Shown piece after piece: positions 1-64,000 of a stretch of 64,000 nt of DNA (position 1 is its first letter; the number at the start of each line of letters is the position of its first letter). Both the position numbers and the translations under genes were made by a program. The notes beneath the pieces are model-generated. The model did no database searches and was not told the origin of the DNA. It was given only the letters and a program-made list of their open reading frames with translations. The DNA is from Neorhizobium galegae. GTDB lineage: Bacteria > Pseudomonadota > Alphaproteobacteria > Rhizobiales > Rhizobiaceae. Location of the stretch: the NCBI RefSeq assembly GCF_017877055.1, contig NZ_JAGIPG010000001.1:744001-808000 (forward strand), written 5' to 3'.

Positions 1-102
1 TACCCTTATGCGCCCTATAACGTGCCTTTGTTCGACGGCAGCATGAACACCAGCGGCGTTGCCACGGGGGCGGTCACGCTGAAGGACGAGACACGCTCAT
101 GA
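1..102 (+). CDS. C-terminal fragment of an unidentified protein
   Basis: An open frame enters from the left edge and ends at TGA (100-102), giving 33 residues that start YPYAPYNVPLF and end KDETRS. There is too little to assign a family. It is on the same strand as the mannonate dehydratase, with 112 bases between them, so it may be the previous gene of the same sugar-acid locus, but that is inference. The gap holds an AT-rich patch around 130-175 that could carry a promoter; I found no convincing operator. Confidence 0.5.
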   Translation, partial: YPYAPYNVPLFDGSMNTSGVATGAVTLKDETRS

Positions 103-214
103 GGCCGGAACAATTGACAATCGGGCCTTCTGGGCGCAAGTTATATTGCGAATTGACGACATTCAAATATGAACTAACCGGCAGCAAGGCCGGGCGTCGA
201 TCGGGGAGGGTAAC

Positions 215-1348
215 GTGCGGGTAGGTCTGACCCTGTTCGGCGATCATCTGTCGGAGGATGGCGCGCGTTATGCGAGCCAGCTCGGTGTCGGCGACATTGT
301 CATTCACCTGGCCGAATATGCCCGCAACGCTGATAACAGCGCCTATCGCAACGGCAGTGTCGGCCCCATCAACGGCGAATGCATCGACATGCCGCTCTGG
401 ACCTACGAGCACATGGCCGGCATCGTCACGAAGCTTGCCAAGCATGGCCTCAAGGTCGCGGCGATGGAGAACCTGTCGCCGAATTTCTGGTCGGACATCC
501 TGCTGGACGGGCCGAAGAAACATGAGCAGATGGACGGGCTGAAGCAGCTTGTCCGCGATGCCGGAAGGGCGGGCATCCCGGTCCTCGGCTACAATTTTTC
601 GATTGCCGGCGTCTGGGGCTGGCAGCGCAAGCGGGTTGCCCGGGGCGGGGCGATGACGGCGGTGTTCTTCGGTGACGAATTCGATACCGACACGCCGATC
701 CCGGATGGAATGCTGTGGAACATGCGGTACCGCCATCCCGTCGCGGGGGCTGCGCCGGTCAATGTCAGCGAGCGGGATATCTGGACGCGTCTCGAATGGT
801 TCCTCAAGGAACTCGTGCCCGTCGCGGAAAAAGCCAATGTCCGGCTGGCGGCCCATCCCGACGATCCGCCGGTGGCGCGGCTGCGCGGCAATGCCCGCCT
901 GGTCAACACCCACGCGAAGTATCAACGGCTGCTGGAGATTGCGCCGAGCCCGGCCAATGCCCTGGAATTCTGTATCGGCTCGCTCCAGGAAATGGTCGAG
1001 GGCGATATTTACGAAACGACCCGCCATTTCGCGCGGCTGGGTGCGATTGCCTATGTGCATTTCCGCAACGTCCGCGGCAAGGTCCCGCATTATGTCGAGA
1101 CCTTTGTCGACGACGGCGATGTCGAGATGGCGGAAATCGTCCGTGTCCTCAGGGATGAGGGTTTTGAGGGGGTGATGGTTCCCGATCACGTGCCCGATCT
1201 CGATTGCCCCGCCCCCTGGCACGCTGGCAATGCCTACACGATCGGCTTCATGAAGGCCCTGACGATGAATGCCCATGCGCTCGGACCGGCGCATTCGCAG
1301 GATATCGCGCATTTTGGGAGAGAAAGGCAGGCCGCAGCATCGCGGTGA
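215..1348 (+). CDS. uxuA: mannonate dehydratase
   Basis: Predicted UxuA, which dehydrates D-mannonate to 2-keto-3-deoxygluconate in hexuronate catabolism in the cytoplasm. The 377-aa protein has the family motifs HPDDPP (residues 214-219), HFRNVRG (282-288) and VPDHVP (322-327), whose His, Asp and Cys-type residues surround the metal and substrate. The start is GTG at 215, chosen because GGGGAGGG at 203-210 sits just upstream. It is followed after about 60 bases by a CUT1 ABC importer, so the imported sugar is probably a uronate-containing saccharide (inference). Length is in the usual range for the shorter bacterial form. Confidence 0.93.
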   Translation: MRVGLTLFGDHLSEDGARYASQLGVGDIVIHLAEYARNADNSAYRNGSVGPINGECIDMPLWTYEHMAGIVTKLAKHGLKVAAMENLSPNFWSDILLDGPKKHEQMDGLKQLVRDAGRAGIPVLGYNFSIAGVWGWQRKRVARGGAMTAVFFGDEFDTDTPIPDGMLWNMRYRHPVAGAAPVNVSERDIWTRLEWFLKELVPVAEKANVRLAAHPDDPPVARLRGNARLVNTHAKYQRLLEIAPSPANALEFCIGSLQEMVEGDIYETTRHFARLGAIAYVHFRNVRGKVPHYVETFVDDGDVEMAEIVRVLRDEGFEGVMVPDHVPDLDCPAPWHAGNAYTIGFMKALTMNAHALGPAHSQDIAHFGRERQAAASR

Positions 1349-1406
1349 ACCATTCCGGTGGAGGCCGGCAAGGAAAAGTGCGGCATGGAGCCGTATGGAG
1401 GAGGAG

Positions 1407-2627
1407 ATGATGATGAAATTCAGCAAACTGGCCGTGATGGCCACGGCGATGACGATGCTGGCGAGCGGCGTGGCACTGGCGGGCGAGGTCGTCTGGTGGA
1501 CGCCCAATTTCAACGAGGCGCGGGCACGCGAACTCGTCACCAAGTTCGAACAGGCCAATCAGGGCATCAAGGTCAAGCTCGAGATCACCACGACAGATGG
1601 TCTGCCGCAGCGCGTTCTGACCGCCCTGCAGTCGGGCGCCGCGCCCGACATCATCGATGTCCAGCACGCCTGGGTGAACGGTTATGCCCAGAACGGCCTG
1701 GTCGTTGCGGTGGATGACGTGCTGAAGGACCGCGAGGACTATATTCCCGCGTCGCTGGATTATGGCACCTGGAACAGCAAGCTCTGGGCCATTCCGTATC
1801 GCATCGAGACCCATGCGGTCATCTACAACAAGGGCGCGTTCAGGGATGCTGGCCTCGATCCGGCTAAGCCGCCGCAGACCTGGGACGAACTGGTCGCCGC
1901 TGCCAAGACACTGTCGAAGGGCAAGGTTTCCGGTTTCGCCATCACCGGCGGCGGTGAAGTCGGCAACACGATCTTCCGGTCGCTTCCCTTCATCTGGATG
2001 AACGGCGGGGACATCATCTCGGCGGACGGCAAGAAGGCGGTCGTCAACCAGCCGGCGGCGGTGGCGGCGGTCAAATTCTATACCGACTTCTTCAAGAACA
2101 AGCAGTCGCCGGCCTCGACGCTGGAAAACGACGGCACCGCAAACCGCCGGCTGTTCATCGCCGAGACCGTTGCCGCCTACCAGTCCGGCCAGTTCGACGT
2201 GGCTTCGATCAGAAAAGAAAACCCGAAGATCGATATCGGCGTGATGCCGATCCCGCATCCGGCCGGCAAGCCGACCGCCGCACTCCTCGGCGGCTGGAGT
2301 TTTGTCATTCCGTCATCGGCCAAGAATCCGGCCGAGGCCAAGAAACTCGTCGCGTTCCTTGCCGAAGCGCCGAACCAGGGTGCGCTGACGGATACGTTCC
2401 CGGCCCGCAAGTCGGCCATGTCGCTGCCGCGCTTCAGCGATCCGATCCTGACGGTGTTCAAGGAAATGCTTCCCTATGGCCGCGCCGTGCCCAACAACAA
2501 GAACTGGGTGCAGATCACCCAGGCCTATTTCGACGGCATCCAGCGGATCCTTCTCGGTGACGAGGACGTGCAGAAGGCCATGGATGGAGCAGCCAAGGAC
2601 ATCCAGGCACTGCTCGACCAGAAATAA
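1407..2627 (+). CDS. ABC transporter sugar-binding protein (CUT1 type)
   Basis: Periplasmic extracellular solute-binding protein family 1, about 406 aa. A Sec signal peptide (KFSKLAVMATAMTMLASGVALA) precedes mature GEVVWWTPNFNE. Three consecutive ATG codons occur at 1407, 1410 and 1413 after a strong GGAGGAGG (1397-1404); any may be used, and the open frame extending upstream into uxuA is not coding. It delivers substrate to the permeases encoded at 2707-4412. Substrate cannot be read from sequence; the adjacent uxuA and aldo/keto reductase suggest a sugar acid or its oligosaccharide. Confidence 0.92.
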   Translation: MMMKFSKLAVMATAMTMLASGVALAGEVVWWTPNFNEARARELVTKFEQANQGIKVKLEITTTDGLPQRVLTALQSGAAPDIIDVQHAWVNGYAQNGLVVAVDDVLKDREDYIPASLDYGTWNSKLWAIPYRIETHAVIYNKGAFRDAGLDPAKPPQTWDELVAAAKTLSKGKVSGFAITGGGEVGNTIFRSLPFIWMNGGDIISADGKKAVVNQPAAVAAVKFYTDFFKNKQSPASTLENDGTANRRLFIAETVAAYQSGQFDVASIRKENPKIDIGVMPIPHPAGKPTAALLGGWSFVIPSSAKNPAEAKKLVAFLAEAPNQGALTDTFPARKSAMSLPRFSDPILTVFKEMLPYGRAVPNNKNWVQITQAYFDGIQRILLGDEDVQKAMDGAAKDIQALLDQK

Positions 2628-2706
2628 CCGATAGCCGGTCGCTCCGGGGGATACGGTTTTCCCCGGAGCACGCATTCCACCCGATGTCGTTTGAGGGAAG
2701 CTGCAG

Positions 2707-3567
2707 ATGGACCGCAATTCGACGGGCCTCGTCTTCGTATTGCCAGCGCTGATCGTGCTGGCGATGCTGATCGCCTATCCCGTTGCCTATACCGGTCTGC
2801 TCAGCGTGACCGACAGGCAGGGTGAGTTTGTCGGCCTCGCCAATTTCAGGGCGGTGCTTTCGGCCCGCGCCACGCCGCAGGCATTCTGGAACACCATCTG
2901 GTTCGTCGGCGGCTCGATCGTCTTCCAGGTCATCCTGGGAACGGCGACCGCCATCCTGCTCAACCAAAGCTTCTTCGGACGCGGGATCGTGCGCTCGATC
3001 ACGCTCATTCCCTGGGTCGTGCCGGGCATCGTCGCGGCCACCACCTGGGCGTGGATGTTCCACACGGAATTCGGCATCATCAACTACATGATGACCGGCA
3101 CCGGCATGATTCCGGAGCCGATCGGCTGGCTGACCAACGGCAATACCGTAATGCCGGTGCTGATCGCCATTAACGTCTGGAAACTTTTTCCCTTCGTGGC
3201 GATCATGGTGCTGGCGGGACTGCAGTCGATCCCCAAAGACCTCTATGAAGCGGCACGCGTCGACGGCGCCAATTTCTGGCAGGAAGTCCGCTTCATCATG
3301 ATCCCGCAGGTGCGCTCGGTCATCGTCGCGGTGACGCTGCTGCTGGTGATATGGGGCCTCAACTCGATCACCATCATCTACGCGATCACCCGCGGCGGGC
3401 CGGCCAACCGGACCTTGATCACGCCGATCCAGATTTTCCGCCTGGCGTTCGAAAGCACGCAGTTCAACCAGGCAGCAGCGCTTTCGGTGATCTTCTTTGC
3501 CGTCGCACTGGTCATCGTCATCATCTACATCAGGGCGCTTGCCTCGACACCGGGAGAGGCCAAATGA
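2707..3567 (+). CDS. ABC transporter permease, MalF-like (sugar)
   Basis: Inner-membrane permease of a CUT1 carbohydrate importer, 286 aa with six predicted membrane spans. The EAA loop that docks on the ATPase is visible as EAARVDGANFWQE followed by RFIMIPQ. GAGGGAAG precedes the ATG. Its stop overlaps the start of the next permease (AAATGA at 3562-3567), so the two permeases are translationally coupled. It pairs with 3564-4412 and presumably with the ATPase at 5249-6304. Confidence 0.93.
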   Translation: MDRNSTGLVFVLPALIVLAMLIAYPVAYTGLLSVTDRQGEFVGLANFRAVLSARATPQAFWNTIWFVGGSIVFQVILGTATAILLNQSFFGRGIVRSITLIPWVVPGIVAATTWAWMFHTEFGIINYMMTGTGMIPEPIGWLTNGNTVMPVLIAINVWKLFPFVAIMVLAGLQSIPKDLYEAARVDGANFWQEVRFIMIPQVRSVIVAVTLLLVIWGLNSITIIYAITRGGPANRTLITPIQIFRLAFESTQFNQAAALSVIFFAVALVIVIIYIRALASTPGEAK

Positions 3568-4412
3568 GCGATAGCACCACCCTCAAGCGGACGGGCCTGC
3601 CGCTGCCGGTCACCATCATCGGCGCGGTTGTCGTCGTCCTCATCTGCCTCTTCCCGTTCATGTGGATGTTCGTCTCGTCGATCAAGACGCTGCCGGAGCT
3701 CTATACCGTTCCGCCGATCTGGTGGCCGGAGACGCCGACGCTCGGCAACTATTACAAGGTCCTCTTCGAGAGCAATATTCCGCGCTATTTCCTGAACAGC
3801 GTCATCATTTCAGTCGGCTCGACTTTCCTCGCGCTGATCCTGGCGATCTTCGCGTCCTATGGATTTGCGCGTTTCGATTTTCGCGGAAAACCGCTGCTGC
3901 AGAGTTTCGTGCTGATCGGCCAGCTCTTGCCGACGGCGGCGATCATCGTGCCGCTGTTCATCACGCTCAGGGTTCTCGGACTGGTGAACACCTATTGGGG
4001 CCTGATCCTCGTCTACATGATCATCACCCTGCCGCTCTCTGTCTGGATGCTGACGTCCTATTTCAAGGCGATCCCGGTGGAGCTTGAAGAGGCGGCGATC
4101 ATCGACGGGTCGTCGCGGCTCGGCATCCTCTTCCGCATCACGCTGCCGCTGTCGACGCCCGGCATCGTCGCGGTCGTCGTTTATGCCTTCGTCACCACCT
4201 GGAACGAGTTCGTCTTCGCGCTGTGCTTTGCGACCGACTCCTCGGTGAAGACCCTGCCGATCGGCCTTGCGGAATTCTCCACCGAGTTCAACACCGACTG
4301 GGGAGCGGTCATGGCCGCCTCGGTCGTCATGACGCTGCCGATCGCGCTGCTGTTCTTCTCGATGCAGCGTCTGTTCGTCGGTGGCCTCACCGCCGGCGCC
4401 ACGAAAGGATGA
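3564..4412 (+). CDS. ABC transporter permease, MalG-like (sugar)
   Basis: Second inner-membrane permease of the CUT1 importer, 282 aa. The start is ATG 3564, overlapping the TGA of the previous gene; the open frame that extends upstream to 3351 lies inside that gene. The EAA motif reads EEAAIIDGSSRLG then FRITLPLS. The typical MalG N-terminal span (VTIIGAVVVVLICLFPFMW) and C-terminal FVGGLTAGATKG are present. It overlaps or abuts the aldo/keto reductase start at 4409/4415. Confidence 0.93.
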   Translation: MSDSTTLKRTGLPLPVTIIGAVVVVLICLFPFMWMFVSSIKTLPELYTVPPIWWPETPTLGNYYKVLFESNIPRYFLNSVIISVGSTFLALILAIFASYGFARFDFRGKPLLQSFVLIGQLLPTAAIIVPLFITLRVLGLVNTYWGLILVYMIITLPLSVWMLTSYFKAIPVELEEAAIIDGSSRLGILFRITLPLSTPGIVAVVVYAFVTTWNEFVFALCFATDSSVKTLPIGLAEFSTEFNTDWGAVMAASVVMTLPIALLFFSMQRLFVGGLTAGATKG

Positions 4413-4414
4413 TC

Positions 4415-5227
4415 ATGACCGACAAAACCATTCCCAGATTGGGCCTAGGCACCTATGGCAGGACCGGCAGCGAAGGGGTCTCGGCACTCCTGAAGGCGAT
4501 CGAAATCGGCTACCGCCATCTCGATACCGCCCAGAGCTACGGTACCGAACAGCCGGTCGGCGAGGCGGTGCGCCGCTCCGGCGTGCCGCGCGGTGATTTC
4601 TTCGTCACCACCAAGGTGGCGGACACGCGCCTGGACCGGGCGCAGTTCATGCCGTCGGTGCGCCAGAGCCTCGATACGATCGGCGTCGATCAGGTCGATC
4701 TGCTGCTGATTCACTGGCCTTCGCGCAGGGATGCGGTGCCTTTCGAAGACTATATGACGGCGCTCGTCGAGGCGCAGCACAAGGGTTATGCGCGCCTGGT
4801 CGGGGTCTCGAACTATCCGATCGCGCTTCTCAAAAAGGCACGCGCGTTGATCGGCAATGAAGCGCTCGCCACCAATCAGGTGGAAATCCACCCCTATCTG
4901 CAGTCACCGAAGCTCGTCGCCTATGGGCGCCAGATCGGCCTGCCGCTTACTGCCTATCAGCCGCTCGCCAAGGGCGAGATCGCCAGCGATCCGGTTCTCA
5001 AACGGGTCGCCGAGAAGCATGGAGTGACGGTCGCGGCCGTCGCGCTCGCCTTCCTGATCGGCGAGGGGCATATCGTCATTCCGGCCTCCGGCAGCGAGGC
5101 CAATCTTCGCGCCAATTTCGCGGCCCTTAACGTCTCGTTGGACGAGGCCGAGATGGCGGAAATCCGCAGGCTAGATCGCGGTTATCGCCGCATCAATCCC
5201 GAAAAATCCCCCGACTGGGATGACTGA
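4415..5227 (+). CDS. aldo/keto reductase
   Basis: Soluble NADPH-dependent carbonyl reductase of the AKR superfamily, about 270 aa, with a TIM-barrel fold. The catalytic tetrad is visible: Asp and Tyr in HLDTAQSYGTE, Lys in FVTTKV, His in LLLIHWP. Cofactor-loop motifs VGVSNY and NQVEIHPYLQ follow. ATG codons at 4409 and 4415 are both possible; AAAGGA at 4404-4409 favours 4415. Sitting between permeases and ATPase of the sugar importer, it probably reduces or oxidises the imported sugar or a breakdown product; the true substrate is unknown. Confidence 0.88.
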   Translation: MTDKTIPRLGLGTYGRTGSEGVSALLKAIEIGYRHLDTAQSYGTEQPVGEAVRRSGVPRGDFFVTTKVADTRLDRAQFMPSVRQSLDTIGVDQVDLLLIHWPSRRDAVPFEDYMTALVEAQHKGYARLVGVSNYPIALLKKARALIGNEALATNQVEIHPYLQSPKLVAYGRQIGLPLTAYQPLAKGEIASDPVLKRVAEKHGVTVAAVALAFLIGEGHIVIPASGSEANLRANFAALNVSLDEAEMAEIRRLDRGYRRINPEKSPDWDD

Positions 5228-5248
5228 AATCATGAATGGAGTTTGCCC

Positions 5249-6304
5249 TTGGGTTCGGTGACCATCAGACAAGTGCGCAAGAGTTATGGCGCGCTGGAAG
5301 TCCTGCACGGCGTTTCGGTCGATATCGCCAATGGCGAGTTCGTGGTGCTCGTCGGGCCGTCCGGCTGCGGCAAGTCCACGCTGTTGCGGATGATCGCGGG
5401 GCTCGAAGCCATCAGCGGCGGCGAGATCGCCATCGACGGCAAGGTGGTGAATACGCTGGCTCCCAAGGAGCGCGACATCGCCATGGTGTTCCAGTCCTAT
5501 GCGCTTTATCCGCACATGACCGTGGAGGCGAATATGGGCTTTTCGCTGCGGCTTGCCGGCGCGCCGAAACAGGAGATTTCCGCACGTGTGGCCGACGCCG
5601 CGCGAATATTGGGACTCGAACCCTATCTGAAACGCTATCCGCGCCATCTCTCCGGCGGCCAGCGTCAGCGCGTCGCGATGGGGCGGGCGATGGTGCGCAA
5701 GCCGAAGGTTTTTCTGTTCGACGAGCCGCTTTCCAACCTCGACGCCAAGCTGCGCGTGCAGATGCGCTCCGAGATCAAGCAGAACCATCATCGCCTGAAG
5801 ACGACGACCGTCTACGTCACCCATGACCAGATCGAGGCGATGACCATGGCCGACCGCATCGTCGTCATGAACGGCGGTGTCATCGAGCAGGTCGGTTCGC
5901 CGCTCGATCTCTACGACCGGCCGGCGAACCTGTTCGTCGCCGGCTTCATCGGTTCGCCGAGCATGAACATCCTTTCCGGCAGGCTTGAAAACGGCAGTTT
6001 CGTGCTGGCCGGCGGGACGGCTATTGCGGCCGCCAACCTCGCATCGTTCGGCAATCGGTCCATTCAGCTCGGTGTCCGGCCGGAGCATCTCCATCTCGAT
6101 CCGAACGGCCTGAACGCCGAGATCGTCACAGTCGAACCGACCGGCTCAGAAACGCAGGTGGTGATGCGGCTGGGCGGGCATGAGGTGACTGGCGTTTTCC
6201 GCGAGCGCATCATGAAAATGCCTGGCGAAGCGTTGTCGATCGGGATCGATATCGAGCACGTTCATATCTTCGATAAAGAGACGGGCAAGCGCCTGGAGGC
6301 GTGA
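5249..6304 (+). CDS. ABC transporter ATP-binding protein, MalK/UgpC type
   Basis: ATPase of the CUT1 sugar importer, about 351 aa. Walker A GPSGCGKST, Q-loop FQSYALYPHM, signature LSGGQRQR, Walker B VFLFDEPLSNLDA and the switch His in VTHDQIEAM are all intact, followed by a C-terminal TOBE-type regulatory domain. No ATG is available: TTG at 5249 is preferred because GGAG (5238-5241) lies 7 bases upstream; TTG 5243 is the alternative. It closes the operon begun by uxuA. Confidence 0.92.
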   Translation: MGSVTIRQVRKSYGALEVLHGVSVDIANGEFVVLVGPSGCGKSTLLRMIAGLEAISGGEIAIDGKVVNTLAPKERDIAMVFQSYALYPHMTVEANMGFSLRLAGAPKQEISARVADAARILGLEPYLKRYPRHLSGGQRQRVAMGRAMVRKPKVFLFDEPLSNLDAKLRVQMRSEIKQNHHRLKTTTVYVTHDQIEAMTMADRIVVMNGGVIEQVGSPLDLYDRPANLFVAGFIGSPSMNILSGRLENGSFVLAGGTAIAAANLASFGNRSIQLGVRPEHLHLDPNGLNAEIVTVEPTGSETQVVMRLGGHEVTGVFRERIMKMPGEALSIGIDIEHVHIFDKETGKRLEA

Positions 6305-6426
6305 CGATGGCCGCTGCTTCCGGGAGTGAGATTCTCGGGATGGTGTCCGCCAGCTGCAGATCTGTCTGGTGAGCCATGCGGCGGGGGCGTAGGCCGGCCG
6401 GCCCTGCGGTAAACCGTCGGTGCGCT

Positions 6427-7497
6427 TCAACGGCGCAAGAGTGGCAGAAGCTGATCGCCCTGACGCTTGATCTCGGCGAGATAAGGTGTGTCGGAGAGCA
6501 CGAAATGGGTGATGCCGAGGTCCCGGTATTTGCGCAGGGAACGGGCGACGTCTTCCGCTGAACCGACGAGCCAGGTGGTGCCGGCACCACCGCCGCCGAA
6601 TTTTCCGGGCGCGGTGTAGAGGTTGTCATCGAGAACGTCGCCGCGCTCGTGCAGTTCGAGAAGCCGGCGCTGGCCGACGGCGACCGGCTTTCCGTGGTCG
6701 TTCCAGTTGCCGGCCTTGCCCCTGGCCATCTCGGCGACCTTCGCCTCGGCATCGGCCCAGGCCTGCTCGGTCGTGTCGCGGACGAGAGTGGTGATCCGAA
6801 GCCCGAATTCCAACGGAGGAAGGTCACGGTCGAGCTGCCTGCTGAGCGCCTTCAGCCGCTCGATCCTCTCCCGCACGCCGTCGAGGGGTTCGCCCCAGAA
6901 GAGCTGGATATCGGCTTCCGTTGCGGCCACCCGTTCGGCGGCTTCCGACGCGCCGCCGAAATAGAGTTTCGGGTGCTTGCGATCGCCGCGGGGTTGGAGG
7001 CGAGGCTCGATCGTGGAGCCGGCGACCTGGAAATGCTCGCCCCCATAGGTGACGTTCTCCTCGGTCCACAGCCGGCGGACCAGCCGCATGAATTCCTTGG
7101 TCCGCGCATAACGATGCGCCTGGTCGCCCTCGCTGTCCCCGTAGGCGGCGAGATTATCCTGGCCCGAGACGATGTTGACCCGCACCCGGCCGCCACTCAG
7201 GTGGTCGAGCGTCGCCGCGGCAGAGGCGAAATTCGCCGGGCGCCAATAACCCGGGCGGACCGCGATCAGCGGCTCGAAGGTGGTTGTGCGGGCGGCGAGC
7301 GCGGTCGCGACGGTGAACGTATCCGGCCGGCCCCAGCCGGTGCCGACGAGCGCGCCTTTCCAGCCGTGATCTTCCAGCGCCTTGGCATGGCTGGTCAGCG
7401 TATCGAGACTGTTGTGGTTCTCGGCGGCGGAATCGCCGCGATGGCCGGCTTTGACGTCGTTCGGAATGTACCAGAGGAATTCGGAATTGCTGCTCAT
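6427..7497 (-). CDS. LLM-class flavin-dependent monooxygenase (SsuD-like)
   Basis: Bacterial luciferase-like, reduced-FMN-dependent monooxygenase, 356 aa, most like alkanesulfonate monooxygenases (FLWYIPNDVKAGHRG at the N-terminus; RVRVNIVSGQDNLAAYGD; SAEDVARSLRKYRDLGITHF near the C-terminus). The start is ATG at 7497; the frame is open further upstream but without family similarity. No sulfonate transporter is adjacent; instead an SDR and an amidase lie upstream on the same strand, so the substrate may be another organosulfur or heteroatom compound (inference). The 6305-6426 gap between this gene and the converging ABC operon shows nothing clear. Confidence 0.87.
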   Translation of the reverse strand: MSSNSEFLWYIPNDVKAGHRGDSAAENHNSLDTLTSHAKALEDHGWKGALVGTGWGRPDTFTVATALAARTTTFEPLIAVRPGYWRPANFASAAATLDHLSGGRVRVNIVSGQDNLAAYGDSEGDQAHRYARTKEFMRLVRRLWTEENVTYGGEHFQVAGSTIEPRLQPRGDRKHPKLYFGGASEAAERVAATEADIQLFWGEPLDGVRERIERLKALSRQLDRDLPPLEFGLRITTLVRDTTEQAWADAEAKVAEMARGKAGNWNDHGKPVAVGQRRLLELHERGDVLDDNLYTAPGKFGGGGAGTTWLVGSAEDVARSLRKYRDLGITHFVLSDTPYLAEIKRQGDQLLPLLRR

Positions 7498-7595
7498 GTT
7501 GTCGGCCTGCACTTGTGAAAGGTGAAACGAGGAAACGTATGGAAGGCCTCCGGCATCGACCGCACGAGGCGCCGGTCGAGATCCGGGAGGTTCCA

Positions 7596-8372
7596 TCACA
7601 CGACGATCGGATTGAGGGCGCCATCCATGCCGATCACGACACCGGTGACATAGCTCGCCTTCGACGAACTCAGGAAGGTGACGACGTTGGCGATCTCGTC
7701 GGGTGTCGCCATGCGGCCGAGGGGGATGCGCTGGACCAGCTTTTCGAGCGCCGCCTGTTCGCTGATGCCATGGAGCGCCGCCTCCGCCCGAAGGCCCTCG
7801 GTCACCCGTTCCGTTTCAGTGTTTCCCGGATTGATGCCGATGATCCGCAGCCCGCTGGCGGCATAGGCGTTTGCAAGGCCGACGGTCGCCAGCATCAGCG
7901 CCGCATTGGCGGCCCCGCCGGGAAGGTGGATGGGGGAGGCTACCTTTCCCCCGCCGCCGATGACGTTGACGATCACGCCCGCCCGGCGGGCCGCCATCCG
8001 CTTGACCACGGGGTCGATGACGTTGATGTAGGAGAAATATTTGGCGTCCATCGCAGCGCGCCAGTGCGCCGGGCTCAAATCCTGGGGCGGCGTGCGCCGC
8101 GCGGCGCCTGCGCTGTTGACGAGAATATCCAGCGCTCCCACTTCGTCTTCGATCTTGTCGATCAGCGTCAGGGCCTCGTTTTCCGATGTGAGGTCGGCGG
8201 CAAAGCCGAAAACGCCCGGCAAATTTGCCAGAGCGGCGTCAATATTCGCCTGGGAGCGCGAACAGATGACAACGCGCGCTCCTTCACTCAACAGGGATCG
8301 GGCACAGGCAAGACCAATGCCTTTGGAGCCGCCTGTGATCAGTGCCGTCTTGCCGTTCAAGTCGAGTTGCAT
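7596..8372 (-). CDS. short-chain dehydrogenase-like protein lacking the catalytic triad
   Basis: An SDR-fold protein of 258 aa. The Rossmann cofactor motif TGGSKGIG (13-20) and NSAGA (86-90) are kept, as is the PGNTET stretch after the active site. The Ser-Tyr-Lys catalytic set is not: where SDRs have YSASKAAL this protein reads GGAANAAL (152-159), so Tyr becomes G152 and Lys becomes N156, and the Ser position is a glycine run (139-142). It may bind nucleotide without classical oxidoreductase chemistry, or use other residues. It precedes the LLM monooxygenase on the same strand. Confidence 0.85.
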   Translation of the reverse strand: MQLDLNGKTALITGGSKGIGLACARSLLSEGARVVICSRSQANIDAALANLPGVFGFAADLTSENEALTLIDKIEDEVGALDILVNSAGAARRTPPQDLSPAHWRAAMDAKYFSYINVIDPVVKRMAARRAGVIVNVIGGGGKVASPIHLPGGAANAALMLATVGLANAYAASGLRIIGINPGNTETERVTEGLRAEAALHGISEQAALEKLVQRIPLGRMATPDEIANVVTFLSSSKASYVTGVVIGMDGALNPIVV

Positions 8373-8584
8373 GGTAAGCCGCTTTCCTCAAGATCCAGGG
8401 AGAGGCTAGGCTCCCGAGGATATTGGAACAAGCAAAAGGCAACTGCCGCGATCCCGGTTACGGGGAAACGGTTCCTTAGTTCGCTGCCCAGGGAGGCAAC
8501 TCTTCCATGCGGCGGGGCCGCGCGTAATTTGCGGGCTTTGCCGACACGCCGATGTCTGCTGGAGACGATCCGGCTGCGCCCTTG

Positions 8585-9964
8585 CTACCCCCGGATGATC
8601 TCCTCATGCGCCATCGCGGCCTGCAGCAGTGTTTCGTCGCAATTGGCATTGGCCGACAGGAGGAAGCCGACCGGCATGCCGGCGTCGCCGGTGCCGCAGG
8701 GAATGGACACTCCGCACCAGTCGAGGAAGTTGCCGAAGCCGGTATTGCGCAGCGTCTTGCCGTTGGTGGCGAAAAACAGCTCGTCATCCTTTTCGAGCGG
8801 TGCGATCGGTGGCGCCACATGGGCGACCGATGGCATGGCGACGAAGCGGTCGCCGATCAGGGCCTCTGTTTCGGCGATCATCCGGGCGCGGTTTTCGACG
8901 ATGGCGATATAGTCGGACAGACTGGTCTTTTCGCCGAGGCGCGTGCGCGCCACGACCCGGTGGTCCATCTCCTCGGCATCCGGTCCCGCCAGTTTCTCCC
9001 GATGCAGGGCGAAGGCTTCTGCGGTCACCATCGGACCGTATTTCACCATCAGCTTCGGAAGTTCGTCGAAGGTCGGGAAGGCGAGGCGGGTGATCTTGGC
9101 TCCGGCTTTCGCAAGCCGCTCGATCGCCGCTTCGAAGGCTGCCACCACTCCCGGCTCGGCGCCGTCGAAGACGATGTTGGTCGGGATGATGATATCGAGG
9201 GGCTGTGCCGGCTGGCGGGCCGTCTGCGGCACTGCAAGCCCGCGCATGGCGGCATCCACCCAGACCGCGTCCTGCACCGTGCGGCAGAGGGGGCCGAGCG
9301 AGTCGAGGCTCGTCGCCAGGGGATAGACGCCGTTCATCGCATAGCGGCCGCGGGTCGCCTTGTAACCGACGATGCCGTTGAAACCGGCCGGGATGCGGAT
9401 CGAGCCGCCCGTGTCGGTGCCCATCGCGACCGGCACGAGGCCCGCCGCCACCGCGACGCCGGAACCGGAGGAGGAGCCGCCGGGAATGCGCGGCGCATCC
9501 TTGCCATGCGGATTGTTCGGCGTGCCGTAATGCGGATTGATGCCGATGCCGGAAAAGGCGAATTCGCTCATGTTGGTGCGACCGATCGCGACCATGCCGG
9601 CCTGTTTCAGCAGGTCGACGATGGCGGCGTCCTTCGTCGCGGGCGCGGCCTTCTTCAGCACTTTCGATCCGGCGGTGGTCGGCAGTCCCTCGATGTCGAA
9701 GAGGTCCTTCCAGGCAATCGGGATGCCATCGAGCAGGCCGAGCGAGCGGCCTTCCTTCGCGCGCTTCGAGGAGCCTTGCGCTTCCGCCAGGGCCCGGTCT
9801 TCGAGCAGCGAGACGAACACGGCCTTGTCCGGATAGGCCCTGATGCCGGACAGCACCGATTCCGTGACCTCGACGGGGTCGACCTTGCCCATCTGGATGA
9901 GCGCGGAAAGCTCGGCGATCGACATCGCTCCAAAGGATTTCGTCACGGCAATCATTCTCCTCAT
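8585..9964 (-). CDS. amidase (amidase-signature family)
   Basis: Ser-cisSer-Lys amidohydrolase of the amidase-signature family, 459 aa. The triad is visible: Lys86 in AWKD, cis-Ser164 in GGSSSGSG (162-169) and nucleophile Ser188 in TDTGGSIR; spacing matches GatA. It hydrolyses an unidentified amide in the cytoplasm; no GatB/C genes are nearby, so a catabolic role is likelier than tRNA amidation. Starts at 9964 and 9955 are possible and neither has an ideal ribosome site. The 8373-8584 gap before the SDR gene contains no recognisable element. Confidence 0.88.
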   Translation of the reverse strand: MRRMIAVTKSFGAMSIAELSALIQMGKVDPVEVTESVLSGIRAYPDKAVFVSLLEDRALAEAQGSSKRAKEGRSLGLLDGIPIAWKDLFDIEGLPTTAGSKVLKKAAPATKDAAIVDLLKQAGMVAIGRTNMSEFAFSGIGINPHYGTPNNPHGKDAPRIPGGSSSGSGVAVAAGLVPVAMGTDTGGSIRIPAGFNGIVGYKATRGRYAMNGVYPLATSLDSLGPLCRTVQDAVWVDAAMRGLAVPQTARQPAQPLDIIIPTNIVFDGAEPGVVAAFEAAIERLAKAGAKITRLAFPTFDELPKLMVKYGPMVTAEAFALHREKLAGPDAEEMDHRVVARTRLGEKTSLSDYIAIVENRARMIAETEALIGDRFVAMPSVAHVAPPIAPLEKDDELFFATNGKTLRNTGFGNFLDWCGVSIPCGTGDAGMPVGFLLSANANCDETLLQAAMAHEEIIRG

Positions 9965-10040
9965 TCCGTTACTGGCGGGTCACAGATGTATCGGATATTT
10001 TGGCGATGGGTAGAGGATTTATCGCCTCGGCTTATGACAT

Positions 10041-10066
10041 GGAACTTCCCGCATATCCGCGAAGTT
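10041..10066 (+). promoter_or_regulatory. candidate EcfG-type promoter, N18 spacing
   Basis: GGAAC (10041-10045), 18 bases, then GTT (10064-10066), 45 bases before the lipoprotein ATG. It fits the GGAAC-N18-19-TT form reported for RpoE2 but lacks the preferred C before GTT, so it is one of the weaker sites here. Confidence 0.4.
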
Positions 10067-10110
10067 CAATGAGTCCACCGCGTCGGCGGGACATCGGGAA
10101 GGATCAACCC

Positions 10111-10413
10111 ATGAGAAACATCATCGCAATCGCCGGTCTCGCAATCGCGCTTGCCGGCTGCAGCACGGACGGCGGCGGGACCACCGGAGCCATCGATATC
10201 GGGCCGGGTATCCGGCCGATCCCCGGCAGCATCACCTATCGAGGCCAGCCGCGTACCAAGCTCACCAAGTCGCCGATCGGTAGCGTCGTTCCGCACGAGT
10301 TCCGAAACGAACTCGGCCAGCGGGTCGAGGAAAACTACATCATCCAGCCGGACCGCAGCCTCAAACTGGTCAGCCGGCGGGTCTATCGCGATCCGTTCGG
10401 GATCGACGACTGA
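10111..10413 (+). CDS. small putative outer-membrane lipoprotein
   Basis: 100-aa protein with a lipoprotein signal (RNIIAIAGLAIALAGC; lipobox LAGC, Cys17) followed by a Gly/Thr-rich linker. The rest, with TYRGQPRTKLTKSPIGS and ending YRDPFGIDD, matches no family I know. GGGAAGGAT upstream supports ATG 10111; the upstream-extended frame is not coding. A GGAAC/GTT pair at 10041-10066 suggests general-stress control. The mature part is short and basic, so a structural or envelope-associated role is plausible, but function is unknown. Confidence 0.72.
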   Translation: MRNIIAIAGLAIALAGCSTDGGGTTGAIDIGPGIRPIPGSITYRGQPRTKLTKSPIGSVVPHEFRNELGQRVEENYIIQPDRSLKLVSRRVYRDPFGIDD

Positions 10414-10419
10414 TAGGCT

Positions 10420-11274
10420 TCAGCCGCCGATCCGTGCCCAGGCCCGTTCGGTGGCGACCGGTTCGTCGGTGGTGATCTGATCCGGCTTCAATGCCATCAG
10501 GGCGGAGAAGCTGTGGGCTTCGGCCTCGTCGAAACCGGCGTCCGGGTTCTTGAGATTGAAGGTCCAGGCATCGACGAGCTTCCCCGCATCGTGGCAGAGG
10601 CCGATCAGGTCGAGCCCGTCTTCGGCGGCCCGCAGCACCAGTTGCCAGGCAAGATAGATCGTGTCCGGCTCGGTCGGGCCGGCCATATCGTTGCGCAGAT
10701 CCGTTTCGACGGCCTTGAGGCCCTGGCCGCGATAGATCTCCACGAGCTTGCCGGTCGGGTCGATGCCGCGCTTAAGATCCGGCAGCCTCTGCTTGACGGC
10801 GACGACAAGATCGAGATCGGCGCCACTGACAATGATCGAGGAGCCGGCGGCGGCGAAGTAATCGGCAAGATGGTCCATGCCGCGTGCGCCGATCGTCGCA
10901 AGCTCATCCTTCATGTCGAACTGCAGCAGGGCGTCCGGATGAGCTGTTCGAAGCATTGTCGCGAGATCCTCGCTGAGGATCGGCGGATGGCCGCCCTGCA
11001 AAAGCGTCAGGCCGCGGATCGCTTCGGGCAAAGCCTCACGGATGAGGCCGTGGCCGGTGGTTTCACCTTCGAGCTCTTCGTCGTGCAGGACGACGAAGCC
11101 GCCATCGGCGCGGACGCGCAGGTCGAGTTCGGTCGATGCGCCAAGACGAAAACCCTCTGCCATGACGCCGGCGGAAAACAGCGGGTCCTTGAGGCTGCGG
11201 CGCAGGCGATGCCACTTCAGCCGGGTGAAACGACCCTGATGGGCGATGCCGAGGCCTGAAAATACTGAAGCCAT
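10420..11274 (-). CDS. glycerophosphodiester phosphodiesterase family protein
   Basis: GDPD-family protein of 284 aa. N-terminal IAHQGRF corresponds to the HRG motif and ELDLRVRADGGFVVLHDE to the E-x-D and second His of the active site; FDMKDE carries further acidic ligands. The Arg of HRG is Gln here, so activity could be altered. Such enzymes release glycerol phosphate from phospholipid head groups. It converges on the lipoprotein gene with 6 bases between stops. No signal peptide, so cytoplasmic. Confidence 0.75.
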   Translation of the reverse strand: MASVFSGLGIAHQGRFTRLKWHRLRRSLKDPLFSAGVMAEGFRLGASTELDLRVRADGGFVVLHDEELEGETTGHGLIREALPEAIRGLTLLQGGHPPILSEDLATMLRTAHPDALLQFDMKDELATIGARGMDHLADYFAAAGSSIIVSGADLDLVVAVKQRLPDLKRGIDPTGKLVEIYRGQGLKAVETDLRNDMAGPTEPDTIYLAWQLVLRAAEDGLDLIGLCHDAGKLVDAWTFNLKNPDAGFDEAEAHSFSALMALKPDQITTDEPVATERAWARIGG

Positions 11275-11475
11275 GAAATTCCGTCTAAGGTGAAGGGCGC
11301 CGATTCGATCGGTGACAGACTATTGTTTCGGAGCTGCCTGCCATAGATCGATGACAGAAGTTTCGTGCCGAGCCTTAAAAACGAATTACCGCCTGTCAGG
11401 GAACGGCTTGTTATAGAGGTTTGCGGATAAGTATCCGAAAACAAATCTTGTCTCCTGTCACGAAAGGCAGATCTC

Positions 11476-11889
11476 ATGTCCCATGACGCAAACTGGGCGC
11501 CTCTTCCTCCCACCAGCACCGGCCCGCGCGGCCGTTGCCCGCGTTGCGGCCAGGGACATCTGTTCAACGGTTTCCTGTCGATGCGGCCGAATTGCGAGGT
11601 CTGCGGCCTCGATTATTCCTTTGCCGACCCGGGAGATGGTCCCGCGTTCTTTGTCATGTGTTTCGGCTGCATTCCGAGCATAGCGCTTGCCGTGTGGATC
11701 GAGACCAGTTTCCAGCCGCCATTCTGGGTGCATCTGCTGATTTCGCTTCCTTTCCTGCTCCTTACGTGTCTTGCCCCGATGCGGCCCCTGAAGGGCTGGC
11801 TGGTGGCGAGCCAGTATTTTTACAAGGCCGGGCCTGGCAAGGTCGACAAGGGCGCGTCATCGCACGATGGCGGCCAGAACAGCGGCTGA
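11476..11889 (+). CDS. DUF983 membrane protein
   Basis: 137-aa protein of the DUF983 family. Two CxxC pairs near the N-terminus (CPRCGQG and CEVCGLDYSF) probably bind zinc, followed by the family motif ADPGDGPAFFV and two membrane spans (about residues 56-76 and 83-103). Function is not established; members often sit near cytochrome oxidase genes, which are absent here. The hydrophilic tail ends SSHDGGQNSG. The 11275-11475 upstream gap is AT-rich around 11380-11450 and likely holds its promoter. Confidence 0.85.
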   Translation: MSHDANWAPLPPTSTGPRGRCPRCGQGHLFNGFLSMRPNCEVCGLDYSFADPGDGPAFFVMCFGCIPSIALAVWIETSFQPPFWVHLLISLPFLLLTCLAPMRPLKGWLVASQYFYKAGPGKVDKGASSHDGGQNSG

Positions 11890-11968
11890 CTGGCAGCCGG
11901 ATTTCAGCTCCCGAACGAGTTGTCGTGCTGATCTCGGTTCCGCTCATGCTTTGCCGAATGCGCCTTTT

Positions 11969-12253
11969 TCAGGTGCGGCGGCCGACTTCGCGCGCCAGAT
12001 CCTCGAAACAGAATTTGGTGCCCTGTTCGCTCGCCTCATTGGCCAGAAGCAGGAGCCGGATCGGGAACGCGATCGCCTTCTGGTGGGAGGTCGAGACGGC
12101 CAGCGGCTTGTCGTCGGCGAGCACGGTGCGTTCTGCGGCCTGCAGGGCACCCTGGATCTCTTCATGGGAGAGGACGCCTTTTTCGACCAGGAGCCGGTTG
12201 ATCGCGGCAACCGCGAGATAGAGGCCTTCGAGCTGCGGATTGGCGGTGTTCAT
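11969..12253 (-). CDS. conserved small protein coupled to NDH-2
   Basis: 94-aa soluble protein (starts MNTANPQLEGLYLAVAAINR; ends LAREVGRRT) without a domain I recognise. Its ATG (12251-12253) overlaps the ndh stop in an ATGA arrangement, so it is translated by coupling with NDH-2. Helix-rich, with the segment AFPIRLLLLANEASEQGT. The longer frame running back into ndh is a shadow. Function may be tied to respiration or stress because it shares the ndh EcfG-type promoter (inference). Confidence 0.72.
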   Translation of the reverse strand: MNTANPQLEGLYLAVAAINRLLVEKGVLSHEEIQGALQAAERTVLADDKPLAVSTSHQKAIAFPIRLLLLANEASEQGTKFCFEDLAREVGRRT

Positions 12254-13575
12254 GTCTCGGTCCTTTGCGTGGAAGACGGAACGGAAGTGGCGGCATTTTC
12301 GTCGATCAGTCGGGCGCCGCGCTGCTGGGTCAGGTAACGCCAGATCCATTGCACGCTGACGAGCAGGCGCTTTTCGAAATTGACGAGCAGGTAGACATGG
12401 ACGAGCGCCCAGAGGAACCAGGCGAGGCGGCCCTTCAGCGTCCACTTGCCGAAGTCGAAGATTGCCGCATCGCGGCCGATGACGGCCGTATTGCCGCGAT
12501 TCTGGAAGCGGAACGGCTCGGCCGGCTTGCCGTCGAGCAGTTTCGCCCGCAGCGCCTTGCCGAGATATTGGCCCTGCTGCTTGGCGACCTGGGCGAGGGC
12601 CGGCAGCGGCTTGCCGTCTTCGGCGAGGCCCAGCGCCGTATCTCCTATCGCAAAAATATCCGGAAAGCCGGTGATGGAGAGGTCCGGCTCGACCGGAATG
12701 CGGCCGCCTGCCTTTCCTTCGATGCCCAGCCATTTGGCCGAGGGCGCCGCTTTGACGCCCGCACCCCAGATGACGCAGCTGGTGCGGAAACGCTGCGAGC
12801 CGGCGACCACTTCGTCCTTGGTGACCGATTCGACGGAGAGATTGGTCATCACCTCGACGCCCGCTTTTTCGAGCGCCTTCATGGCGTATTGGGTGAGGTT
12901 GTCGGGAAAGGCGGCGAGGATTTTCGGGCCGGCCTCGATGAGGATGACCCGCATGTGATCCGGCTCCAGTTTGCGGAAGTCGCGGGCGATCATGAAATGG
13001 CCGAGTTCGGCGATCGCGCCGGCCATTTCGACACCGGTCGGACCGCCGCCGATGATGATGCTGGTGAGCAGCGCCTTCTTTTCTTCCGGATCGTGGGAAA
13101 GCTCGGCCTTCTCGAAGGCGAGCAGCAGGCGCTGGCGGATCAGCCGGGCCTCGTGAATGGTCTTCAGGCCAGGCGCCCAGGCGCGCCAGTCGTCATGGCC
13201 GAAATAATTGTAGTCCGAGCCGGTGGCGATGACGAGGCGGTCGTATGGGACCGACGTGCCGTTGTCGAGCGCCACGGTCCTGGCGATCGGATCGACGCCG
13301 GTGACTTCGGCCAGCATGACGTTGATGTTCCTGAAGCGCCCGAGCGTCCGGCGGATCGGCTCGGAAATATCGGCGGGAGACAGTGCGGCGGTCGCGACCT
13401 GATAAAGGAGCGGCTGGAAGAGATTGTGGTTGCGCCGGTCGATGACGGTGACGTCGATGGCGCTGTTGCCGAGCGCGCCGGCCGTCGCAAGCCCGCCGAA
13501 ACCGGCGCCGACGATGACGACCCGCGGCAGTTTTGTTTGTCCTGTCGTGCCGTTCTGGAAAGCCTTGCCAGCCAT
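12250..13575 (-). CDS. ndh: type II NADH dehydrogenase (NDH-2)
   Basis: FAD-dependent NADH:quinone oxidoreductase, 441 aa, attached to the inner membrane without proton pumping. FAD-binding VIVGAGFGGL (about 20-29) and the NAD-binding IIIGGGPTGVEMAG (about 166-179) are intact; AIGDTA contributes to the second FAD site and AQVAKQQGQY is typical of NDH-2. The C-terminal helix region (LAWFLWALVHVYLLV) fits membrane anchoring. Start ATG 13575. A GGAAC-N17-GTT site at 13648-13624 on this strand suggests stress-sigma control. The 94-aa gene follows by overlap. Confidence 0.92.
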   Translation of the reverse strand: MAGKAFQNGTTGQTKLPRVVIVGAGFGGLATAGALGNSAIDVTVIDRRNHNLFQPLLYQVATAALSPADISEPIRRTLGRFRNINVMLAEVTGVDPIARTVALDNGTSVPYDRLVIATGSDYNYFGHDDWRAWAPGLKTIHEARLIRQRLLLAFEKAELSHDPEEKKALLTSIIIGGGPTGVEMAGAIAELGHFMIARDFRKLEPDHMRVILIEAGPKILAAFPDNLTQYAMKALEKAGVEVMTNLSVESVTKDEVVAGSQRFRTSCVIWGAGVKAAPSAKWLGIEGKAGGRIPVEPDLSITGFPDIFAIGDTALGLAEDGKPLPALAQVAKQQGQYLGKALRAKLLDGKPAEPFRFQNRGNTAVIGRDAAIFDFGKWTLKGRLAWFLWALVHVYLLVNFEKRLLVSVQWIWRYLTQQRGARLIDENAATSVPSSTQRTET

Positions 13576-13623
13576 ATTGCCCCACCCGATTGGCGGAGCA
13601 AAGCTCCGCTTGACGCCTGTTCA

Positions 13624-13648
13624 ACCCACGCCGCACACCTTTGTTCCG
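13624..13648 (-). promoter_or_regulatory. candidate EcfG-type promoter for ndh
   Basis: On the minus strand GGAAC (13648-13644), 17 bases, GTT (13626-13624), about 49 bases before the ndh ATG. It matches the general-stress sigma consensus and stands back to back with the site at 13663-13687. Confidence 0.6.
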
Positions 13649-13662
13649 GACGTGTTTCACCG

Positions 13663-13687
13663 GAACCTTTTACGCCTGTCGCCGTTC
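13663..13687 (+). promoter_or_regulatory. candidate EcfG-type promoter for twin 24-aa peptides
   Basis: GGAAC (13663-13667), 16 bases, CGTT (13684-13687): an exact match to the alphaproteobacterial EcfG consensus GGAAC-N16-17-CGTT. It lies 28 bases before the first 24-aa peptide ATG. Confidence 0.68.
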
Positions 13688-13715
13688 AATTTCACGACAT
13701 CAATAGGAGAACGTC

Positions 13716-13790
13716 ATGAACAGCATCGTTTGGTTGGTCGGCGCGGTCGTCATCGTCATCGCCGTTCTGAATCTCGTCGGATTTGCCTAA
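13716..13790 (+). CDS. 24-aa single-span membrane miniprotein, copy 1
   Basis: A 25-codon frame (stop TAA) preceded by AGGAGA at 13705-13710. The peptide begins MNSIVWLVGAVVIVIAV and ends LVGFA: an almost wholly hydrophobic helix with no charged residue, so it should sit in the inner membrane. It is a paralogue of the next small gene: the first 14 residues are identical, while the DNA differs at many third positions, which implies selection on the protein. Function unknown. An EcfG-type promoter immediately upstream suggests stress induction. Confidence 0.7.
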   Translation: MNSIVWLVGAVVIVIAVLNLVGFA

Positions 13791-13854
13791 TTTCTCGAAT
13801 GAATCCAATCGGAAGCATTGCTTTCATCTGAATCGAACTGAAGAGGAGACAGTC

Positions 13855-13929
13855 ATGAACAGCATCGTATGGCTCGTTGGAGCCGTCGTCATCGTTCTCG
13901 CCGTCCTGTCCTTCATCGGCATAGGCTGA
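13855..13929 (+). CDS. 24-aa single-span membrane miniprotein, copy 2
   Basis: A second 25-codon frame (stop TGA), 64 bases after copy 1, with GAGGAGA at 13843-13849. It begins MNSIVWLVGAVVIVLAV and ends FIGIG, the same length and hydrophobic pattern as copy 1, but encoded with different synonymous codons. A strong hairpin terminator follows at 13958-13996, so both copies form one short transcription unit. No homologue with known function comes to mind. Confidence 0.7.
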   Translation: MNSIVWLVGAVVIVLAVLSFIGIG

Positions 13930-13957
13930 TCGGTGAGACGCAAAGCCGGAGGATATC

Positions 13958-13996
13958 GACAAGGCGCCGTCTCCCAAGGATCGGCGCCTTGTCTTT
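13958..13996 (+). terminator. terminator after twin miniproteins
   Basis: Perfect 12-bp inverted repeat GACAAGGCGCCG (13958-13969) and CGGCGCCTTGTC (13982-13993), 12-base loop, then TTT. It ends the 24-aa peptide unit and also lies beyond the treY stop on the other strand. Confidence 0.75.
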
Positions 13997-14023
13997 GCGT
14001 GGTTCATTTCGACAGGGCGGCCG

Positions 14024-16567
14024 CTATTCGGCCAGCAGGAGCGCGAAGGGGTGGTCGCCGAACACCGAGTTGACGGCGATGCGATCCTTGGGGTCGGTGG
14101 CCTTGCCGGTGCAGACATCGCGGTAGCGGCGATGTCCCAGCCGTTCGGGCAGGGCTATCTCCGTTTCCGCCCAGCGCTCGGACCGGGACGGCGCAAGGCC
14201 TGCGTGGAGCGCGCTGAACACGAGACGCGGGGCGACGACGATGAAGGCGTCGTCCATGTCGGCGCGGGCGAAGGCGATGACGTTGTCGGCGCGCTTGCCC
14301 GATGCCCTGAGAGGCAGATATTCTCCCCGGCGAAACAGCGTAGGCGCCTCCTGGCGAACGCGCAGCAGGTTAGCGATGACATGCTGTTTCAGCCGGCCGC
14401 TCTGCCATTCCTCCTCGGCGGTGGAGGCGAGCTTTTCCTTCTCCATCAGCCGTTGCTGCAGCATGCCGAAATCCGGTTCGCGGCGGTTGTCAGGGTCGAC
14501 CAGGCTCAGGTCGAGGCTCTCGCTTCCCTGGTAGATATCGGGTACGCCCGGCGCCGTCAGCTTGATGATCGTCTGGGTGATGCCGTTCACCAGGCCGGCG
14601 CCGATGAAGGGTTTCAGGGTATCTGTGAAGTCCGCCAGGAAGGCCTGGTTGCCGGGGGAGAGGAGTGCGCTGGCGTAGTCGCGAACCGCCTTCTCGTAGG
14701 TCCCGTTGCCATCGCTCCAGTTGGTGCGCAGCTTTGCCTCGCGCAACGCCTTTTCGACATAGCCGAGGAAGCGCGTCTCGAGCGCCTCGAGGCCCTCCGC
14801 ATCTTCCGGGTGGAGATCGTTCGGCCATGCACCGGCGAGCGCCTGGTAGAGCATCCATTCGACCGCCGGTTCCGGCGCAGGGCCGTCATCGAGCACCTGA
14901 ATGGCTTGGCTGTTGATTCTGCGCCAGCGATCCACAGCGTCCGCCCAGAGTCCAGGCACCTCGGTGATCACATAAAGCCGCGCGCGGGCATCCTCGCCGC
15001 GCTTGGTGTCGTGGGTCGAAGTACCCGACAGCGCGTCGGGCTGCCTTTCCAGCCGCGTCTGCATTTCCGCGTGGAAACGGTCGAGCGAAAAGCGGCGGGG
15101 CAGGGGCTCGGCTCCGACCTCGTTCAGCGCGAGCGCCATGTGCTGCCGAAAGAACAGCGTGTCCTCCACCGATTTCGCCATCAGCGGGCCGGTAAGCTGC
15201 TGGAACCGGGTGCGGAAGATCGACGCCTTGCCGGCCGCCGCCTGTTCGACATCGCCGACCAGGATGCGTTCGAGGAAGGCGAGCGCCGCATCCTCCGGCG
15301 GGTTCGGGCCGTTGCGCACCTTGTCGAGAACCTTTGCCAGCATCTCCCGGCCCTCGGGCGGAATGCCCTCCCGCGTGCCATAGGTGCGGTAGACCGGGAA
15401 GGCGACCAGCAGTTCGCGCAGCGCTCCCTTAACGGACGCTTCCGACAGCGCGGACTCGCGGTCCTCCACCGGCTGGATCTGCATGGCCAGATCGAGCAGC
15501 GTCGAGACCTCACCAGCGAAATTGTTGTCGGCCATCAGCAACTTTGCGGCGCGCAATTCAGCTTCCATGTCGACCGGTTGGCCGGTAATCTTTTCATAGG
15601 CGCTGCGCAGTTCGTCCAGCTTGCGGCCGTCAACAAGGGCATCGCTGACGGCTGCGATAAATTCGTAACCGGTGGTGCCGGAGATCGGCCAGTCCGTCGG
15701 GATCTGCTCGCTCTCGCCAAGAATCTTTTCGACGGTGATGTAGCAATCCGTCCCGGCCTCGTGCCGCAGGCGTTCGAGATAGGCTTTCGGGTCGGCAAGG
15801 CCATCGACATGATCGACGCGCAGGCCGTCCACCTTGCCGCTATGGACGAGTTCGAGGATCAGCCGGTGGGTATCGTCGAACACGGTGCCGTCCTCCACCC
15901 GCATGCCGGCAAGCCCGGTGATCTCGAAGAAACGGCGGTAGGAGAGTTCGCGGGGCGCATCCCGCCAGGACATCAGCCGATAGGGCTGCTGGTCGTGCAG
16001 TTTGGCAATCGCCGCGCGATCGGCGACCTTCAGCACCTCTTCCTGATGGCCTGCGTAACTCGCCGGTGCCAGCGGATAGAGCGTGTCGTAGTAGGCGAGG
16101 GCCGGCTTGCCGGTCTTCGGATCGGCCTTGACGGAAATCCCCCCGGCTTCCAGTACCTTCTCGAAGGTATCGCCGAGGAAGGGCAGGGTCAGGGATCTGC
16201 TCCAGTCGATATCGAAATGGCGGGCATATCTGCTCTTCTCGCCGTTTTCGACGACATCGCGCCACCAGGGATTTTCGAGCGATGCCGCCATGTGGTTCGG
16301 GACGATGTCGATGATCAGGCCAAGGCCCTCGGACTTCAATGCCTTCACCATCCGCTCGAACCCGTCGCGTCCGCCGATCGCAGGCTCGATCTCGTTGGCA
16401 TCGGTCACGTCGTAGCCGTGGGTGGAGCCGGTCGTGGCGGTAAAGATCGGCGAGGCGTAGAGATGGCTGATCCCGAGCCGCTTCAGATAGGGCACAAGGG
16501 CAGCGGCCCGGTCGAAGGTCATGCCGTTGCGGAACTGGATGCGATAGGTGGCGGTCGGAATCATCAT
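14024..16567 (-). CDS. treY: malto-oligosyltrehalose synthase
   Basis: TreY, 847 aa, converts the reducing end of maltodextrin to a terminal trehalose unit. GH13 signatures are visible: HGYDVTD, IIDIVPNHMA (region I), LRVDHVDGLADP (nucleophile Asp), YITVEKILG (acid/base Glu) and GTSTHDTKRGED. The start ATG (16567) overlaps the treZ stop (ATGA), so the two genes are coupled; the open frame upstream of it is a shadow inside treZ. It works with TreZ, which releases trehalose, an osmo- and desiccation protectant. A debranching enzyme (TreX) is not in this window. Confidence 0.95.
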   Translation of the reverse strand: MMIPTATYRIQFRNGMTFDRAAALVPYLKRLGISHLYASPIFTATTGSTHGYDVTDANEIEPAIGGRDGFERMVKALKSEGLGLIIDIVPNHMAASLENPWWRDVVENGEKSRYARHFDIDWSRSLTLPFLGDTFEKVLEAGGISVKADPKTGKPALAYYDTLYPLAPASYAGHQEEVLKVADRAAIAKLHDQQPYRLMSWRDAPRELSYRRFFEITGLAGMRVEDGTVFDDTHRLILELVHSGKVDGLRVDHVDGLADPKAYLERLRHEAGTDCYITVEKILGESEQIPTDWPISGTTGYEFIAAVSDALVDGRKLDELRSAYEKITGQPVDMEAELRAAKLLMADNNFAGEVSTLLDLAMQIQPVEDRESALSEASVKGALRELLVAFPVYRTYGTREGIPPEGREMLAKVLDKVRNGPNPPEDAALAFLERILVGDVEQAAAGKASIFRTRFQQLTGPLMAKSVEDTLFFRQHMALALNEVGAEPLPRRFSLDRFHAEMQTRLERQPDALSGTSTHDTKRGEDARARLYVITEVPGLWADAVDRWRRINSQAIQVLDDGPAPEPAVEWMLYQALAGAWPNDLHPEDAEGLEALETRFLGYVEKALREAKLRTNWSDGNGTYEKAVRDYASALLSPGNQAFLADFTDTLKPFIGAGLVNGITQTIIKLTAPGVPDIYQGSESLDLSLVDPDNRREPDFGMLQQRLMEKEKLASTAEEEWQSGRLKQHVIANLLRVRQEAPTLFRRGEYLPLRASGKRADNVIAFARADMDDAFIVVAPRLVFSALHAGLAPSRSERWAETEIALPERLGHRRYRDVCTGKATDPKDRIAVNSVFGDHPFALLLAE

Positions 16568-18375
16568 GCGGCGTCTCCCGCGGTTCCGGCGCGGACGAGG
16601 ACCGAGTTCGCCGGCAGGTCCTTCGCCTGTTCGGGCCATGCGAAGATCACCTTGCCGGGCAGGTCCGGCAGCGCCTGCGCCTTCTCGCCGATATTGATCG
16701 CCATCGAGATCGTGCCTTTTGGAAAAGTCCACGATACGGCAAGGAACCCCTTGTCCGTCCTCAGCACCTTGCCGGAGCGACCGCTCGCGGAGCCGAGCAG
16801 GGGAACAACGATCTCCTGCCGCAGCTTCAGGAGCGTCCTCGTCAATTCCAGCCAGTCCTTGCCGTCCGCCGAATCCAGCTTCTTCCAGTCGAGCCGGGAG
16901 ACATCGAAGGTCTTTCTGGCGTTCGGATCGGGAACCGTCTCGCCTTCGTGGCCCGCATGGCCCTCGAATTCCTTGCGGCGGCCATCGCGCACGGCTTTCG
17001 CGAGATCGCCATGGAAATCGGTGAAGAACAGGAAGGGGTTGGTCTCACCATATTCCTCGCCCATGAAGAGGAGCGGGATATGCGGCGAGAGGAGAAGCAT
17101 GGCGAGCAGTGGCTTGACCCTGTCAGCGCCTGCCAATTCGATCAGCCTTTCGCCTTGCGCACGGTTGCCCACCTGGTCGTGGTTCTGGATGAAATCCACG
17201 AAGGCGACCGGTGGCTGATCCAGGCTCGAAACGCCGCGTTTTTCCCCGGTCTGCGGCGAGACTTCGCCCTGATAGGCAAAACCTTCGGCGAGCACCCGCG
17301 CCACCAGCTTTTCCGGTTCCCTGGCGAAATCCTTGTAATAGGCATGCGTCTCGCCGGTCGCGAAGACATGGACGGCGTTGTGGAGGTCGTCGTTCCATTC
17401 GGCGGTGAAGAGCGGTGCCTTGCCATCCTCGTCGCGTGGATGCAGGAAAGTGACGTTGCGGGCGTCTTCCGTCGTCAGATGGATGGCGCGCTCCGGGATT
17501 TCGGCGCGGATGCGCTCGGCGATCTCGACCAGTACATGTTTTTCGGATGAATCCTCGATCTGGTCGATGGCGTCGAAACGCAGCCCGTCGAGGTGGAATT
17601 CCTCCAGCCAGTAGAGCGCGCATTCGGTGATGTAACGCCGCACCGGCTCGACGTCATAGGCGATTGCAGCGCCCCAGGGCGTCATCTTCTCCTTGTGGAA
17701 GAAGGTCGGCGCCAGCAGCGGCAGATAGTTTCCTTCCGGGCCGAAATGGTTGAGCACGATGTCGAGCACCACCGTCAGCCCATGACCGTGGGCGGCATCG
17801 ATGAAGGCCTTGAAATCCTCCGGCGGGCCGTAGGCGGCATGCGGCGCATAGAGGAGCACGCCGTCATAACCCCAGCCACGGTTTCCGCCGAAATGGGCGA
17901 CCGGCATGACCTCGATCATGGTGACGCCGAGGTCTGCGAGATAGGGCAACTTTTCGATCGCGGCGCGGAACGTGCCTTCCTCGGTAAAGGTGCCGATATG
18001 GATTTCGTAGACGACCGTTTCCTCCCACGGCCGGCCCTGCCATTCGGGGTGCTGCCAAGTGTAGCTGGTCGGATCGATTACCAGCGAGGGACCGTCGATG
18101 CGGTCCTTCTGGCCGCGCGAGGCGGGATCGGGGACGACCATGCCGTCGGCGAGCACATAGGCATATTCGGCGCCGGGAGCGATGCCGGTGGCGAGGAGCT
18201 CAAACCAGCCGTCATTGCTGCGGCTCATCTCGGTATCGTCGCCGTTCAGCCGCAGCGTCACGGTCTCCTGGCCCGGTGCCCAGAGTCGGAACCGTACCTC
18301 GCCGGCAGCGACATATTCGGCACCCCAAGTCTTTGGAAACGCACGAAACTCGGTGACGGTATTCAATTCCGACAT
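16564..18375 (-). CDS. treZ: malto-oligosyltrehalose trehalohydrolase
   Basis: TreZ, 603 aa, hydrolyses the bond that frees trehalose from maltooligosyl trehalose. An N-terminal carbohydrate-binding domain (VRFRLWAPGQETVTL) is followed by the GH13 barrel: VLDIVLNHFGPEG, LDGLRFDAIDQI (nucleophile Asp), LTTEDARNV (Glu) and FIQNHDQVGNRAQGER. Start ATG 18375 is chosen over the far-upstream 18483 because a GGAAC-N17-GTT stress promoter lies at 18432-18408, between the two. Cytoplasmic; coupled to treY. Confidence 0.95.
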   Translation of the reverse strand: MSELNTVTEFRAFPKTWGAEYVAAGEVRFRLWAPGQETVTLRLNGDDTEMSRSNDGWFELLATGIAPGAEYAYVLADGMVVPDPASRGQKDRIDGPSLVIDPTSYTWQHPEWQGRPWEETVVYEIHIGTFTEEGTFRAAIEKLPYLADLGVTMIEVMPVAHFGGNRGWGYDGVLLYAPHAAYGPPEDFKAFIDAAHGHGLTVVLDIVLNHFGPEGNYLPLLAPTFFHKEKMTPWGAAIAYDVEPVRRYITECALYWLEEFHLDGLRFDAIDQIEDSSEKHVLVEIAERIRAEIPERAIHLTTEDARNVTFLHPRDEDGKAPLFTAEWNDDLHNAVHVFATGETHAYYKDFAREPEKLVARVLAEGFAYQGEVSPQTGEKRGVSSLDQPPVAFVDFIQNHDQVGNRAQGERLIELAGADRVKPLLAMLLLSPHIPLLFMGEEYGETNPFLFFTDFHGDLAKAVRDGRRKEFEGHAGHEGETVPDPNARKTFDVSRLDWKKLDSADGKDWLELTRTLLKLRQEIVVPLLGSASGRSGKVLRTDKGFLAVSWTFPKGTISMAINIGEKAQALPDLPGKVIFAWPEQAKDLPANSVLVRAGTAGDAA

Positions 18376-18407
18376 GCTGGCCAGCCCCTGGTTGAGAGAG
18401 ACCGGCA

Positions 18408-18432
18408 AACGGGCGAAGTCGCTTCGGGTTCC
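18408..18432 (-). promoter_or_regulatory. candidate EcfG-type promoter for treZY
   Basis: On the minus strand GGAAC (18432-18428), 16 bases, CGTT (18411-18408), exactly the EcfG consensus, 33 bases before treZ. Trehalose synthesis is a classical target of the alphaproteobacterial general stress response. Confidence 0.68.
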
Positions 18433-18561
18433 ATTGTGGGGCGCTGGCGCAATAAAATTACGCGGGGGAGCAACAAATAACAAGTTCCAGGGAGTGGTCG
18501 GCGGACCGGTTCAGGCCTAATTTAGCACTCATGCAAGCGGTTTCGGGGAGGAGATCAGTGC

Positions 18562-19692
18562 ATGCTGACTGAGGAGGAAGAGCTTATCCGCTCGACTGCC
18601 GCGGAGTTTTCCCGGGAGGTCCTGAAACCCGGTGCGGCGGCGCGTGACAAGTCGCACGCGATCGAGCCGGACGTGCTGAAACAGCTCGGCGAGCTCGGGT
18701 TTCTCGGCATGCGGACGGCGGAGGAATGGGGCGGCGTCGGCTGTTCCTATGTCGCCTATGCCAGCGCGCTGATGGAGATCGCTGCGGGCGACGGCGCGGT
18801 CTCGACGCTGGTCAGCGTCCACAATTCTCCGGTCTGCTCCCTCCTCGACATGCACGCTTCCGACGACCAGAAGGAACGGTTCCTCAGGCCGCTTGCCGAA
18901 GGCCGCCATATCGGCGCCTTTGCGCTGACCGAGGCCGATACCGGCTCGGATGCCGCCGCCATCCGTACCCGTGCCACAAGAGATGGCAACGACTATGTCA
19001 TCAACGGTTCGAAGATGTTCATCACCTCCGGCAAGATCGCCGGCACGGTGATCATCTTCGCGGTCACCGATCCGAGCGCCGGCAAGCGCGGCATCTCCGC
19101 CTTCGTCACAGCGACGGATGTGCCTGGATTTTCGATCTCCAAGGTCGAGGACAAGCTCGGCCAGAAGGCTTCGGACACTGCGGCGCTGATGTTCGACAAC
19201 CTGCGCATTCCCGAAAGCCAGCGGATCGGTGCCGAAGGCGCCGGTTTGAAGGTCGCCCTGTCGGGATTGGAGGCTGGCCGGATCGGCATCGCAGCCCAAT
19301 GCGTCGGCATGGCGCAGGCCGCCTTCGACGTGGCGCTCACCTATGCCAAGGAGCGCAAGACTTTTGGAAAGCTGCTTCTCGACCACCAGGCTGTCGCCTT
19401 CCGGCTGGCGGATGCGAAGACGCAGATCGAGGCGGCGCGCCAACTGGTCCTGCATGCGGCACGGCTGAAGGATCGCGGCGAGCCCTGTCTGGATGAGGCC
19501 TGCATGGCAAAACTGTTCGCCTCCGAAATGGCGGAAAAGGTCTGTTCCGCGGCGATCCAGACGCTCGGCGGCTACGGCTATATTTCCGATTTCCCGGTCG
19601 AGCGCATCTATCGCGATGTCCGTGTCTGCCAGATCTACGAGGGCACGTCCGACATCCAGAAGATCATCATCGCCCGCGGCCTGGCGAACTGA
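18562..19692 (+). CDS. acyl-CoA dehydrogenase (branched/short-chain)
   Basis: FAD enzyme of 376 aa that oxidises an acyl-CoA to the enoyl-CoA. ALTEADTGSDAAAIRT and KMFITSG are the family motifs around the flavin, GGYGYISDFPVERIYRD is the C-terminal signature, and catalytic Glu360 lies in YEGTSDIQ. Leading an operon for branched-chain 2-oxoacid dehydrogenase, it probably acts on isobutyryl-, 2-methylbutyryl- or isovaleryl-CoA made by that complex (inference). ATG 18562 is in a poor ribosome-site context (GGGGAGGAG at 18544-18552). Electrons would pass to ETF. Confidence 0.9.
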   Translation: MLTEEEELIRSTAAEFSREVLKPGAAARDKSHAIEPDVLKQLGELGFLGMRTAEEWGGVGCSYVAYASALMEIAAGDGAVSTLVSVHNSPVCSLLDMHASDDQKERFLRPLAEGRHIGAFALTEADTGSDAAAIRTRATRDGNDYVINGSKMFITSGKIAGTVIIFAVTDPSAGKRGISAFVTATDVPGFSISKVEDKLGQKASDTAALMFDNLRIPESQRIGAEGAGLKVALSGLEAGRIGIAAQCVGMAQAAFDVALTYAKERKTFGKLLLDHQAVAFRLADAKTQIEAARQLVLHAARLKDRGEPCLDEACMAKLFASEMAEKVCSAAIQTLGGYGYISDFPVERIYRDVRVCQIYEGTSDIQKIIIARGLAN

Positions 19693-19703
19693 GGAGGATC
19701 GGG

Positions 19704-20471
19704 ATGCGCATAGACGGCGGAAACTTTCTGGTGACCGGTGCGGCTTCCGGCCTTGGTCTCGCGACAGCTAAAATGCTTGTCGAAGCCGGCGCTTGCGTGG
19801 CTTTGCTCGACCTCGATGAGGCCGGCGGGCAGGCGACAGCCGAGGAACTCGGCAAGGGCACGATCTTCGTGAAGATCGATGTCCGCAGCGGAGAAGCGGT
19901 CGAGAATGCCGTCGCCAGGGCCGAGGCTGCCAACGGGCCGATCCGCGGCGCCGTCTGTTGTGCCGGCATCGCTGCGTCGGAAAAGGTGCTCGGCAAACAG
20001 GGCGTCCACGCGCTCGAAAGTTTTGCCCGGGCGCTGGAGATCAACACGATCGGCACGTTCAACGTGATCCGGCTGGCGGCGCAGGCGATTGCGAGGACCG
20101 AACCGAACGAGGAGGGCGAGCGCGGCGTGCTGGTCGCCACCGCCTCGGTCGCCGCCTATGACGGGCAGATCGGGCAGGCGGCCTATGCCGCCTCGAAGGC
20201 GGCGGTGGCCGGCATGACGCTGCCGATCGCCCGCGAGCTTGCCCGCGACGGCATCCGCATGATGACGATCGCGCCCGGCATATTCGAGACGCCGATGATG
20301 GCCGGATTTTCCGACGAGGTGCGCGCCTCGCTTGGGAAATCGGTGCCGTTTCCGCCGCGGCTCGGGCGGCCGACGGAATTCGCACGGCTGGTGCGCGAGA
20401 TTATCGAAAACCCGATGCTGAACGGCGAAGTGATCCGCCTCGACGGAGCGCTCAGGATGGCGCCGCGTTGA
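19704..20471 (+). CDS. SDR oxidoreductase, HSD10-like 3-hydroxyacyl-CoA dehydrogenase
   Basis: 255-aa classical SDR. TGAASGLGLAT binds the nucleotide, ASVAAYDGQIGQAAYAASK contains catalytic Ser, Tyr and Lys, and APGIFETPM is typical of the type 10 17-beta-HSD / 3-hydroxy-2-methylbutyryl-CoA dehydrogenase group. GAGGAT precedes the ATG, 11 bases after the acyl-CoA dehydrogenase stop. In this operon it likely handles a hydroxyacyl-CoA of valine or isoleucine breakdown. Confidence 0.87.
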   Translation: MRIDGGNFLVTGAASGLGLATAKMLVEAGACVALLDLDEAGGQATAEELGKGTIFVKIDVRSGEAVENAVARAEAANGPIRGAVCCAGIAASEKVLGKQGVHALESFARALEINTIGTFNVIRLAAQAIARTEPNEEGERGVLVATASVAAYDGQIGQAAYAASKAAVAGMTLPIARELARDGIRMMTIAPGIFETPMMAGFSDEVRASLGKSVPFPPRLGRPTEFARLVREIIENPMLNGEVIRLDGALRMAPR

Positions 20472-20485
20472 ACGATGGATTTTGA

Positions 20486-21742
<1,257 letters not shown>

Positions 21743-21773
21743 GGATGAGAGAGTTAAGTCTTCGATCGCTGCT

Positions 21774-21898
21774 CCCCCTCATCCGCCTGCCGGCACCTTC
21801 TCCCCGCTGGGGAGAAGAGGATATGCCGCGAGGTCTCCGATCCTCCTCTCCTCAGCGGGGAGAGGGTGGCCGAGCGAAGCGGAGGCCGGGTGAGGGGG
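21774..21898. repeat. RIME-type intergenic palindromic repeat
   Basis: A long imperfect inverted repeat fills most of the bkdA1-bkdA2 gap: left arm CCCCTCATCCGCCTGCCGGC then CTTCTCCCCGCTG, right arm CAGCGGGGAGAGGGTGGCC then GGCCGGGTGAGGGGG. Sequence and layout match the Rhizobium-specific intergenic mosaic elements known across Rhizobiaceae. The transcript here would fold into a large hairpin inside the operon. Confidence 0.8.
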
Positions 21899-21935
21899 CG
21901 GCTTGCTCCAGCATTGCTAGATCGGAGGCCCGCCC

Positions 21936-22949
21936 ATGCCGCGCATGACGATGATCGAGGCGATCCGCAGTGCCATGGACGTCTCCATGGAGCGTGACGA
22001 CGATGTGGTCGTGTTCGGCGAGGATGTCGGTTATTTCGGCGGCGTCTTCCGCGGCACCCAGGGGCTACAGCAGAAATACGGCAAGACGCGCTGTTTCGAT
22101 GCGCCAATCAATGAATCCGGCATTGTCGGCGCCGCGATCGGCATGGCGGCCTATGGGCTGAAGCCCTGCGTCGAGATCCAGTTCGCCGATTACATGTATC
22201 CGGCCTATGACCAGCTCACCCAGGAAGCGGCGCGGCTGCGCTATCGCTCCAACGGCGATTTCACCTGCGGGATCACCGTGCGGATGCCGACCGGCGGCGG
22301 CATCTTTGGCGGCCAGACGCACAGCCAGAGCCCGGAAGCACTGTTCACCCATGTCTGCGGCCTGCAGGTCGTGGTGCCCTCCAATCCCTATGACGCGAAG
22401 GGGCTGCTGATCGCCTCGATCGAGAACCCCGACCCTGTGATCTTTCTCGAACCGAAGCGGCTCTATAACGGCCCGTTCGACGGCCATCATGATCGGCCGG
22501 TGACGTCCTGGGCCGGCCATCCGCTCGGCGAGGTGCCGGCAGAGCACTATGTTGTGCCGCTCGGCAAGGCGGTGGTGCGGCGGCCGGGTTCGGCGGTGAC
22601 CGTGCTCGCCTATGGCACGATGGTGCATGTGGCCGAGGCGACGGCCGAGGAGACCGGCATCGACGCGGAGGTAATCGACCTGCGCACCCTGATGCCGCTC
22701 GACCTCGATACCATCGTCACCTCGGTGAAAAAGACCGGGCGCTGCCTGGTGGTGCACGAGGCGACGCTCACTTCCGGTTTCGGGGCGGAACTGGCGGCGC
22801 TGGTGCAGGAGCACTGCTTCTACCATCTCGAAGCGCCGGTCATCCGGGTTGCCGGCTGGGACACGCCTTATCCGCATGCGCAGGAATGGGACTATTTTCC
22901 GGGTCCGGCCCGTGTCGGCCGGGCGCTGCGCGACATGATGGAGACCTGA
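21936..22949 (+). CDS. bkdA2: branched-chain 2-oxoacid dehydrogenase E1 beta
   Basis: E1 beta subunit, 337 aa, pairs with BkdA1 to form the TPP-dependent decarboxylase. GEDVGYFGGVFRGTQGL, INESGIVGAAIGMAAYG and EIQFADYMYPAYDQ are characteristic. The C-terminal transketolase domain carries VVHEATLTSGFGAE. Start ATG 21936 with CGGAGG at 21923-21928. The E2 gene begins 3 bases after its stop. Confidence 0.95.
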   Translation: MPRMTMIEAIRSAMDVSMERDDDVVVFGEDVGYFGGVFRGTQGLQQKYGKTRCFDAPINESGIVGAAIGMAAYGLKPCVEIQFADYMYPAYDQLTQEAARLRYRSNGDFTCGITVRMPTGGGIFGGQTHSQSPEALFTHVCGLQVVVPSNPYDAKGLLIASIENPDPVIFLEPKRLYNGPFDGHHDRPVTSWAGHPLGEVPAEHYVVPLGKAVVRRPGSAVTVLAYGTMVHVAEATAEETGIDAEVIDLRTLMPLDLDTIVTSVKKTGRCLVVHEATLTSGFGAELAALVQEHCFYHLEAPVIRVAGWDTPYPHAQEWDYFPGPARVGRALRDMMET

Positions 22950-22952
22950 GAC

Positions 22953-24272
22953 ATGGCGGAAAAGCTCATCAAGCTGCCGGATGTCGGCGAAGGTGTCGCG
23001 GAAGCGGAACTGGTGGAATGGCACGTCAATGTCGGCGACCTGGTGCGCGAGGACATGGTGCTCGCCGCGGTGATGACCGGCAAGGCGACCGTCGAAATCC
23101 CGTCGCCTGTGGACGGCGAGGTGACGTTCCGGCACGGCGAGATCGGCGATATCATCGCCACCGGCACCGTCATCCTCAAGATCAGGATCGCGGGCGAGGG
23201 CGCTGGCGATGAAGAAGAGATCGAGGGCGGCGATAGCAGGGAGGAGCCACGGGTCAAGCCGGCTATTCCGCCCGTTGCAGCTCTCGAACAGACATCTGAG
23301 AAAAAGGTTGAACCTCTTAAACCAAAAGCTGAGATCGCCGCATCGCCGCCCGTCGCCAAACCGCTGTCCCATCCCGTTGGAGTACCCCGCGCGGAAGGTG
23401 AAAAACCGCTGGCACCGCCGGCCGTTCGTCTTCGGGCGAAGGAAGCGGGGATCGACCTTCGGCAGGTCCCGGGCACGGGGCCGGCGGGCCGCATCACCCA
23501 CGAGGATCTGGATGCGTTCCTGAACAGCCAGGGCAGCGGCGGGGCTGTTACCGCCGGGCTGCAGCCGAACAAGGCGGTGCAGGAGGTCAAGGTCGTCGGC
23601 CTGCGTCGCCGAATCGCCGAGAAGATGGCGCTGTCGAAATCCCGCATCCCCCACATCACCTATGTGGAGGAGATCGACATGACCGCGCTCGAAGAGCTGC
23701 GGACCCGGATGAACGGCACCCAGAAACCCGGCCGGCCAAAACTCACCATCCTGCCCTTCCTGATGCGGGCGATGGTGAAAGCGATCGGCGAGCAGCCGGG
23801 CATCAACGCGCTCTATGACGACGAGGCCGGCGTCATCCGCCAATATGGCGGCGTGCATATCGGCATCGCGGCGCAGACGCCTTCCGGGCTCGTCGTGCCC
23901 GTGGTGAAGCATGCCGAGGCGCGCGATATCTTCGACTGCGCCCGGGAAGTGGCGCGCCTCAGCGACGCCGCCAAGAACGGCACGGCACTGCGCGAGGAAC
24001 TGTCGGGATCGACGATCACCATCAGCTCGCTCGGCGCGATGGGTGGCATCGTCTCGACGCCGGTCATCAACCATCCGGAAGTGGCGATCATCGGCGTCAA
24101 CAAGCTCGCCGTCCGGCCCCATTGGGACGGCGTGCAATTCGTGCCGCGCAAGATGATGAACCTGTCCTCCAGCTTCGATCACCGGGTGATCGACGGCTGG
24201 GATGCCGCGACATTCGTGCAGCGCCTGAAGGCGCTGATGGAAACGCCGGCGCTTATCTTCGTCGAGGAGTGA
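22953..24272 (+). CDS. bkdB: branched-chain 2-oxoacid dehydrogenase E2 (dihydrolipoyl acyltransferase)
   Basis: E2 core, 439 aa. One N-terminal lipoyl domain (lipoylated Lys44 in VMTGKATVEI), a Glu/Pro/Lys-rich linker (about 85-155), a peripheral-subunit-binding domain (AVRLRAKEAGIDLRQVPGTG, GRITHEDLDAF) and a C-terminal acyltransferase domain with catalytic His410 and Asp414 in FDHRVIDG. It transfers the branched acyl group to CoA and holds E1 and E3 together. ATG immediately follows the E1 beta stop. Confidence 0.95.
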   Translation: MAEKLIKLPDVGEGVAEAELVEWHVNVGDLVREDMVLAAVMTGKATVEIPSPVDGEVTFRHGEIGDIIATGTVILKIRIAGEGAGDEEEIEGGDSREEPRVKPAIPPVAALEQTSEKKVEPLKPKAEIAASPPVAKPLSHPVGVPRAEGEKPLAPPAVRLRAKEAGIDLRQVPGTGPAGRITHEDLDAFLNSQGSGGAVTAGLQPNKAVQEVKVVGLRRRIAEKMALSKSRIPHITYVEEIDMTALEELRTRMNGTQKPGRPKLTILPFLMRAMVKAIGEQPGINALYDDEAGVIRQYGGVHIGIAAQTPSGLVVPVVKHAEARDIFDCAREVARLSDAAKNGTALREELSGSTITISSLGAMGGIVSTPVINHPEVAIIGVNKLAVRPHWDGVQFVPRKMMNLSSSFDHRVIDGWDAATFVQRLKALMETPALIFVEE

Positions 24273-24287
24273 GGTGAGAGAAGAACA

Positions 24288-25694
24288 ATGAAAGAGATCA
24301 CCTGCAAGCTCCTCGTCATCGGGGCCGGTCCGGGAGGCTATGTCTGCGCCATCCGGGCCGGCCAGCTGGGGGTCGACACCGTCATCGTCGAAATGGCGAA
24401 GCCGGGCGGCACCTGCCTCAATATCGGCTGCATTCCCTCCAAGGCGATCATCCATGCGGCCGACGATTTTGCGAAGACCGTCGCGATGGCGGCCGGCAGA
24501 AATGCCATGGGCATCAAGGCCGACAATCCGGCCATCGACCTTGCAAAAACCATGGCCTGGAAGGACGGCATTACCGGCCGGCTGACACTCGGTGTCGCTG
24601 GTCTCCTGAAGAAGGCCGGCGTCAAGATCGTCGTCGGCCGGGCGAAATTCCGGGACGGCAAGACGGTCGCGGTGGAGACGGAAACCGGCGAACAGGTCAT
24701 CCGCGCCGAAAACATCGTCATCGCCACGGGTTCGGCGCCGGTCGAGCTGCCGGTGCTGCCGTTTGGAGCTTCCGGGGCCAAGGTGATTTCCTCCACCGGC
24801 GCGCTGTCCCTAACCGAAGCGCCGCAGAAGCTCGCGGTGGTCGGTGCCGGTTATATCGGTCTCGAACTCGGGCTCGCCTTTGCCAAGCTCGGATCGAAGG
24901 TGACGATCGTCGAGGCGCTCGATCGCATCCTGCCGCTCTACGATACGCAGCTTACCCAGCCGGTCGGCAGGCGGCTTGCGGCCTTGGGTGTCGAGGTCCT
25001 GCTCGGCACCAAGGTGAAGGGCCTGTCCTCGAATGGCGAGGCTCTGCTGGCGGAGACCGGTTCCGGCGAGGAAAAGCGCATCGCCGCCGACAAGATCCTC
25101 GTCACGGTCGGGCGCAAGCCGGTCACCGAAGGCTGGGGCCGGGAGGAGCTGGAACTCGACATGGACGGCCGGTTCCTTCGGATCGATGAGCAATGCCGCA
25201 CCTCGATGCGCGGCATCTATGCGGTCGGCGACGTGACCGGCGAACCGATGCTGGCGCACCGGGCGATGGCGCAGGGCGAGATGGTGGCGGAGATCGTCTC
25301 CGGCAAGCGCCGTTCCTGGGACAAGCGCGCCATTCCCGCCGTCTGCTTCACCGACCCGGAAATCATCTCGGTGGGCATGTCCCCGGACGAGGCGAGGGCG
25401 GCGAGCCGCGAGATCAAGATCGGCCAGTTCCCGTTTTCCGCCAATGGACGGGCGATGACGCTGTCGGCGGAGGAGGGTTTCGTGCGGGTCGTGGCGCGTG
25501 CCGACAATCACCTGGTACTCGGCATCCAGGGCGTGGGGGCGGGGATTTCCGAACTCTCGGCGGCGTTCGCGCTGGCGATCGAGATGGGGGCGCGGCTGGA
25601 GGATATTGCGGGGACGATCCATGCGCATCCAACGCAGTCCGAGGCATTTGCGGAGTCGGCGCTGAAGGCGCTGGGGCATGCGCTGCATATCTAA
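24288..25694 (+). CDS. lpdV: dihydrolipoyl dehydrogenase (E3)
   Basis: E3 of the complex, 468 aa, reoxidises dihydrolipoamide and reduces NAD+. FAD-binding GAGPGG (12-17), the redox disulfide GGTCLNIGCIPSK (Cys43, Cys48), NAD-binding VVGAGYIGLELG, AVGDVTGEPMLAH and the C-terminal active-site stretch HAHPTQSEAFAE (His-Glu) are intact. It ends the bkd operon and is probably dedicated to it. Confidence 0.95.
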   Translation: MKEITCKLLVIGAGPGGYVCAIRAGQLGVDTVIVEMAKPGGTCLNIGCIPSKAIIHAADDFAKTVAMAAGRNAMGIKADNPAIDLAKTMAWKDGITGRLTLGVAGLLKKAGVKIVVGRAKFRDGKTVAVETETGEQVIRAENIVIATGSAPVELPVLPFGASGAKVISSTGALSLTEAPQKLAVVGAGYIGLELGLAFAKLGSKVTIVEALDRILPLYDTQLTQPVGRRLAALGVEVLLGTKVKGLSSNGEALLAETGSGEEKRIAADKILVTVGRKPVTEGWGREELELDMDGRFLRIDEQCRTSMRGIYAVGDVTGEPMLAHRAMAQGEMVAEIVSGKRRSWDKRAIPAVCFTDPEIISVGMSPDEARAASREIKIGQFPFSANGRAMTLSAEEGFVRVVARADNHLVLGIQGVGAGISELSAAFALAIEMGARLEDIAGTIHAHPTQSEAFAESALKALGHALHI

Positions 25695-25762
25695 GCGGAT
25701 CGGCATCAGGTCGCCGTGGACACCCGGATCACTGAGAGGTATTCGTGTGAGAACGGGAGCCG

Positions 25763-26116
25763 ATGATGAAGAAACTGCTTGCGATATGTTTCTCCTGCAT
25801 GCTTGTGCCGGCAGCGGCGCTTGCCGAAACGCGTTGCGGCTGGCTGATCAATCCGACGCCCCGCAACTGGACGCTGATCGACGCCCAGAACGAATGGCTG
25901 ATCATGCTCCAGGGCGGCTACGAAGCGAAAGGAATGGACAAGATCAAGGACATGGCCGAGGGCGAGCATGTGACCATCAACTACAGTCATGGCTACCCCT
26001 GCTTCTGCATGAACGTTTCGAGCGACAAGGACGGAAGCATCAAGCAGATTTTCTCCACCCGTCAGCTACCCTTGTCAAAATGCCGGCGCGATCCTGCGCT
26101 CCTGGAGCCTAGATGA
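25763..26116 (+). CDS. DUF4087 family secreted protein
   Basis: 117 aa with a signal peptide (MKKLLAICFSCMLVPAAALA) and the DUF4087-type pattern: RCGWLINPTPRNWTLID, then QGGYEA, then GYPCFCMNV and a final C. Cysteines at about 25, 77, 79 and 101 could form disulfides in the periplasm. ATG 25763 or 25766, with GGGAGCCG upstream. No functional partner nearby; role unknown. Confidence 0.75.
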   Translation: MMKKLLAICFSCMLVPAAALAETRCGWLINPTPRNWTLIDAQNEWLIMLQGGYEAKGMDKIKDMAEGEHVTINYSHGYPCFCMNVSSDKDGSIKQIFSTRQLPLSKCRRDPALLEPR

Positions 26117-26168
26117 ACGAGTAGGCCCCGTCGCGCGTCCAAGCTGCAAAGGCTGCTCGCGAAACGTC

Positions 26169-26951
26169 CTAGAGTTCCAGCAGCGCATAGGGTTTCCCCG
26201 TCGGCTTCTCGATATGCGAGGCGACGTTGTAGACCGGCGCACCACCCGGCGTCCTGCCTTCGTAAGTGCCGCGATGGGCGTGTCCGTGCACCACGGCCTT
26301 TACCGGGAACCGGTCGATGGTCTCCGCCAGCCGCGATGAGCCGAGGAACGGATAGATCTCCTCCGGCTCACCCGCCACCGTCTCGCGGATCGGCGCATAG
26401 TGGAGCACGACCATGGCCCGTTCCGATCGCACCTGGCGCAGCGCATTCTCCAGCCGCATGGTCTCCTCAACGCTTTCGGTGACCATCGCCTTGATCGCCG
26501 GCTCGCCGAAGGAGCCGAGCATGTGCCGCCCGAAGCCGCCGGCGAAGCCCTTGGCGCCGGCGAAGCCGACGCCGTTGATCTCGACCGCCTGGCCCTCCAA
26601 CAGGTGGATGCCGGCCTCCTTGAGGATATGGGTGACTTCTTCGACGCAGCCGCATTCGTAATCGTGATTGCCGAGTACGCCGACTATCGGAATGGAGCAG
26701 GCGCGCAGGTCGGAAGCCAGGATTTCCGCTTCCTTGACCTTGCCGAGATCGGTGAGATCGCCGGTCAGGACGAGGATGTCGGCAGCCTGGGAAATCTCGG
26801 TGAACAGCTCCTTGTAGGACACCGTGCCGTGTTCCTTGACATGCAGGTCGCCCATGGCGGCGATCCTGAGCTTGCCATTGCCCTTCTTCGCCTCGGCTTT
26901 GCCGGTTTCGCTTTTGGCGGTGTCGTTTCTCGTGTCGGTCGTTTTGCTCAC
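26169..26951 (-). CDS. metallophosphoesterase
   Basis: Calcineurin-like phosphoesterase, 260 aa. All metal-binding blocks are present: GDLHV, LTGDLTDLG, LGNHDYE, and HGHAHRG near the C-terminus. The start is GTG (26951), which overlaps the nucleotidyltransferase stop (GTGA), so expression is coupled; the N-terminal 30 residues are Lys/Thr/Glu rich and disordered. Substrate unknown; phosphodiester or phosphomonoester of a nucleotide or nucleic acid is possible given its partner (inference). Confidence 0.88.
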   Translation of the reverse strand: MSKTTDTRNDTAKSETGKAEAKKGNGKLRIAAMGDLHVKEHGTVSYKELFTEISQAADILVLTGDLTDLGKVKEAEILASDLRACSIPIVGVLGNHDYECGCVEEVTHILKEAGIHLLEGQAVEINGVGFAGAKGFAGGFGRHMLGSFGEPAIKAMVTESVEETMRLENALRQVRSERAMVVLHYAPIRETVAGEPEEIYPFLGSSRLAETIDRFPVKAVVHGHAHRGTYEGRTPGGAPVYNVASHIEKPTGKPYALLEL

Positions 26952-27817
26952 GCCAAGCCTCCCTGGGCCATTTCCTCTTCGACGCCGTCGCGAAGGTCGC
27001 CTTCGCCACCCACGTCGGCAAAACCCCATTCCTTGACGTCGATCTCGAAATCCACCCGGCTGAACATGCGGCCGCGGCAGATCTTCATCTGCGGCAGCGG
27101 CAGTTCGCGCTGTGCCTTCAGGCGGTCGAGCAACTCGTCCAGCAGCCAGTCCGGCACCTTGTCGCGCTCGGTCGGGTAGATCCAGCGGAAGTTCAGGAGG
27201 TGGATCAGCAGCACTTCCCAGTGCACTTCCATATGGTTCAGCAGCCGCTCCCAGTCGATCTGGTCGTGGGCGCGCAGGATCATATGGACGATATCGCCCC
27301 CGTCGTAGCGATGGCGGAGCTGCACGAAACATTTCGACCAGATGAGTTCGGTCGGCGCGATGATGCGCACCTTGTGGCCGTTCATCTCGATCTGGCGGGC
27401 GTTTTCGAACCAGGCGTCACTGATCGGCATGGTGCCGTTCGACGCGGCGAAGATGACGTCGAAGAAATGCCGGCCCTTCTTCACCTTGCCGAGCCAGCGG
27501 TCGTCCTCCACCTCGATATGATAACCCTTGTCCTTAAAGTGGGCGAGGATGCGGGCGTAGTCGCCGGCCTTGCAGAAGATGTCGAGATCCTTCGTCTGGC
27601 GGGTGATTCCCGTATAGGCGCTGATGGCGAACGTGCCGGCCAGCAGGAACGGGATATGGCAGTTGGCGAGATCCTCGACCGCCTCGGCGACAAAGGCCTC
27701 CGAATCCGCGTCGGCAAGCGTCGGCGCGGCCTTCACTTCCATCCCCGGCATGGTGTCGACCGGATGGGTGGCCTTCTCCCTCGGCAGGGTCTGCGCGGCA
27801 TTGGCCTCGGCATTCAT
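26948..27817 (-). CDS. nucleotidyltransferase-fold protein
   Basis: 289 aa with a minimal nucleotidyltransferase core: LLAGTFAISAYTG then RQTKDLDIF (Gly-x and D-x-D type metal site around residues 59-80), and a later acidic HFFDVIF. The C-terminal half is helical with IHLLNFRWIYPTERDKVPDWL. Such proteins add nucleotides to tRNA, protein or drugs; specificity cannot be read here. Start ATG 27817 with GGAGATCG upstream. It is coupled to the metallophosphoesterase, and a stress-type promoter candidate lies at 27852-27877. Confidence 0.75.
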   Translation of the reverse strand: MNAEANAAQTLPREKATHPVDTMPGMEVKAAPTLADADSEAFVAEAVEDLANCHIPFLLAGTFAISAYTGITRQTKDLDIFCKAGDYARILAHFKDKGYHIEVEDDRWLGKVKKGRHFFDVIFAASNGTMPISDAWFENARQIEMNGHKVRIIAPTELIWSKCFVQLRHRYDGGDIVHMILRAHDQIDWERLLNHMEVHWEVLLIHLLNFRWIYPTERDKVPDWLLDELLDRLKAQRELPLPQMKICRGRMFSRVDFEIDVKEWGFADVGGEGDLRDGVEEEMAQGGLA

Positions 27818-27851
27818 CGGCGATCTCCGAATCTTGAGCTTCGCGCAGAGG

Positions 27852-27877
27852 AACACCCGGGCAGGCCCGGAGGTTCC
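27852..27877 (-). promoter_or_regulatory. candidate EcfG-type promoter, N18, palindromic
   Basis: On the minus strand GGAAC (27877-27873), 18 bases, GTT (27854-27852), 35 bases before the nucleotidyltransferase ATG. The whole stretch 27850-27877 is an imperfect palindrome (GGAACACCCGGGC against GGAACCTCCGGGC), so it might instead be an operator. Confidence 0.4.
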
Positions 27878-27909
27878 GCTTCGAGTTGTTTTGCGATTGT
27901 CGTGGCGCT

Positions 27910-28149
27910 TCAATCTTCGGGGTTGTCGGCATTCGCCATCGGGCTCGGACGGCCGTCCGGCTGGTCGCCGTCTTCGCGCTCTTCCCGGTCTTCGAGATCG
28001 GTCTCGACGAGATAGGCATCCTTGTTGCCGAGTCTTGCGGCTTCCTTCAGCGCTTCCGGATTGGTCGTGTCCAATTGCTCGTCATTCAACTGATCCTGAA
28101 GCGCGTCACTTGTCTTGCCGCTGTCGGTGGGCGTGCGTTTGGCATCCAT
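27910..28149 (-). CDS. small acidic hypothetical protein
   Basis: 79-aa hydrophilic, strongly acidic protein (MDAKRTPTDSGKTSDALQ at the start, EDREEREDGDQPDGRP near the end), probably disordered. No family recognised. It lies divergent from the DUF3008 gene, and its upstream region has a GGAAC-N17-GTT site, so it is likely a general-stress protein of unknown role. Composition resembles other small rhizobial stress-induced hydrophilins (inference only). Confidence 0.65.
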   Translation of the reverse strand: MDAKRTPTDSGKTSDALQDQLNDEQLDTTNPEALKEAARLGNKDAYLVETDLEDREEREDGDQPDGRPSPMANADNPED

Positions 28150-28211
28150 GGCGATGGTCCCTTTCTGCTGTGGCGAGAGCCGTTCCAGACATTCATCCGG
28201 GCTCGTCTCTC

Positions 28212-28236
28212 AACCCCTGGGGACACGACAGGTTCC
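28212..28236 (-). promoter_or_regulatory. candidate EcfG-type promoter for acidic protein
   Basis: Minus strand GGAAC (28236-28232), 17 bases, GTT (28214-28212), 63 bases before the 79-aa gene. It is divergent from the site at 28252-28276. Confidence 0.58.
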
Positions 28237-28251
28237 CCGGTCTCGTATGCG

Positions 28252-28276
28252 GGAACCAAAGCCGCGGCAGGTTGTT
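28252..28276 (+). promoter_or_regulatory. candidate EcfG-type promoter for DUF3008 gene
   Basis: GGAAC (28252-28256), 17 bases, GTT (28274-28276), 32 bases before the DUF3008 start. Confidence 0.58.
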
Positions 28277-28307
28277 GGATTTGGTGCGCAAACTCGAGGA
28301 GGCAGAT

Positions 28308-28496
28308 ATGCCAGCGAAATCCAAAGCACAGCAGAAGGCGGCCGGTGCCGCACTTGCCGCAAAACGCGGTGAGATCAAGAAGGGCGAGCTCAAGGGCGCT
28401 TCGAAGGGCATGGAAAAATCCATGAGCGAAAAGCAGCTTGAAGAGTTCGCCTCGACGAAGCGGAAGGGCAAGCCGGATCACGTCGCGCACCACTGA
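28308..28496 (+). CDS. DUF3008 family small basic protein
   Basis: 62-aa Lys/Ala-rich protein with the DUF3008 pattern: MPAKSKAQQKAAGAALAAKR at the start, LKGASKGMEKSMSEKQLEEF in the middle, KRKGKPDHV at the end. CGAGGAGG precedes ATG 28308. Members are small, basic and often abundant in stationary or stressed rhizobia; molecular role unknown. An EcfG-type promoter sits 32 bases upstream. Confidence 0.85.
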   Translation: MPAKSKAQQKAAGAALAAKRGEIKKGELKGASKGMEKSMSEKQLEEFASTKRKGKPDHVAHH

Positions 28497-28543
28497 CGGG
28501 ATGCCGATTTGCCAAGACGCCATCGGGCTGCCGGTCCGAGACC

Positions 28544-28568
28544 GGAACTTCGCGGAGAGACGGACGTT
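28544..28568 (+). promoter_or_regulatory. candidate EcfG-type promoter for 76-aa gene
   Basis: GGAAC (28544-28548), 16 bases, CGTT (28565-28568): exact consensus, 38 bases before the 76-aa gene at 28607. Confidence 0.65.
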
Positions 28569-28606
28569 CTGCGGAACGCTCGTCTTTTCGTGGAGGAGGA
28601 AAAACC

Positions 28607-28837
28607 ATGCCGCCTGAAGAACTCGATGCAACGCTGACCGCCCTACCGCTGAGGATCGGCGTCTATATTCCCGATGACCTGATGGAAGATTGGTTTGCGC
28701 CCGGAACGGGTATGAAACCGGTGAGCGAGATGGCCTTGAAGGCGGCAGAGGCCTATGGCCGCCGCTTCGAGTGCGAATTCAAATATTATCCGGAGCGGAT
28801 GGAGGGCGTCTTCTGGAAATGGGTTCCGGCGCTCTAG
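28607..28837 (+). CDS. 76-aa hypothetical protein, likely stress-induced
   Basis: Starts MPPEELDATLTALPLRIGVY and ends MEGVFWKWVPAL; soluble, mixed alpha/beta composition, no domain recognised. A very strong ribosome site (GGAGGAGG at 28592-28599) and a consensus EcfG promoter support it as a real gene. It is the third small gene with such a promoter in a 700-base stretch. The following gap, 28838-29130, holds only a 12-bp imperfect inverted repeat (29073-29105). Confidence 0.68.
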   Translation: MPPEELDATLTALPLRIGVYIPDDLMEDWFAPGTGMKPVSEMALKAAEAYGRRFECEFKYYPERMEGVFWKWVPAL

Positions 28838-29072
28838 ACAGTTTTGGCCCAACGAGACCTGAAAAACCGACGAAGCGCGCCGCGCCGCTAAGGATCGCTC
28901 TTCCTTTGAGAAGGGAAAGCGACCGGTCCGCCTTTGGGCGCGGCGGCGCCTCATTCAATGACAATCACCTTCGAGGGCGGCATTTGGCTGAAACAAACAG
29001 ATGCTGCCAACCCACTCCGCGAGCCCTGCCATGACGCTGCAATGCAGGGGAAAGCGAAAGGTTCCACCAGAA

Positions 29073-29105
29073 GTGATTCGAACGGTTATTTTTCGTCCGA
29101 ATCAC
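29073..29105. repeat. inverted repeat beyond hutX
   Basis: GTGATTCGAACG (29073-29084) and CGTCCGAATCAC (29094-29105), one mismatch, 9-base loop. It lies 26 bases past the hutX stop and may end that transcript, though the T-run is in the loop rather than after the stem. Confidence 0.4.
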
Positions 29106-29130
29106 CCAAAACTCACAGAACCGCCGATGC

Positions 29131-29652
29131 TCAGGCGACGTAGCTGTCGCGCAGGGCCTCGAACTTCTGCAGCTGTTCTGGGATCAGTTCGCGTGCGGCA
29201 TCCCGCTTGACGAAGACTTTGAACATCGCCGAACCCTTGGCGTTCATGAACCAGACCGAGCAGGAACGGCGGCCGTGGAAGGCGCGATCGACGAAGGTCA
29301 CCGAGGCGCAGTTCTCCTTCTTGATGTGACCGCCGATCGGGCTGTCGCCATGGATGTTGAACCAGCCATGGCCTTCCGAACCCATCGGCAGGCTGCCTTC
29401 GGCCTCCAGCACGATGTCGTCGGTATGGACGATGAACAGGACTTCGCCCCAGGTACTCATCTCGGCCCAGATATCCGCGAACTTCTCCTTGTCGGCGATG
29501 ACCGCCGCGCCCTTCGGCAGGATTTCAAGGATTTCCGCCGGCGTCACGTCGGCATTGGCGGCGATCGCCTCGACGACGCCGTCGGGCTTCTCCGCCAGGG
29601 CGGCGAGTGCCCGTTCGCGACGGTCCGGCTTGATTTCGGAAACGGCGTTCAT
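29131..29652 (-). CDS. hutX: HutX-type haem utilisation carrier protein
   Basis: 173-aa cytosolic haem carrier of the HutX family. VLFIVHTDDIVLEAEGSLP, GHGWFNIHGDSPIGGHIK and SVWFMNAKGSAMFKVFV are the family's conserved blocks. It would receive haem from the importer and pass it to the degrading enzyme. Start ATG 29652 with GAGG that overlaps the previous stop; 8 bases separate it from the IsdG-type gene, so the two form an operon divergent from hmuTUV. Confidence 0.87.
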   Translation of the reverse strand: MNAVSEIKPDRRERALAALAEKPDGVVEAIAANADVTPAEILEILPKGAAVIADKEKFADIWAEMSTWGEVLFIVHTDDIVLEAEGSLPMGSEGHGWFNIHGDSPIGGHIKKENCASVTFVDRAFHGRRSCSVWFMNAKGSAMFKVFVKRDAARELIPEQLQKFEALRDSYVA

Positions 29653-29660
29653 CCGGGACC

Positions 29661-30008
29661 TCAGGCGGCAGCGTCGGCGCGCACGCCGTTCTTGTCTTCG
29701 TGGATGATCACTTCGAAACCTTCGAAATGGGGCCCGGAGAGATATTCCACCTTGCCGCGGTTGTTGCCAGCATTCGCGTGCGCCGCGCGAAACTGTTCCG
29801 ACTTCGTCCAGGCCTGGAAGTCCTCGAAGGTTTCCCACACGGTATGGGATGCGTAGAGGGTGTGATCCTCGGCCTTGGGGCCCTTGAGCATATGGAACTC
29901 CACATAACCGGGCAGCTCCGCGAGGCGGCCCTGGCGACCACGCCAGATGGCTTCGAATGCTTCTTCGTAGCCCGGCACGACGCGGAATCGGTTCATGGCG
30001 ATGTACAT
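29661..30008 (-). CDS. IsdG/HmuQ-type haem-degrading monooxygenase
   Basis: 115-aa ABM-fold protein. The Asn-Trp-His triad of IsdG-type enzymes is visible as Asn6, Trp67 and His77 (in FEDFQAWTKSEQF and RAAH), with ASHTVWETFEDF typical of the group. Rhizobial relatives HmuQ/HmuD open haem and release iron. It is the first gene of the minus-strand haem pair and diverges from hmuT. Confidence 0.88.
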   Translation of the reverse strand: MYIAMNRFRVVPGYEEAFEAIWRGRQGRLAELPGYVEFHMLKGPKAEDHTLYASHTVWETFEDFQAWTKSEQFRAAHANAGNNRGKVEYLSGPHFEGFEVIIHEDKNGVRADAAA

Positions 30009-30080
30009 GGATAGTCCCTCACTTAAAGTTTCACTTTCGGCTCAAGATATCTGCGGCCGGTCCCCTTGAAAAGCCCAAAA

Positions 30081-30103
30081 AACTTGCGTAGTCAACTCAA
30101 GTT
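30081..30103. promoter_or_regulatory. dyad in the haem divergent promoter region
   Basis: AACTTG (30081-30086), 11 bases, CAAGTT (30098-30103), with further partial symmetry inside. It sits 69 bases before hmuT in the 163-base divergent gap. It does not match the RirA TGA-N9-TCA pattern; an iron-regulator operator is plausible but unproven. Confidence 0.35.
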
Positions 30104-30171
30104 ATCGCCGTAGGCCAGGCGGACCTGAGGCATATTGCGCCTCGGTTTGGGCAGACAAGGAGCAGAGTATC

Positions 30172-31056
30172 ATGGGGTCTTCCTTCACCTTGAGGGGGCT
30201 TTTCGCAGCCGTCCTCCTGGGCACCGGTCTCGTCGCGGGCGCCGCCGCTGCATCCGACAAGGGTAATCCGGAAGCCAAGCGGATCGTCTCGATTGGCGGC
30301 ACGATCACCGAGATCCTGTATGCGCTCGGCGCCGAGGACCGGATCGTAGCACGGGACTCGACGAGCTTCTATCCGGATGCGGCCAATTCCAAGCCGGATG
30401 TCGGTTACATGCGCGCCTTGTCCGCGGAAGGCATTCTTGGCCAGAAGCCCGATCTGATCCTGATGGAAGAGGGTTCCGGCCCGCCGCCGGTCATCGAAAT
30501 CCTAAAAGCCAGCGAAGTGCCGATGGTGGTCATCCCGACGCCGCCGAAGGCCGATGCGATCGGCAGGAAGATCCGTGATGTGGGTGCAGCCGTTGGCCTC
30601 TCCGACAAGGCAGAGGCGCTGGCCGCAAAGACGGAAGAGGACTTGAAGAAGCTCGCCGCCGACGTTGCCAAGATCCCCGGACCGAAGAAGAAGGTTCTGT
30701 TCGTGCTGTCGCTCGCCAATAACCGCGTCATGGCCGGCGGTGCCGATACGGAAGCGGGCGCGGTGATCGAAATGGCCGGCGGCGTCAACGCCGCGCCGAC
30801 CATCAACGGTTACAAGCCGCTTGCCGACGAAGCCGTCATCGCGGCCAAGCCGGATGTGGTGCTCTCGATGTCGCGCGGCGATCATACCATCACACCGGAA
30901 CAGGTTTTTGCGATACCGTCGATGCAGACGACGCCGGCTGCCGCCAACAAGGCGCTGGTCAGCATGGACGGTCTGCTGCTGCTCGGTTTCGGGCCGCGCA
31001 CGCCGGACGCCGCCCGCACGCTCGCCGCGCAGATCTATCCCGGGGCGATCAACTGA
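30172..31056 (+). CDS. hmuT: haem ABC transporter substrate-binding protein
   Basis: Periplasmic haemin-binding protein, 294 aa. A signal peptide (LFAAVLLGTGLVAGAAAA) precedes RIVSIGGTITEILYALGAED, the typical class III binding-protein opening; YPDAANSKPDVGYMRALSAEG and LLLGFGPRTPDAARTLA are characteristic of HmuT. AAGGAGC precedes the ATG. Its TGA overlaps the HmuU start (TGATG). No outer-membrane TonB haem receptor is present in this window. Confidence 0.92.
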   Translation: MGSSFTLRGLFAAVLLGTGLVAGAAAASDKGNPEAKRIVSIGGTITEILYALGAEDRIVARDSTSFYPDAANSKPDVGYMRALSAEGILGQKPDLILMEEGSGPPPVIEILKASEVPMVVIPTPPKADAIGRKIRDVGAAVGLSDKAEALAAKTEEDLKKLAADVAKIPGPKKKVLFVLSLANNRVMAGGADTEAGAVIEMAGGVNAAPTINGYKPLADEAVIAAKPDVVLSMSRGDHTITPEQVFAIPSMQTTPAAANKALVSMDGLLLLGFGPRTPDAARTLAAQIYPGAIN

Positions 31057-32144
31057 TGATGAGGGCGCTGGCGATGCCCTTCCGTCCGGCGGACGATGGA
31101 GACCGGACGCGTCAGGGCGTCGCCGTGCTCCTCCTGCTGGCAGTAATGCTGTTTGCCGCCTGCCTGCTTTCGCTCGGCGTCGGCCCCACCGGCGTCGGCC
31201 TGCGTGATCTCTGGACCTATGCGACCGGCAACAGCGCCAGCCTTTCGACCCAGGAACGGGTGATCCTCGAGGCGGTCAGGTTGCCGCGCACCGCGCTCGG
31301 CCTTCTGGTCGGCGCCGGGCTTGCCGTCTCCGGCGCGATGATGCAGGGCCTGTTCCGCAATCCGCTCGCCGATCCCGGCATTGTCGGCGTCACGGCCGGC
31401 GCCGGGCTTGCGGCGGTTGCGGCGATCGTGCTGGGCAACGGCATCCTGGCGCCGGTCGCCATGCTGCTCGGCAACCAGTTCCTGCCGCTCATGGCTTTCT
31501 TCGGCGGTCTGTTCAACACCTGGATGCTCTACCTCATCGCCACCCGTGACGGACGGACGTCGACGACGACGCTGATCCTGTCGGGTATCGCGATCGGTGC
31601 ACTGTCGGTGGCCCTGATGGGCCTGATGATCGTCATGGCCGACGACCGGCAGCTGCGCGACATCACCTTCTGGAACCTCGGCTCGCTCGGGGGGGCCACG
31701 TTCGGCCGGGTCTTGTCCATCCTGCCCTTCATCGGCGTGGTGATGGTGATCATGCCCTTCGTGGCGCGGGGCCTCGATGCGCTGGTGCTCGGCGACGCCG
31801 CCGCCTTCCACATGGGCATACCGGTGCAGCGGCTCAAGAAGATCGTCATCGTCGCGGTCGCCGCCGCCTGCGGCTCGACCGTCGCGGTCGCCGGCTCGAT
31901 CGGTTTCGTCGGCATCGTCGTGCCGCACCTGCTGCGCCTCGTCATGGGACCGTCGCACCGCTTCCTGCTGCCGGGCTCGGCGCTCGGGGGAGGGGCGCTG
32001 CTTTTGGTTGCCGACAGCGTTGCGCGCACTGTCGCCGCGCCGGCGGAACTGCCGATCGGCGTCATCACCGCCCTGTTCGGCGCGCCAGTCTTCCTCTTCC
32101 TGCTGCTGGGTAAAAACGGCATCACCACGCGGGACATGCCATGA
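31056..32144 (+). CDS. hmuU: haem ABC transporter permease
   Basis: FecCD-family inner-membrane permease, 362 aa with about ten spans. LPRTALGLLVGAGLAVSGAMMQGLFRNPLADPGIVG and FVGIVVPHLLRLVMGPSHR carry the family signatures. It overlaps hmuT upstream and hmuV downstream (ATGA at 32141-32144). Transports haem into the cytoplasm with HmuV. Confidence 0.93.
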   Translation: MMRALAMPFRPADDGDRTRQGVAVLLLLAVMLFAACLLSLGVGPTGVGLRDLWTYATGNSASLSTQERVILEAVRLPRTALGLLVGAGLAVSGAMMQGLFRNPLADPGIVGVTAGAGLAAVAAIVLGNGILAPVAMLLGNQFLPLMAFFGGLFNTWMLYLIATRDGRTSTTTLILSGIAIGALSVALMGLMIVMADDRQLRDITFWNLGSLGGATFGRVLSILPFIGVVMVIMPFVARGLDALVLGDAAAFHMGIPVQRLKKIVIVAVAAACGSTVAVAGSIGFVGIVVPHLLRLVMGPSHRFLLPGSALGGGALLLVADSVARTVAAPAELPIGVITALFGAPVFLFLLLGKNGITTRDMP

Positions 32145-32923
32145 TTTCCGCCGAACACGTCACCGTCGCCCGCTCGGGCCGAAAGCTGCTCGACAATGTC
32201 GGCCTCGATCTCGAGCCGGGCAAGTTCACCGTCGTCATCGGCCCGAACGGTGCCGGAAAATCGACGCTGATGAAGGTGATCTCCGGCGAGATGAAACCCG
32301 ATATCGGCTTCGTCAGCTATCACGGCACCGGCGTCGATCTCTGCCAGCCGGTCGAGCTTGCCAAACGCCGGGCGGTGCTGCCGCAGGCGACGCAGCTCGC
32401 CTTCCCCTTCACCGCGCTCGAAATCGTGCGCATGGGGGCGGTGGCGCAGGGAGCGTTGAACCCGACCGAGCAGGCCCGCCAGGCGCTCTCCCGCGTCGGG
32501 CTTCGCAGTTTCGAAAGCCGGCCCTATCCGTCGCTGTCGGGCGGCGAACAGCAGCGGGTGCAGTTTGCCCGCGCCCTCGCGCAGGTGCCGCAGCCCGTCT
32601 CCGACGGCGTGCCGCGGGCGCTGTTTCTCGACGAGCCGACCGCCAGCCTCGATCTCGGCCACCAGATCTCGGTGCTGGAGATCGCCCGCGACTTCGCCAA
32701 TGCCGGCGGCATCGTGCTCGCCATCCTGCACGACCTCAACCTTGCGGCGGAATTCGCCGACCATCTCGTGGTGTTGAACCACGGCCGGGTGGTGGCGGAA
32801 GGCGCCTGCCTGGAAACGGTCAATGACGAGATCATCGCCAGCGTCTACGGCATTGCCGGCGCCGTCGGCCGCCTGCCGGCAGCCCACATCCCCTACGTCC
32901 TGCCGCAATCGCGGCACCGCTGA
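32141..32923 (+). CDS. hmuV: haem ABC transporter ATP-binding protein
   Basis: ATPase of haem import, 260 aa. Walker A GPNGAGKST, signature LSGGEQQRVQFA, Walker B ALFLDEPTASLDL and switch His in AILHDLNLAAEFAD are intact. It shares ATGA overlap with hmuU and ends 11 bases before the converging ybaN-like gene. Confidence 0.93.
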   Translation: MISAEHVTVARSGRKLLDNVGLDLEPGKFTVVIGPNGAGKSTLMKVISGEMKPDIGFVSYHGTGVDLCQPVELAKRRAVLPQATQLAFPFTALEIVRMGAVAQGALNPTEQARQALSRVGLRSFESRPYPSLSGGEQQRVQFARALAQVPQPVSDGVPRALFLDEPTASLDLGHQISVLEIARDFANAGGIVLAILHDLNLAAEFADHLVVLNHGRVVAEGACLETVNDEIIASVYGIAGAVGRLPAAHIPYVLPQSRHR

Positions 32924-32934
32924 GCTGTCAGGAT

Positions 32935-33291
32935 TCAGGTATCGGGTCGGGTGACGATGAAGGTCGCCGAACCGAGCATCACTGCGGCCACCAGTGCCGC
33001 CCGCCAGAACGGCGGCGAGGTGCCGAACCAGAAGACCGCATAACTCACCGCCATCAGCGAAACGGCGGCGATCTTCGCCTTCCTGGCGATTGCACCATTT
33101 TCCCGCCAATTACGCAGCGACGGCCCGAATTTCGGGTGCTCGAGCAACCATGCCTCCAGCCGTGGCGAGGAGCGGGCGAAGCAGGCGACGGCCAGAAGCA
33201 GGAACGGCGTGGTCGGCAGGACAGGCAGAAAGGCGCCGACAATGCCAATTGCAACGAACAGCCAGCCGAGGGCGAGAAAGAGGAGACGCAT
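32935..33291 (-). CDS. YbaN/DUF454 inner-membrane protein
   Basis: 118-aa protein of the DUF454 (YbaN) family: LGWLFVAIGIVGAFLPVLPTTPFLLLA then ACFARSSPRLEAWLLEHP are the hallmark segments. Three predicted membrane spans. Family function is not known; some members lie next to iron or haem genes, as here, where it converges on hmuV. Confidence 0.85.
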   Translation of the reverse strand: MRLLFLALGWLFVAIGIVGAFLPVLPTTPFLLLAVACFARSSPRLEAWLLEHPKFGPSLRNWRENGAIARKAKIAAVSLMAVSYAVFWFGTSPPFWRAALVAAVMLGSATFIVTRPDT

Positions 33292-33433
33292 GAAATGACC
33301 TATGGAATATCCTGAGTAGGATAGACAAGTTCGGGAACGGCGTCTCTACCGAAATTTCTCATGGTCGTCCGCCCTTCCCATTTAAGCGCCGCCGGTTATA
33401 GTGCGGCCGGCTTCAATAACCGCAGGGGAAATG

Positions 33434-34423
33434 ATGTCGCTAAAGAAAGTGCTCGTGATCGGCGGGGCCGGCTATATCGGTTCCCATACGTGTCTGGTGC
33501 TCGCCGAGCGGGGCTATGAACCGATCGTTTTCGACAATCTATCCAACGGGCACGCGGAGTTCGTCCGCTGGGGCGCTCTGGAGCAGGGCGATATCCGCGA
33601 CCGCGCCCGGCTCGACGAAGTTTTCGCCAAGCACAAGCCCGACGCCGTGTTGCATTTCGCGGCGCTGATCGAGGTGGGTGAATCAGTCAAGAACCCGGTC
33701 GCCTTCTACGACAACAATGTGATCGGCGCGCTGACGCTGCTGTCGGCGGCGATCGATGCCGGTGTGAAGGCCTTCGTATTTTCCTCGACCTGCGCCACCT
33801 ACGGCCTGCCGGACCGCGTACCGATGGACGAGACGCATAAACAGGCGCCGATCAACCCCTATGGCCGCACCAAGTTCATCATCGAACAGGCGTTGAAGGA
33901 CTACGGCACCTACAAGGACCTGAAGTCGGTCATGCTGCGTTATTTCAACGCCGCAGGCGCCGATTTCGAAGGCCGGATCGGCGAATGGCACACGCCGGAA
34001 ACTCATGCCATTCCGCTTGCCATTGAAGCGGCGCTCGGCCGGCGCCAGGGCTTCAAGGTGTTCGGTGACGACTACGACACCCGGGACGGTACCTGCGTGC
34101 GCGACTATATCCACGTGCTCGACCTTGCCGACGCGCATGTGCGGGCGGTCGACTACCTTCTCGCCGGCGGCGAGACGGTCGAACTCAACCTCGGCACCGG
34201 CACCGGCACGACCGTGAAAGAACTGCTGGGGGCGATTTCGGAGGTTTCCGGAAAACCCTTCCCCGTGGAATATGTCGGCCGGCGCGAGGGTGATTCCACC
34301 TCGCTGGTTGCCAACAACGACAAGGCGCGGGCGGTGCTCGGCTGGGAGCCGAAATACAGCCTGAACGATATCATCCGTTCGGCCTGGGACTGGCATTCCC
34401 GCTCCAACCATCACGTGATGTGA
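33434..34423 (+). CDS. galE: UDP-glucose 4-epimerase
   Basis: GalE, about 329 aa, interconverts UDP-glucose and UDP-galactose for polysaccharide synthesis. NAD-binding [10 protein letters not shown], the catalytic pair Tyr/Lys in NPYGRTK, Ser in SSTCATYG, and [20 protein letters not shown] are diagnostic. ATG 33431 and 33434 are adjacent; AGGGG at 33424-33428 fits 33434 better. The ung gene follows 8 bases after its stop. Confidence 0.94.
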
Positions 34424-34431
34424 GGAAGGAC

Positions 34432-35124
34432 ATGGCGGAAGGCGAGGTCAAGCTCGAGGAAAGCTGGAAACACGCGCTCGGGTCGGAATTCTCCAATCCC
34501 TATATGGGCGAGCTCAAGCGCTTCCTCGTTGCCGAAAAGGAAGCCGGCAAGCGCATCTTTCCCAAGGGCTCGGAATATTTTCGTGCGCTGGATCTGACGC
34601 CGCTCGACGAGGTGAAGGTGGTGATTCTCGGCCAGGATCCCTATCACGGCTTCGGCCAGGCGCACGGACTTTGCTTTTCCGTCAAGCCGGGCGTGCGCAT
34701 TCCGCCGTCGCTCGTCAACATCTACAAGGAGATGGAGACGGATCTCGGTATTCCGCCGGCCAAACACGGTTTCCTGGAACACTGGGCGGAGCAGGGCGTG
34801 CTTTTGCTCAACAGCGTGCTGACCGTTGAGGAGAGCCAGGCGGCCTCGCACCAGGGCAAGGGCTGGGAACGGTTTACCGACGCGGTCATCCGCGCCGTCA
34901 ACGACGAGTGCGATGGCGTCGTCTTCATCCTCTGGGGCTCCTATGCCCAGAAGAAGGCGGCGTTCGTCGATCAGCAGCGCCATCTGGTGCTGAAATCGGC
35001 GCATCCGTCGCCGCTGTCGGCCCATAACGGCTTTCTTGGCTCGCGGCCCTTTTCGAAGGCGAATGCCTATCTGCAGTCGATCGGCAAGGATCCGGTCGAC
35101 TGGCGCCTGCCTGAACAAGTTTAA
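34432..35124 (+). CDS. ung: uracil-DNA glycosylase
   Basis: Family 1 UDG, 230 aa, removes uracil from DNA. The water-activating motif GQDPYHG (Asp69) and the minor-groove loop HPSPLSAH are intact; [10 protein letters not shown] is the uracil-binding strand. ATG 34432 with GAGGAAGGA just upstream, 8 bases after galE, so it is probably co-transcribed. Confidence 0.95.
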
Positions 35125-35264
35125 TTCTGTGAACGATTGACTATTCGTCGTCTACGCAGAGTGAACAATGCGTTCGGATCGTCGCGTCTATCCAATTCGC
35201 GGTCGTTCCACCATTTTAACTCCAGAAAGCAGGCCGCACAGGCGGCCTCAGAAAGGGGTTTAAA

Positions 35265-36197
35265 ATGCTCGACCAGATCAAAGGGCTGCACCACGTCACG
35301 TCGATGGCTGCAAGCGCCAGCACCAACAACAAGTTCTTCACCGACACGCTCGGCCTTCGCCGGGTCAAGAAGACCGTCAACTTCGACGCTCCGGATGTCT
35401 ACCATCTCTACTACGGCGACGAAGTCGGTTCTCCCGGCTCGGTGATGACCTACTTCCCGTTCCCGCATATCGCCCGTGGGCGTCAGGGCACCGGCGAAGT
35501 CGGAACGACACTCTTCTCGGTTCCTGAAGGTTCGTTCGGTTTCTGGACCGACCGCCTGACGAAAGCCGGTGCGGAAGGCATCAAGGCCGACAGCGCATTC
35601 GGTGAAAACCGCCTGCATTTCGCCGGTCCCGATGGCGACGGTTTCGCGCTTGTCGAAGTCAAGGACGATGCCCGCAAGCAGTTCATCGGCAACGGCATTA
35701 CCGAAGATCATGCGATCCGCGGTTTCCATTCCGCCTCGCTTCGTCTTCGCGATGAAGGCGCTACCGCCGAACTCCTGAAGTTCATGGGCTATCAGCAGAC
35801 CGATGCTCAGGATGGCGTGACCCGCCTGATCATGCCGGGCGGCAACGGTGCCGATGTCATCGACATCGAAACCATGCCGAACATCGCCCGCGCCAATCTC
35901 GGTGCAGGCTCGGTCCATCATATCGCCTTTGCCGTCGAGAACCGCGCAACGCAGCTCGAAGTCCGCAAGGCGCTGATGGATACCGGGTACCAGGTCACTC
36001 CGGTGATCGACCGCGACTACTTCTGGGCGATCTATTTCCGCACGCCGGGCGGCGTGTTGTTCGAAATCGCCACCAACGAACCCGGTTTCGATCGCGACGA
36101 GGATACCGCCCATCTCGGTGAAGCCCTGAAGCTGCCCGCACAGCATGCACATCTGCGGGCAACGCTCGAACAGCATCTCGAACCGCTGGACGCCTAA
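35265..36197 (+). CDS. ring-cleaving dioxygenase, MhqO-like (VOC family)
   Basis: 310-aa two-domain vicinal-oxygen-chelate protein. GLHHVTSMA (first His ligand), SVHHIAFAV (second His) and GGVLFEIATNEPGF (Glu ligand) give the 2-His-1-Glu metal site. The group includes hydroquinone-type ring-cleaving dioxygenases such as MhqO, which act with the MhqD hydrolase encoded next. The 35125-35264 gap upstream probably holds its promoter; no MarR-type regulator is adjacent. Confidence 0.87.
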   Translation: MLDQIKGLHHVTSMAASASTNNKFFTDTLGLRRVKKTVNFDAPDVYHLYYGDEVGSPGSVMTYFPFPHIARGRQGTGEVGTTLFSVPEGSFGFWTDRLTKAGAEGIKADSAFGENRLHFAGPDGDGFALVEVKDDARKQFIGNGITEDHAIRGFHSASLRLRDEGATAELLKFMGYQQTDAQDGVTRLIMPGGNGADVIDIETMPNIARANLGAGSVHHIAFAVENRATQLEVRKALMDTGYQVTPVIDRDYFWAIYFRTPGGVLFEIATNEPGFDRDEDTAHLGEALKLPAQHAHLRATLEQHLEPLDA

Positions 36198-36224
36198 CCA
36201 GGCGACGCGTGCAAGGAGACCATC

Positions 36225-36839
36225 ATGAGTTACGACAGTTATGTGCACCGGGCGCGCCCCGGTGCTCCCGGAGCGCCAATCCTGTTCGTCTTTCACGGCA
36301 CCGGCGGCGATGAAAACCAGTTCTTCGATTTCGGCGGCCGGCTCTTGCCGGGCGCCACGGTGATCTCGCCGCGCGGCGACATTTCCGAACACGGTGCGGC
36401 GCGCTTCTTCCGCCGCAAGGCTGAAGGCGTCTACGATTGCGAGGATCTCGCCCGGGCGACCGAGCGGATGAGCGAATTCGTGGCCGCCAACCGCGAACGC
36501 TACGGTTCCTCGACCGTGCTCGGCCTCGGTTTTTCGAACGGCGCGAACATTCTCGCCAATATCATGATCGAGAAGCCCGGCCTGTTCGAGGCGGGCGTGC
36601 TGATGCATCCGTTGATCCCGTTCACGCCGAAGGACCGCAAGGCCGAAGACAAGGCCCATGTTTTGATCACGGCCGGCCAGCACGACCCGATCAGTTCCGT
36701 CCAGCAAACCGACGAACTTGCCGGCTATTTCAGGCGGCAGGGCGATACGGTGACATTGGAATGGCACGGCGGCGGGCACGAGATCCGTCCCAACGAGATC
36801 GAAGCTGCCAAGAAGTTCTTCGCGCCCTATGGCGCTTGA
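36225..36839 (+). CDS. alpha/beta hydrolase, phospholipase/carboxylesterase (MhqD-like)
   Basis: 204-aa serine hydrolase. Nucleophile Ser104 in GFSNGA, Asp154 in GQHDPIS and His185 in GGGHEI form the triad; FHGTGGDENQF supplies the oxyanion loop. It follows the ring-cleaving dioxygenase by 27 bases, the same pairing as mhqO-mhqD in quinone and azo-compound resistance. AAGGAG precedes the ATG. Confidence 0.87.
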   Translation: MSYDSYVHRARPGAPGAPILFVFHGTGGDENQFFDFGGRLLPGATVISPRGDISEHGAARFFRRKAEGVYDCEDLARATERMSEFVAANRERYGSSTVLGLGFSNGANILANIMIEKPGLFEAGVLMHPLIPFTPKDRKAEDKAHVLITAGQHDPISSVQQTDELAGYFRRQGDTVTLEWHGGGHEIRPNEIEAAKKFFAPYGA

Positions 36840-36850
36840 ACGCGACAATG

Positions 36851-36894
36851 AAAACGCCCGGCGTCAGGCTTGTGAAGGCTGATGCCGGGCTTAG
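36851..36894. terminator. bidirectional terminator
   Basis: Stem of 14 bp with two mismatches: GCCCGGCGTCAGGC (36856-36869) and GGCTGATGCCGGGC (36877-36890), flanked by AAAA on the left and TTAGTT on the right, between two converging genes. Confidence 0.7.
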
Positions 36895-36909
36895 TTCTGC
36901 GGGCGCGCA

Positions 36910-37827
36910 CTACCAGCGGGCCGTTGCCTTGCCGAACAGGTTTTGGAGGGTGGGCTTTTTCTCGTCGTCGGCCGCCTCTTCGCTCTCGTCGGTTTTGCCC
37001 TCTTCCTCTTTGAAATATCTGGCGACGGTCTGCATGTGCCACTGCATCAGCTCATAGCAGTATGTCACTTCCCGACCGCCAGCCGACCAATAGGCATTCG
37101 GTTCGCCGCATTCGGCAGCCGTCAGCTTGATGCCGTCGTCCAGCTTGTAGAGCCCGGAGAGAAGCTCGGCGAGGATATCCAGGACCTTCGCCGTCTTCGT
37201 CAAGTCCGCGTAGTCCTCGAGTTCCTTGTTGTTCGGCTTCTTGTAGGTAATCGTAAATTTGTTGTTCTGCCCGTCGGTCCGCAGATGCGGTTTCAGGACG
37301 CCGAACCAGCTGTCATGGGCTTTCAGATATTCGCCGACGCACTGCCTTCGGCGTTCCTCCGGAAATTCGAGGTTATCGGCCGATTCCTTGAATTTCTCCG
37401 CATCCTTGCCGACCATCATGCAGACCATGCTGAAGGCGCGCTGGCGGTCGAGCGCGTGGACGTCCCACATCGCCAGTTCCTCTTCGGCCGCCTCGCTGGC
37501 CTCTGCGGAAAATGTCCAGCCATCGACGGAATCGGTCAGCGCCGTATCGAAAACCTCATCGTCAGCCTCCAACAGGAGCAGCGTGGAGAGCGTGTCCACC
37601 GCATCCTCCTCACGGCCGAGAACCGGCAGGTTGAATTCCGAAACCAGCATGTGTCCGGCTTCATGGAACAGGAAAAACAGCGCATTGCCGAATGCGAACT
37701 CGACGCTGTCCTCGACCTGCTGCTTGGAAAGACCCTGGAGGTCGTCGGTGAGGGCCGTCGCCCGTGCGCCGGACATCGGCAGCGCGAAAAGCCCGAGAAG
37801 GGCGAGAGGGAGAAGGCTGCGTCGCAT
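36910..37827 (-). CDS. secreted DUF4344 metallopeptidase-like protein
   Basis: 305 aa with a signal peptide (SLLPLALLGLFALPMSGARA) and a zinc-site motif HEAGH at 55-59, preceded by FAFGNALFFLF. This matches the DUF4344 putative metallopeptidases. Cys pairs at about 135/162 and 240/257 could form disulfides in the periplasm. The C-terminal tail is acidic (EEEGKTDESEEAADDEKK). Substrate unknown. Confidence 0.82.
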   Translation of the reverse strand: MRRSLLPLALLGLFALPMSGARATALTDDLQGLSKQQVEDSVEFAFGNALFFLFHEAGHMLVSEFNLPVLGREEDAVDTLSTLLLLEADDEVFDTALTDSVDGWTFSAEASEAAEEELAMWDVHALDRQRAFSMVCMMVGKDAEKFKESADNLEFPEERRRQCVGEYLKAHDSWFGVLKPHLRTDGQNNKFTITYKKPNNKELEDYADLTKTAKVLDILAELLSGLYKLDDGIKLTAAECGEPNAYWSAGGREVTYCYELMQWHMQTVARYFKEEEGKTDESEEAADDEKKPTLQNLFGKATARW

Positions 37828-38170
37828 CGGGCCTGCCTGCTTTCTGAAGTCCGGGTTGATCTGTCGCGTCCAGGCGCTGCGGAAATTCCGGGCCGTCGCG
37901 AGGATGACCTATGCATAACATCGAGCTTTTAAGTTCGGATGAAGCGGTATTGTTGCTGATAGGTTTCGACGGGTTTTGCGAAGATGTAAGACGTGTTGAT
38001 ATTCCCCGGCTTTCCTTGGCCTGCATGAGCAAAGGCGTCAGCTGCCGATCGCGGGTGTCGATGGAACAAGCCTCCGCACGTCGTCTTTGCGAAGTATCCC
38101 GCGGGCTTGCGAGGGAGATGGCGATGGCCGATAGTGGCTCACCATTCCCTCGATCGCGCGGAGGTTTCCG
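37828..38170. other. 343-base intergenic region
   Basis: Divergent gap between the metallopeptidase and aldehyde dehydrogenase genes. Two short frames here lack ribosome sites or familiar composition and look non-coding. It should carry both promoters; the 37905-37985 part is AT-richer. I saw no operator or hairpin of note. Confidence 0.5.
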
Positions 38171-39598
38171 ATGAGCAACCACTTGAAATTCTTCATCGAC
38201 GGTGTCTGGGTGGAGCCGGCCATTCCGGTCGCGCTCGACGTCGTCGACCCGTCCACCGAAGAGGCCTATACGCGGATCGCGCTCGGCTCCAAGGCGGATG
38301 TGGACAAGGCCGTTGCCGCCGCCAAGGCTGCCTTCCCGGCTTTCTCCCGGTGGTCGAAGGAGGAGCGGCTGGCGCTGCTCCGCCGTATTCTTGTCGAATA
38401 TGAAAAGCGTTACGAGGATATCGCCAAGGCCGTATCCCAGGAAATGGGCGCGCCGATCGCTTTTGCCCGCGACGCCCAGGCCGCCGCCGGCAAAGGGCAC
38501 ATGATGGCCACCATCGAAGCGCTGGAGGCCTACGAGTTCACCGAGGCCCGCGGCACGACCATGGTGGTCAAGGAGCCGATCGGCATCTGCGCGCTGATCA
38601 CCCCGTGGAACTGGCCTCTCAACCAGATCGTCTGCAAGGTGGCGCCAGCGATTGCCGCCGGCTGTACCATGGTGCTGAAACCGTCCGAGATCGCGCCGAT
38701 CAGCGGCATCATCTTTGCGGAAGTGATGGAGGCAGCCGGTACGCCGAAGGGCGTCTTCAACCTTGTCAACGGCACCGGGCCGGACGTGGGGCAGGTGATG
38801 GCCGGCCACCCGGACGTCGACATGGTGTCCTTCACGGGCTCGACCCGCGCTGGGGTGATTGTCGCCAAGACCGCTGCCGATACGGTGAAGCGGGTGGCGC
38901 AGGAGCTCGGCGGCAAGTCGCCGAATATCATCCTGGCCGACGCGGAGTTCGAAAAGGCGGTGGCGGAGGGCGTGACCGCCTGCTTTGCCAATTCCGGCCA
39001 GTCCTGCGATGCGCCGACCCGCATGCTGGTGCCGGCCAGGCGTCACGACGAGGCGCTTCAGGTCGCAAAGGCTGCCGCCGAAAAACTCAAGACCGGCGAT
39101 CCCCGCGCCGATGGCATAGATCTCGGCCCGGTGGTCAGCCAGGTCCAGTTCGACAAGATCCAGCGGCTGATCGAGGCGGGCATCACCGAAGGCGCGACGC
39201 TCGTCACCGGTGGCCCCGGCCGGCCGGAAAACCTCAACCGCGGCTACTACATCCGCCCGACCGTGTTCGGAAACGTCACCAACGACATGACCATCGCCCG
39301 CGAAGAGATCTTCGGGCCGGTCCTGTCGATCCTCTCTTACGAGACAGAGGAGCAGGCGATCGAGATCGCCAACGACACGCCCTATGGGCTTGCGGCCTAT
39401 GTCCAGTCCGGCGACCTCGCCCATGCTCGCCAGGTGGCGGCGCGGCTACGGGCCGGCTCGGTGTTCATCAACTATCCCGAGTGGGATCTCTTCGCGCCCT
39501 TCGGCGGCTTCAAGCAATCCGGCAACGGCCGCGAGTATGCCGACTGGGCCATTCACGACTTCCTCGAAATCAAAGGTATCGTCGGTTATGGCATTTAA
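38171..39598 (+). CDS. aldehyde dehydrogenase family protein
   Basis: NAD(P)-dependent aldehyde dehydrogenase, 475 aa. TPWNWPLNQI (oxyanion Asn147), LKPSE (Lys170), AQELGGKSPN (Glu245) and nucleophile Cys279 in NSGQSCDAP are intact. GGAGG at 38160-38164 supports the start. Its last 11 bases overlap the RidA start, so the aldehyde substrate may be paired with an imine or enamine intermediate (inference). Substrate unknown. Confidence 0.9.
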   Translation: MSNHLKFFIDGVWVEPAIPVALDVVDPSTEEAYTRIALGSKADVDKAVAAAKAAFPAFSRWSKEERLALLRRILVEYEKRYEDIAKAVSQEMGAPIAFARDAQAAAGKGHMMATIEALEAYEFTEARGTTMVVKEPIGICALITPWNWPLNQIVCKVAPAIAAGCTMVLKPSEIAPISGIIFAEVMEAAGTPKGVFNLVNGTGPDVGQVMAGHPDVDMVSFTGSTRAGVIVAKTAADTVKRVAQELGGKSPNIILADAEFEKAVAEGVTACFANSGQSCDAPTRMLVPARRHDEALQVAKAAAEKLKTGDPRADGIDLGPVVSQVQFDKIQRLIEAGITEGATLVTGGPGRPENLNRGYYIRPTVFGNVTNDMTIAREEIFGPVLSILSYETEEQAIEIANDTPYGLAAYVQSGDLAHARQVAARLRAGSVFINYPEWDLFAPFGGFKQSGNGREYADWAIHDFLEIKGIVGYGI

Positions 39599-39980
39599 GA
39601 CATTCAATCCACCGTCCGTCCGCAAGCCGTTCGGCGGCTACAATCACGGTTTGCTCGTCCCTCCGGGGGCAAGCCTGCTGGTGACCTCCGGCCAGCTCGG
39701 CATCTCGCCGGAAGACAGGATCCCGCCGGACGTGGCTGGCCAGGCCGAACTCTGCTTCAAGGCGATCGGCGCGATCCTCGAAGAGGCGGGCATGACCTAC
39801 TCGGACGTCATCCGCATTGCCGGCTTCGTCACCAGCCGCGAGGATTTTCCCGCCTACATGGCGGTGCGGGACCGCTATACGCTCGATCCGAAACCGGCCT
39901 CGACGCTCATCGTCGTCGGCGGCTTTACCCGTGCCGAATTCCTGGTCGAAGTGGAAGTCACGGCGGCGAAGGTGTTTTGA
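39588..39980 (+). CDS. RidA-family protein
   Basis: 130-aa Rid/YjgF fold protein. FGGYNHGLLVPPGASLLVTSGQLG and the later FVTSREDFPAYMAVRDRY are family segments. In RidA the key Arg lies in an R-x-E context; here ASTLIVVGGFTRAEFLVEVEVTA aligns with that region but has Gly-Gly before Phe, so it is a Rid subgroup rather than strict RidA. Overlaps the aldehyde dehydrogenase, hence coupled; may hydrolyse a reactive imine made in the same pathway. Confidence 0.83.
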   Translation: MAFKTFNPPSVRKPFGGYNHGLLVPPGASLLVTSGQLGISPEDRIPPDVAGQAELCFKAIGAILEEAGMTYSDVIRIAGFVTSREDFPAYMAVRDRYTLDPKPASTLIVVGGFTRAEFLVEVEVTAAKVF

Positions 39981-39999
39981 AGCAACGCCGAATAGAGAT

Positions 40000-40032
40000 G
40001 CCTCTCCCGCGCGACCTGTGTCGGGGAGAGGC
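40000..40032. terminator. hairpin after ridA-like gene
   Basis: GCCTCTCCC (40000-40008) pairs with GGGAGAGGC (40024-40032), 15-base loop. There is no T-run, so it may be a terminator or a remnant of a RIME-like element. Confidence 0.4.
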
Positions 40033-40184
40033 TCACGGTATTCAGTCTTTATTGATCACGTAGTTGCTTTATTGCGGCGATGGCTGCCGAATTTGTGATT
40101 TGCGGAGAATATCGCCCCTCGCTTTAAATATTCCTTGAGCTGATTGGGGTATCGTCTGCTCCAGGGTTTTTATTGGGGGTTTTC

Positions 40185-40613
40185 ATGCATCGTATCGTAA
40201 TGGGTGCTGTGGCACTTCTGTGCGCGCAATTTCTCGCGCCCGCTGCCTTTTCCGCAAGTCTTGTTGCCAGCGTCAGCCTGTCGTCACAGACCATGACCGT
40301 CGAGCAGGATGGTGTCATCGTCTATGAATGGAAGGTCTCGACCGCGCGCCCGGGTTATTCGACGCCGACGGGAAGCTGGGGCGCCAAGTGGCTGTCCCGG
40401 GATCACCGTTCGCGCAAATACGATGACGCGCCGATGCCGTTCGCGGTGTTCTACAATGGCGGCTATGCCGTCCATGCGACCTTCGAGACGAAGCGGCTCG
40501 GCCGACCTGCCTCGCATGGCTGCATCCGCCTGCATCCTGAAAATGCAGCGACGTTCTTCTCACTCGCCAGCCGGCATGGGCTGTCGAACACACGCATCGT
40601 CGTCAGCCGCTAG
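40185..40613 (+). CDS. L,D-transpeptidase (YkuD)
   Basis: About 142 aa with a signal peptide (ALLCAQFLAPAAFSA). The catalytic motif is HATFETKRLGRPASHGCIRL, with nucleophile Cys113 and His111, and GYSTPTGSWGA upstream. It makes 3-3 cross-links in peptidoglycan or attaches proteins to it, in the periplasm. ATG 40185 with GGGGG at 40175-40179. It converges with a lytic transglycosylase, 7 bases between stops. Confidence 0.9.
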   Translation: MHRIVMGAVALLCAQFLAPAAFSASLVASVSLSSQTMTVEQDGVIVYEWKVSTARPGYSTPTGSWGAKWLSRDHRSRKYDDAPMPFAVFYNGGYAVHATFETKRLGRPASHGCIRLHPENAATFFSLASRHGLSNTRIVVSR

Positions 40614-40620
40614 GGTTCGC

Positions 40621-41196
40621 TCAATAGCCGCAGCCTCTGAGCTGCGCTTCGTATTTGGCCGCCATGCCGGCGGATTTCTGCGCGGTCTGCTTGACGCCGT
40701 TGCCGAACTGGCCGCGCGCGTAGCCGGCCTGGCCGGTGTAGTAGGCGAGGTAGAGATTGTAGCTGTCGGAGAGTGGAATGCCGTTCTTGAGATGGCTCTG
40801 GTTGTGATACCAGCCGACAAAATGGACGGCATCGCCGAAATCGGTGCGGCTGGCGTTCCAGCGGCCGGTATCCTTCTTGTAGCTCAGCCACGTACCGTCG
40901 AGCGCCTGGGCGTAGCCATAGGCCGTCGAGGGGCGTGTCCACGGGATGAAGCCGAGCAGTTTGGTGCGCGGCGGCCGGGCATAGGGCTGGAAGCCGGATT
41001 CCACATAGATCGTCGCCATCAGGATCGGCACCGGCACGCCGAATTCCCGCTCGGTCTTCTTGGCGTCCCGCGCCCAGTTGTTGAACAGCCCATCACGCTG
41101 CTCGAAGATCGCGCAGGCATTGGTCACCCGGCTCGGCGCAGACGCGCAGGCAGACAGGGACAGCGTCAGGAGGGCGATGAAAAACGCAATACGCAT
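40621..41196 (-). CDS. lytic transglycosylase lipoprotein
   Basis: 191-aa lipoprotein (lipobox LSAC, Cys17) with an SLT-like domain: catalytic Glu67 in ATIYVESGF, then PSTAYGYAQALDGTW and YNLYLAYYTGQAGY. It cleaves glycan strands of peptidoglycan, anchored to a membrane facing the periplasm. Paired tail-to-tail with an L,D-transpeptidase, which suggests a shared role in wall remodelling. Confidence 0.87.
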   Translation of the reverse strand: MRIAFFIALLTLSLSACASAPSRVTNACAIFEQRDGLFNNWARDAKKTEREFGVPVPILMATIYVESGFQPYARPPRTKLLGFIPWTRPSTAYGYAQALDGTWLSYKKDTGRWNASRTDFGDAVHFVGWYHNQSHLKNGIPLSDSYNLYLAYYTGQAGYARGQFGNGVKQTAQKSAGMAAKYEAQLRGCGY

Positions 41197-41250
41197 CGCT
41201 TAATCTCTCGGTTTCCAGAGATTAATAACCGGTAAAATTTAAGGAAAAGT

Positions 41251-42453
41251 TTAGTGGCCGTGGTGAGATGTCGGTGACGCAGAATAGGCGCGCCCGGCAA
41301 ACAGGTTTCGGACGATGACGCCGAGCGCCGTCGTGGCCGCTATGCCTTCCAGCCCGAGCCCGATTGCCGGCGCAACCAGCGTCAGAACGGCAAACACCGC
41401 CAGCGTGTAGCGCGCCGGGCCGATGCAGACATAGCGGTCGCGGACGAACCAGAGGCTCGCCAGATAGATCGCAACGGGGATCGCCACCGCATAGTCGCCG
41501 ACGAGGATGGAGACTTCGGAATGGTGGGTGATGATATCGACGAGCGCCGCAAAACCGGCGCCGACCGCCGCGCCCGAGGTGAAGATGAAGAAATGGCCGT
41601 AACCCCAGAGAAGCGAACGTCTCAGGTGATGGCTGTTGAGTTGTTCCTCGCGGGCGAAATAGACCCACCAGAGCGAAAAGACGATCACCAGCGCCGACAG
41701 CGCCGTATGCACCAGCATGATGTTGACCTCGCCGGCGAACTGGCGAAGCGCCGTCGAACCGGCAAGCAGGGTCTCGCCGAGCACGATGATGTTGAGCAGG
41801 CCATAACGCTCGACGATGTGGTGACGGTGCCATGGCGTATTGGCGCTCAGCCGTTCCGCGACGGCCGGCACGGCCAGTTCAAGGGCCACGCCGAGCGCCC
41901 AGAGGAGATACGACAGGCCGAAGGTGATAGGTTGCAGGAAGAGGAAACTCAGCCAGAGAAGCTGGACGAGGAAGATCCCGATCGCATATCCAAGCGCAGT
42001 CGGCCGGCAGGCCGGGCCGTGATAGGCGGCCCGCAGCCACAGGATGATCATGCCGATGCGCATGACGGCGTAACCATAGATCACCAGGGTGAAATCCGGC
42101 GCCTCGGTGAACAGCGCCGGAATGCCGGCGGCAATCGTCAGCGAGCCACCCATCAACACCATGGTCAGCAATCGGTAGACGACATCGTCATTGTCATAGG
42201 CCGAGGAAAACCAGGTGAAGTTCATCCAGGCCCACCAGATGGCGAAGAAGGCCATGACGAAGGTCATCACCCCCTGCGCCGCATGGTTTTCGGCAATCGC
42301 ATGGTGCAGGCCGGCGGCGGCGGACGCGATCGCGATCACCGACACGAGGTCGAACAGCAGTTCGAGCGGGGTTGCGACCCGGTGATGTTCGTCAGGATCA
42401 CGGGGATGCAAGGGACGCAGGATGCTGGCGAGTGGTGAAACCTGGTTCGTCAT
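41251..42453 (-). CDS. ltrA: low temperature requirement protein A (LtrA)
   Basis: LtrA family membrane protein, about 400 aa with many spans. PLELLFDLVSVIAIASAAAGLHH and WAWMNFTWFSSAYDNDD are hallmark segments; ERYGLLNIIVLGETLLAGS is the second conserved block. Function of the family is not settled. Start ATG 42453 preferred over 42474, although neither has an ideal ribosome site. Confidence 0.88.
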   Translation of the reverse strand: MTNQVSPLASILRPLHPRDPDEHHRVATPLELLFDLVSVIAIASAAAGLHHAIAENHAAQGVMTFVMAFFAIWWAWMNFTWFSSAYDNDDVVYRLLTMVLMGGSLTIAAGIPALFTEAPDFTLVIYGYAVMRIGMIILWLRAAYHGPACRPTALGYAIGIFLVQLLWLSFLFLQPITFGLSYLLWALGVALELAVPAVAERLSANTPWHRHHIVERYGLLNIIVLGETLLAGSTALRQFAGEVNIMLVHTALSALVIVFSLWWVYFAREEQLNSHHLRRSLLWGYGHFFIFTSGAAVGAGFAALVDIITHHSEVSILVGDYAVAIPVAIYLASLWFVRDRYVCIGPARYTLAVFAVLTLVAPAIGLGLEGIAATTALGVIVRNLFAGRAYSASPTSHHGH

Positions 42454-42560
42454 CGTCTGTCTGCCCCTGAACATGAAGATTCGCGATGGGGGAAATAGCG
42501 CAAAAAAGCGTATTCAAGTAAAGAGTGGCGGGGCGATATGGCGACGATCGAGAGCGTAGG

Positions 42561-43181
42561 ATGCGTGAGATTCTTGAGACGGAAAGGCTAACCTTAAGGG
42601 AGATCACCAAGGCCGATCTGCCTATCTTGTACCGCATCTTCGGCAATGCCGAGGGCATGCGCTTCTATCCGCGCGCCAAGAGCTTCGAAGAGACCGAAGC
42701 CTGGTTTGAGAAGCTTGCCTTCCGGAGTTATGAGGAAAGCGGTTTCGGCCTGTGGGGTGTCGTCGAGAAGGCGAGCGGCGAGCTGATCGGTGATTGCGGC
42801 GTTACGCTGCAGCCGACCCCCAAGGGCCTGGAGCCGGAGATCGGCTATCATCTCCGGCGCGAATGGCTCGGCCGCGGTTATGCCGCCGAGGCGGCCGCTG
42901 CCTGCCGTGATTTTGGTCTCGGCAGTCTCGGTTTCGGGCGGATCGTCTCAATCGTCAGCCCGGAAAATATTCCGTCGCTCCGGGTTGCGGCGAGGATACA
43001 TCGGCGATGGGAAGCCTACCGGACGGTGACGGCGGCGGGGGCGGAGGTGGATCGGTTTCTGTTCATATCGGACCGCAATGCCGGTGAGCCAGTCGGTTCC
43101 ACGCCGAACGCGGAGACCCGTGCCGCCATGGCGGAGGCAGATGCTCTGCTGGTGATGCGCCGCCACGAGGTGGAGAGCTAA
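42561..43181 (+). CDS. GNAT-family N-acetyltransferase
   Basis: 206-aa acetyltransferase of the RimJ/RimL-type group: ILETERLTLREITKADLPIL at the N-terminus, the acetyl-CoA loop RREWLGRGYAAEAAAACRDF, then SIVSPENIPSLRVAARI. The family ending is unusual: after the core there is a 50-residue tail (NAETRAAMAEADALLVMRRH) not typical of the group. Its stop overlaps the converging quinone reductase stop by 4 bases. Confidence 0.85.
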   Translation: MREILETERLTLREITKADLPILYRIFGNAEGMRFYPRAKSFEETEAWFEKLAFRSYEESGFGLWGVVEKASGELIGDCGVTLQPTPKGLEPEIGYHLRREWLGRGYAAEAAAACRDFGLGSLGFGRIVSIVSPENIPSLRVAARIHRRWEAYRTVTAAGAEVDRFLFISDRNAGEPVGSTPNAETRAAMAEADALLVMRRHEVES

Positions 43182-43756
43182 AACCGCTCCATCTCGCGCT
43201 TCACTTTGTCCAGAAACGCCGCACGTGTCTGCGGGGTGCAGTTGTTCATGTCGTAATGGGCCAGAAACCTCACCGGCCGGGCCGGGTTGGTCTGGACCCG
43301 CAGCACGCGTTTCGACAGTTTTCTCGGTGGGTCGCCCGCGAGGAAGGCGCGCCAGCGGGTGGCGCCGTAGGTGGTGACAACCGCCACCTTGTCGATATGC
43401 AGTTTTCGCGTCAGCTTGCCGTCCTTCAGCTCGAAGGTGATGCCCGGCAGCCAAACGCGGTCGAAATAACCCTTCAGCATCGCCGGCCAGCCGAAATTCC
43501 AGACCGGCGTGACGATCACCAGACCTTCCGCGGCCTGCAGGCGGTCGACGTAGGGTTTCACCAGCGACAGATTGTTCGGGTAGTCGTGATAGGTCATCCG
43601 GTCATGGCGCGACATGACCGGATCGAAACCTTCGGCATAGAGGTTGCAGTCATCCACCTCGTGCCCGGCCTTTGACAGGCTTTCACGCGCCTGCCTGTGC
43701 AGGGCAGCGCCAAAACTTTCCTCGACCGGATGCGAATGGATCAGCAGGACCCGCAT
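43178..43756 (-). CDS. NAD(P)H:quinone oxidoreductase (flavodoxin-like)
   Basis: 192-aa flavodoxin-fold protein of the NQO1/MdaB group: LLIHSHPVEESFGAALH, then VIVTPVWNFGWPAMLKGYFDRV, with flavin-loop residues VVTTYGATRWRAFL. It reduces quinones or similar acceptors in the cytoplasm. The ATG overlaps the TGA of the FAD oxidase (TGATG), making it the last gene of a six-gene coupled operon. Confidence 0.86.
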   Translation of the reverse strand: MRVLLIHSHPVEESFGAALHRQARESLSKAGHEVDDCNLYAEGFDPVMSRHDRMTYHDYPNNLSLVKPYVDRLQAAEGLVIVTPVWNFGWPAMLKGYFDRVWLPGITFELKDGKLTRKLHIDKVAVVTTYGATRWRAFLAGDPPRKLSKRVLRVQTNPARPVRFLAHYDMNNCTPQTRAAFLDKVKREMERF

Positions 43757-45168
43757 CAGCCACCTGCTGCGGCAAGGCCCGGGAAGAGGTAGTTCTTGCC
43801 GGCCGAGAAATCGAAATCGGGATTGTCCCAAGCGATCATCTTGCCGGGGTTCAGAAGACCCTTCGGATCGGTTTCCTTCTTGAAGGCGAGCTGCACGACA
43901 TCCGTCTGCTTCATGCCGCCTTCTTCCAGCGTGTAGCGGTGCGGGTTGAAGATCGGGCAGCCGTTGTCGCGGTGGATCTGCATGATCTCCTCCAGCCGCT
44001 CCTTGGTCGTGTAGCGGACGAGAGGCAGGCCGGAGCACTGCATGCGGCCATCGAACTTGATGAATTCGAGATGGCCCGGCACCTCGTCGCCAAAGATCTT
44101 GGTCATCTTCTCGACCTTGGCGACATGGTCCGGCCCTGGATATTGGACCTGCAGATAGGTGAAGCCGGGATCGACCTTGAGCGCCCGCAGCGTCGTGTGG
44201 TTCCAGGCGAGCTCATAGGCATGCGGGATGCCCTTCATGCTTTCCACCTTGTCGGAGCGGAACAGGATCTCGCCCTTCTGGCGCTCGGCAAAGGCGGTGA
44301 AGGCATCCATCGAATGCGGCGCCACCATCAGCACGACGATCGACTGGTTGCGGTCGCGCAGGAACGGCTTGTGGCGTGGGAAATAGTCGTAAGGGATCGG
44401 GGCTGCGATCGGGGCGATTTCCTTGATCAGCAGGCCATTCTTGTGGGCCAGCGCATCGCCGAAGCGCACTGCGTCCATGAAGTCGTCGTAGCCGACCAGC
44501 ACATCCACCCAGTCATAAGCCGGTGCGAGGGGCATCTCGACTTCGACGATGATGCCGTTGGTGCCATAGGCGTGGGTGACCTTCTGCAGATCCCAGGCGG
44601 TCAGGTCGAGGACGCGCGGCTCGGCCTCCATGGTGACGACCCGCAGGCGCAGGATGTTGCCGAGGTCGCGCAGGCCGCCCCAATGGATCGAGCCGACGCC
44701 GCCGGAACCGCCGGCGACGAAGCCGCCGATCGTGGCCGTCTGGGCTGTGGAGGGGTGGAAGCGCAGTTCCTGGCCGGAATGCGCCCTGGTCTGGCGGTCG
44801 AGTTCGGCAATGACGATGCCGGGTTCGGCGATGACGCGGCCGGGATGGATTTCCTTGACCTTGTTCATGTTGATGAGGTTGAGCACGATGCCGCCGGAAA
44901 GGGGCATGGCCTGGCCGTAATTGCCGGTGCCGGCGCCGCGCGGGGTCACCGGCACGCCATGCGCATAGGCGACCTTCAGCACCCGGATCACCTCTTCCTC
45001 ACTTTTCGGCGAGACGACGAGATCGGCGGTGACGTTTTCGAGTTCTTCCTTGAGGATCGGCGAATACCAATAGAAATCGCGGCTCTTCTGGCGCACCAGT
45101 GCCGGATTGTCCTCGATCGCGAGGCCTTCGAGCTCTTTCTTGATCTGTGCGTAGTCCGGCATGTTCAC
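43756..45168 (-). CDS. FAD-binding oxidoreductase (GlcD/VAO-type)
   Basis: 470-aa flavoprotein with a PCMH FAD-binding domain: VTPRGAGTGNYGQAMPLSGGIVLNL and TATIGGFVAGGSGGVGSIHWG. The C-terminal cap carries NPHRYTLEEGGMKQ and a final PGKMIAW, as in alkyl- or 2-hydroxyacid oxidases/dehydrogenases. GTG 45168 overlaps the preceding stop (GTGA); ATG 45162 is an alternative. Substrate likely a product of the amidohydrolase encoded before it (inference). Confidence 0.87.
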   Translation of the reverse strand: MNMPDYAQIKKELEGLAIEDNPALVRQKSRDFYWYSPILKEELENVTADLVVSPKSEEEVIRVLKVAYAHGVPVTPRGAGTGNYGQAMPLSGGIVLNLINMNKVKEIHPGRVIAEPGIVIAELDRQTRAHSGQELRFHPSTAQTATIGGFVAGGSGGVGSIHWGGLRDLGNILRLRVVTMEAEPRVLDLTAWDLQKVTHAYGTNGIIVEVEMPLAPAYDWVDVLVGYDDFMDAVRFGDALAHKNGLLIKEIAPIAAPIPYDYFPRHKPFLRDRNQSIVVLMVAPHSMDAFTAFAERQKGEILFRSDKVESMKGIPHAYELAWNHTTLRALKVDPGFTYLQVQYPGPDHVAKVEKMTKIFGDEVPGHLEFIKFDGRMQCSGLPLVRYTTKERLEEIMQIHRDNGCPIFNPHRYTLEEGGMKQTDVVQLAFKKETDPKGLLNPGKMIAWDNPDFDFSAGKNYLFPGLAAAGG

Positions 45169-46475
45169 TTGTCCAAAATCGGGTCCAGGTCACGGTAATC
45201 CGGCAGGCGACGGTCGATGCCCATGCCATTCCGCATCACGATGCGGTCGGCCTGCGGACGGGAAAGGAATTCGCTCCAGCGCCTGGCGCTGAACAGTACG
45301 AGGTCGGCGGGGCCGCCCTCGGCAATGACGCCGATATCCGGCCGGCCGAGGATCGCGGCGGGCGTCGAGGTGACGACGCGGGCGGAGGTGTCGAGCGGGT
45401 GGTCGAGATGCAGGATGCGGACCGCCTCGCGGAACACCTCGACCGGATCCATGTCGCCATAGGCGTAGAACGGGTCGCGGGTATTGTCGGAGGAAACGGC
45501 GGTCTTGACGCCGGCGGCCGTCAGTTCGTGGAACAGCGTGACGCCGCGCCAGCGCGGCGTGCGTCCGGCATGGCGGTCCTGCAGGTACATGTTGCACATG
45601 GGGAGCGACACGACGGAGATGTTGGCCTTAGCCACCTTGTCGATGACACGCCCTGCGGTCTCATCGTCCTGTCTTGCGAGCGAGCAGCAATGGCCGACGG
45701 TGACCGAGCCTTCGAAACGGTTGCGGAGTTTAGCCTCGGCAATGGCTTCCAGGGTCAGGACCTGTTTGTCTTCCGTCTCGTCCACGTGGAGGTCGATATC
45801 GAGGCCGTTGTTGGCGGCCGCCTTGAAGAGCGTATCGAGGATCCGCTCGAAATCCGGCAGGATGCGGGTCGCGCCGCCCAGCAGGCCGCCGTAACGCTTC
45901 GTCGTCGCGACGATGCCGCCGAAGACGCTTTCGTCGAGCACGCATTCGAGCGGCAGCAGGGCGACCGCCTGGAGAGCGATCCTGTCCTTCCATTCCGCGC
46001 GGATCTCGTCGAACAGCGGGAAGGATATGTCCGGCTGCGGCGGGATCGAATCGAGGTGGGTGCGGATGAGTTTCGTGCCGTGGGCATAGGCGCTTTTCAG
46101 TGAAAATTCGAAGCGGGCGCGGATGTCGTCGGCCGACCAGTTGGCCATTCGGTCTTCGCGCACATTCATCAATGCGCCCTCGAACGTGCCGTCCGGGTTT
46201 GGGCGGCGGTCCCAGAAATGTCCCTTGTCGAGATGGGTGTGCATGTCGGCAAAGCAGGGCCAGACCATGCCGCCGCGCAGATCTGCGGCGACCAGATCGG
46301 CGGATGCCGAACCCGCCGGTAGGATCGCCTCGATCTTCCCGTCCGAGATGACCAGGTCGGCAGGCACAAGGCCGTCCTTTGCGGCGACCGGCAGCCCCTT
46401 CACGAGAACCGCCGGTAGCGTCGCATTGGTGAGCGCGAAACGGCGGGCGTCGGGGAGCGTCATGAAGGCAGTCAT
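45165..46475 (-). CDS. amidohydrolase, cytosine-deaminase-like
   Basis: 436-aa metal-dependent hydrolase of the CodA/atrazine group. Metal ligands in FADMHTHLDKGHFW, HVDETED, VGHCCSLAR and SSDNTRDPFYAYGD are as in cytosine deaminase. It would deaminate or ring-open an N-heterocycle. Start ATG 46475 overlaps the permease stop (TGATG); ATG 46463 is possible. The transporter genes before it suggest the substrate is imported. Confidence 0.87.
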   Translation of the reverse strand: MTAFMTLPDARRFALTNATLPAVLVKGLPVAAKDGLVPADLVISDGKIEAILPAGSASADLVAADLRGGMVWPCFADMHTHLDKGHFWDRRPNPDGTFEGALMNVREDRMANWSADDIRARFEFSLKSAYAHGTKLIRTHLDSIPPQPDISFPLFDEIRAEWKDRIALQAVALLPLECVLDESVFGGIVATTKRYGGLLGGATRILPDFERILDTLFKAAANNGLDIDLHVDETEDKQVLTLEAIAEAKLRNRFEGSVTVGHCCSLARQDDETAGRVIDKVAKANISVVSLPMCNMYLQDRHAGRTPRWRGVTLFHELTAAGVKTAVSSDNTRDPFYAYGDMDPVEVFREAVRILHLDHPLDTSARVVTSTPAAILGRPDIGVIAEGGPADLVLFSARRWSEFLSRPQADRIVMRNGMGIDRRLPDYRDLDPILDK

Positions 46476-47314
46476 CAGTTTTCTCTCTTCAGGCTGCTTT
46501 CATGCCAGCGATGCAGGAAGAACCAGGAAATGAACGAGGTGATCGCAAAGATCACCACGCCGAGCAGCGACAACAGGACCAGCGCCGCAAACAGGCGCGG
46601 AATGTTGAGGCGATATTGGGATTCCAGCAGGCGGAAGGCAAGGCCGGAGCCGGCGCCCGCAGAGCCTGCCGCGAACTCCGCCACGACAGCGGCGATCAGC
46701 GCCAGGCCGCCGCCGATCCTCAGCCCCGTCATGAAATAGGGCAGCGAGGAGGGGAGCTTCAGGTAAAGCAGCGTCTGCCAGCGGGAGGCGCCGTAGAGGT
46801 CGTAGAGGTTGAGCAGGTTATGATCGACGCTCTTCAGGCCCTGCACCATGTTCGACAGGATCGGGAAGAAGGCGACGAGGAAGGCGCAGATCAGGAGCGC
46901 AACCTGCGTCGTCGGCGCATAAATCAGGATCAGCGGCGCGATTGCCACGATCGGGGTCACCTGCAGGATGACGGTGATCGGGTAGAAGGCCGTCTCGATC
47001 CATTTCGACTGGACGAGGAAGATGGCGATGCCGACGCCGCCGATCAGCGCCAGGGCAAGCGCCTGCATGGTGATCTGGGTCGTCACCCACAGGGCAGGGG
47101 AGAGCGTGCCCCAGTCGTTGTAGAGCGAGTTCGCGACCGCGAGCGGTCCCGGCAGGATATACTGCGGGATGCTGTTGACGGTGATGATGAACTGCCAGAG
47201 GAAGACGAGGCAGATCACCACGCAGATCGGGATCAGGGTGCGCAGCAGGGTTTCGCGGTTGCGGCCGAGGAAGCCGGATTTCGGCGGGACGACGGCGGGT
47301 GCGTTGTCGGTCAT
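46475..47314 (-). CDS. ABC transporter permease, SsuC/TauC/ThiX type
   Basis: 279-aa inner-membrane permease with six spans. The EAA-type docking loop reads YDLYGASRWQTLLYLKLPSSLPYF, then TGLRIGGGLALIAAVVAEF. This group imports sulfonates, nitrate, taurine, hydroxymethylpyrimidine or pyrimidine-like compounds. Coupled by overlap to the ATPase before and amidohydrolase after it. Confidence 0.9.
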   Translation of the reverse strand: MTDNAPAVVPPKSGFLGRNRETLLRTLIPICVVICLVFLWQFIITVNSIPQYILPGPLAVANSLYNDWGTLSPALWVTTQITMQALALALIGGVGIAIFLVQSKWIETAFYPITVILQVTPIVAIAPLILIYAPTTQVALLICAFLVAFFPILSNMVQGLKSVDHNLLNLYDLYGASRWQTLLYLKLPSSLPYFMTGLRIGGGLALIAAVVAEFAAGSAGAGSGLAFRLLESQYRLNIPRLFAALVLLSLLGVVIFAITSFISWFFLHRWHESSLKREN

Positions 47315-48138
47315 CAGTGTTCCTCCCCGCCGATTGCCTCGAGAAGCATGTTCGAGACCTTTTCGCAGGCCTGGCGGTAGTCTTCGGACGTGCGGTAGTG
47401 CGCGTCGCGGCTCATGCTCGTTTTCAACGGGAAATCCGCGTGCACCCGGCCGGGACGCGCCTTCATCACCACGATGCGGTTGGAAAGATAGGCCGATTCG
47501 AAGACGGAATGGGTGACGAAGATCACGGTTATGCCCGTCTCGCGCCACAGCCGCAGCACGTCGTCATTAAGTTTTTGGCGAGTGATCTCGTCGAGCGCTG
47601 CGAAGGGTTCGTCCATCAGCAGTAGCTTCGGCTTGGTGACAAGCGCGCGGGCGATCGAGACGCGCATCTTCATGCCGCCGGACAGTTCGCGCGGATAAGC
47701 GTCGGCGAAATCCTGAAGGCCGACGGTCGCCAGCGTCTTCATGATTTCTTCGCGGGCCGCGGACTTGGAAACGCCACGCAACTTTAGGGGCAGGTAGACA
47801 TTGCCGAATACCGTCTGCCACGGCATCAGCGTCGGCTCCTGGAAGACGAAGGAAATGTCGCCTTCCGGCAAGCCTTTCGAATTGATGCGGGAACTCGGCC
47901 AGTCGATCGTGCCGGTCGAGACGTCGCCGAGGCCGGCGATGATGCGCAGCGCCGTCGACTTGCCGCAGCCTGACGGGCCGAGCAGGCTCACAAACTCGCC
48001 GCCCTCGACGGTCAGCGACATGTCGGAGAGCGCCAGCGTGCCGCTCGAGAACATTTTCGACACGGAGCGCATGACGACCAGCGGGCGTTTGCGGGCGTCT
48101 CCGGGCGCAGGTATCAGCGGGGCTTGGGACGTGCTCAT
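47314..48138 (-). CDS. ABC transporter ATP-binding protein, SsuB/TauB type
   Basis: 274-aa ATPase. Walker A GPSGCGKST, Q-loop FQEPTLMPWQT, signature LSGGMKMRV, Walker B LLLMDEPFAALDE and switch His in FVTHSVFESAYLS are typical of the nitrate/sulfonate/thiamine-precursor importers. Its stop overlaps the permease start. 95 bases separate it from the binding-protein gene. Confidence 0.92.
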   Translation of the reverse strand: MSTSQAPLIPAPGDARKRPLVVMRSVSKMFSSGTLALSDMSLTVEGGEFVSLLGPSGCGKSTALRIIAGLGDVSTGTIDWPSSRINSKGLPEGDISFVFQEPTLMPWQTVFGNVYLPLKLRGVSKSAAREEIMKTLATVGLQDFADAYPRELSGGMKMRVSIARALVTKPKLLLMDEPFAALDEITRQKLNDDVLRLWRETGITVIFVTHSVFESAYLSNRIVVMKARPGRVHADFPLKTSMSRDAHYRTSEDYRQACEKVSNMLLEAIGGEEH

Positions 48139-48233
48139 TACAGGCCTTGAACTTAGTCGGGACAGGGCGGCAATTCCCTCTTTACCGTGACAGGCACAGC
48201 AAAGAGGGAATGAACCGTTGCGCTCTTCCGAGA

Positions 48234-49250
48234 CTACTTCTTCAGCGCCATGCCGACGCCCTTGCAGACGAACTTCGTCGAGTAGGCCTTCTTGTAGTCG
48301 AGGTCGGCCGGTTCGACGCCGATCGAGACCATCGAGTCGAAGAACTTCTTGTAGCGTTCGTCGGTGATGCAGCCGATGCCCTTGGTCTCGGCGTCGCCGG
48401 AAACCACGATGCCGTATTCCTTCATCTTGGCGATGGAATAGGCGATCTGGCCATCCGTCATTTCCGGATTGTCCTTCTTGATCAGATCGTTGCCGGCTTT
48501 GTTGTCACCATAGAGGTAAGTGTACCAGCCCTCGAGAGAGGCATCGACGAAGCGCTGCACGACGTCCGGCTTCTTGTCGATCATCGGTTGCGTGGTGGTG
48601 ATCATCGTCGAATAGGGGCCGTAGCCCGCATCGGCGATCAGGAACACTTTCGGCGTCCAGCCGGCCTGCTTGGCGATCTCATAGGGTTCGGAGGTCAGGT
48701 ACCCCTGTTGAGCGGAGGTCTTGTCGGCGATGAAGGGGGCCGGGTTGAAGGTGTAGGGCTTGAACTGTTCGTCCTTGAAGCCTTTGAAGTTCTTCTTCAT
48801 CCACTCGAAATAGGTGGTGTAGCCTTCCTTGCCCATGAAGATGGTCTTCATCTTGGCGAGGTCCTCGAACTTTTCGACGCCCGCGTCGGGATGGGCGAGC
48901 AGAACCTGCGGGTCCTTCTGGAAGATCGAGGCGACGCTGACCAGCGGAATACCCTGCTTGACGGCATCCATGTCGCCAAGCGGGCCGCCCATGTAGAAAT
49001 CCACCTTGCCGGCGATCAGCAGAGCGCGGTTGGCGGCGTTCGGGCCGCCCTGGACGATCTTCACCTTCAGGCCATGCTTTTCGTAGGTGCCGTCGGCGAC
49101 GGCCTGGTAGAAGCCGCCATGCTCGGCCTGGGCAAGCCAGTTGGTGCCGTAGGAGACTTCATCGAGGGCTGCTGCCGGCTGGGCGGCGAGTGCCATCGCC
49201 GAAAGGCCGACGGCCGCCAGAAAACGTTTCATCATCAATGATTTGGACAT
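48234..49250 (-). CDS. ABC transporter substrate-binding protein, NMT1/ThiY type
   Basis: 338-aa periplasmic binding protein. Signal peptide KRFLAAVGLSAMALAAQPAAA, then SYGTNWLAQAEHGGFYQAVADG, the classical opening of NMT1/ThiY-like proteins that bind pyrimidine-type or small organic ligands. First gene of the operon, divergent from the LysR regulator; a dyad at 49336-49361 lies between them. Confidence 0.9.
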   Translation of the reverse strand: MSKSLMMKRFLAAVGLSAMALAAQPAAALDEVSYGTNWLAQAEHGGFYQAVADGTYEKHGLKVKIVQGGPNAANRALLIAGKVDFYMGGPLGDMDAVKQGIPLVSVASIFQKDPQVLLAHPDAGVEKFEDLAKMKTIFMGKEGYTTYFEWMKKNFKGFKDEQFKPYTFNPAPFIADKTSAQQGYLTSEPYEIAKQAGWTPKVFLIADAGYGPYSTMITTTQPMIDKKPDVVQRFVDASLEGWYTYLYGDNKAGNDLIKKDNPEMTDGQIAYSIAKMKEYGIVVSGDAETKGIGCITDERYKKFFDSMVSIGVEPADLDYKKAYSTKFVCKGVGMALKK

Positions 49251-49330
49251 GTCGCTTTGTTCCCCTGTTAAACCGTGCGGCATCGTGAGAGCAGCTTGTG
49301 ATGAGCATTTGTACGGTTGCGTTGCTCTTT

Positions 49331-49361
49331 GAAAAGCATCAAATTTCGTCCACATTGATGC
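49331..49361. promoter_or_regulatory. LysR-type operator candidate (transporter operon)
   Basis: GCATCAA (49336-49342), 12 bases, TTGATGC (49355-49361): a perfect 7-bp dyad in the LysR/binding-protein divergent gap. The 23 bases 49331-49353 recur with 19 identities at 51252-51274. Confidence 0.6.
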
Positions 49362-49439
49362 CTTTAGGGCAGCGGTCGAATTTTAATCTGCCAAATTGTG
49401 GTGCATGATCAAAAAAGATGCAACGAGGATTGGGATAAA

Positions 49440-50411
49440 ATGCTGCATTCGCGAAAGCTTCAGTATATCGACGAGATCGCCCGCTGCGGATCGATCCGCA
49501 AGGCAGCTGCGCGGCTGAACGTGGCGTCGTCGGCGATCAACCGGCAGATTCTGGCCATCGAGGAAGAATTCGGGGCGCCACTCTTCGAGCGGATGCCGCG
49601 CGGGCTGAAGCTGACGGCGGCCGGCGAGCTCTGTATCGAGCACATCCGCGACGTGCTGAAGACCTACGAGCGGATGGAGGCACGTATCCGCGGCCTCAAG
49701 ATGCCGCAGGCCGGCAAGGTGACGCTGGTTTCGACCGTCGGGCTTGCCGCAGGGCCGCTTCCGGAGATCATAGCCCGCTTCGTCGCGCAGCATCCGCGCG
49801 TGCGGGTTCTCCTGCGCAACGACGGGCCGTCGAACACGCTGCAGCCGGTGATCACGGGGGAGGTGGATTTCGGACTGGGCTTCAACATCCCGGCGACGCC
49901 CGGCATCCGCACGCTCGCCAATTTCGACATACCGATCGGTGTGGTGATGCCGCCGGGGCATCGGCTGGCGGCGGAAGAGGGGCCGGTCGACCTTGCGGAG
50001 GTCGTGCAGGAGCCGCTGGTGCTCGCCCAGTCAGGCACCAGCTTGCGCAACGTCATCAACCTTGCGCTGTCGCCGCTGTCGGTCGCGGTGGAGCCGCTGG
50101 TGGAAAGCAATGCCTCGGAAATGCTGAAGAAGCTGGTGAAGGCCGGCACGGGGCTGACGCTGCTCAATCCGCTCGACGTGCTGCCGGAATGTCGACGGGG
50201 CGAGTTGATCTTCCGGCCGATCGTCAACCCGCATGCGCGCCACCAGCCGATGAAGCTTTTCGCCCGCGCACGGACGACGCTTGATACGGCGACGAGCCTG
50301 TTCGTGGAATTCCTGCTGTCGGAGCTGGCCGCGATGGTGGCCGAGTTGCAGGCCAAGGGCCACCTGCCGCCCCAGCCGCATGGCCGGGACGCACAGCGCG
50401 AAGAGGGTTAG
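49440..50411 (+). CDS. LysR-family transcriptional regulator
   Basis: 323 aa. N-terminal winged HTH: LQYIDEIARCGSIRKAAARL, NVASSAINRQILAIEEEFG, PLFERMPRGLKLTAAGEL; then a substrate-sensing domain of the CbbR/periplasmic-binding type. Start ATG 49440; the frame open to 49398 adds no family similarity. Divergent from the transporter operon and tail-to-tail with the creatininase gene (stops overlap), it probably controls both through the shared motif. Confidence 0.9.
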   Translation: MLHSRKLQYIDEIARCGSIRKAAARLNVASSAINRQILAIEEEFGAPLFERMPRGLKLTAAGELCIEHIRDVLKTYERMEARIRGLKMPQAGKVTLVSTVGLAAGPLPEIIARFVAQHPRVRVLLRNDGPSNTLQPVITGEVDFGLGFNIPATPGIRTLANFDIPIGVVMPPGHRLAAEEGPVDLAEVVQEPLVLAQSGTSLRNVINLALSPLSVAVEPLVESNASEMLKKLVKAGTGLTLLNPLDVLPECRRGELIFRPIVNPHARHQPMKLFARARTTLDTATSLFVEFLLSELAAMVAELQAKGHLPPQPHGRDAQREEG

Positions 50412-51196
50412 CGGGAATAGAGTTCGTCGAGAGGGAATGTCTCGAATTCGCGCAGCATCTCGATGAAGCCTGCGACCTGGTAGCGGCAGATGAGCGCGCC
50501 CTTTTCGGCAGTGCCCTTGGAGGCGTCGCCGACGACGCCGTTGGGGTTCAGGTCGTGCGCCACCCAGGACAGTACGTGCGGCGGGGCCGGCTGCATGTAT
50601 TTCGAGCGGCTTTCCGCCTTGGAGACGAAGTTCTGCGCGTTCTCCATCCGCACCAGCTCGGGGCGGAAATGCAGCATCAGCGAGGTTTCGACTTCACCGC
50701 CATGGATGCCGTATTTCTGCTCTTGCTCGCTGATCAGGCCGGGCGGATGGCCGAAGCGGCCCCATTGCGTGCCGATCACCGCCATCTTGTAACGGACGCG
50801 CAGCTCGCGGCCGACAATGCTCATGATGTCGACATTGCCGCCATGCGAGTTGACGAAGACGAGCTTGCGGATGCCGGCTTCCGCCACCTTGGCGCCGATC
50901 GCGGTCCAGGCTGGGATAAGGATTTCCGAGCCGAAGGACAGCGAACCCGGGCCGTAGACATGCTCGTTCGCTTTGCCGATCTCCTGCGTCGGGAGGACCA
51001 GGAAATCGAGGTCATCAGGGCGCTGGGCCCTCAGCTCGGCCAGCATGCCGTTGGCGATCGCCACATCGGTTGCGATCGGCAGGTGTGGACCGTGCTGTTC
51101 GGTCGAGGCGATCGGCAGGATGGCGATGGTCTTGTCTGGCGACAGGCCGGCGAAATCGAGAGTGTTGAGTTCGTTCCAGTAAAATGGCTTGCCCAT
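50408..51196 (-). CDS. creatininase-family amidohydrolase
   Basis: 262 aa. Metal-site motifs STEQHGPHLPIATD, FVNSHGGNVD and IHGGEVETS are those of creatininase, which opens a cyclic amide. Other members act on peptides or cyclic lactams, so the exact substrate is open. It has its own promoter region with the LysR-like motif and likely belongs to the pathway encoded at 43.2-49.3 kb. Confidence 0.88.
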   Translation of the reverse strand: MGKPFYWNELNTLDFAGLSPDKTIAILPIASTEQHGPHLPIATDVAIANGMLAELRAQRPDDLDFLVLPTQEIGKANEHVYGPGSLSFGSEILIPAWTAIGAKVAEAGIRKLVFVNSHGGNVDIMSIVGRELRVRYKMAVIGTQWGRFGHPPGLISEQEQKYGIHGGEVETSLMLHFRPELVRMENAQNFVSKAESRSKYMQPAPPHVLSWVAHDLNPNGVVGDASKGTAEKGALICRYQVAGFIEMLREFETFPLDELYSR

Positions 51197-51251
51197 GCTG
51201 TCCTGCCTTTCTGCATCTCGTTTTTGAGGGTTAGGAGATCGGGCACATCTC

Positions 51252-51274
51252 GAAAAGCATCAATTTCCGCCTAC
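51252..51274. promoter_or_regulatory. second copy of the LysR-region motif
   Basis: GAAAAGCATCAATTTCCGCC at 51252-51271 matches 49331-49350; over 23 bases 19 are the same. It lies 56 bases before the creatininase start. The right half of the dyad is weak here. Confidence 0.55.
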
Positions 51275-51442
51275 TCCGCTGCCTTTTTGAGCGCGCTGTT
51301 TCGACCCTTCTGTATCAAATCGGGAAAAAAGCTGATTTCACTAAAATTGCAGCTATCCGTTTAAGCGCCCCGAAAAGCCCTGGCGCTAGGGTGAACGCAC
51401 CAAGAAGCGGCATCCAAGCCGTCCGAAGAAAAGGGTGCAGCC

Positions 51443-51961
51443 ATGATCAAGAAGCTCATCATTTCCGCCATTGTCCTGACGGCGCTCATTGTCGGCAAGG
51501 AATCGCGAGCAGCCGGCGTCACCGGTTTTGCGGGCATATTGCCCGAACATGCGGCGATCGAGCGCCATCAAGGCGCCAAGGATGATACAGCGCTGACATT
51601 TTCCAAGCGCCGCGAATTGCTGCGGGTCAATTCCGCGGTCAACAGCACCATCTCCGAACTCGACAGCTATTTCGACACGGTAGCCGGCGTGCCTTTTGCG
51701 ACGATCCGCGCCAATGCCTGCCTCGATTGCGCCGACTTGAAGCGCGATCATCTCATCTTGCTCGGCTGGTCGCCGGAGGCTCTTCGGATCGAATACGCGA
51801 TCGGCGGGGAGGGCCGCATCGAACGCGTGCTGGCGATTTCGGCAGGCGGCGGCAACATGATCCTCGGGCATGACAGCGGGATGATCGACATGCCGGTCGA
51901 TCGGGTGCCGAGCCTGATCCGCGAGCGGCGTCCCATCATCCCCGCTTATCACCACATCTGA
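51443..51961 (+). CDS. divergent BTLCP (transglutaminase-like cysteine peptidase) homologue
   Basis: 172-aa protein with a signal peptide (KKLIISAIVLTALIVGKESRA). The middle resembles bacterial transglutaminase-like cysteine peptidases: LLRVNSAVNSTISELDSYFD, then CLDCADLKRDHLILLGWSPEALRIE. The expected Cys is kept (Cys96), but the catalytic His position reads Glu127-Arg128, and the last catalytic Asp is doubtful. It may be an inactive paralogue. Likely periplasmic; function unknown. The 51197-51442 gap holds promoters for it and for the creatininase gene. Confidence 0.6.
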   Translation: MIKKLIISAIVLTALIVGKESRAAGVTGFAGILPEHAAIERHQGAKDDTALTFSKRRELLRVNSAVNSTISELDSYFDTVAGVPFATIRANACLDCADLKRDHLILLGWSPEALRIEYAIGGEGRIERVLAISAGGGNMILGHDSGMIDMPVDRVPSLIRERRPIIPAYHHI

Positions 51962-52009
51962 TCCGGAGCAGCTCTCCTGCGCTCCCGTCCGTTGCAGCAC
52001 GACGGACCG

Positions 52010-52038
52010 GCCCGTCTCTCTATGGGGAGGCGGGCTTT
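52010..52038 (+). terminator. terminator after BTLCP-like gene
   Basis: Stem GCCCGTCTCT (52010-52019) with GGGAGGCGGGC-type right arm (52026-52035), two G-T pairs, 6-base loop, followed by TTT. Confidence 0.65.
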
Positions 52039-52218
52039 CGCGATTCGGCAACCGCGAAGCTTCAAGCTTCGAAAACGATTCCGCAGGCTTCGGGAACGCG
52101 TTGTATTTAATTGAATATTTAACGTTCTGCGCGAGGTTTGGCCATCTTTCCCGTCCAGTCCGGAAAGCCGTCGAACCGGCCAACCGGTGGCGGTTGTTTG
52201 AAATAAGGAGTGATGCAG

Positions 52219-54471
52219 GTGCGGATTTCGATCACGCATACTTTGATACTGGCTTTTGTTGTTCTGAGCCTGGGCATATTGGGTCTCATGGGCAAAATGC
52301 TGTCTCAGGAGATCGACCGCTACCGAAACTCCACCCGGCTCTCGGAACTGGCGCAGCTTGACGAAGCGCTTTTCAATGCGCTGATCGGGCTGCGCGGCGA
52401 GCGTGGCGGCATTTCGTCGGCCATCAAGCTGGAACCTGCAGAGGTCGCCTCCAGCCGCAAGAACATCGATACCGGCCGCGAGTCGATGGACAAAGCCTTT
52501 TCGGCGGTGAAGACCCTGACCGCCGACGTCGAGCAGGCAAGCCTGCGCGGTGCGATCTCTCCCGTCCTCAACGCCTATACGCAGTGGACCGGCTATCGTG
52601 CAAATGTGGACACGGCGCTCACGCAGGCGGTCAAGGATCGCGATCCGGCGCTCGGCAAAGCCGTGCTCGGACTTGCCGATACGATGCTGGCCGATCTCGA
52701 AAAGGCCGCCAATCAGGTCGAGGCCACCATCAATGCGCGCGGACCCGGGATGATCATGTTCACCCAGATACGCTCCCTTGCCTGGACGGCGCGCACGCAG
52801 CTCGGTACCGCCAACTCCACCTTCGTCAATGCGCTGATCGCCAAACAGCCGCTTTCGGCGGAGAAACTGACCGAGATTGCTGTTCAGGATGCGCGCGTGG
52901 CAACGGCATGGGATGTCATTACCCAGCTTTCCAACGCCGAGACGACCCCGGAGAAGATCAAGACGCTCCACCGGACAGCGCAGACGACCTATTTCGGCGG
53001 ACCGTATGCCGAGCAGCGCAATGCTGCCCTCAAGTCATTCCAAACCGGCAAGCCCTTCGACATGGCGGTCGACGACTGGCGTAAGCCCGCCGCACCCGCA
53101 CAGGCTTCGATTGCCGATATGGCCTCCGCCTCGCTCAACGAAATGACGAGGCTGACGGCGGAAGAGGCTGCGTCCGCAAAGCAATCCATCATCGTCTACA
53201 GTGTTGCGACCGTCATCGCCTTTGCGCTTTCGCTTCTCGGCATCTACACGGTCATCGTGCGGATCGCCAATCCGATCAGCCGGTTGACGGGTGTGATGCG
53301 CACGCTCGCCGGCGGCGACCTTTCCGTCGAAATCCCCGGTGCTGCCCGCACCGACGAGATCGGCGATATGGCGCGCGCCGTCGAAATCTTCCGCGAGGCT
53401 GCGCAGCAGAACCGCCAGCTCGAGGCGGATGCCGAACACTCCCGCAAGGCCGCCGAGGCCGAACGCATCGAATTCCAACGCAGGGCAGAGTCCGAAGCCG
53501 AGGAGCGGTTGACCCAGGCCACCTCGGAACTCGCCTCCGGTCTGAAGCGCCTTGCTGCCGGCGATCTGCTGTGCGAGATCGACAAGGAATTTTCCGAGCA
53601 GTTCGAAACCTTGCGCCATGACTTCAACAGCTCGGTCCGCCAGTTGCGGACTGCGCTCGAAGGCGTGAACCGGACCGCCCAAAGCGTTCGCAGCGGCAGC
53701 GACGAAATCTCGACCGCTTCCGACCAGCTTTCGAAGCGGACGGAACAGCAGGCTGCATCGCTGGAAGAGACCGCGGCAGCGCTGGAAGAGGTCACGACCA
53801 ACGTAAAGCAGACCTCCGAAAGGGCGAGCGAGGCACGGGAAATCGTCCGCGATGCGAGCTCCCGCGCGCAAAGCTCCAGCACCGTCGTTTCCAACGCGGT
53901 CAATGCGATGCAGAAGATCGAGATGGCGTCGAACCAGATCAGCCAGATCATCGGCGTCATCGACGAGATCGCGTTCCAGACCAACCTGCTTGCCCTCAAT
54001 GCAGGCGTGGAAGCTGCCCGCGCAGGCGAGGCGGGCAAGGGGTTTGCGGTTGTTGCCCAGGAAGTCCGCGAACTGGCGCAGCGCTCGGCCAAGGCCGCCA
54101 AGGAGATCAAGACGCTGATCGGCAATTCCGAAGCCGCGGTCAACCAGGGCGTGGTTCTCGTCAATGATACCGGCGACGGCCTCAAAGAGATCGCCAAGCT
54201 TGTTGCGGCGGTCAACCAGCATATGGAGGCGATCGCCATCGCCGCGAGCGAGCAGGCCTCCGGTCTCTCGGAAATCAATACGTCCGTGAACCACATGGAC
54301 CAGATGACCCAGCAGAATGCGGCCATGGTCGAGGAAATGAATGCAGCCGGCGCCTCTCTGGCGCAGGAAAGCAGCCGCCTTTCCGAACTGTTGGCGCGCT
54401 TCGAAACGAGCCGAAATAACGTGCGCGATCAGCGGTCGTTCGCTCCGGCAAGGATGGCGATGGCCAGCTGA
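52219..54471 (+). CDS. methyl-accepting chemotaxis protein
   Basis: Chemoreceptor of about 750 aa. Span 1 (THTLILAFVVLSLGILGLMG) is followed by a large periplasmic helical domain with ALIGLRGERGGISSA, like NIT-type sensors, a second span near 323-347 (IIVYSVATVIAFALSLLGIY), HAMP (IVRIANPISRLTGVM), and a long signalling coiled coil with the hairpin tip IDEIAFQTNLLALNAGVEAA. AAGGAG at 52205-52210 fits GTG 52219 best; ATG 52213 is only 2 bases away from it. Ligand unknown. Confidence 0.9.
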   Translation: MRISITHTLILAFVVLSLGILGLMGKMLSQEIDRYRNSTRLSELAQLDEALFNALIGLRGERGGISSAIKLEPAEVASSRKNIDTGRESMDKAFSAVKTLTADVEQASLRGAISPVLNAYTQWTGYRANVDTALTQAVKDRDPALGKAVLGLADTMLADLEKAANQVEATINARGPGMIMFTQIRSLAWTARTQLGTANSTFVNALIAKQPLSAEKLTEIAVQDARVATAWDVITQLSNAETTPEKIKTLHRTAQTTYFGGPYAEQRNAALKSFQTGKPFDMAVDDWRKPAAPAQASIADMASASLNEMTRLTAEEAASAKQSIIVYSVATVIAFALSLLGIYTVIVRIANPISRLTGVMRTLAGGDLSVEIPGAARTDEIGDMARAVEIFREAAQQNRQLEADAEHSRKAAEAERIEFQRRAESEAEERLTQATSELASGLKRLAAGDLLCEIDKEFSEQFETLRHDFNSSVRQLRTALEGVNRTAQSVRSGSDEISTASDQLSKRTEQQAASLEETAAALEEVTTNVKQTSERASEAREIVRDASSRAQSSSTVVSNAVNAMQKIEMASNQISQIIGVIDEIAFQTNLLALNAGVEAARAGEAGKGFAVVAQEVRELAQRSAKAAKEIKTLIGNSEAAVNQGVVLVNDTGDGLKEIAKLVAAVNQHMEAIAIAASEQASGLSEINTSVNHMDQMTQQNAAMVEEMNAAGASLAQESSRLSELLARFETSRNNVRDQRSFAPARMAMAS

Positions 54472-54538
54472 GGACGCACTGGACCGGTCATCCCGCCTTA
54501 TGCAAAGCGGCGGAATTTGACCGGTCGGGGATTTCAGA

Positions 54539-54570
54539 AACGCCGGCTCGTCTGCACGGGCCGGCGTTTT
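54539..54570 (+). terminator. terminator after chemoreceptor gene
   Basis: AACGCCGGC (54539-54547) and GCCGGCGTT (54560-54568), 12-base loop, followed by TTTT. Confidence 0.8.
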
Positions 54571-54586
54571 CCGTTTTAAAGAGGAC

Positions 54587-55477
54587 CTATCGGTCCGTGT
54601 GGGGTTTTCCCCATTCGGCGATGGCGATGCCGCCGAGTGCCAATGCCAGCGCGATGATATGGAAGAGCTGCAGGCTCTCGCCAATGATGGCGACCGAGAG
54701 CAGCGTGCCGAACACCGGCACGAGATTGATGAACAGCCCGGCCCGGTTGGCGCCGATCTCCCCGACGCCCTTGATGTAGAGCACCTGGGCGATCAGAGAG
54801 GCGAAAATGGCGGTATAGAGCACCACGATCCAGCCCTCGGTGTCCGGCCAGATCAGCCGGTCGCTCGAATATTCCCAGAGTGCCAGCGGCAGCGAGAAGA
54901 TCATCGCGAAGAAGGCGGGGACCGCCATCAGTGTGCGCCAGTTGACCTTGGGACGCCATCTCAGCGCCACCGTATAGATCGCATAGGCGACGATCGCGAT
55001 CATCATGATCGCATCGCCGAAATTGACGGTCAGCGTCACCAGCGCGCTCAGATCGCCGTGGACGGCGGTGAGGACGCCGCCGAGAAGCGTCAGGGTGAAG
55101 CCGAGGATCTGGGCCCAGGACACCTTCATGCGGAACAGCACGAAGTTGATGACGAAGATCAGCATCGGGATGACCGCCTGCTCGACCGTCACGTTGATCG
55201 CCGTCGTGTAGTTGACGGCGGTATAGAGCGCGGCGTTGAAGACGACATAACCGACGACGCCGAGGAAAAGGAGAATCGGCAGGTTCTTCCTGACGACCGG
55301 CCAGTCCTTGATGAGCTGCGGCAGGGAGATGGCGAAGATGATGGCGACGGCGAAGAACCAGCGCCAGAAGGTCAGTATCATCGGGCTGACATGGCCGACG
55401 GCGAGCTTGCCCGCTACCGCATTGCCGCCCCAGGCCAGGGTTGCAATGATGAGCGAGAGATAGGCCTTTTTATGCAA
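54587..55477 (-). CDS. DMT-superfamily (EamA) transporter
   Basis: 296-aa inner-membrane protein with two EamA repeats and about ten spans. LIIATLAWGGNAVAGKLAVG and FGTLLSVAIIGESLQLFHII are typical. Members export amino acids, nucleosides or other metabolites; substrate unknown. Divergent from purA with a 289-base gap that should contain both promoters. Confidence 0.88.
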   Translation of the reverse strand: MHKKAYLSLIIATLAWGGNAVAGKLAVGHVSPMILTFWRWFFAVAIIFAISLPQLIKDWPVVRKNLPILLFLGVVGYVVFNAALYTAVNYTTAINVTVEQAVIPMLIFVINFVLFRMKVSWAQILGFTLTLLGGVLTAVHGDLSALVTLTVNFGDAIMMIAIVAYAIYTVALRWRPKVNWRTLMAVPAFFAMIFSLPLALWEYSSDRLIWPDTEGWIVVLYTAIFASLIAQVLYIKGVGEIGANRAGLFINLVPVFGTLLSVAIIGESLQLFHIIALALALGGIAIAEWGKPHTDR

Positions 55478-55766
55478 AATGGTCTCCGGCGCCGGAATAT
55501 GACGGCGATTTCAGGGATGGCGGGCGGGAAATAGCGTGCGATCCACGCTTTTGTCACGTAAAAACCACGCCTAAGTGACAAACAGGTCGCTTTCCATCGG
55601 CCGAGGCTTTATAGATGCGGCCGTTTGCAATGCCCCTGAACGAGTTCTCTCCGCCAAAGGCAGTGCATGTAAAATCAAATTGGCGCATCGACCGTATATC
55701 AATATTGATCTACGGAAGGTGCGCGTGTGGTCGCGTGGGGCTTTGCCCGCAATACAGGAAACGCAG

Positions 55767-57065
55767 ATGACGAACGTAGTCGTGGTTGGTTCGCAATGGG
55801 GTGACGAAGGCAAGGGCAAGATTGTCGATTGGCTTTCCGAACGTGCCGATATCGTGGTGCGTTTCCAGGGCGGTCACAATGCGGGCCATACGCTCGTCAT
55901 CGACGGCGTCAGTTATAAGCTCTCGCTGCTGCCCTCGGGCATCGTCCGTCCCGGCAAGATCGCGGTGATCGGCAATGGCGTCGTGCTCGATCCGCATGCG
56001 CTGCTGGCCGAAATCGAAAAGCTGGGCGCGCAAGGCGTCAAGGTCACGCCCGAGAACCTGCGCGTTGCCGATAACGCCACGCTGATTCTGTCGCTGCACC
56101 GCGAGCTCGACGGCATGCGCGAAGACGCCGCCTCCAACAGCGGCACCAAGATCGGCACGACCCGCCGCGGCATCGGCCCGGCCTACGAGGACAAGGTCGG
56201 TCGCCGTGCGATCCGCGTCATGGACCTTGCCGACCTGGAGACGCTGCCGGGCAAGGTCGATCGTATCCTCACCCATCACAACGCGCTGCGCCGCGGCCTT
56301 GGCGAGAAGGAGGTCTCCCACGAGGCGATCATGCAGGAGCTGACCTCGATCGCCGACCGGGTGCTGCCCTTCCGCGAAACGGTGTGGGAACTGCTCGACA
56401 AGCAGCGCCGCAAGGGCGCGCGCATCCTGTTCGAAGGCGCTCAAGGCTCGCTGCTCGATATCGACCACGGCACCTATCCGTTCGTCACCTCGTCGAACAC
56501 GGTTGCCGGCCAGGCGTCTGCCGGTTCCGGCATGGGGCCGGGCTCGCTCGGCTATATCCTCGGCATCACCAAGGCCTATACGACCCGCGTCGGCGAAGGC
56601 CCGTTCCCGACCGAGCTGAAGGACGAGATCGGCCAGTTCCTCGGCGAGAAGGGCCATGAATTCGGCACGGTCACCGGCCGCAAGCGCCGTTGCGGCTGGT
56701 TCGACGCAGCGCTGGTGCGCCAGTCGGTCGCCACCAACGGCATTACCGGTATCGCGCTCACCAAGCTCGACGTGCTCGACGGCCTCGACGAACTGAAGAT
56801 CTGCGTCGGCTACATGCTCGACGGCCAGCAGATCGACCACCTTCCCGCAAGCCAGGGCGCCCAGGCTCGCGTCGAGCCGATCTATGTCACCCTCGAAGGC
56901 TGGAAGGAATCGACGGTCGGGGCACGCTCCTGGGCGGATCTGCCGGCCCAGGCGATCAAGTATGTCCGCCAGGTGGAGGAATTGATCGGTGCGCCGGTTG
57001 CCCTACTTTCCACCAGCCCGGAGCGGGACGACACCATACTTGTGACCGACCCGTTTGAAGATTAA
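55767..57065 (+). CDS. purA: adenylosuccinate synthetase
   Basis: PurA, 432 aa, joins IMP and aspartate with GTP in AMP synthesis. GTP loop [10 protein letters not shown], catalytic His in [12 protein letters not shown], and [23 protein letters not shown] are diagnostic. ATG 55767 gives exactly the usual length; the frame stays open upstream to 55575 but the extra residues match nothing and no ribosome site is seen there. A UUCG-loop hairpin follows its stop. Confidence 0.96.
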
Positions 57066-57088
57066 AGTCAAGAATTGATTACCATTCG

Positions 57089-57106
57089 GCCGGCCTTCGG
57101 GCCGGC
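57089..57106 (+). terminator. hairpin between purA and the large membrane protein gene
   Basis: GCCGGCC (57089-57095), loop TTCG, GGCCGGC (57100-57106). The very stable stem has no T-run after it, so it may attenuate rather than stop transcription into the next gene 19 bases on. Confidence 0.5.
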
Positions 57107-57124
57107 TTACATGAGAAAGTGCTG

Positions 57125-59773
57125 ATGGCTGATTTTGTAGCGGTGATCCGCCGCGCCGTTGACGGTCTGGCGAACAATACGCCGGAGATGCGCGCGAAGG
57201 TGTATGACAAGGCTCGTGGCGCCGTACAGCGGCAACTCGAGAACATGAAGCCGCGTCCGCCTGAAGACATGCTGCGGCGGCAGCTCGAAAAGCTCGAAGT
57301 CGCTATTCTCGATGTCGAGAGCGAACATGCCGAAGCACTGGAACCCATAGCCGACGGCGCAGGTGCCGCGGACGGCCAGCCGATCGAGGAAGCTCCTGCG
57401 ACCGAGAGCGATGTCGCAGAACAGCGGGCGGAGCCGGTCTCCGAATACCAGGACGACCAGCAGTCCGCTGCCGGACTGGCTCAGGCGTCGGAAGCCCATG
57501 AACCGGCAGAGACGCCGGCCGTATCCGAATCAGCCCCGGCCGTTCGCGCAGAGCGGCCGGTCTTTTACGAAGACGGTTATGAAGAGCCGGTACCGGCCGA
57601 GCCGGAGCCGGTCGCGCAAGAACCTGCCCACGTGGAGCCGCCGGTCTCCGAGCCGGCCGTCCTCCACGAGGCGGCAGCGGTTTCCGGTCAGCAGGAACCC
57701 GCCGCCCAGCAATATGGCGACTGGCGGGACGACGTGCCGTCGGAAGAGACGCCATTCGAACCGGCACCCTATGATCGTTCCGAACAGGCGCCCGAGCCTT
57801 CGCACGCTTTCGACGAGAGCACGATCGAATTCCCGACAGCCGCACCCCTGCCGGCCTCAGGGCCGGTTGTGCCGGAACCGGTCAATGCCGAACCGGTCGA
57901 ACCCGTCGAGAGCGAGCCGGCAGAGGATGATTTCCCATATCCGACGCGCGGAGAGCAGACCGTCCAGCAGGCCGCTCCCGAATTCGTGGAAGAGTGGCGC
58001 AACGAACCGCATCCTTTCGAAGGCACGCATCCCGTCGAGGAACGGTTCGAGGCCGAACAGCCGGTCGAGGCCTACCAGCCGCCGGAGCCCCCCTCTGCGA
58101 CCGAGCCGTCCAAGCCGATGGAAGAGGATTGGGGCTGGGAGGTGCCAGCGCAGGCCGAGCCTGCGGCGCCGAGCCAGGAGGCGGTCGCAGCCGCAGCGTG
58201 GAACGATGTGCCGGAACTGGTCACGGCCGGTCCTGTCGTCCCGATCGATCATGGGCACGGCGGCACGGCCACTCCGGTCGATGCCCATTTCGATGCGGAG
58301 ACCCACGTGGCGGCCGATACGGTCCGCATGCCTTCTGCCGCCGATCTCCCGGAGTTCGCGCAGCCCGGCGCAGCGATCGCTGCAGGAGCTGCCGCCAACG
58401 ATCCCTTCGCCGAATATCTCGATCAGCCACAGTCCAAGAAGGCTACTGCCGCGCCGGCGAAACCGGCTGACAGTGATCCGTGGGGTGATCTCGAAGAGCT
58501 GATCGGCTTCAACAAGGATGCTCCGTCCTCTTCGGGTGGCGGCGCGCGCAGCACGCTCCACACCGATGCCGATGCGGACGATCTGATGCATGCACCGGCC
58601 AGACCCTATCGGGTCACCCCGGTGCGCAAGCGCAACTATGCCGGCATCGTGCTGGCGATCGTCGGCCTCTTGCTCGTCGGCGGCGGCGGTTATGCAATCT
58701 GGATGAACCGCGACTCGCTGAATGACATGGTCGACGGCCTGATCCAGTCGAGCCTGCCCGGAGGCCAGACGGCGCAGCAGGCACCGCCGCCTGCGCCCGC
58801 GACACCGCAGCCCAACCGTAGCCCTTCGACGCCCTCCACCCCTTCGACGCCACCACAGAACGGTGCGGCCAATACGCCTGCCGCGCCGCGGACGGCGGAC
58901 GGATCGACAGCCGGGACCAAATTCACACAGCGGCTGATGGCCGACGGCAGCGAGGTCGATGAGGGACCGGGCGTCACCGCCGGCCTGGCGCAGAATGCCG
59001 AGGGTCAGTCGGTAGCGCAGCTCAACGCTCCGCCCGCCAATCCTCCGGCGCAAAGGGCGCCCACTCCGAGCGCGCCGGCTGCTGCCCCGCATGCTCCGAA
59101 CGGCAATGCCAATGCGGCACCGGCTCAAACGCCACCAGCGGTGCCGTCTCCGAATGCCGCCACCCCGCCTGCCAGTCCGTCCTCGGCAGGCCTGGCGAAT
59201 GCTCCGGCGGTCGCCGGCGAGAAGATGTTCCTTTATGAGGAGCGGATCGGCCAGACCGCGCCGACGGCCATCGACGGCTCGGTCTCCTGGTCGCTGCAGC
59301 GCGAGGCAGGCGCCAACGGCCGGCAGGAACCGGTCGTCCAGGGACGTATCAACGTGCCGGGCAGGGGCCTGACGGCGCTGATGACCTTCAAGCGTAATAC
59401 CGACCCGTCGCTGCCGGCCAGCCACCTGGTCGAAATCGTCTTCGCCGTGCCGCCGGACTTCGAAGGCGGTGCAATCGAAAGCGTGCAGCGCATCGCCATG
59501 AAGGCGAGCGAGCAGGACCGCGGCAATGCATTGATCGCGGTGCCTGCCAAGATCACCGACGACTTCCACATGATCGCACTCAACGATTTCCCGGATGCAC
59601 GGGCGACCAATCTGGAACTCCTGCGCAGCCGCAACTGGATCGACATCCCGATCGCCTATCGCAACGGCCGCCGCGCGCTCTTGACCCTCCAGAAGGGCCC
59701 GAACGGCGAACGCGCCTTCAACGACGCGATCCGCGAATGGGGCACGCTCGGGGCGACCGCCAGCGGGCAGTAA
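57125..59773 (+). CDS. large single-span protein with E/P-rich domain and conserved C-terminus
   Basis: 882 aa, no known family. Residues 1-70 form a basic/helical region (ADFVAVIRRAVDGLANNTPE, then MRAKVYDKARGAVQRQLENM). About 80-440 is low-complexity, rich in Glu, Pro and Ala. One membrane span lies near 505-525 (YAGIVLAIVGLLLVGGGGYA), then a Pro/Ala-rich linker (about 545-695), then a folded domain from about 699 to the end (LYEERIGQTAPTAIDGSVSW, IDIPIAYRNGRRALLTLQKG). This layout suggests a cytoplasmic tether with a periplasmic sensor or wall domain. ATG 57125; the GTG at 57119 is an alternative. Confidence 0.78.
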   Translation: MADFVAVIRRAVDGLANNTPEMRAKVYDKARGAVQRQLENMKPRPPEDMLRRQLEKLEVAILDVESEHAEALEPIADGAGAADGQPIEEAPATESDVAEQRAEPVSEYQDDQQSAAGLAQASEAHEPAETPAVSESAPAVRAERPVFYEDGYEEPVPAEPEPVAQEPAHVEPPVSEPAVLHEAAAVSGQQEPAAQQYGDWRDDVPSEETPFEPAPYDRSEQAPEPSHAFDESTIEFPTAAPLPASGPVVPEPVNAEPVEPVESEPAEDDFPYPTRGEQTVQQAAPEFVEEWRNEPHPFEGTHPVEERFEAEQPVEAYQPPEPPSATEPSKPMEEDWGWEVPAQAEPAAPSQEAVAAAAWNDVPELVTAGPVVPIDHGHGGTATPVDAHFDAETHVAADTVRMPSAADLPEFAQPGAAIAAGAAANDPFAEYLDQPQSKKATAAPAKPADSDPWGDLEELIGFNKDAPSSSGGGARSTLHTDADADDLMHAPARPYRVTPVRKRNYAGIVLAIVGLLLVGGGGYAIWMNRDSLNDMVDGLIQSSLPGGQTAQQAPPPAPATPQPNRSPSTPSTPSTPPQNGAANTPAAPRTADGSTAGTKFTQRLMADGSEVDEGPGVTAGLAQNAEGQSVAQLNAPPANPPAQRAPTPSAPAAAPHAPNGNANAAPAQTPPAVPSPNAATPPASPSSAGLANAPAVAGEKMFLYEERIGQTAPTAIDGSVSWSLQREAGANGRQEPVVQGRINVPGRGLTALMTFKRNTDPSLPASHLVEIVFAVPPDFEGGAIESVQRIAMKASEQDRGNALIAVPAKITDDFHMIALNDFPDARATNLELLRSRNWIDIPIAYRNGRRALLTLQKGPNGERAFNDAIREWGTLGATASGQ

Positions 59774-59782
59774 GATTGGGTG

Positions 59783-59813
59783 GTGTCGCGAACCCGGCGA
59801 GGGCGCGCGACAC
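59783..59813. terminator. bidirectional hairpin between converging genes
   Basis: GTGTCGCG (59783-59790) and CGCGACAC (59806-59813), perfect 8-bp stem with 15-base loop, between the large protein gene and ddl. Confidence 0.55.
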
Positions 59814-59829
59814 ACTCCTGTCCTACGCT

Positions 59830-60906
59830 CTAAAGGGATCGGGCTGCCCGCGCCAGTCCGTGTGCGACCAGGCGGTCGATGATCTCGGGATAGCTGACGC
59901 CGCTCACCCCCATCACCTTGGAATACATGCTGATGTTGGTGAAACCAGGGATCGTGTTGAGTTCATTGACGAGAATCCGCGTGTCCGGTGTAACGAAGAA
60001 GTCGGCGCGCGCCATGCCGTCGCAACCCAGCGCGCGAAAGGCCCTTTTGGCAATGGCACGGATTTCATCCTCGATCTCCTGGGGCAAATCCGCCGGCACT
60101 TTCAGCGCCGCGCCGTCGCCATCGATATATTTGGCGTCATAGGTGTAGAAGCCGTGGGTTTCGGCAGGGATGATTTCCCCAGTCCGCGACACGAAAAGCC
60201 CGCCTTGGGTATCTTCAAGAATTGCGCATTCGATCTCGCGGCCGCGAATGAATTCCTCGGCCAGAAGCTTGTGGTCATGGCGGAAGCCTTCCGAAAGCGC
60301 CGCTTCATAATCCGCCTTGGCCGAGACTTTGCTCACTCCCACCGAGGAACCCTGGCGGGCTGGCTTGATGAAGAGGGGGAGACCGAGTGCTTCTTCCAGT
60401 TCCCCGAAATCCGGCACCGCCCCCTGATGAATTGTGACGGATCGTGCCGCCGGCACGCCCGCCTCGATGAACAGGCGTTTGGCGATATCTTTGTCGAGGG
60501 CGTTAGCGGAGCCGGGAATGCCGCATCCTGCGAGCGGTACGCCTGCCACCTCGGCCAGCCCCTGGACCGCGCCATCTTCGCCATGGATGCCATGCAGGAC
60601 GGGGAAGACGATGTCTATGCCCGGGAGTTCGTAGGGAGAACCATGCCCGGGAGATGCGATCGCCCGCCCACGTCCTCCAGGGATGAAGCAGAGTTCCGTG
60701 CCGCTGGTGGGCCGCGCGAGCGCACCGTCCTCGAAGGCGCTCAGCAGCCATTGCCCTTCACGCGTGACGAAAACCGGGACGGCATCGTATTTTTCCGGAT
60801 CCAGCGCATGCATGACGTTGGTGGCTGAAAGCACCGATACGTCATGCTCCGCCGAGCGCCCGCCAAACAACACACAAATACGCAATCTGTTCGAAATGTC
60901 GGTCAT
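59830..60906 (-). CDS. ddl: D-alanine--D-alanine ligase
   Basis: ATP-grasp ligase, 358 aa, makes the D-Ala-D-Ala end of peptidoglycan precursors. LFGGRSAEHDVSVLSA, PLFIKPARQGSSVGVSKV, ARADFFVT and LNELNT-like VNELNTIPGFTNISMYSKV are diagnostic. Start ATG 60906 with GGGAAGGAT just upstream; 60921 lacks a ribosome site. It is outside the mur/fts cluster, so it is probably a second ligase (DdlA type). Confidence 0.93.
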   Translation of the reverse strand: MTDISNRLRICVLFGGRSAEHDVSVLSATNVMHALDPEKYDAVPVFVTREGQWLLSAFEDGALARPTSGTELCFIPGGRGRAIASPGHGSPYELPGIDIVFPVLHGIHGEDGAVQGLAEVAGVPLAGCGIPGSANALDKDIAKRLFIEAGVPAARSVTIHQGAVPDFGELEEALGLPLFIKPARQGSSVGVSKVSAKADYEAALSEGFRHDHKLLAEEFIRGREIECAILEDTQGGLFVSRTGEIIPAETHGFYTYDAKYIDGDGAALKVPADLPQEIEDEIRAIAKRAFRALGCDGMARADFFVTPDTRILVNELNTIPGFTNISMYSKVMGVSGVSYPEIIDRLVAHGLARAARSL

Positions 60907-61063
60907 GAATATCCTTCCCATCGGACTGTTGCGGAGAATCTCGGTTTCACCCCGGTTCCGCGCCGGATATCTGCATCACAGAATCCGGATATTCTGCGAC
61001 GTGCGATATATTTCGCAGAGATATTCTTCGGCCCGCCAGACTCGAATTCCGCAAAAGCGCCCG

Positions 61064-61094
61064 AAAAAAAAGGGGCCGCCAAAGCAGCCCCTTT
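61064..61094 (-). terminator. terminator of rpoH
   Basis: On the minus strand AAAGGGGC (61094-61087) pairs with GCCCCTTT (61076-61069) and runs into a T tract (61071-61064). A textbook intrinsic terminator 25 bases beyond the rpoH stop. Confidence 0.88.
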
Positions 61095-61118
61095 CTGATT
61101 GTTGGCGTCGAGCCGGAT

Positions 61119-62021
61119 TTACGCGTCGACGACGCGCAGAGCGTTCGCCTGGGCGAGCGCTTCCTTCTGAACCGCTTCCTGCACCTTTTCGAAGGCGCGG
61201 ACTTCGATCTGGCGGACGCGTTCGCGGCTGATGTCGAACTCGGCCGACAGCTCTTCCAACGTTACCGGATCATCGGACAGGCGACGGGCCTCGAAGATGC
61301 GGCGTTCGCGATCGTTCAGCACGCTCAAGGCCTTGGCCAGCATGCGGCGGCGTGTATCGAGCTCGTCCTGCTCGATCAGCACGGCTTCCTGGCTTTCATG
61401 GTCGTCGACCAGCCAATCCTGCCACTGGCCGGATTCGCCTTCGGTGGCGCGGATCGGCGCGTTCAGCGAAGCGTCGCCCGAAAGGCGGCGGTTCATGGAA
61501 ACCACTTCCTCCTCGGAGACGTTCAGCTTTGTGGCGATTTCAGCCACCTGGTCGGGCTTCAGATCGCCTTCGTCGATCGCCTGGATCTTGCCCTTCAACC
61601 GGCGCAGGTTGAAGAACAGGCGTTTCTGGTTGGCGGTGGTGCCCATCTTCACGAGCGACCAGGACCGCAGGATATATTCCTGGATCGAGGCCTTGATCCA
61701 CCACATGGCATAGGTTGCCAGACGGAAGCCACGTTCCGGGTCGAACTTCTTGACGGCCTGCATCAGGCCGACATTGCCTTCGGAGACGACTTCCCCGATC
61801 GGCAGGCCATAACCGCGATAACCCATGGCGATCTTTGCCACGAGACGCAGGTGGCTGGTGACCAGTTTGTGGGCCGCATCCCGGTCGGCATGTTCGGCAT
61901 ACCGTTTCGCCAGCATGTATTCCTGCTGCGGTTCCAGCATGGGAAACTTGCGGATTTCATCGAGATAACGGTTGAGGCCGGCTTCACCGGCAGTAATGGA
62001 AGGCAGAGTATTGCGGGCCAT
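61119..62021 (-). CDS. rpoH: heat-shock sigma factor RpoH
   Basis: Sigma-32 type factor, 300 aa. Region 2 shows VGLMQAVKKFDPERGFRLAT and YAMWWIKASIQEYILRSWSL; the RpoH box is close by as QKRLFFNLRRLK; region 4 HTH is LEELSAEFDISRERVRQIEV. It directs heat-shock transcription. Its position beside a RluA-type pseudouridine synthase and near purA matches the rhizobial RpoH1 locus as I recall it. GGGG ribosome site before ATG 62021; sigma-70-like promoter at 62133-62161. Confidence 0.94.
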   Translation of the reverse strand: MARNTLPSITAGEAGLNRYLDEIRKFPMLEPQQEYMLAKRYAEHADRDAAHKLVTSHLRLVAKIAMGYRGYGLPIGEVVSEGNVGLMQAVKKFDPERGFRLATYAMWWIKASIQEYILRSWSLVKMGTTANQKRLFFNLRRLKGKIQAIDEGDLKPDQVAEIATKLNVSEEEVVSMNRRLSGDASLNAPIRATEGESGQWQDWLVDDHESQEAVLIEQDELDTRRRMLAKALSVLNDRERRIFEARRLSDDPVTLEELSAEFDISRERVRQIEVRAFEKVQEAVQKEALAQANALRVVDA

Positions 62022-62132
62022 AAAGCACCCCTTTCCGATCTATGTATCGGCTCCCTTTTTGATCTAGCTGTGCATGCTGAAGGCGAGCCAAGCGGCGCGG
62101 ATCATTCTCGACCCCACACCGATCCAGGTGAC

Positions 62133-62161
62133 AGATAAGTACGGCAGAACAGTGATTCAAG
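62133..62161 (-). promoter_or_regulatory. sigma-70-type promoter candidate for rpoH
   Basis: Minus strand CTTGAA (62161-62156), 17 bases, TTATCT (62138-62133), about 112 bases before the ATG. The CTTGAA box also fits a heat-shock -35, so autoregulation is possible. Confidence 0.5.
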
Positions 62162-62289
62162 TCATCACGGATGCGTTATATCATTACAACTTGGTAATAT
62201 ACAGCGCGTTCGTTTGACTCACTGGAAGGCGGGGCGATTATGATCGACGCGGGTCTGTGAGTGTGTCTTTGCCACCTATCTCTGCTGAC

Positions 62290-62598
62290 TCAGAGGCATT
62301 TGCGTTCCAGGCCATGCGCGTTGCTGCGGCGGTAGCGGCTGACATCGCCATAGGCCTGGCTACGGGAGACGCCGATATCCTTCAACTGATCGTCGGTCAG
62401 CTCGAGCAGCGCCAGCCGGTTCCGGTGCTGGCGGAGTTTTCTGGCTATGGCGGCGACCAGGCGGTGCAAGGGCGAGGGTTCGACGGCTGTTTCAACGTCG
62501 GTTGTGGGGGCCTGATGCTCCGCGATGGGCGGCAGTTCCAAGACAAGGTGATAGCGTTCCGATGCGCGGTCAAAGACCGCCCGGTTCTCGTTCTTCAT
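62290..62598 (-). CDS. DUF1127 domain protein
   Basis: 102 aa. The C-terminal part carries the DUF1127 motif: LALLELTDDQLKDIGVSRSQ then AYGDVSRYRR, an Arg-rich RNA-binding type segment. It has about 45 extra N-terminal residues compared with the short rhizobial DUF1127 proteins, which act in phosphate and carbon metabolism by RNA binding. AGGAGA precedes ATG 62598. A hairpin GCCGGCC/GGCCGGC (62619-62639) lies in the leader. Confidence 0.85.
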   Translation of the reverse strand: MKNENRAVFDRASERYHLVLELPPIAEHQAPTTDVETAVEPSPLHRLVAAIARKLRQHRNRLALLELTDDQLKDIGVSRSQAYGDVSRYRRSNAHGLERKCL

Positions 62599-62645
62599 GA
62601 TCTTTCTCCTGGTGGGATGCCGGCCGATCCGCGGCCGGCGTTCAG

Positions 62646-62670
62646 GAGGCGGGCGGCTGCCGCCCGCCTC
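62646..62670 (-). terminator. hairpin after Cys-rich gene
   Basis: 11-bp stem GAGGCGGGCGG (62646-62656) with CCGCCCGCCTC (62660-62670), 3-base loop. It lies 31 bases beyond the 53-aa gene stop on the minus strand. There is no T-run, so termination is unproven. Confidence 0.5.
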
Positions 62671-62700
62671 GTTGTCCGTTGTTTACTTGCTGGATGCCAT

Positions 62701-62862
62701 TTACTTATTGGTTGCCTGGGCGCTGCGGGTCGCGACTTCCGCTTCCCGCAGCGCTTCGGCACATTCCTCGCAGCAGACTTCGACCGTCTTGCCGCCGATC
62801 TTCACTGCAATCCGGGTCGAATCGAGTTCGCAGTCGCAGGCGGCGCAGGTATTCTCTTTCAT
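62701..62862 (-). CDS. 53-aa Cys-rich, probably metal-binding protein
   Basis: Frame of 53 codons plus TAA, start MKENTCAACDCELDSTRIAV, later KTVEVCCEECAEAL. Six Cys in CxxCxC and CCxxC form a likely zinc or heavy-metal site, like YHS/TRASH-type knuckles. GGGAGAAG eight bases before ATG 62862. Too short to have been called by a simple 60-aa cut-off. It lies between DUF1127 and an AraC regulator; a role in metal sensing or chaperoning is inference. Confidence 0.72.
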   Translation of the reverse strand: MKENTCAACDCELDSTRIAVKIGGKTVEVCCEECAEALREAEVATRSAQATNK

Positions 62863-62954
62863 GATGGCTTCTCCCGATGTGTACGTTGCAGGAGGAGAAG
62901 AGCATTTTATGGGGATGTTTCGCTGTCAGAATCTTTAGCGACTTTGCCGGCGCG

Positions 62955-63788
62955 CTATCTCAAGCCCGCAAATCGCTGGAACTCCGCCGGCGTGCGGCCA
63001 TAGGCCTGACGGAAGGCGGAAGAGAAGTGGCTGTGGCTCGAAAAGCCAAGTTCCAGCCCGAGCTCGGTTAGGTCGTCATAGGTGCCGAGTAGGTCGAGCG
63101 CCCTGGCCAGCCGCAGGCGAAGCTGGTAGCGGTAGAGCGGTGTGCCCTCCACTTGCTGGAAGACCTGGGTCAGATAGACCGGCGAGACGCCGGCCTCCCG
63201 GGCGATCTCGGCGAGGGTCCAGCGGCGTGCAAGATCGGAGGAGAGGGCGAGCTTGGCGCGGTCCACCAATTTCTGCCGCCCCGCACTGGCGGTCGCGGCG
63301 CGGGCGGTCCTGACCCCGACGGAGCGGCGCACCAGCGTCATGGCCAGCGTCTCGGCCTCTAATATCTCGGCGGCGCCGCGCATCAAACTGTGGCGTAGCA
63401 ATGCCACCAGCGCCTGGGCGCGCTCGTCGATCCTCAGCCGCTGCTTGTCGAAGACGAAGCGCGATCCCTTGGGGTTGCGGTGCTCGGCCGGGACCAGTTC
63501 CTCCAGCATCGCTTCGGGCACGTCCATGCTGAGGCATGAATCGCCGCCTTCGACCGGATGGCTGATCTGATAGGCCTCGTCGCAGTTGAAGAACAGGACC
63601 TGGTTGGCTTCCGCCACCGTATCGTCGCGGCCGACATGGCGCATGAAGACGCCGCGATAGGGAAAGACGAGGCTGGTCGCATGCGAGCATTCCTCATCGC
63701 TCCTGTGCCGGCATTCGCCGCTGCACACGACGTCGCGGACCTTGATCAGGTCCGTATCGAGGAGTTCCGTGACGGCGAGCTGGCTCAT
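62955..63788 (-). CDS. AraC-family transcriptional regulator
   Basis: 277 aa with a C-terminal double HTH: LAEIAREAGVSPVYLTQVFQ and GLELGFSSHSHFSSAFRQAY, then GRTPAEFQR. The N-terminal sensing domain has a Cys cluster (VVCSGECRHRSDEECSHATS) that could bind metal or respond to redox. It precedes the Cys-rich gene on the same strand with 92 bases between, so the two may be linked. Confidence 0.88.
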   Translation of the reverse strand: MSQLAVTELLDTDLIKVRDVVCSGECRHRSDEECSHATSLVFPYRGVFMRHVGRDDTVAEANQVLFFNCDEAYQISHPVEGGDSCLSMDVPEAMLEELVPAEHRNPKGSRFVFDKQRLRIDERAQALVALLRHSLMRGAAEILEAETLAMTLVRRSVGVRTARAATASAGRQKLVDRAKLALSSDLARRWTLAEIAREAGVSPVYLTQVFQQVEGTPLYRYQLRLRLARALDLLGTYDDLTELGLELGFSSHSHFSSAFRQAYGRTPAEFQRFAGLR

Positions 63789-63859
63789 GGAGGACCTTGG
63801 GATGCCTCTGAAGTATCGTGAGTTATATACTCTCCAACGTTACCTCAGGCCACCCGTTT

Positions 63860-64000
63860 CATGCCTTCAGCGCTTCGATCAACTCTGCCATATCCTCCGG
63901 CATCGGCGCCTCGAATTCCATCACCTCGCCGGTGCGGGGGTGTTCGAAGGCGAGCAGGAAGGCGTGCAGCGCCTGGCGCGGAAAGCGGTTGACGACGTCC
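63860..64000 (-). CDS. RluA-family pseudouridine synthase, C-terminal part
   Basis: The gene runs off the right edge; 46 residues and TGA (63862-63860) are inside. [35 protein letters not shown] and the final EALKA match the C-terminus of RluA/RluD-type enzymes, which modify uridines in rRNA or tRNA. The catalytic Asp lies outside the window. The 63789-63859 gap separates it from the AraC gene. Confidence 0.82.

Follow-up and report, generated by a model that had tools for sequence, protein, structure and literature searches.

Tandem Genes for Predicted 24-Residue Membrane Peptides behind a Putative General-Stress Promoter in Neorhizobium galegae

Introduction

Stress-induced small membrane proteins are described in PMC12719787 as common, with a known job for few of them; the same text reports that YohP of E. 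coli (27 aa) lowers membrane fluidity and potential and protects under stress. PMC7549839 adds that YohP dimerises through glycine 15. For Sinorhizobium meliloti, PMC10117765 describes SEP6, a peptide of fewer than 30 aa with a predicted transmembrane helix and conservation in Hyphomicrobiales, whose tagged form was recovered for the most part in the P100 fraction, which contains membranes and ribosomes.

The locus considered here lies in a stretch of 64,000 nt of the Neorhizobium galegae genome (contig NZ_JAGIPG010000001.1, positions 744,001 to 808,000), which was analysed as a whole and is called the window below. It encodes two 24-residue peptides in tandem. As far as analogy goes, YohP is the nearest functional analogue of these peptides, being no homologue by profile. 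Judging from the descriptions of YohP, both are single-span miniproteins of similar size with a central glycine and with stress or stationary-phase expression, the membrane span and the expression being predicted for the window family. In contrast to YohP, the window family often precedes one membrane-protein gene, and in many Alphaproteobacteria it stands behind an EcfG-type promoter. KdpF, CydX, AcrZ and MgtS are small proteins that serve membrane proteins as accessory subunits or regulators, and here too the likeness lies in a single-helix peptide that is encoded beside a large membrane protein or acts on it. Unlike in these systems, the candidate partner family is undescribed, its physical association with the peptide is a prediction, and in Neorhizobium the peptide gene does not adjoin the partner gene. 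SEP6, compared by its description, may be a member of the window family (A-type) or of the second peptide family presented below (B-type).

Organization of the Locus

The features of the pair and its surroundings are as follows.

12250–13575, opposite strand to the pair: NDH-2-type NADH dehydrogenase
13662..13686, plus strand: predicted EcfG-type promoter GGAAC-N16-CGTT, GGAACCTTTTACGCCTGTCGCCGTT, exact, starting 54 nt 5' of the copy-1 ATG
13705..13709, plus strand: ribosome-binding site AGGAG of copy 1, 6 nt 5' of the ATG (from the sequence)
13716–13790, plus strand: copy 1 ORF, 24 aa, MNSIVWLVGAVVIVIAVLNLVGFA, stop TAA (from the sequence and its conservation)
13844..13848, plus strand: ribosome-binding site AGGAG of copy 2, 6 nt 5' of the ATG (from the sequence)
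13855–13929, plus strand: copy 2 ORF, 24 aa, MNSIVWLVGAVVIVLAVLSFIGIG, stop TGA (from the sequence and its conservation)
13958..13997, plus strand: terminator-like hairpin, 12-bp stem GACAAGGCGCCG/CGGCGCCTTGTC followed by TTTG (from RNA folding of 13930–14010)
14024–16732 and 16564–18483, opposite strand to the pair: two alpha-amylase-domain proteins

A preliminary description made from the letters alone had reported two 25-codon frames with the same first 14 residues in different codons, each with its own ribosome site, and this proved accurate. Residues 1–14 of copy 1 and copy 2 are identical, codons 5, 7, 8, 9, 10 and 14 within them differ (6/14), and an AGGAG stands at the same distance before each ATG. 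Similar purine-rich sites precede the orthologues. The strong terminator of the same description held up in part: the RNA of 13930–14010 folds with −36 kcal/mol (z −3.4) and has a G+C-rich stem, but its T-run is short and the hairpin is absent from the list of the consensus terminator scan. Hairpins within 80 nt 3' of copy 2 were found at most, though not all, of 27 folded Neorhizobium loci.

Since the flanking genes lie on the opposite strand and the pair has a promoter and a hairpin of its own, it looks like a self-contained unit. The alpha-amylase-domain neighbours are presumably the trehalose enzymes TreY and TreZ, as we assume from gene order. No Rfam family reached the gathering threshold anywhere in the window, and no further copies beyond these two were found in the genome at E < 1e-3. 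Chance short frames are abundant, with 120 ORFs of at least 20 aa overlapping 10 kb.

Conservation and Selection in Neorhizobium

The peptide is conserved throughout the genus: a match was present in 57/57 Neorhizobium genomes. Judged by match coordinates, the arrangement is tandem in 43/57; all 14 remaining genomes retain the copy-1 type with the promoter starting 53–56 nt 5' of the ATG, and several genomes of the genus carry extra copies at other places. The preliminary description had proposed selection at the protein level, with a Ka/Ks comparison as the check. The calculation bears this out, giving dN/dS values of 0.051 for copy 1 (27 distinct sequences of the genus) and 0.071 for copy 2 (25 distinct sequences), computed by summing pairwise differences with kinship ignored. 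Both copies are thus under purifying selection. Within one genome, copy 1 and copy 2 differ by 0.63 per synonymous site and 0.16 per non-synonymous site, which indicates that the duplication is old and that selection holds both versions. Taken together, conservation gives good support to the reading of both ORFs as real genes.

The Peptide Family

Homologues in related genomes, whose absence would by its own criterion have refuted the preliminary description, were readily found. The family has the consensus MNxIIYIVGLVVIVLAILSFxGLR and members in Alpha-, Beta- and Gammaproteobacteria. The profile search (E < 1e-3) was positive for 102/397 genomes of the order, 21/318 of the class (the window's own genome included) and 35/329 of the phylum, 11 of these outside the class; with such fractions, the family is patchy beyond a few groups. 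Outside Neorhizobium the tandem arrangement is absent in most cases.

A degenerate pattern, which covers residues 1–14 only and favours members beginning with MN, gave at least 117 loci over the named genomes. The matches listed include loci of Rhizobium, Mesorhizobium, Microvirga, Bosea, Bradyrhizobium, Rhodobacteraceae, Phenylobacterium, Belnapia and Reyranella as well as of Polaromonas, Azoarcus, Accumulibacter, Pseudomonas, Halomonas, Marinobacter and Thioalkalivibrio. In the first 80 of these at least 117 loci, 82/83 pattern matches proved to be free-standing frames whose stop codon follows residue 24 or 22, a length that the pattern itself does not impose. One match (L124) is false, with a stop codon inside the pattern. 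The single-sequence family search (123/247 at E <= 1) takes in chance matches inside long frames.

In total, 274 non-redundant members were collected over 251 loci; 258 of them are exactly 24 aa long and 264 start with ATG. Comparison of 148 distinct 24-aa sequences revealed that M1, G9, V12 and G22 are invariant and that position 6 is Tyr or Trp. Exceptions to this invariance exist in other members, for example a changed V12 in a second copy at L303. The absence of charged residues, noted in the preliminary description, is true of both window peptides but not of the family at large, as most relatives end in Arg (97/148 distinct sequences). No significant helical face was found, as shown by the periodicity of conservation (permutation p 0.32) and of side-chain volume (p 0.11).

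The proposal of a single-span membrane peptide of an undescribed family is supported: no Pfam or NCBIfam model scored above its cut-off for the window pair and 29 further members. Weak profile matches to DUF3094, a plectrovirus transmembrane protein and MPN207a were rejected as matches of composition. Plasmid searches with two peptides returned nothing, which says little because the BLAST low-complexity filter may mask such peptides. Twelve exact peptide strings gave no match in the literature texts searched, and the literature listings showed nothing specific on such a peptide under EcfG. As far as these searches go, the family is undescribed. It appears to be new, and so do the protein encoded with it in other genera and the interchangeable second peptide, both described below. 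The kind, a membrane miniprotein, is known.

Promoter and General Stress Response

PMC3892343 gives GGAAC-N16-CGTT as the consensus for EcfG1 of Rhizobium etli and describes EcfG as exclusive to Alphaproteobacteria. A consensus promoter of this form had been placed before the pair in the preliminary description, and an exact copy stands at 13662–13686. The whole window contains 3 motifs of this class against 2.06 expected, so that the single site is not significant alone, whereas its conservation is. The promoter is conserved in 44/44 Neorhizobium genomes examined, starting 53–59 nt 5' of the ATG; these were 30 genomes plus the 14 without the tandem, with the 13 other tandem genomes left out.

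Across the family, 107/272 members have an EcfG-type motif in the 150 nt upstream, compared with 182/12450 background windows (random windows from the same loci, true sites included; kinship ignored), with spacers of 16 nt (80 members), 17 nt (26) and 15 nt (1). At the named loci among the matches listed, the motif precedes 48/90 alpha, 0/14 beta and 0/13 gamma members. Its absence from the 27 beta and gamma members is expected if EcfG is exclusive to Alphaproteobacteria. NepR, the anti-sigma factor of EcfG, scored over the cut-off in 14/20 peptide-positive and 3/60 peptide-negative alphaproteobacterial genomes other than the window's own; when only genomes of at least 3.3 Mb were compared, the counts were 13/19 with the peptide and 2/19 without it (p 6e-4), kinship being ignored in both comparisons. 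This co-occurrence with NepR–EcfG fits the alpha members but not the beta and gamma members. In Beta- and Gammaproteobacteria the peptide gene must be driven by something other than EcfG. For the window pair, the assignment of the promoter as a general-stress promoter of EcfG type is well supported by the sequence comparisons.

Several other upstream elements were observed. A minus-strand GGAAC-N16-CGTT at 18408–18432 of the window, near the start of the TreZ-like alpha-amylase-domain gene (16564–18483), is possibly an EcfG promoter for the trehalose genes. At beta loci including Polaromonas, CTGAC...CTACA and CGTAC[AG]G-type blocks recur by eye about 75–110 nt 5' of the ATG (L087, L113, L118, L138, L152, L188, L196; and L099, L156, L163, L180); these blocks may mark the promoter of a stress regulon in Betaproteobacteria. 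In Rhodobacteraceae (L100, L140, L141, L193) and in a Thioalkalivibrio MAG (L119), a recurrent CTGATCCATGTTG block was seen by eye about 75–95 nt 5' of the ATG, and these members have no visible EcfG-type motif in the stretch shown.

The Candidate Partner Protein and a Second Peptide

In many other genera the peptide gene is linked in an operon-like manner to a gene for a membrane protein of about 300 aa, called YVDW here. It can be recognized by a conserved N-terminal motif in the region of YVDWxAIxAGAVxAAAxS and by GGYxxGRxR, likewise conserved. The YVDW gene is directly 3', on the same strand, of 47 peptide genes, in 45/102 peptide-positive genomes of the order and in 12 families; in these 47 pairs the YVDW match begins 0–81 nt past the peptide match. 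Over the genomes of the order, both were found in 62, the peptide only in 40, the partner only in 58 and neither in 237 (co-occurrence p 5e-14, kinship ignored). Methylocystis (L127) and Bradyrhizobium (L151) are examples of genera with the two-gene operon. The two genes are neighbours in Paracoccus, Loktanella, Reyranella and a Rhodospirillales genome as well.

None of the 9 YVDW proteins scanned passed a Pfam or NCBIfam cut-off. Modeling with AlphaFold2 from 7 sequences led to a moderate-confidence model (mean pLDDT 74) with four long helices, hydrophobic in the alignment by eye, and another helical part; no PDB fold matched it at E <= 0.001. In nine genomes of genus g204, family f11 (G474, G516, G536, G584, G597, G611, G623, G657 and G679), the YVDW match crosses one stop codon of varying kind, which may be an edge effect of the match start or gene decay.

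The partner is not kept wherever the peptide is kept. In Neorhizobium no peptide–YVDW adjacency was found at the listed places, the window's own pair included; all 57 genomes have the peptide, 21/57 lack the partner at E <= 1e-10, and another 5 have only a distant or fragmentary YVDW match. In the order, likewise, 40 of the 102 peptide-positive genomes have no detectable partner. The partner stands at just 7 of the at least 117 loci of the pattern scan and, among the matches listed, at no beta or gamma locus. Clustering of 1367 neighbour ORFs, taken from a simple ORF caller, gave no universal gene neighbour; the clusters are mostly lineage-bound, a few spanning orders, and of the latter only YVDW (13 loci) lies mostly next to the peptide gene, 9 of its copies being downstream and on the same strand. 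Where A-type genes have no YVDW neighbour, varied genes come next, including MscS-like and DUF1206-like ones recognized by eye, not by profile. At L297, L308 and L311 (three genomes, one genus), a gene that by eye resembles an MscS-like mechanosensitive channel follows the A-type peptide.

In the genome of the window the YVDW partner is encoded on another contig (G000:C2:1719846-1720730) and is preceded by a different peptide:

G000:C2 1720769–1720843 (L252), preceding the partner gene: B-type peptide, 25 aa, MGRGILLWLLGIPLPIVILLVLFMR

A GGAAC-N16-TGTT, one base off the EcfG consensus, precedes this locus. The B-type pattern MGRGILLWLLG[IV]P[IL]PI..., with a single hydrophobic stretch, came to light among the partner loci L252 and L253–L289, and no Pfam family covers it. 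The comparison covered 41 partner loci without an A-type peptide in front, 33 with close partners (>190 bits) and 8 with distant ones. A B-type peptide is encoded just upstream in 24/33 of the close-partner loci, the other 9 being without it, and in 0/8 of the distant ones; upstream of the 24, an EcfG-type motif is present in 8 and the TGTT variant in 3 more. With 25 aa, one hydrophobic stretch, a place before the YVDW protein and some EcfG-type motifs, the B-type resembles the A-type. It differs in that by eye it shares nothing with the A-type besides hydrophobicity and length, and that it sits beside the partner in the window's genome. The occurrence of two dissimilar tiny single-helix peptides in one place argues that this position calls for such a peptide.

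Possible Function of the Peptides

Our preferred reading, which we put forward tentatively and a little short of calling it probable, is that the pair encodes general-stress membrane miniproteins that would pair with integral membrane proteins. According to it, the two genes would form a mini-operon that belongs to the general stress response of Alphaproteobacteria. Release of EcfG would lead to transcription from 13662–13686, provided that the site depends on this factor, and two paralogous 24-residue peptides would be translated, each predicted to insert into the inner membrane as one transmembrane helix. There, as small helices, they could pair with integral membrane proteins and tune how stable or how active these are under stress. 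In other genera the YVDW protein, whose gene comes directly after that of the peptide, would be the likeliest client. Neorhizobium has a duplicated peptide gene that does not adjoin the YVDW gene, so there the pair would work in trans; its target would be YVDW or some other membrane protein, and the two peptides might act as a mixed pair.

This reading is favoured by the purifying selection on both copies and by the constant length of the peptides. Its stress-response part is favoured by the conserved promoter in Neorhizobium, the enrichment of EcfG-type motifs and the co-occurrence with NepR, and the partner part by the YVDW operon linkage (45/102 genomes) and by the B-type peptide in the same place. 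Against the partner model stand the partner-less genomes, the varied neighbours and the missing beta and gamma pairing, and against a fixed binding surface stands the lack of a significant helical face, which such a surface would predict. Because of the partner gaps and the non-periodic conservation, a fixed subunit of one client fails as an explanation for the window's pair; this leaves other clients or an action of the peptide on the membrane itself.

The latter is the core of the main rival, a YohP-like reading, which we consider less likely than not: the peptides would accumulate under stress, oligomerise in the inner membrane, rigidify it and reduce the proton motive force, and the slower metabolism would protect the cell with no client at all. 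The size class and stress timing are alike, and the one central glycine through which YohP is reported to dimerise has a parallel in G9 and G22, neither of which varies among the 148 distinct sequences. Such a role would also account for the peptide in partner-less genomes and for the varied neighbours. However, a purely physical role has no obvious need for dN/dS values of 0.05–0.07 or for a recurring linkage to one membrane protein. With the YohP profile (PF25659 / NF011345), moreover, neither peptide was found at E <= 10 in its own genome, the lone match lying elsewhere (12.2 bits), and only 1/29 family members matched weakly (E 0.21 with Pfam, 0.53 with NCBIfam).

Three further readings were set aside as main explanations on the evidence against each. 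It is improbable that the tiny ORF is a cis-acting leader, with its translation serving a downstream membrane protein through ribosome coupling or by bringing the mRNA to the membrane. Gaps of −4 to +2 nt between the peptide stop and the partner match (L056, L068, L081, L084, L198) would suit this role, but behind the window's pair come a hairpin and, after it, opposite-strand genes, and the amino-acid sequence is kept in copies without a partner. A small hydrophobic single-span peptide in tandem copies is also a common look of type I toxins, which kill or arrest the cell and are restrained by an antisense RNA. Such a toxin is nevertheless very improbable here, given a match in 57/57 genomes of the genus, the stress promoter in 44/44 examined, no Rfam family at the gathering threshold in the window, and copies that have diverged with each under purifying selection. 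The probability that no gene exists, and that these are chance hydrophobic frames, for example inside a small stress-induced RNA, is practically negligible: very short frames are common (the 120 ORFs mentioned above), but dN/dS is 0.05–0.07 and the length and start are fixed across classes.

To return to the preferred reading of partner miniproteins, a more specific form of it is possible, though on balance less than likely. The A-type and B-type peptides would be interchangeable helices of 24–25 residues in a modular stress device, acting as subunits of the undescribed four-helix membrane protein family, and the A-type of Neorhizobium would be a free, duplicated and possibly heteromeric regulator.

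The family is very short and strongly conserved and is present in three classes of Proteobacteria, yet none of the members scanned matched a Pfam or NCBIfam model above cut-off. The YVDW gene pair, together with a second peptide in the same position, offers a direct handle on what such peptides bind.
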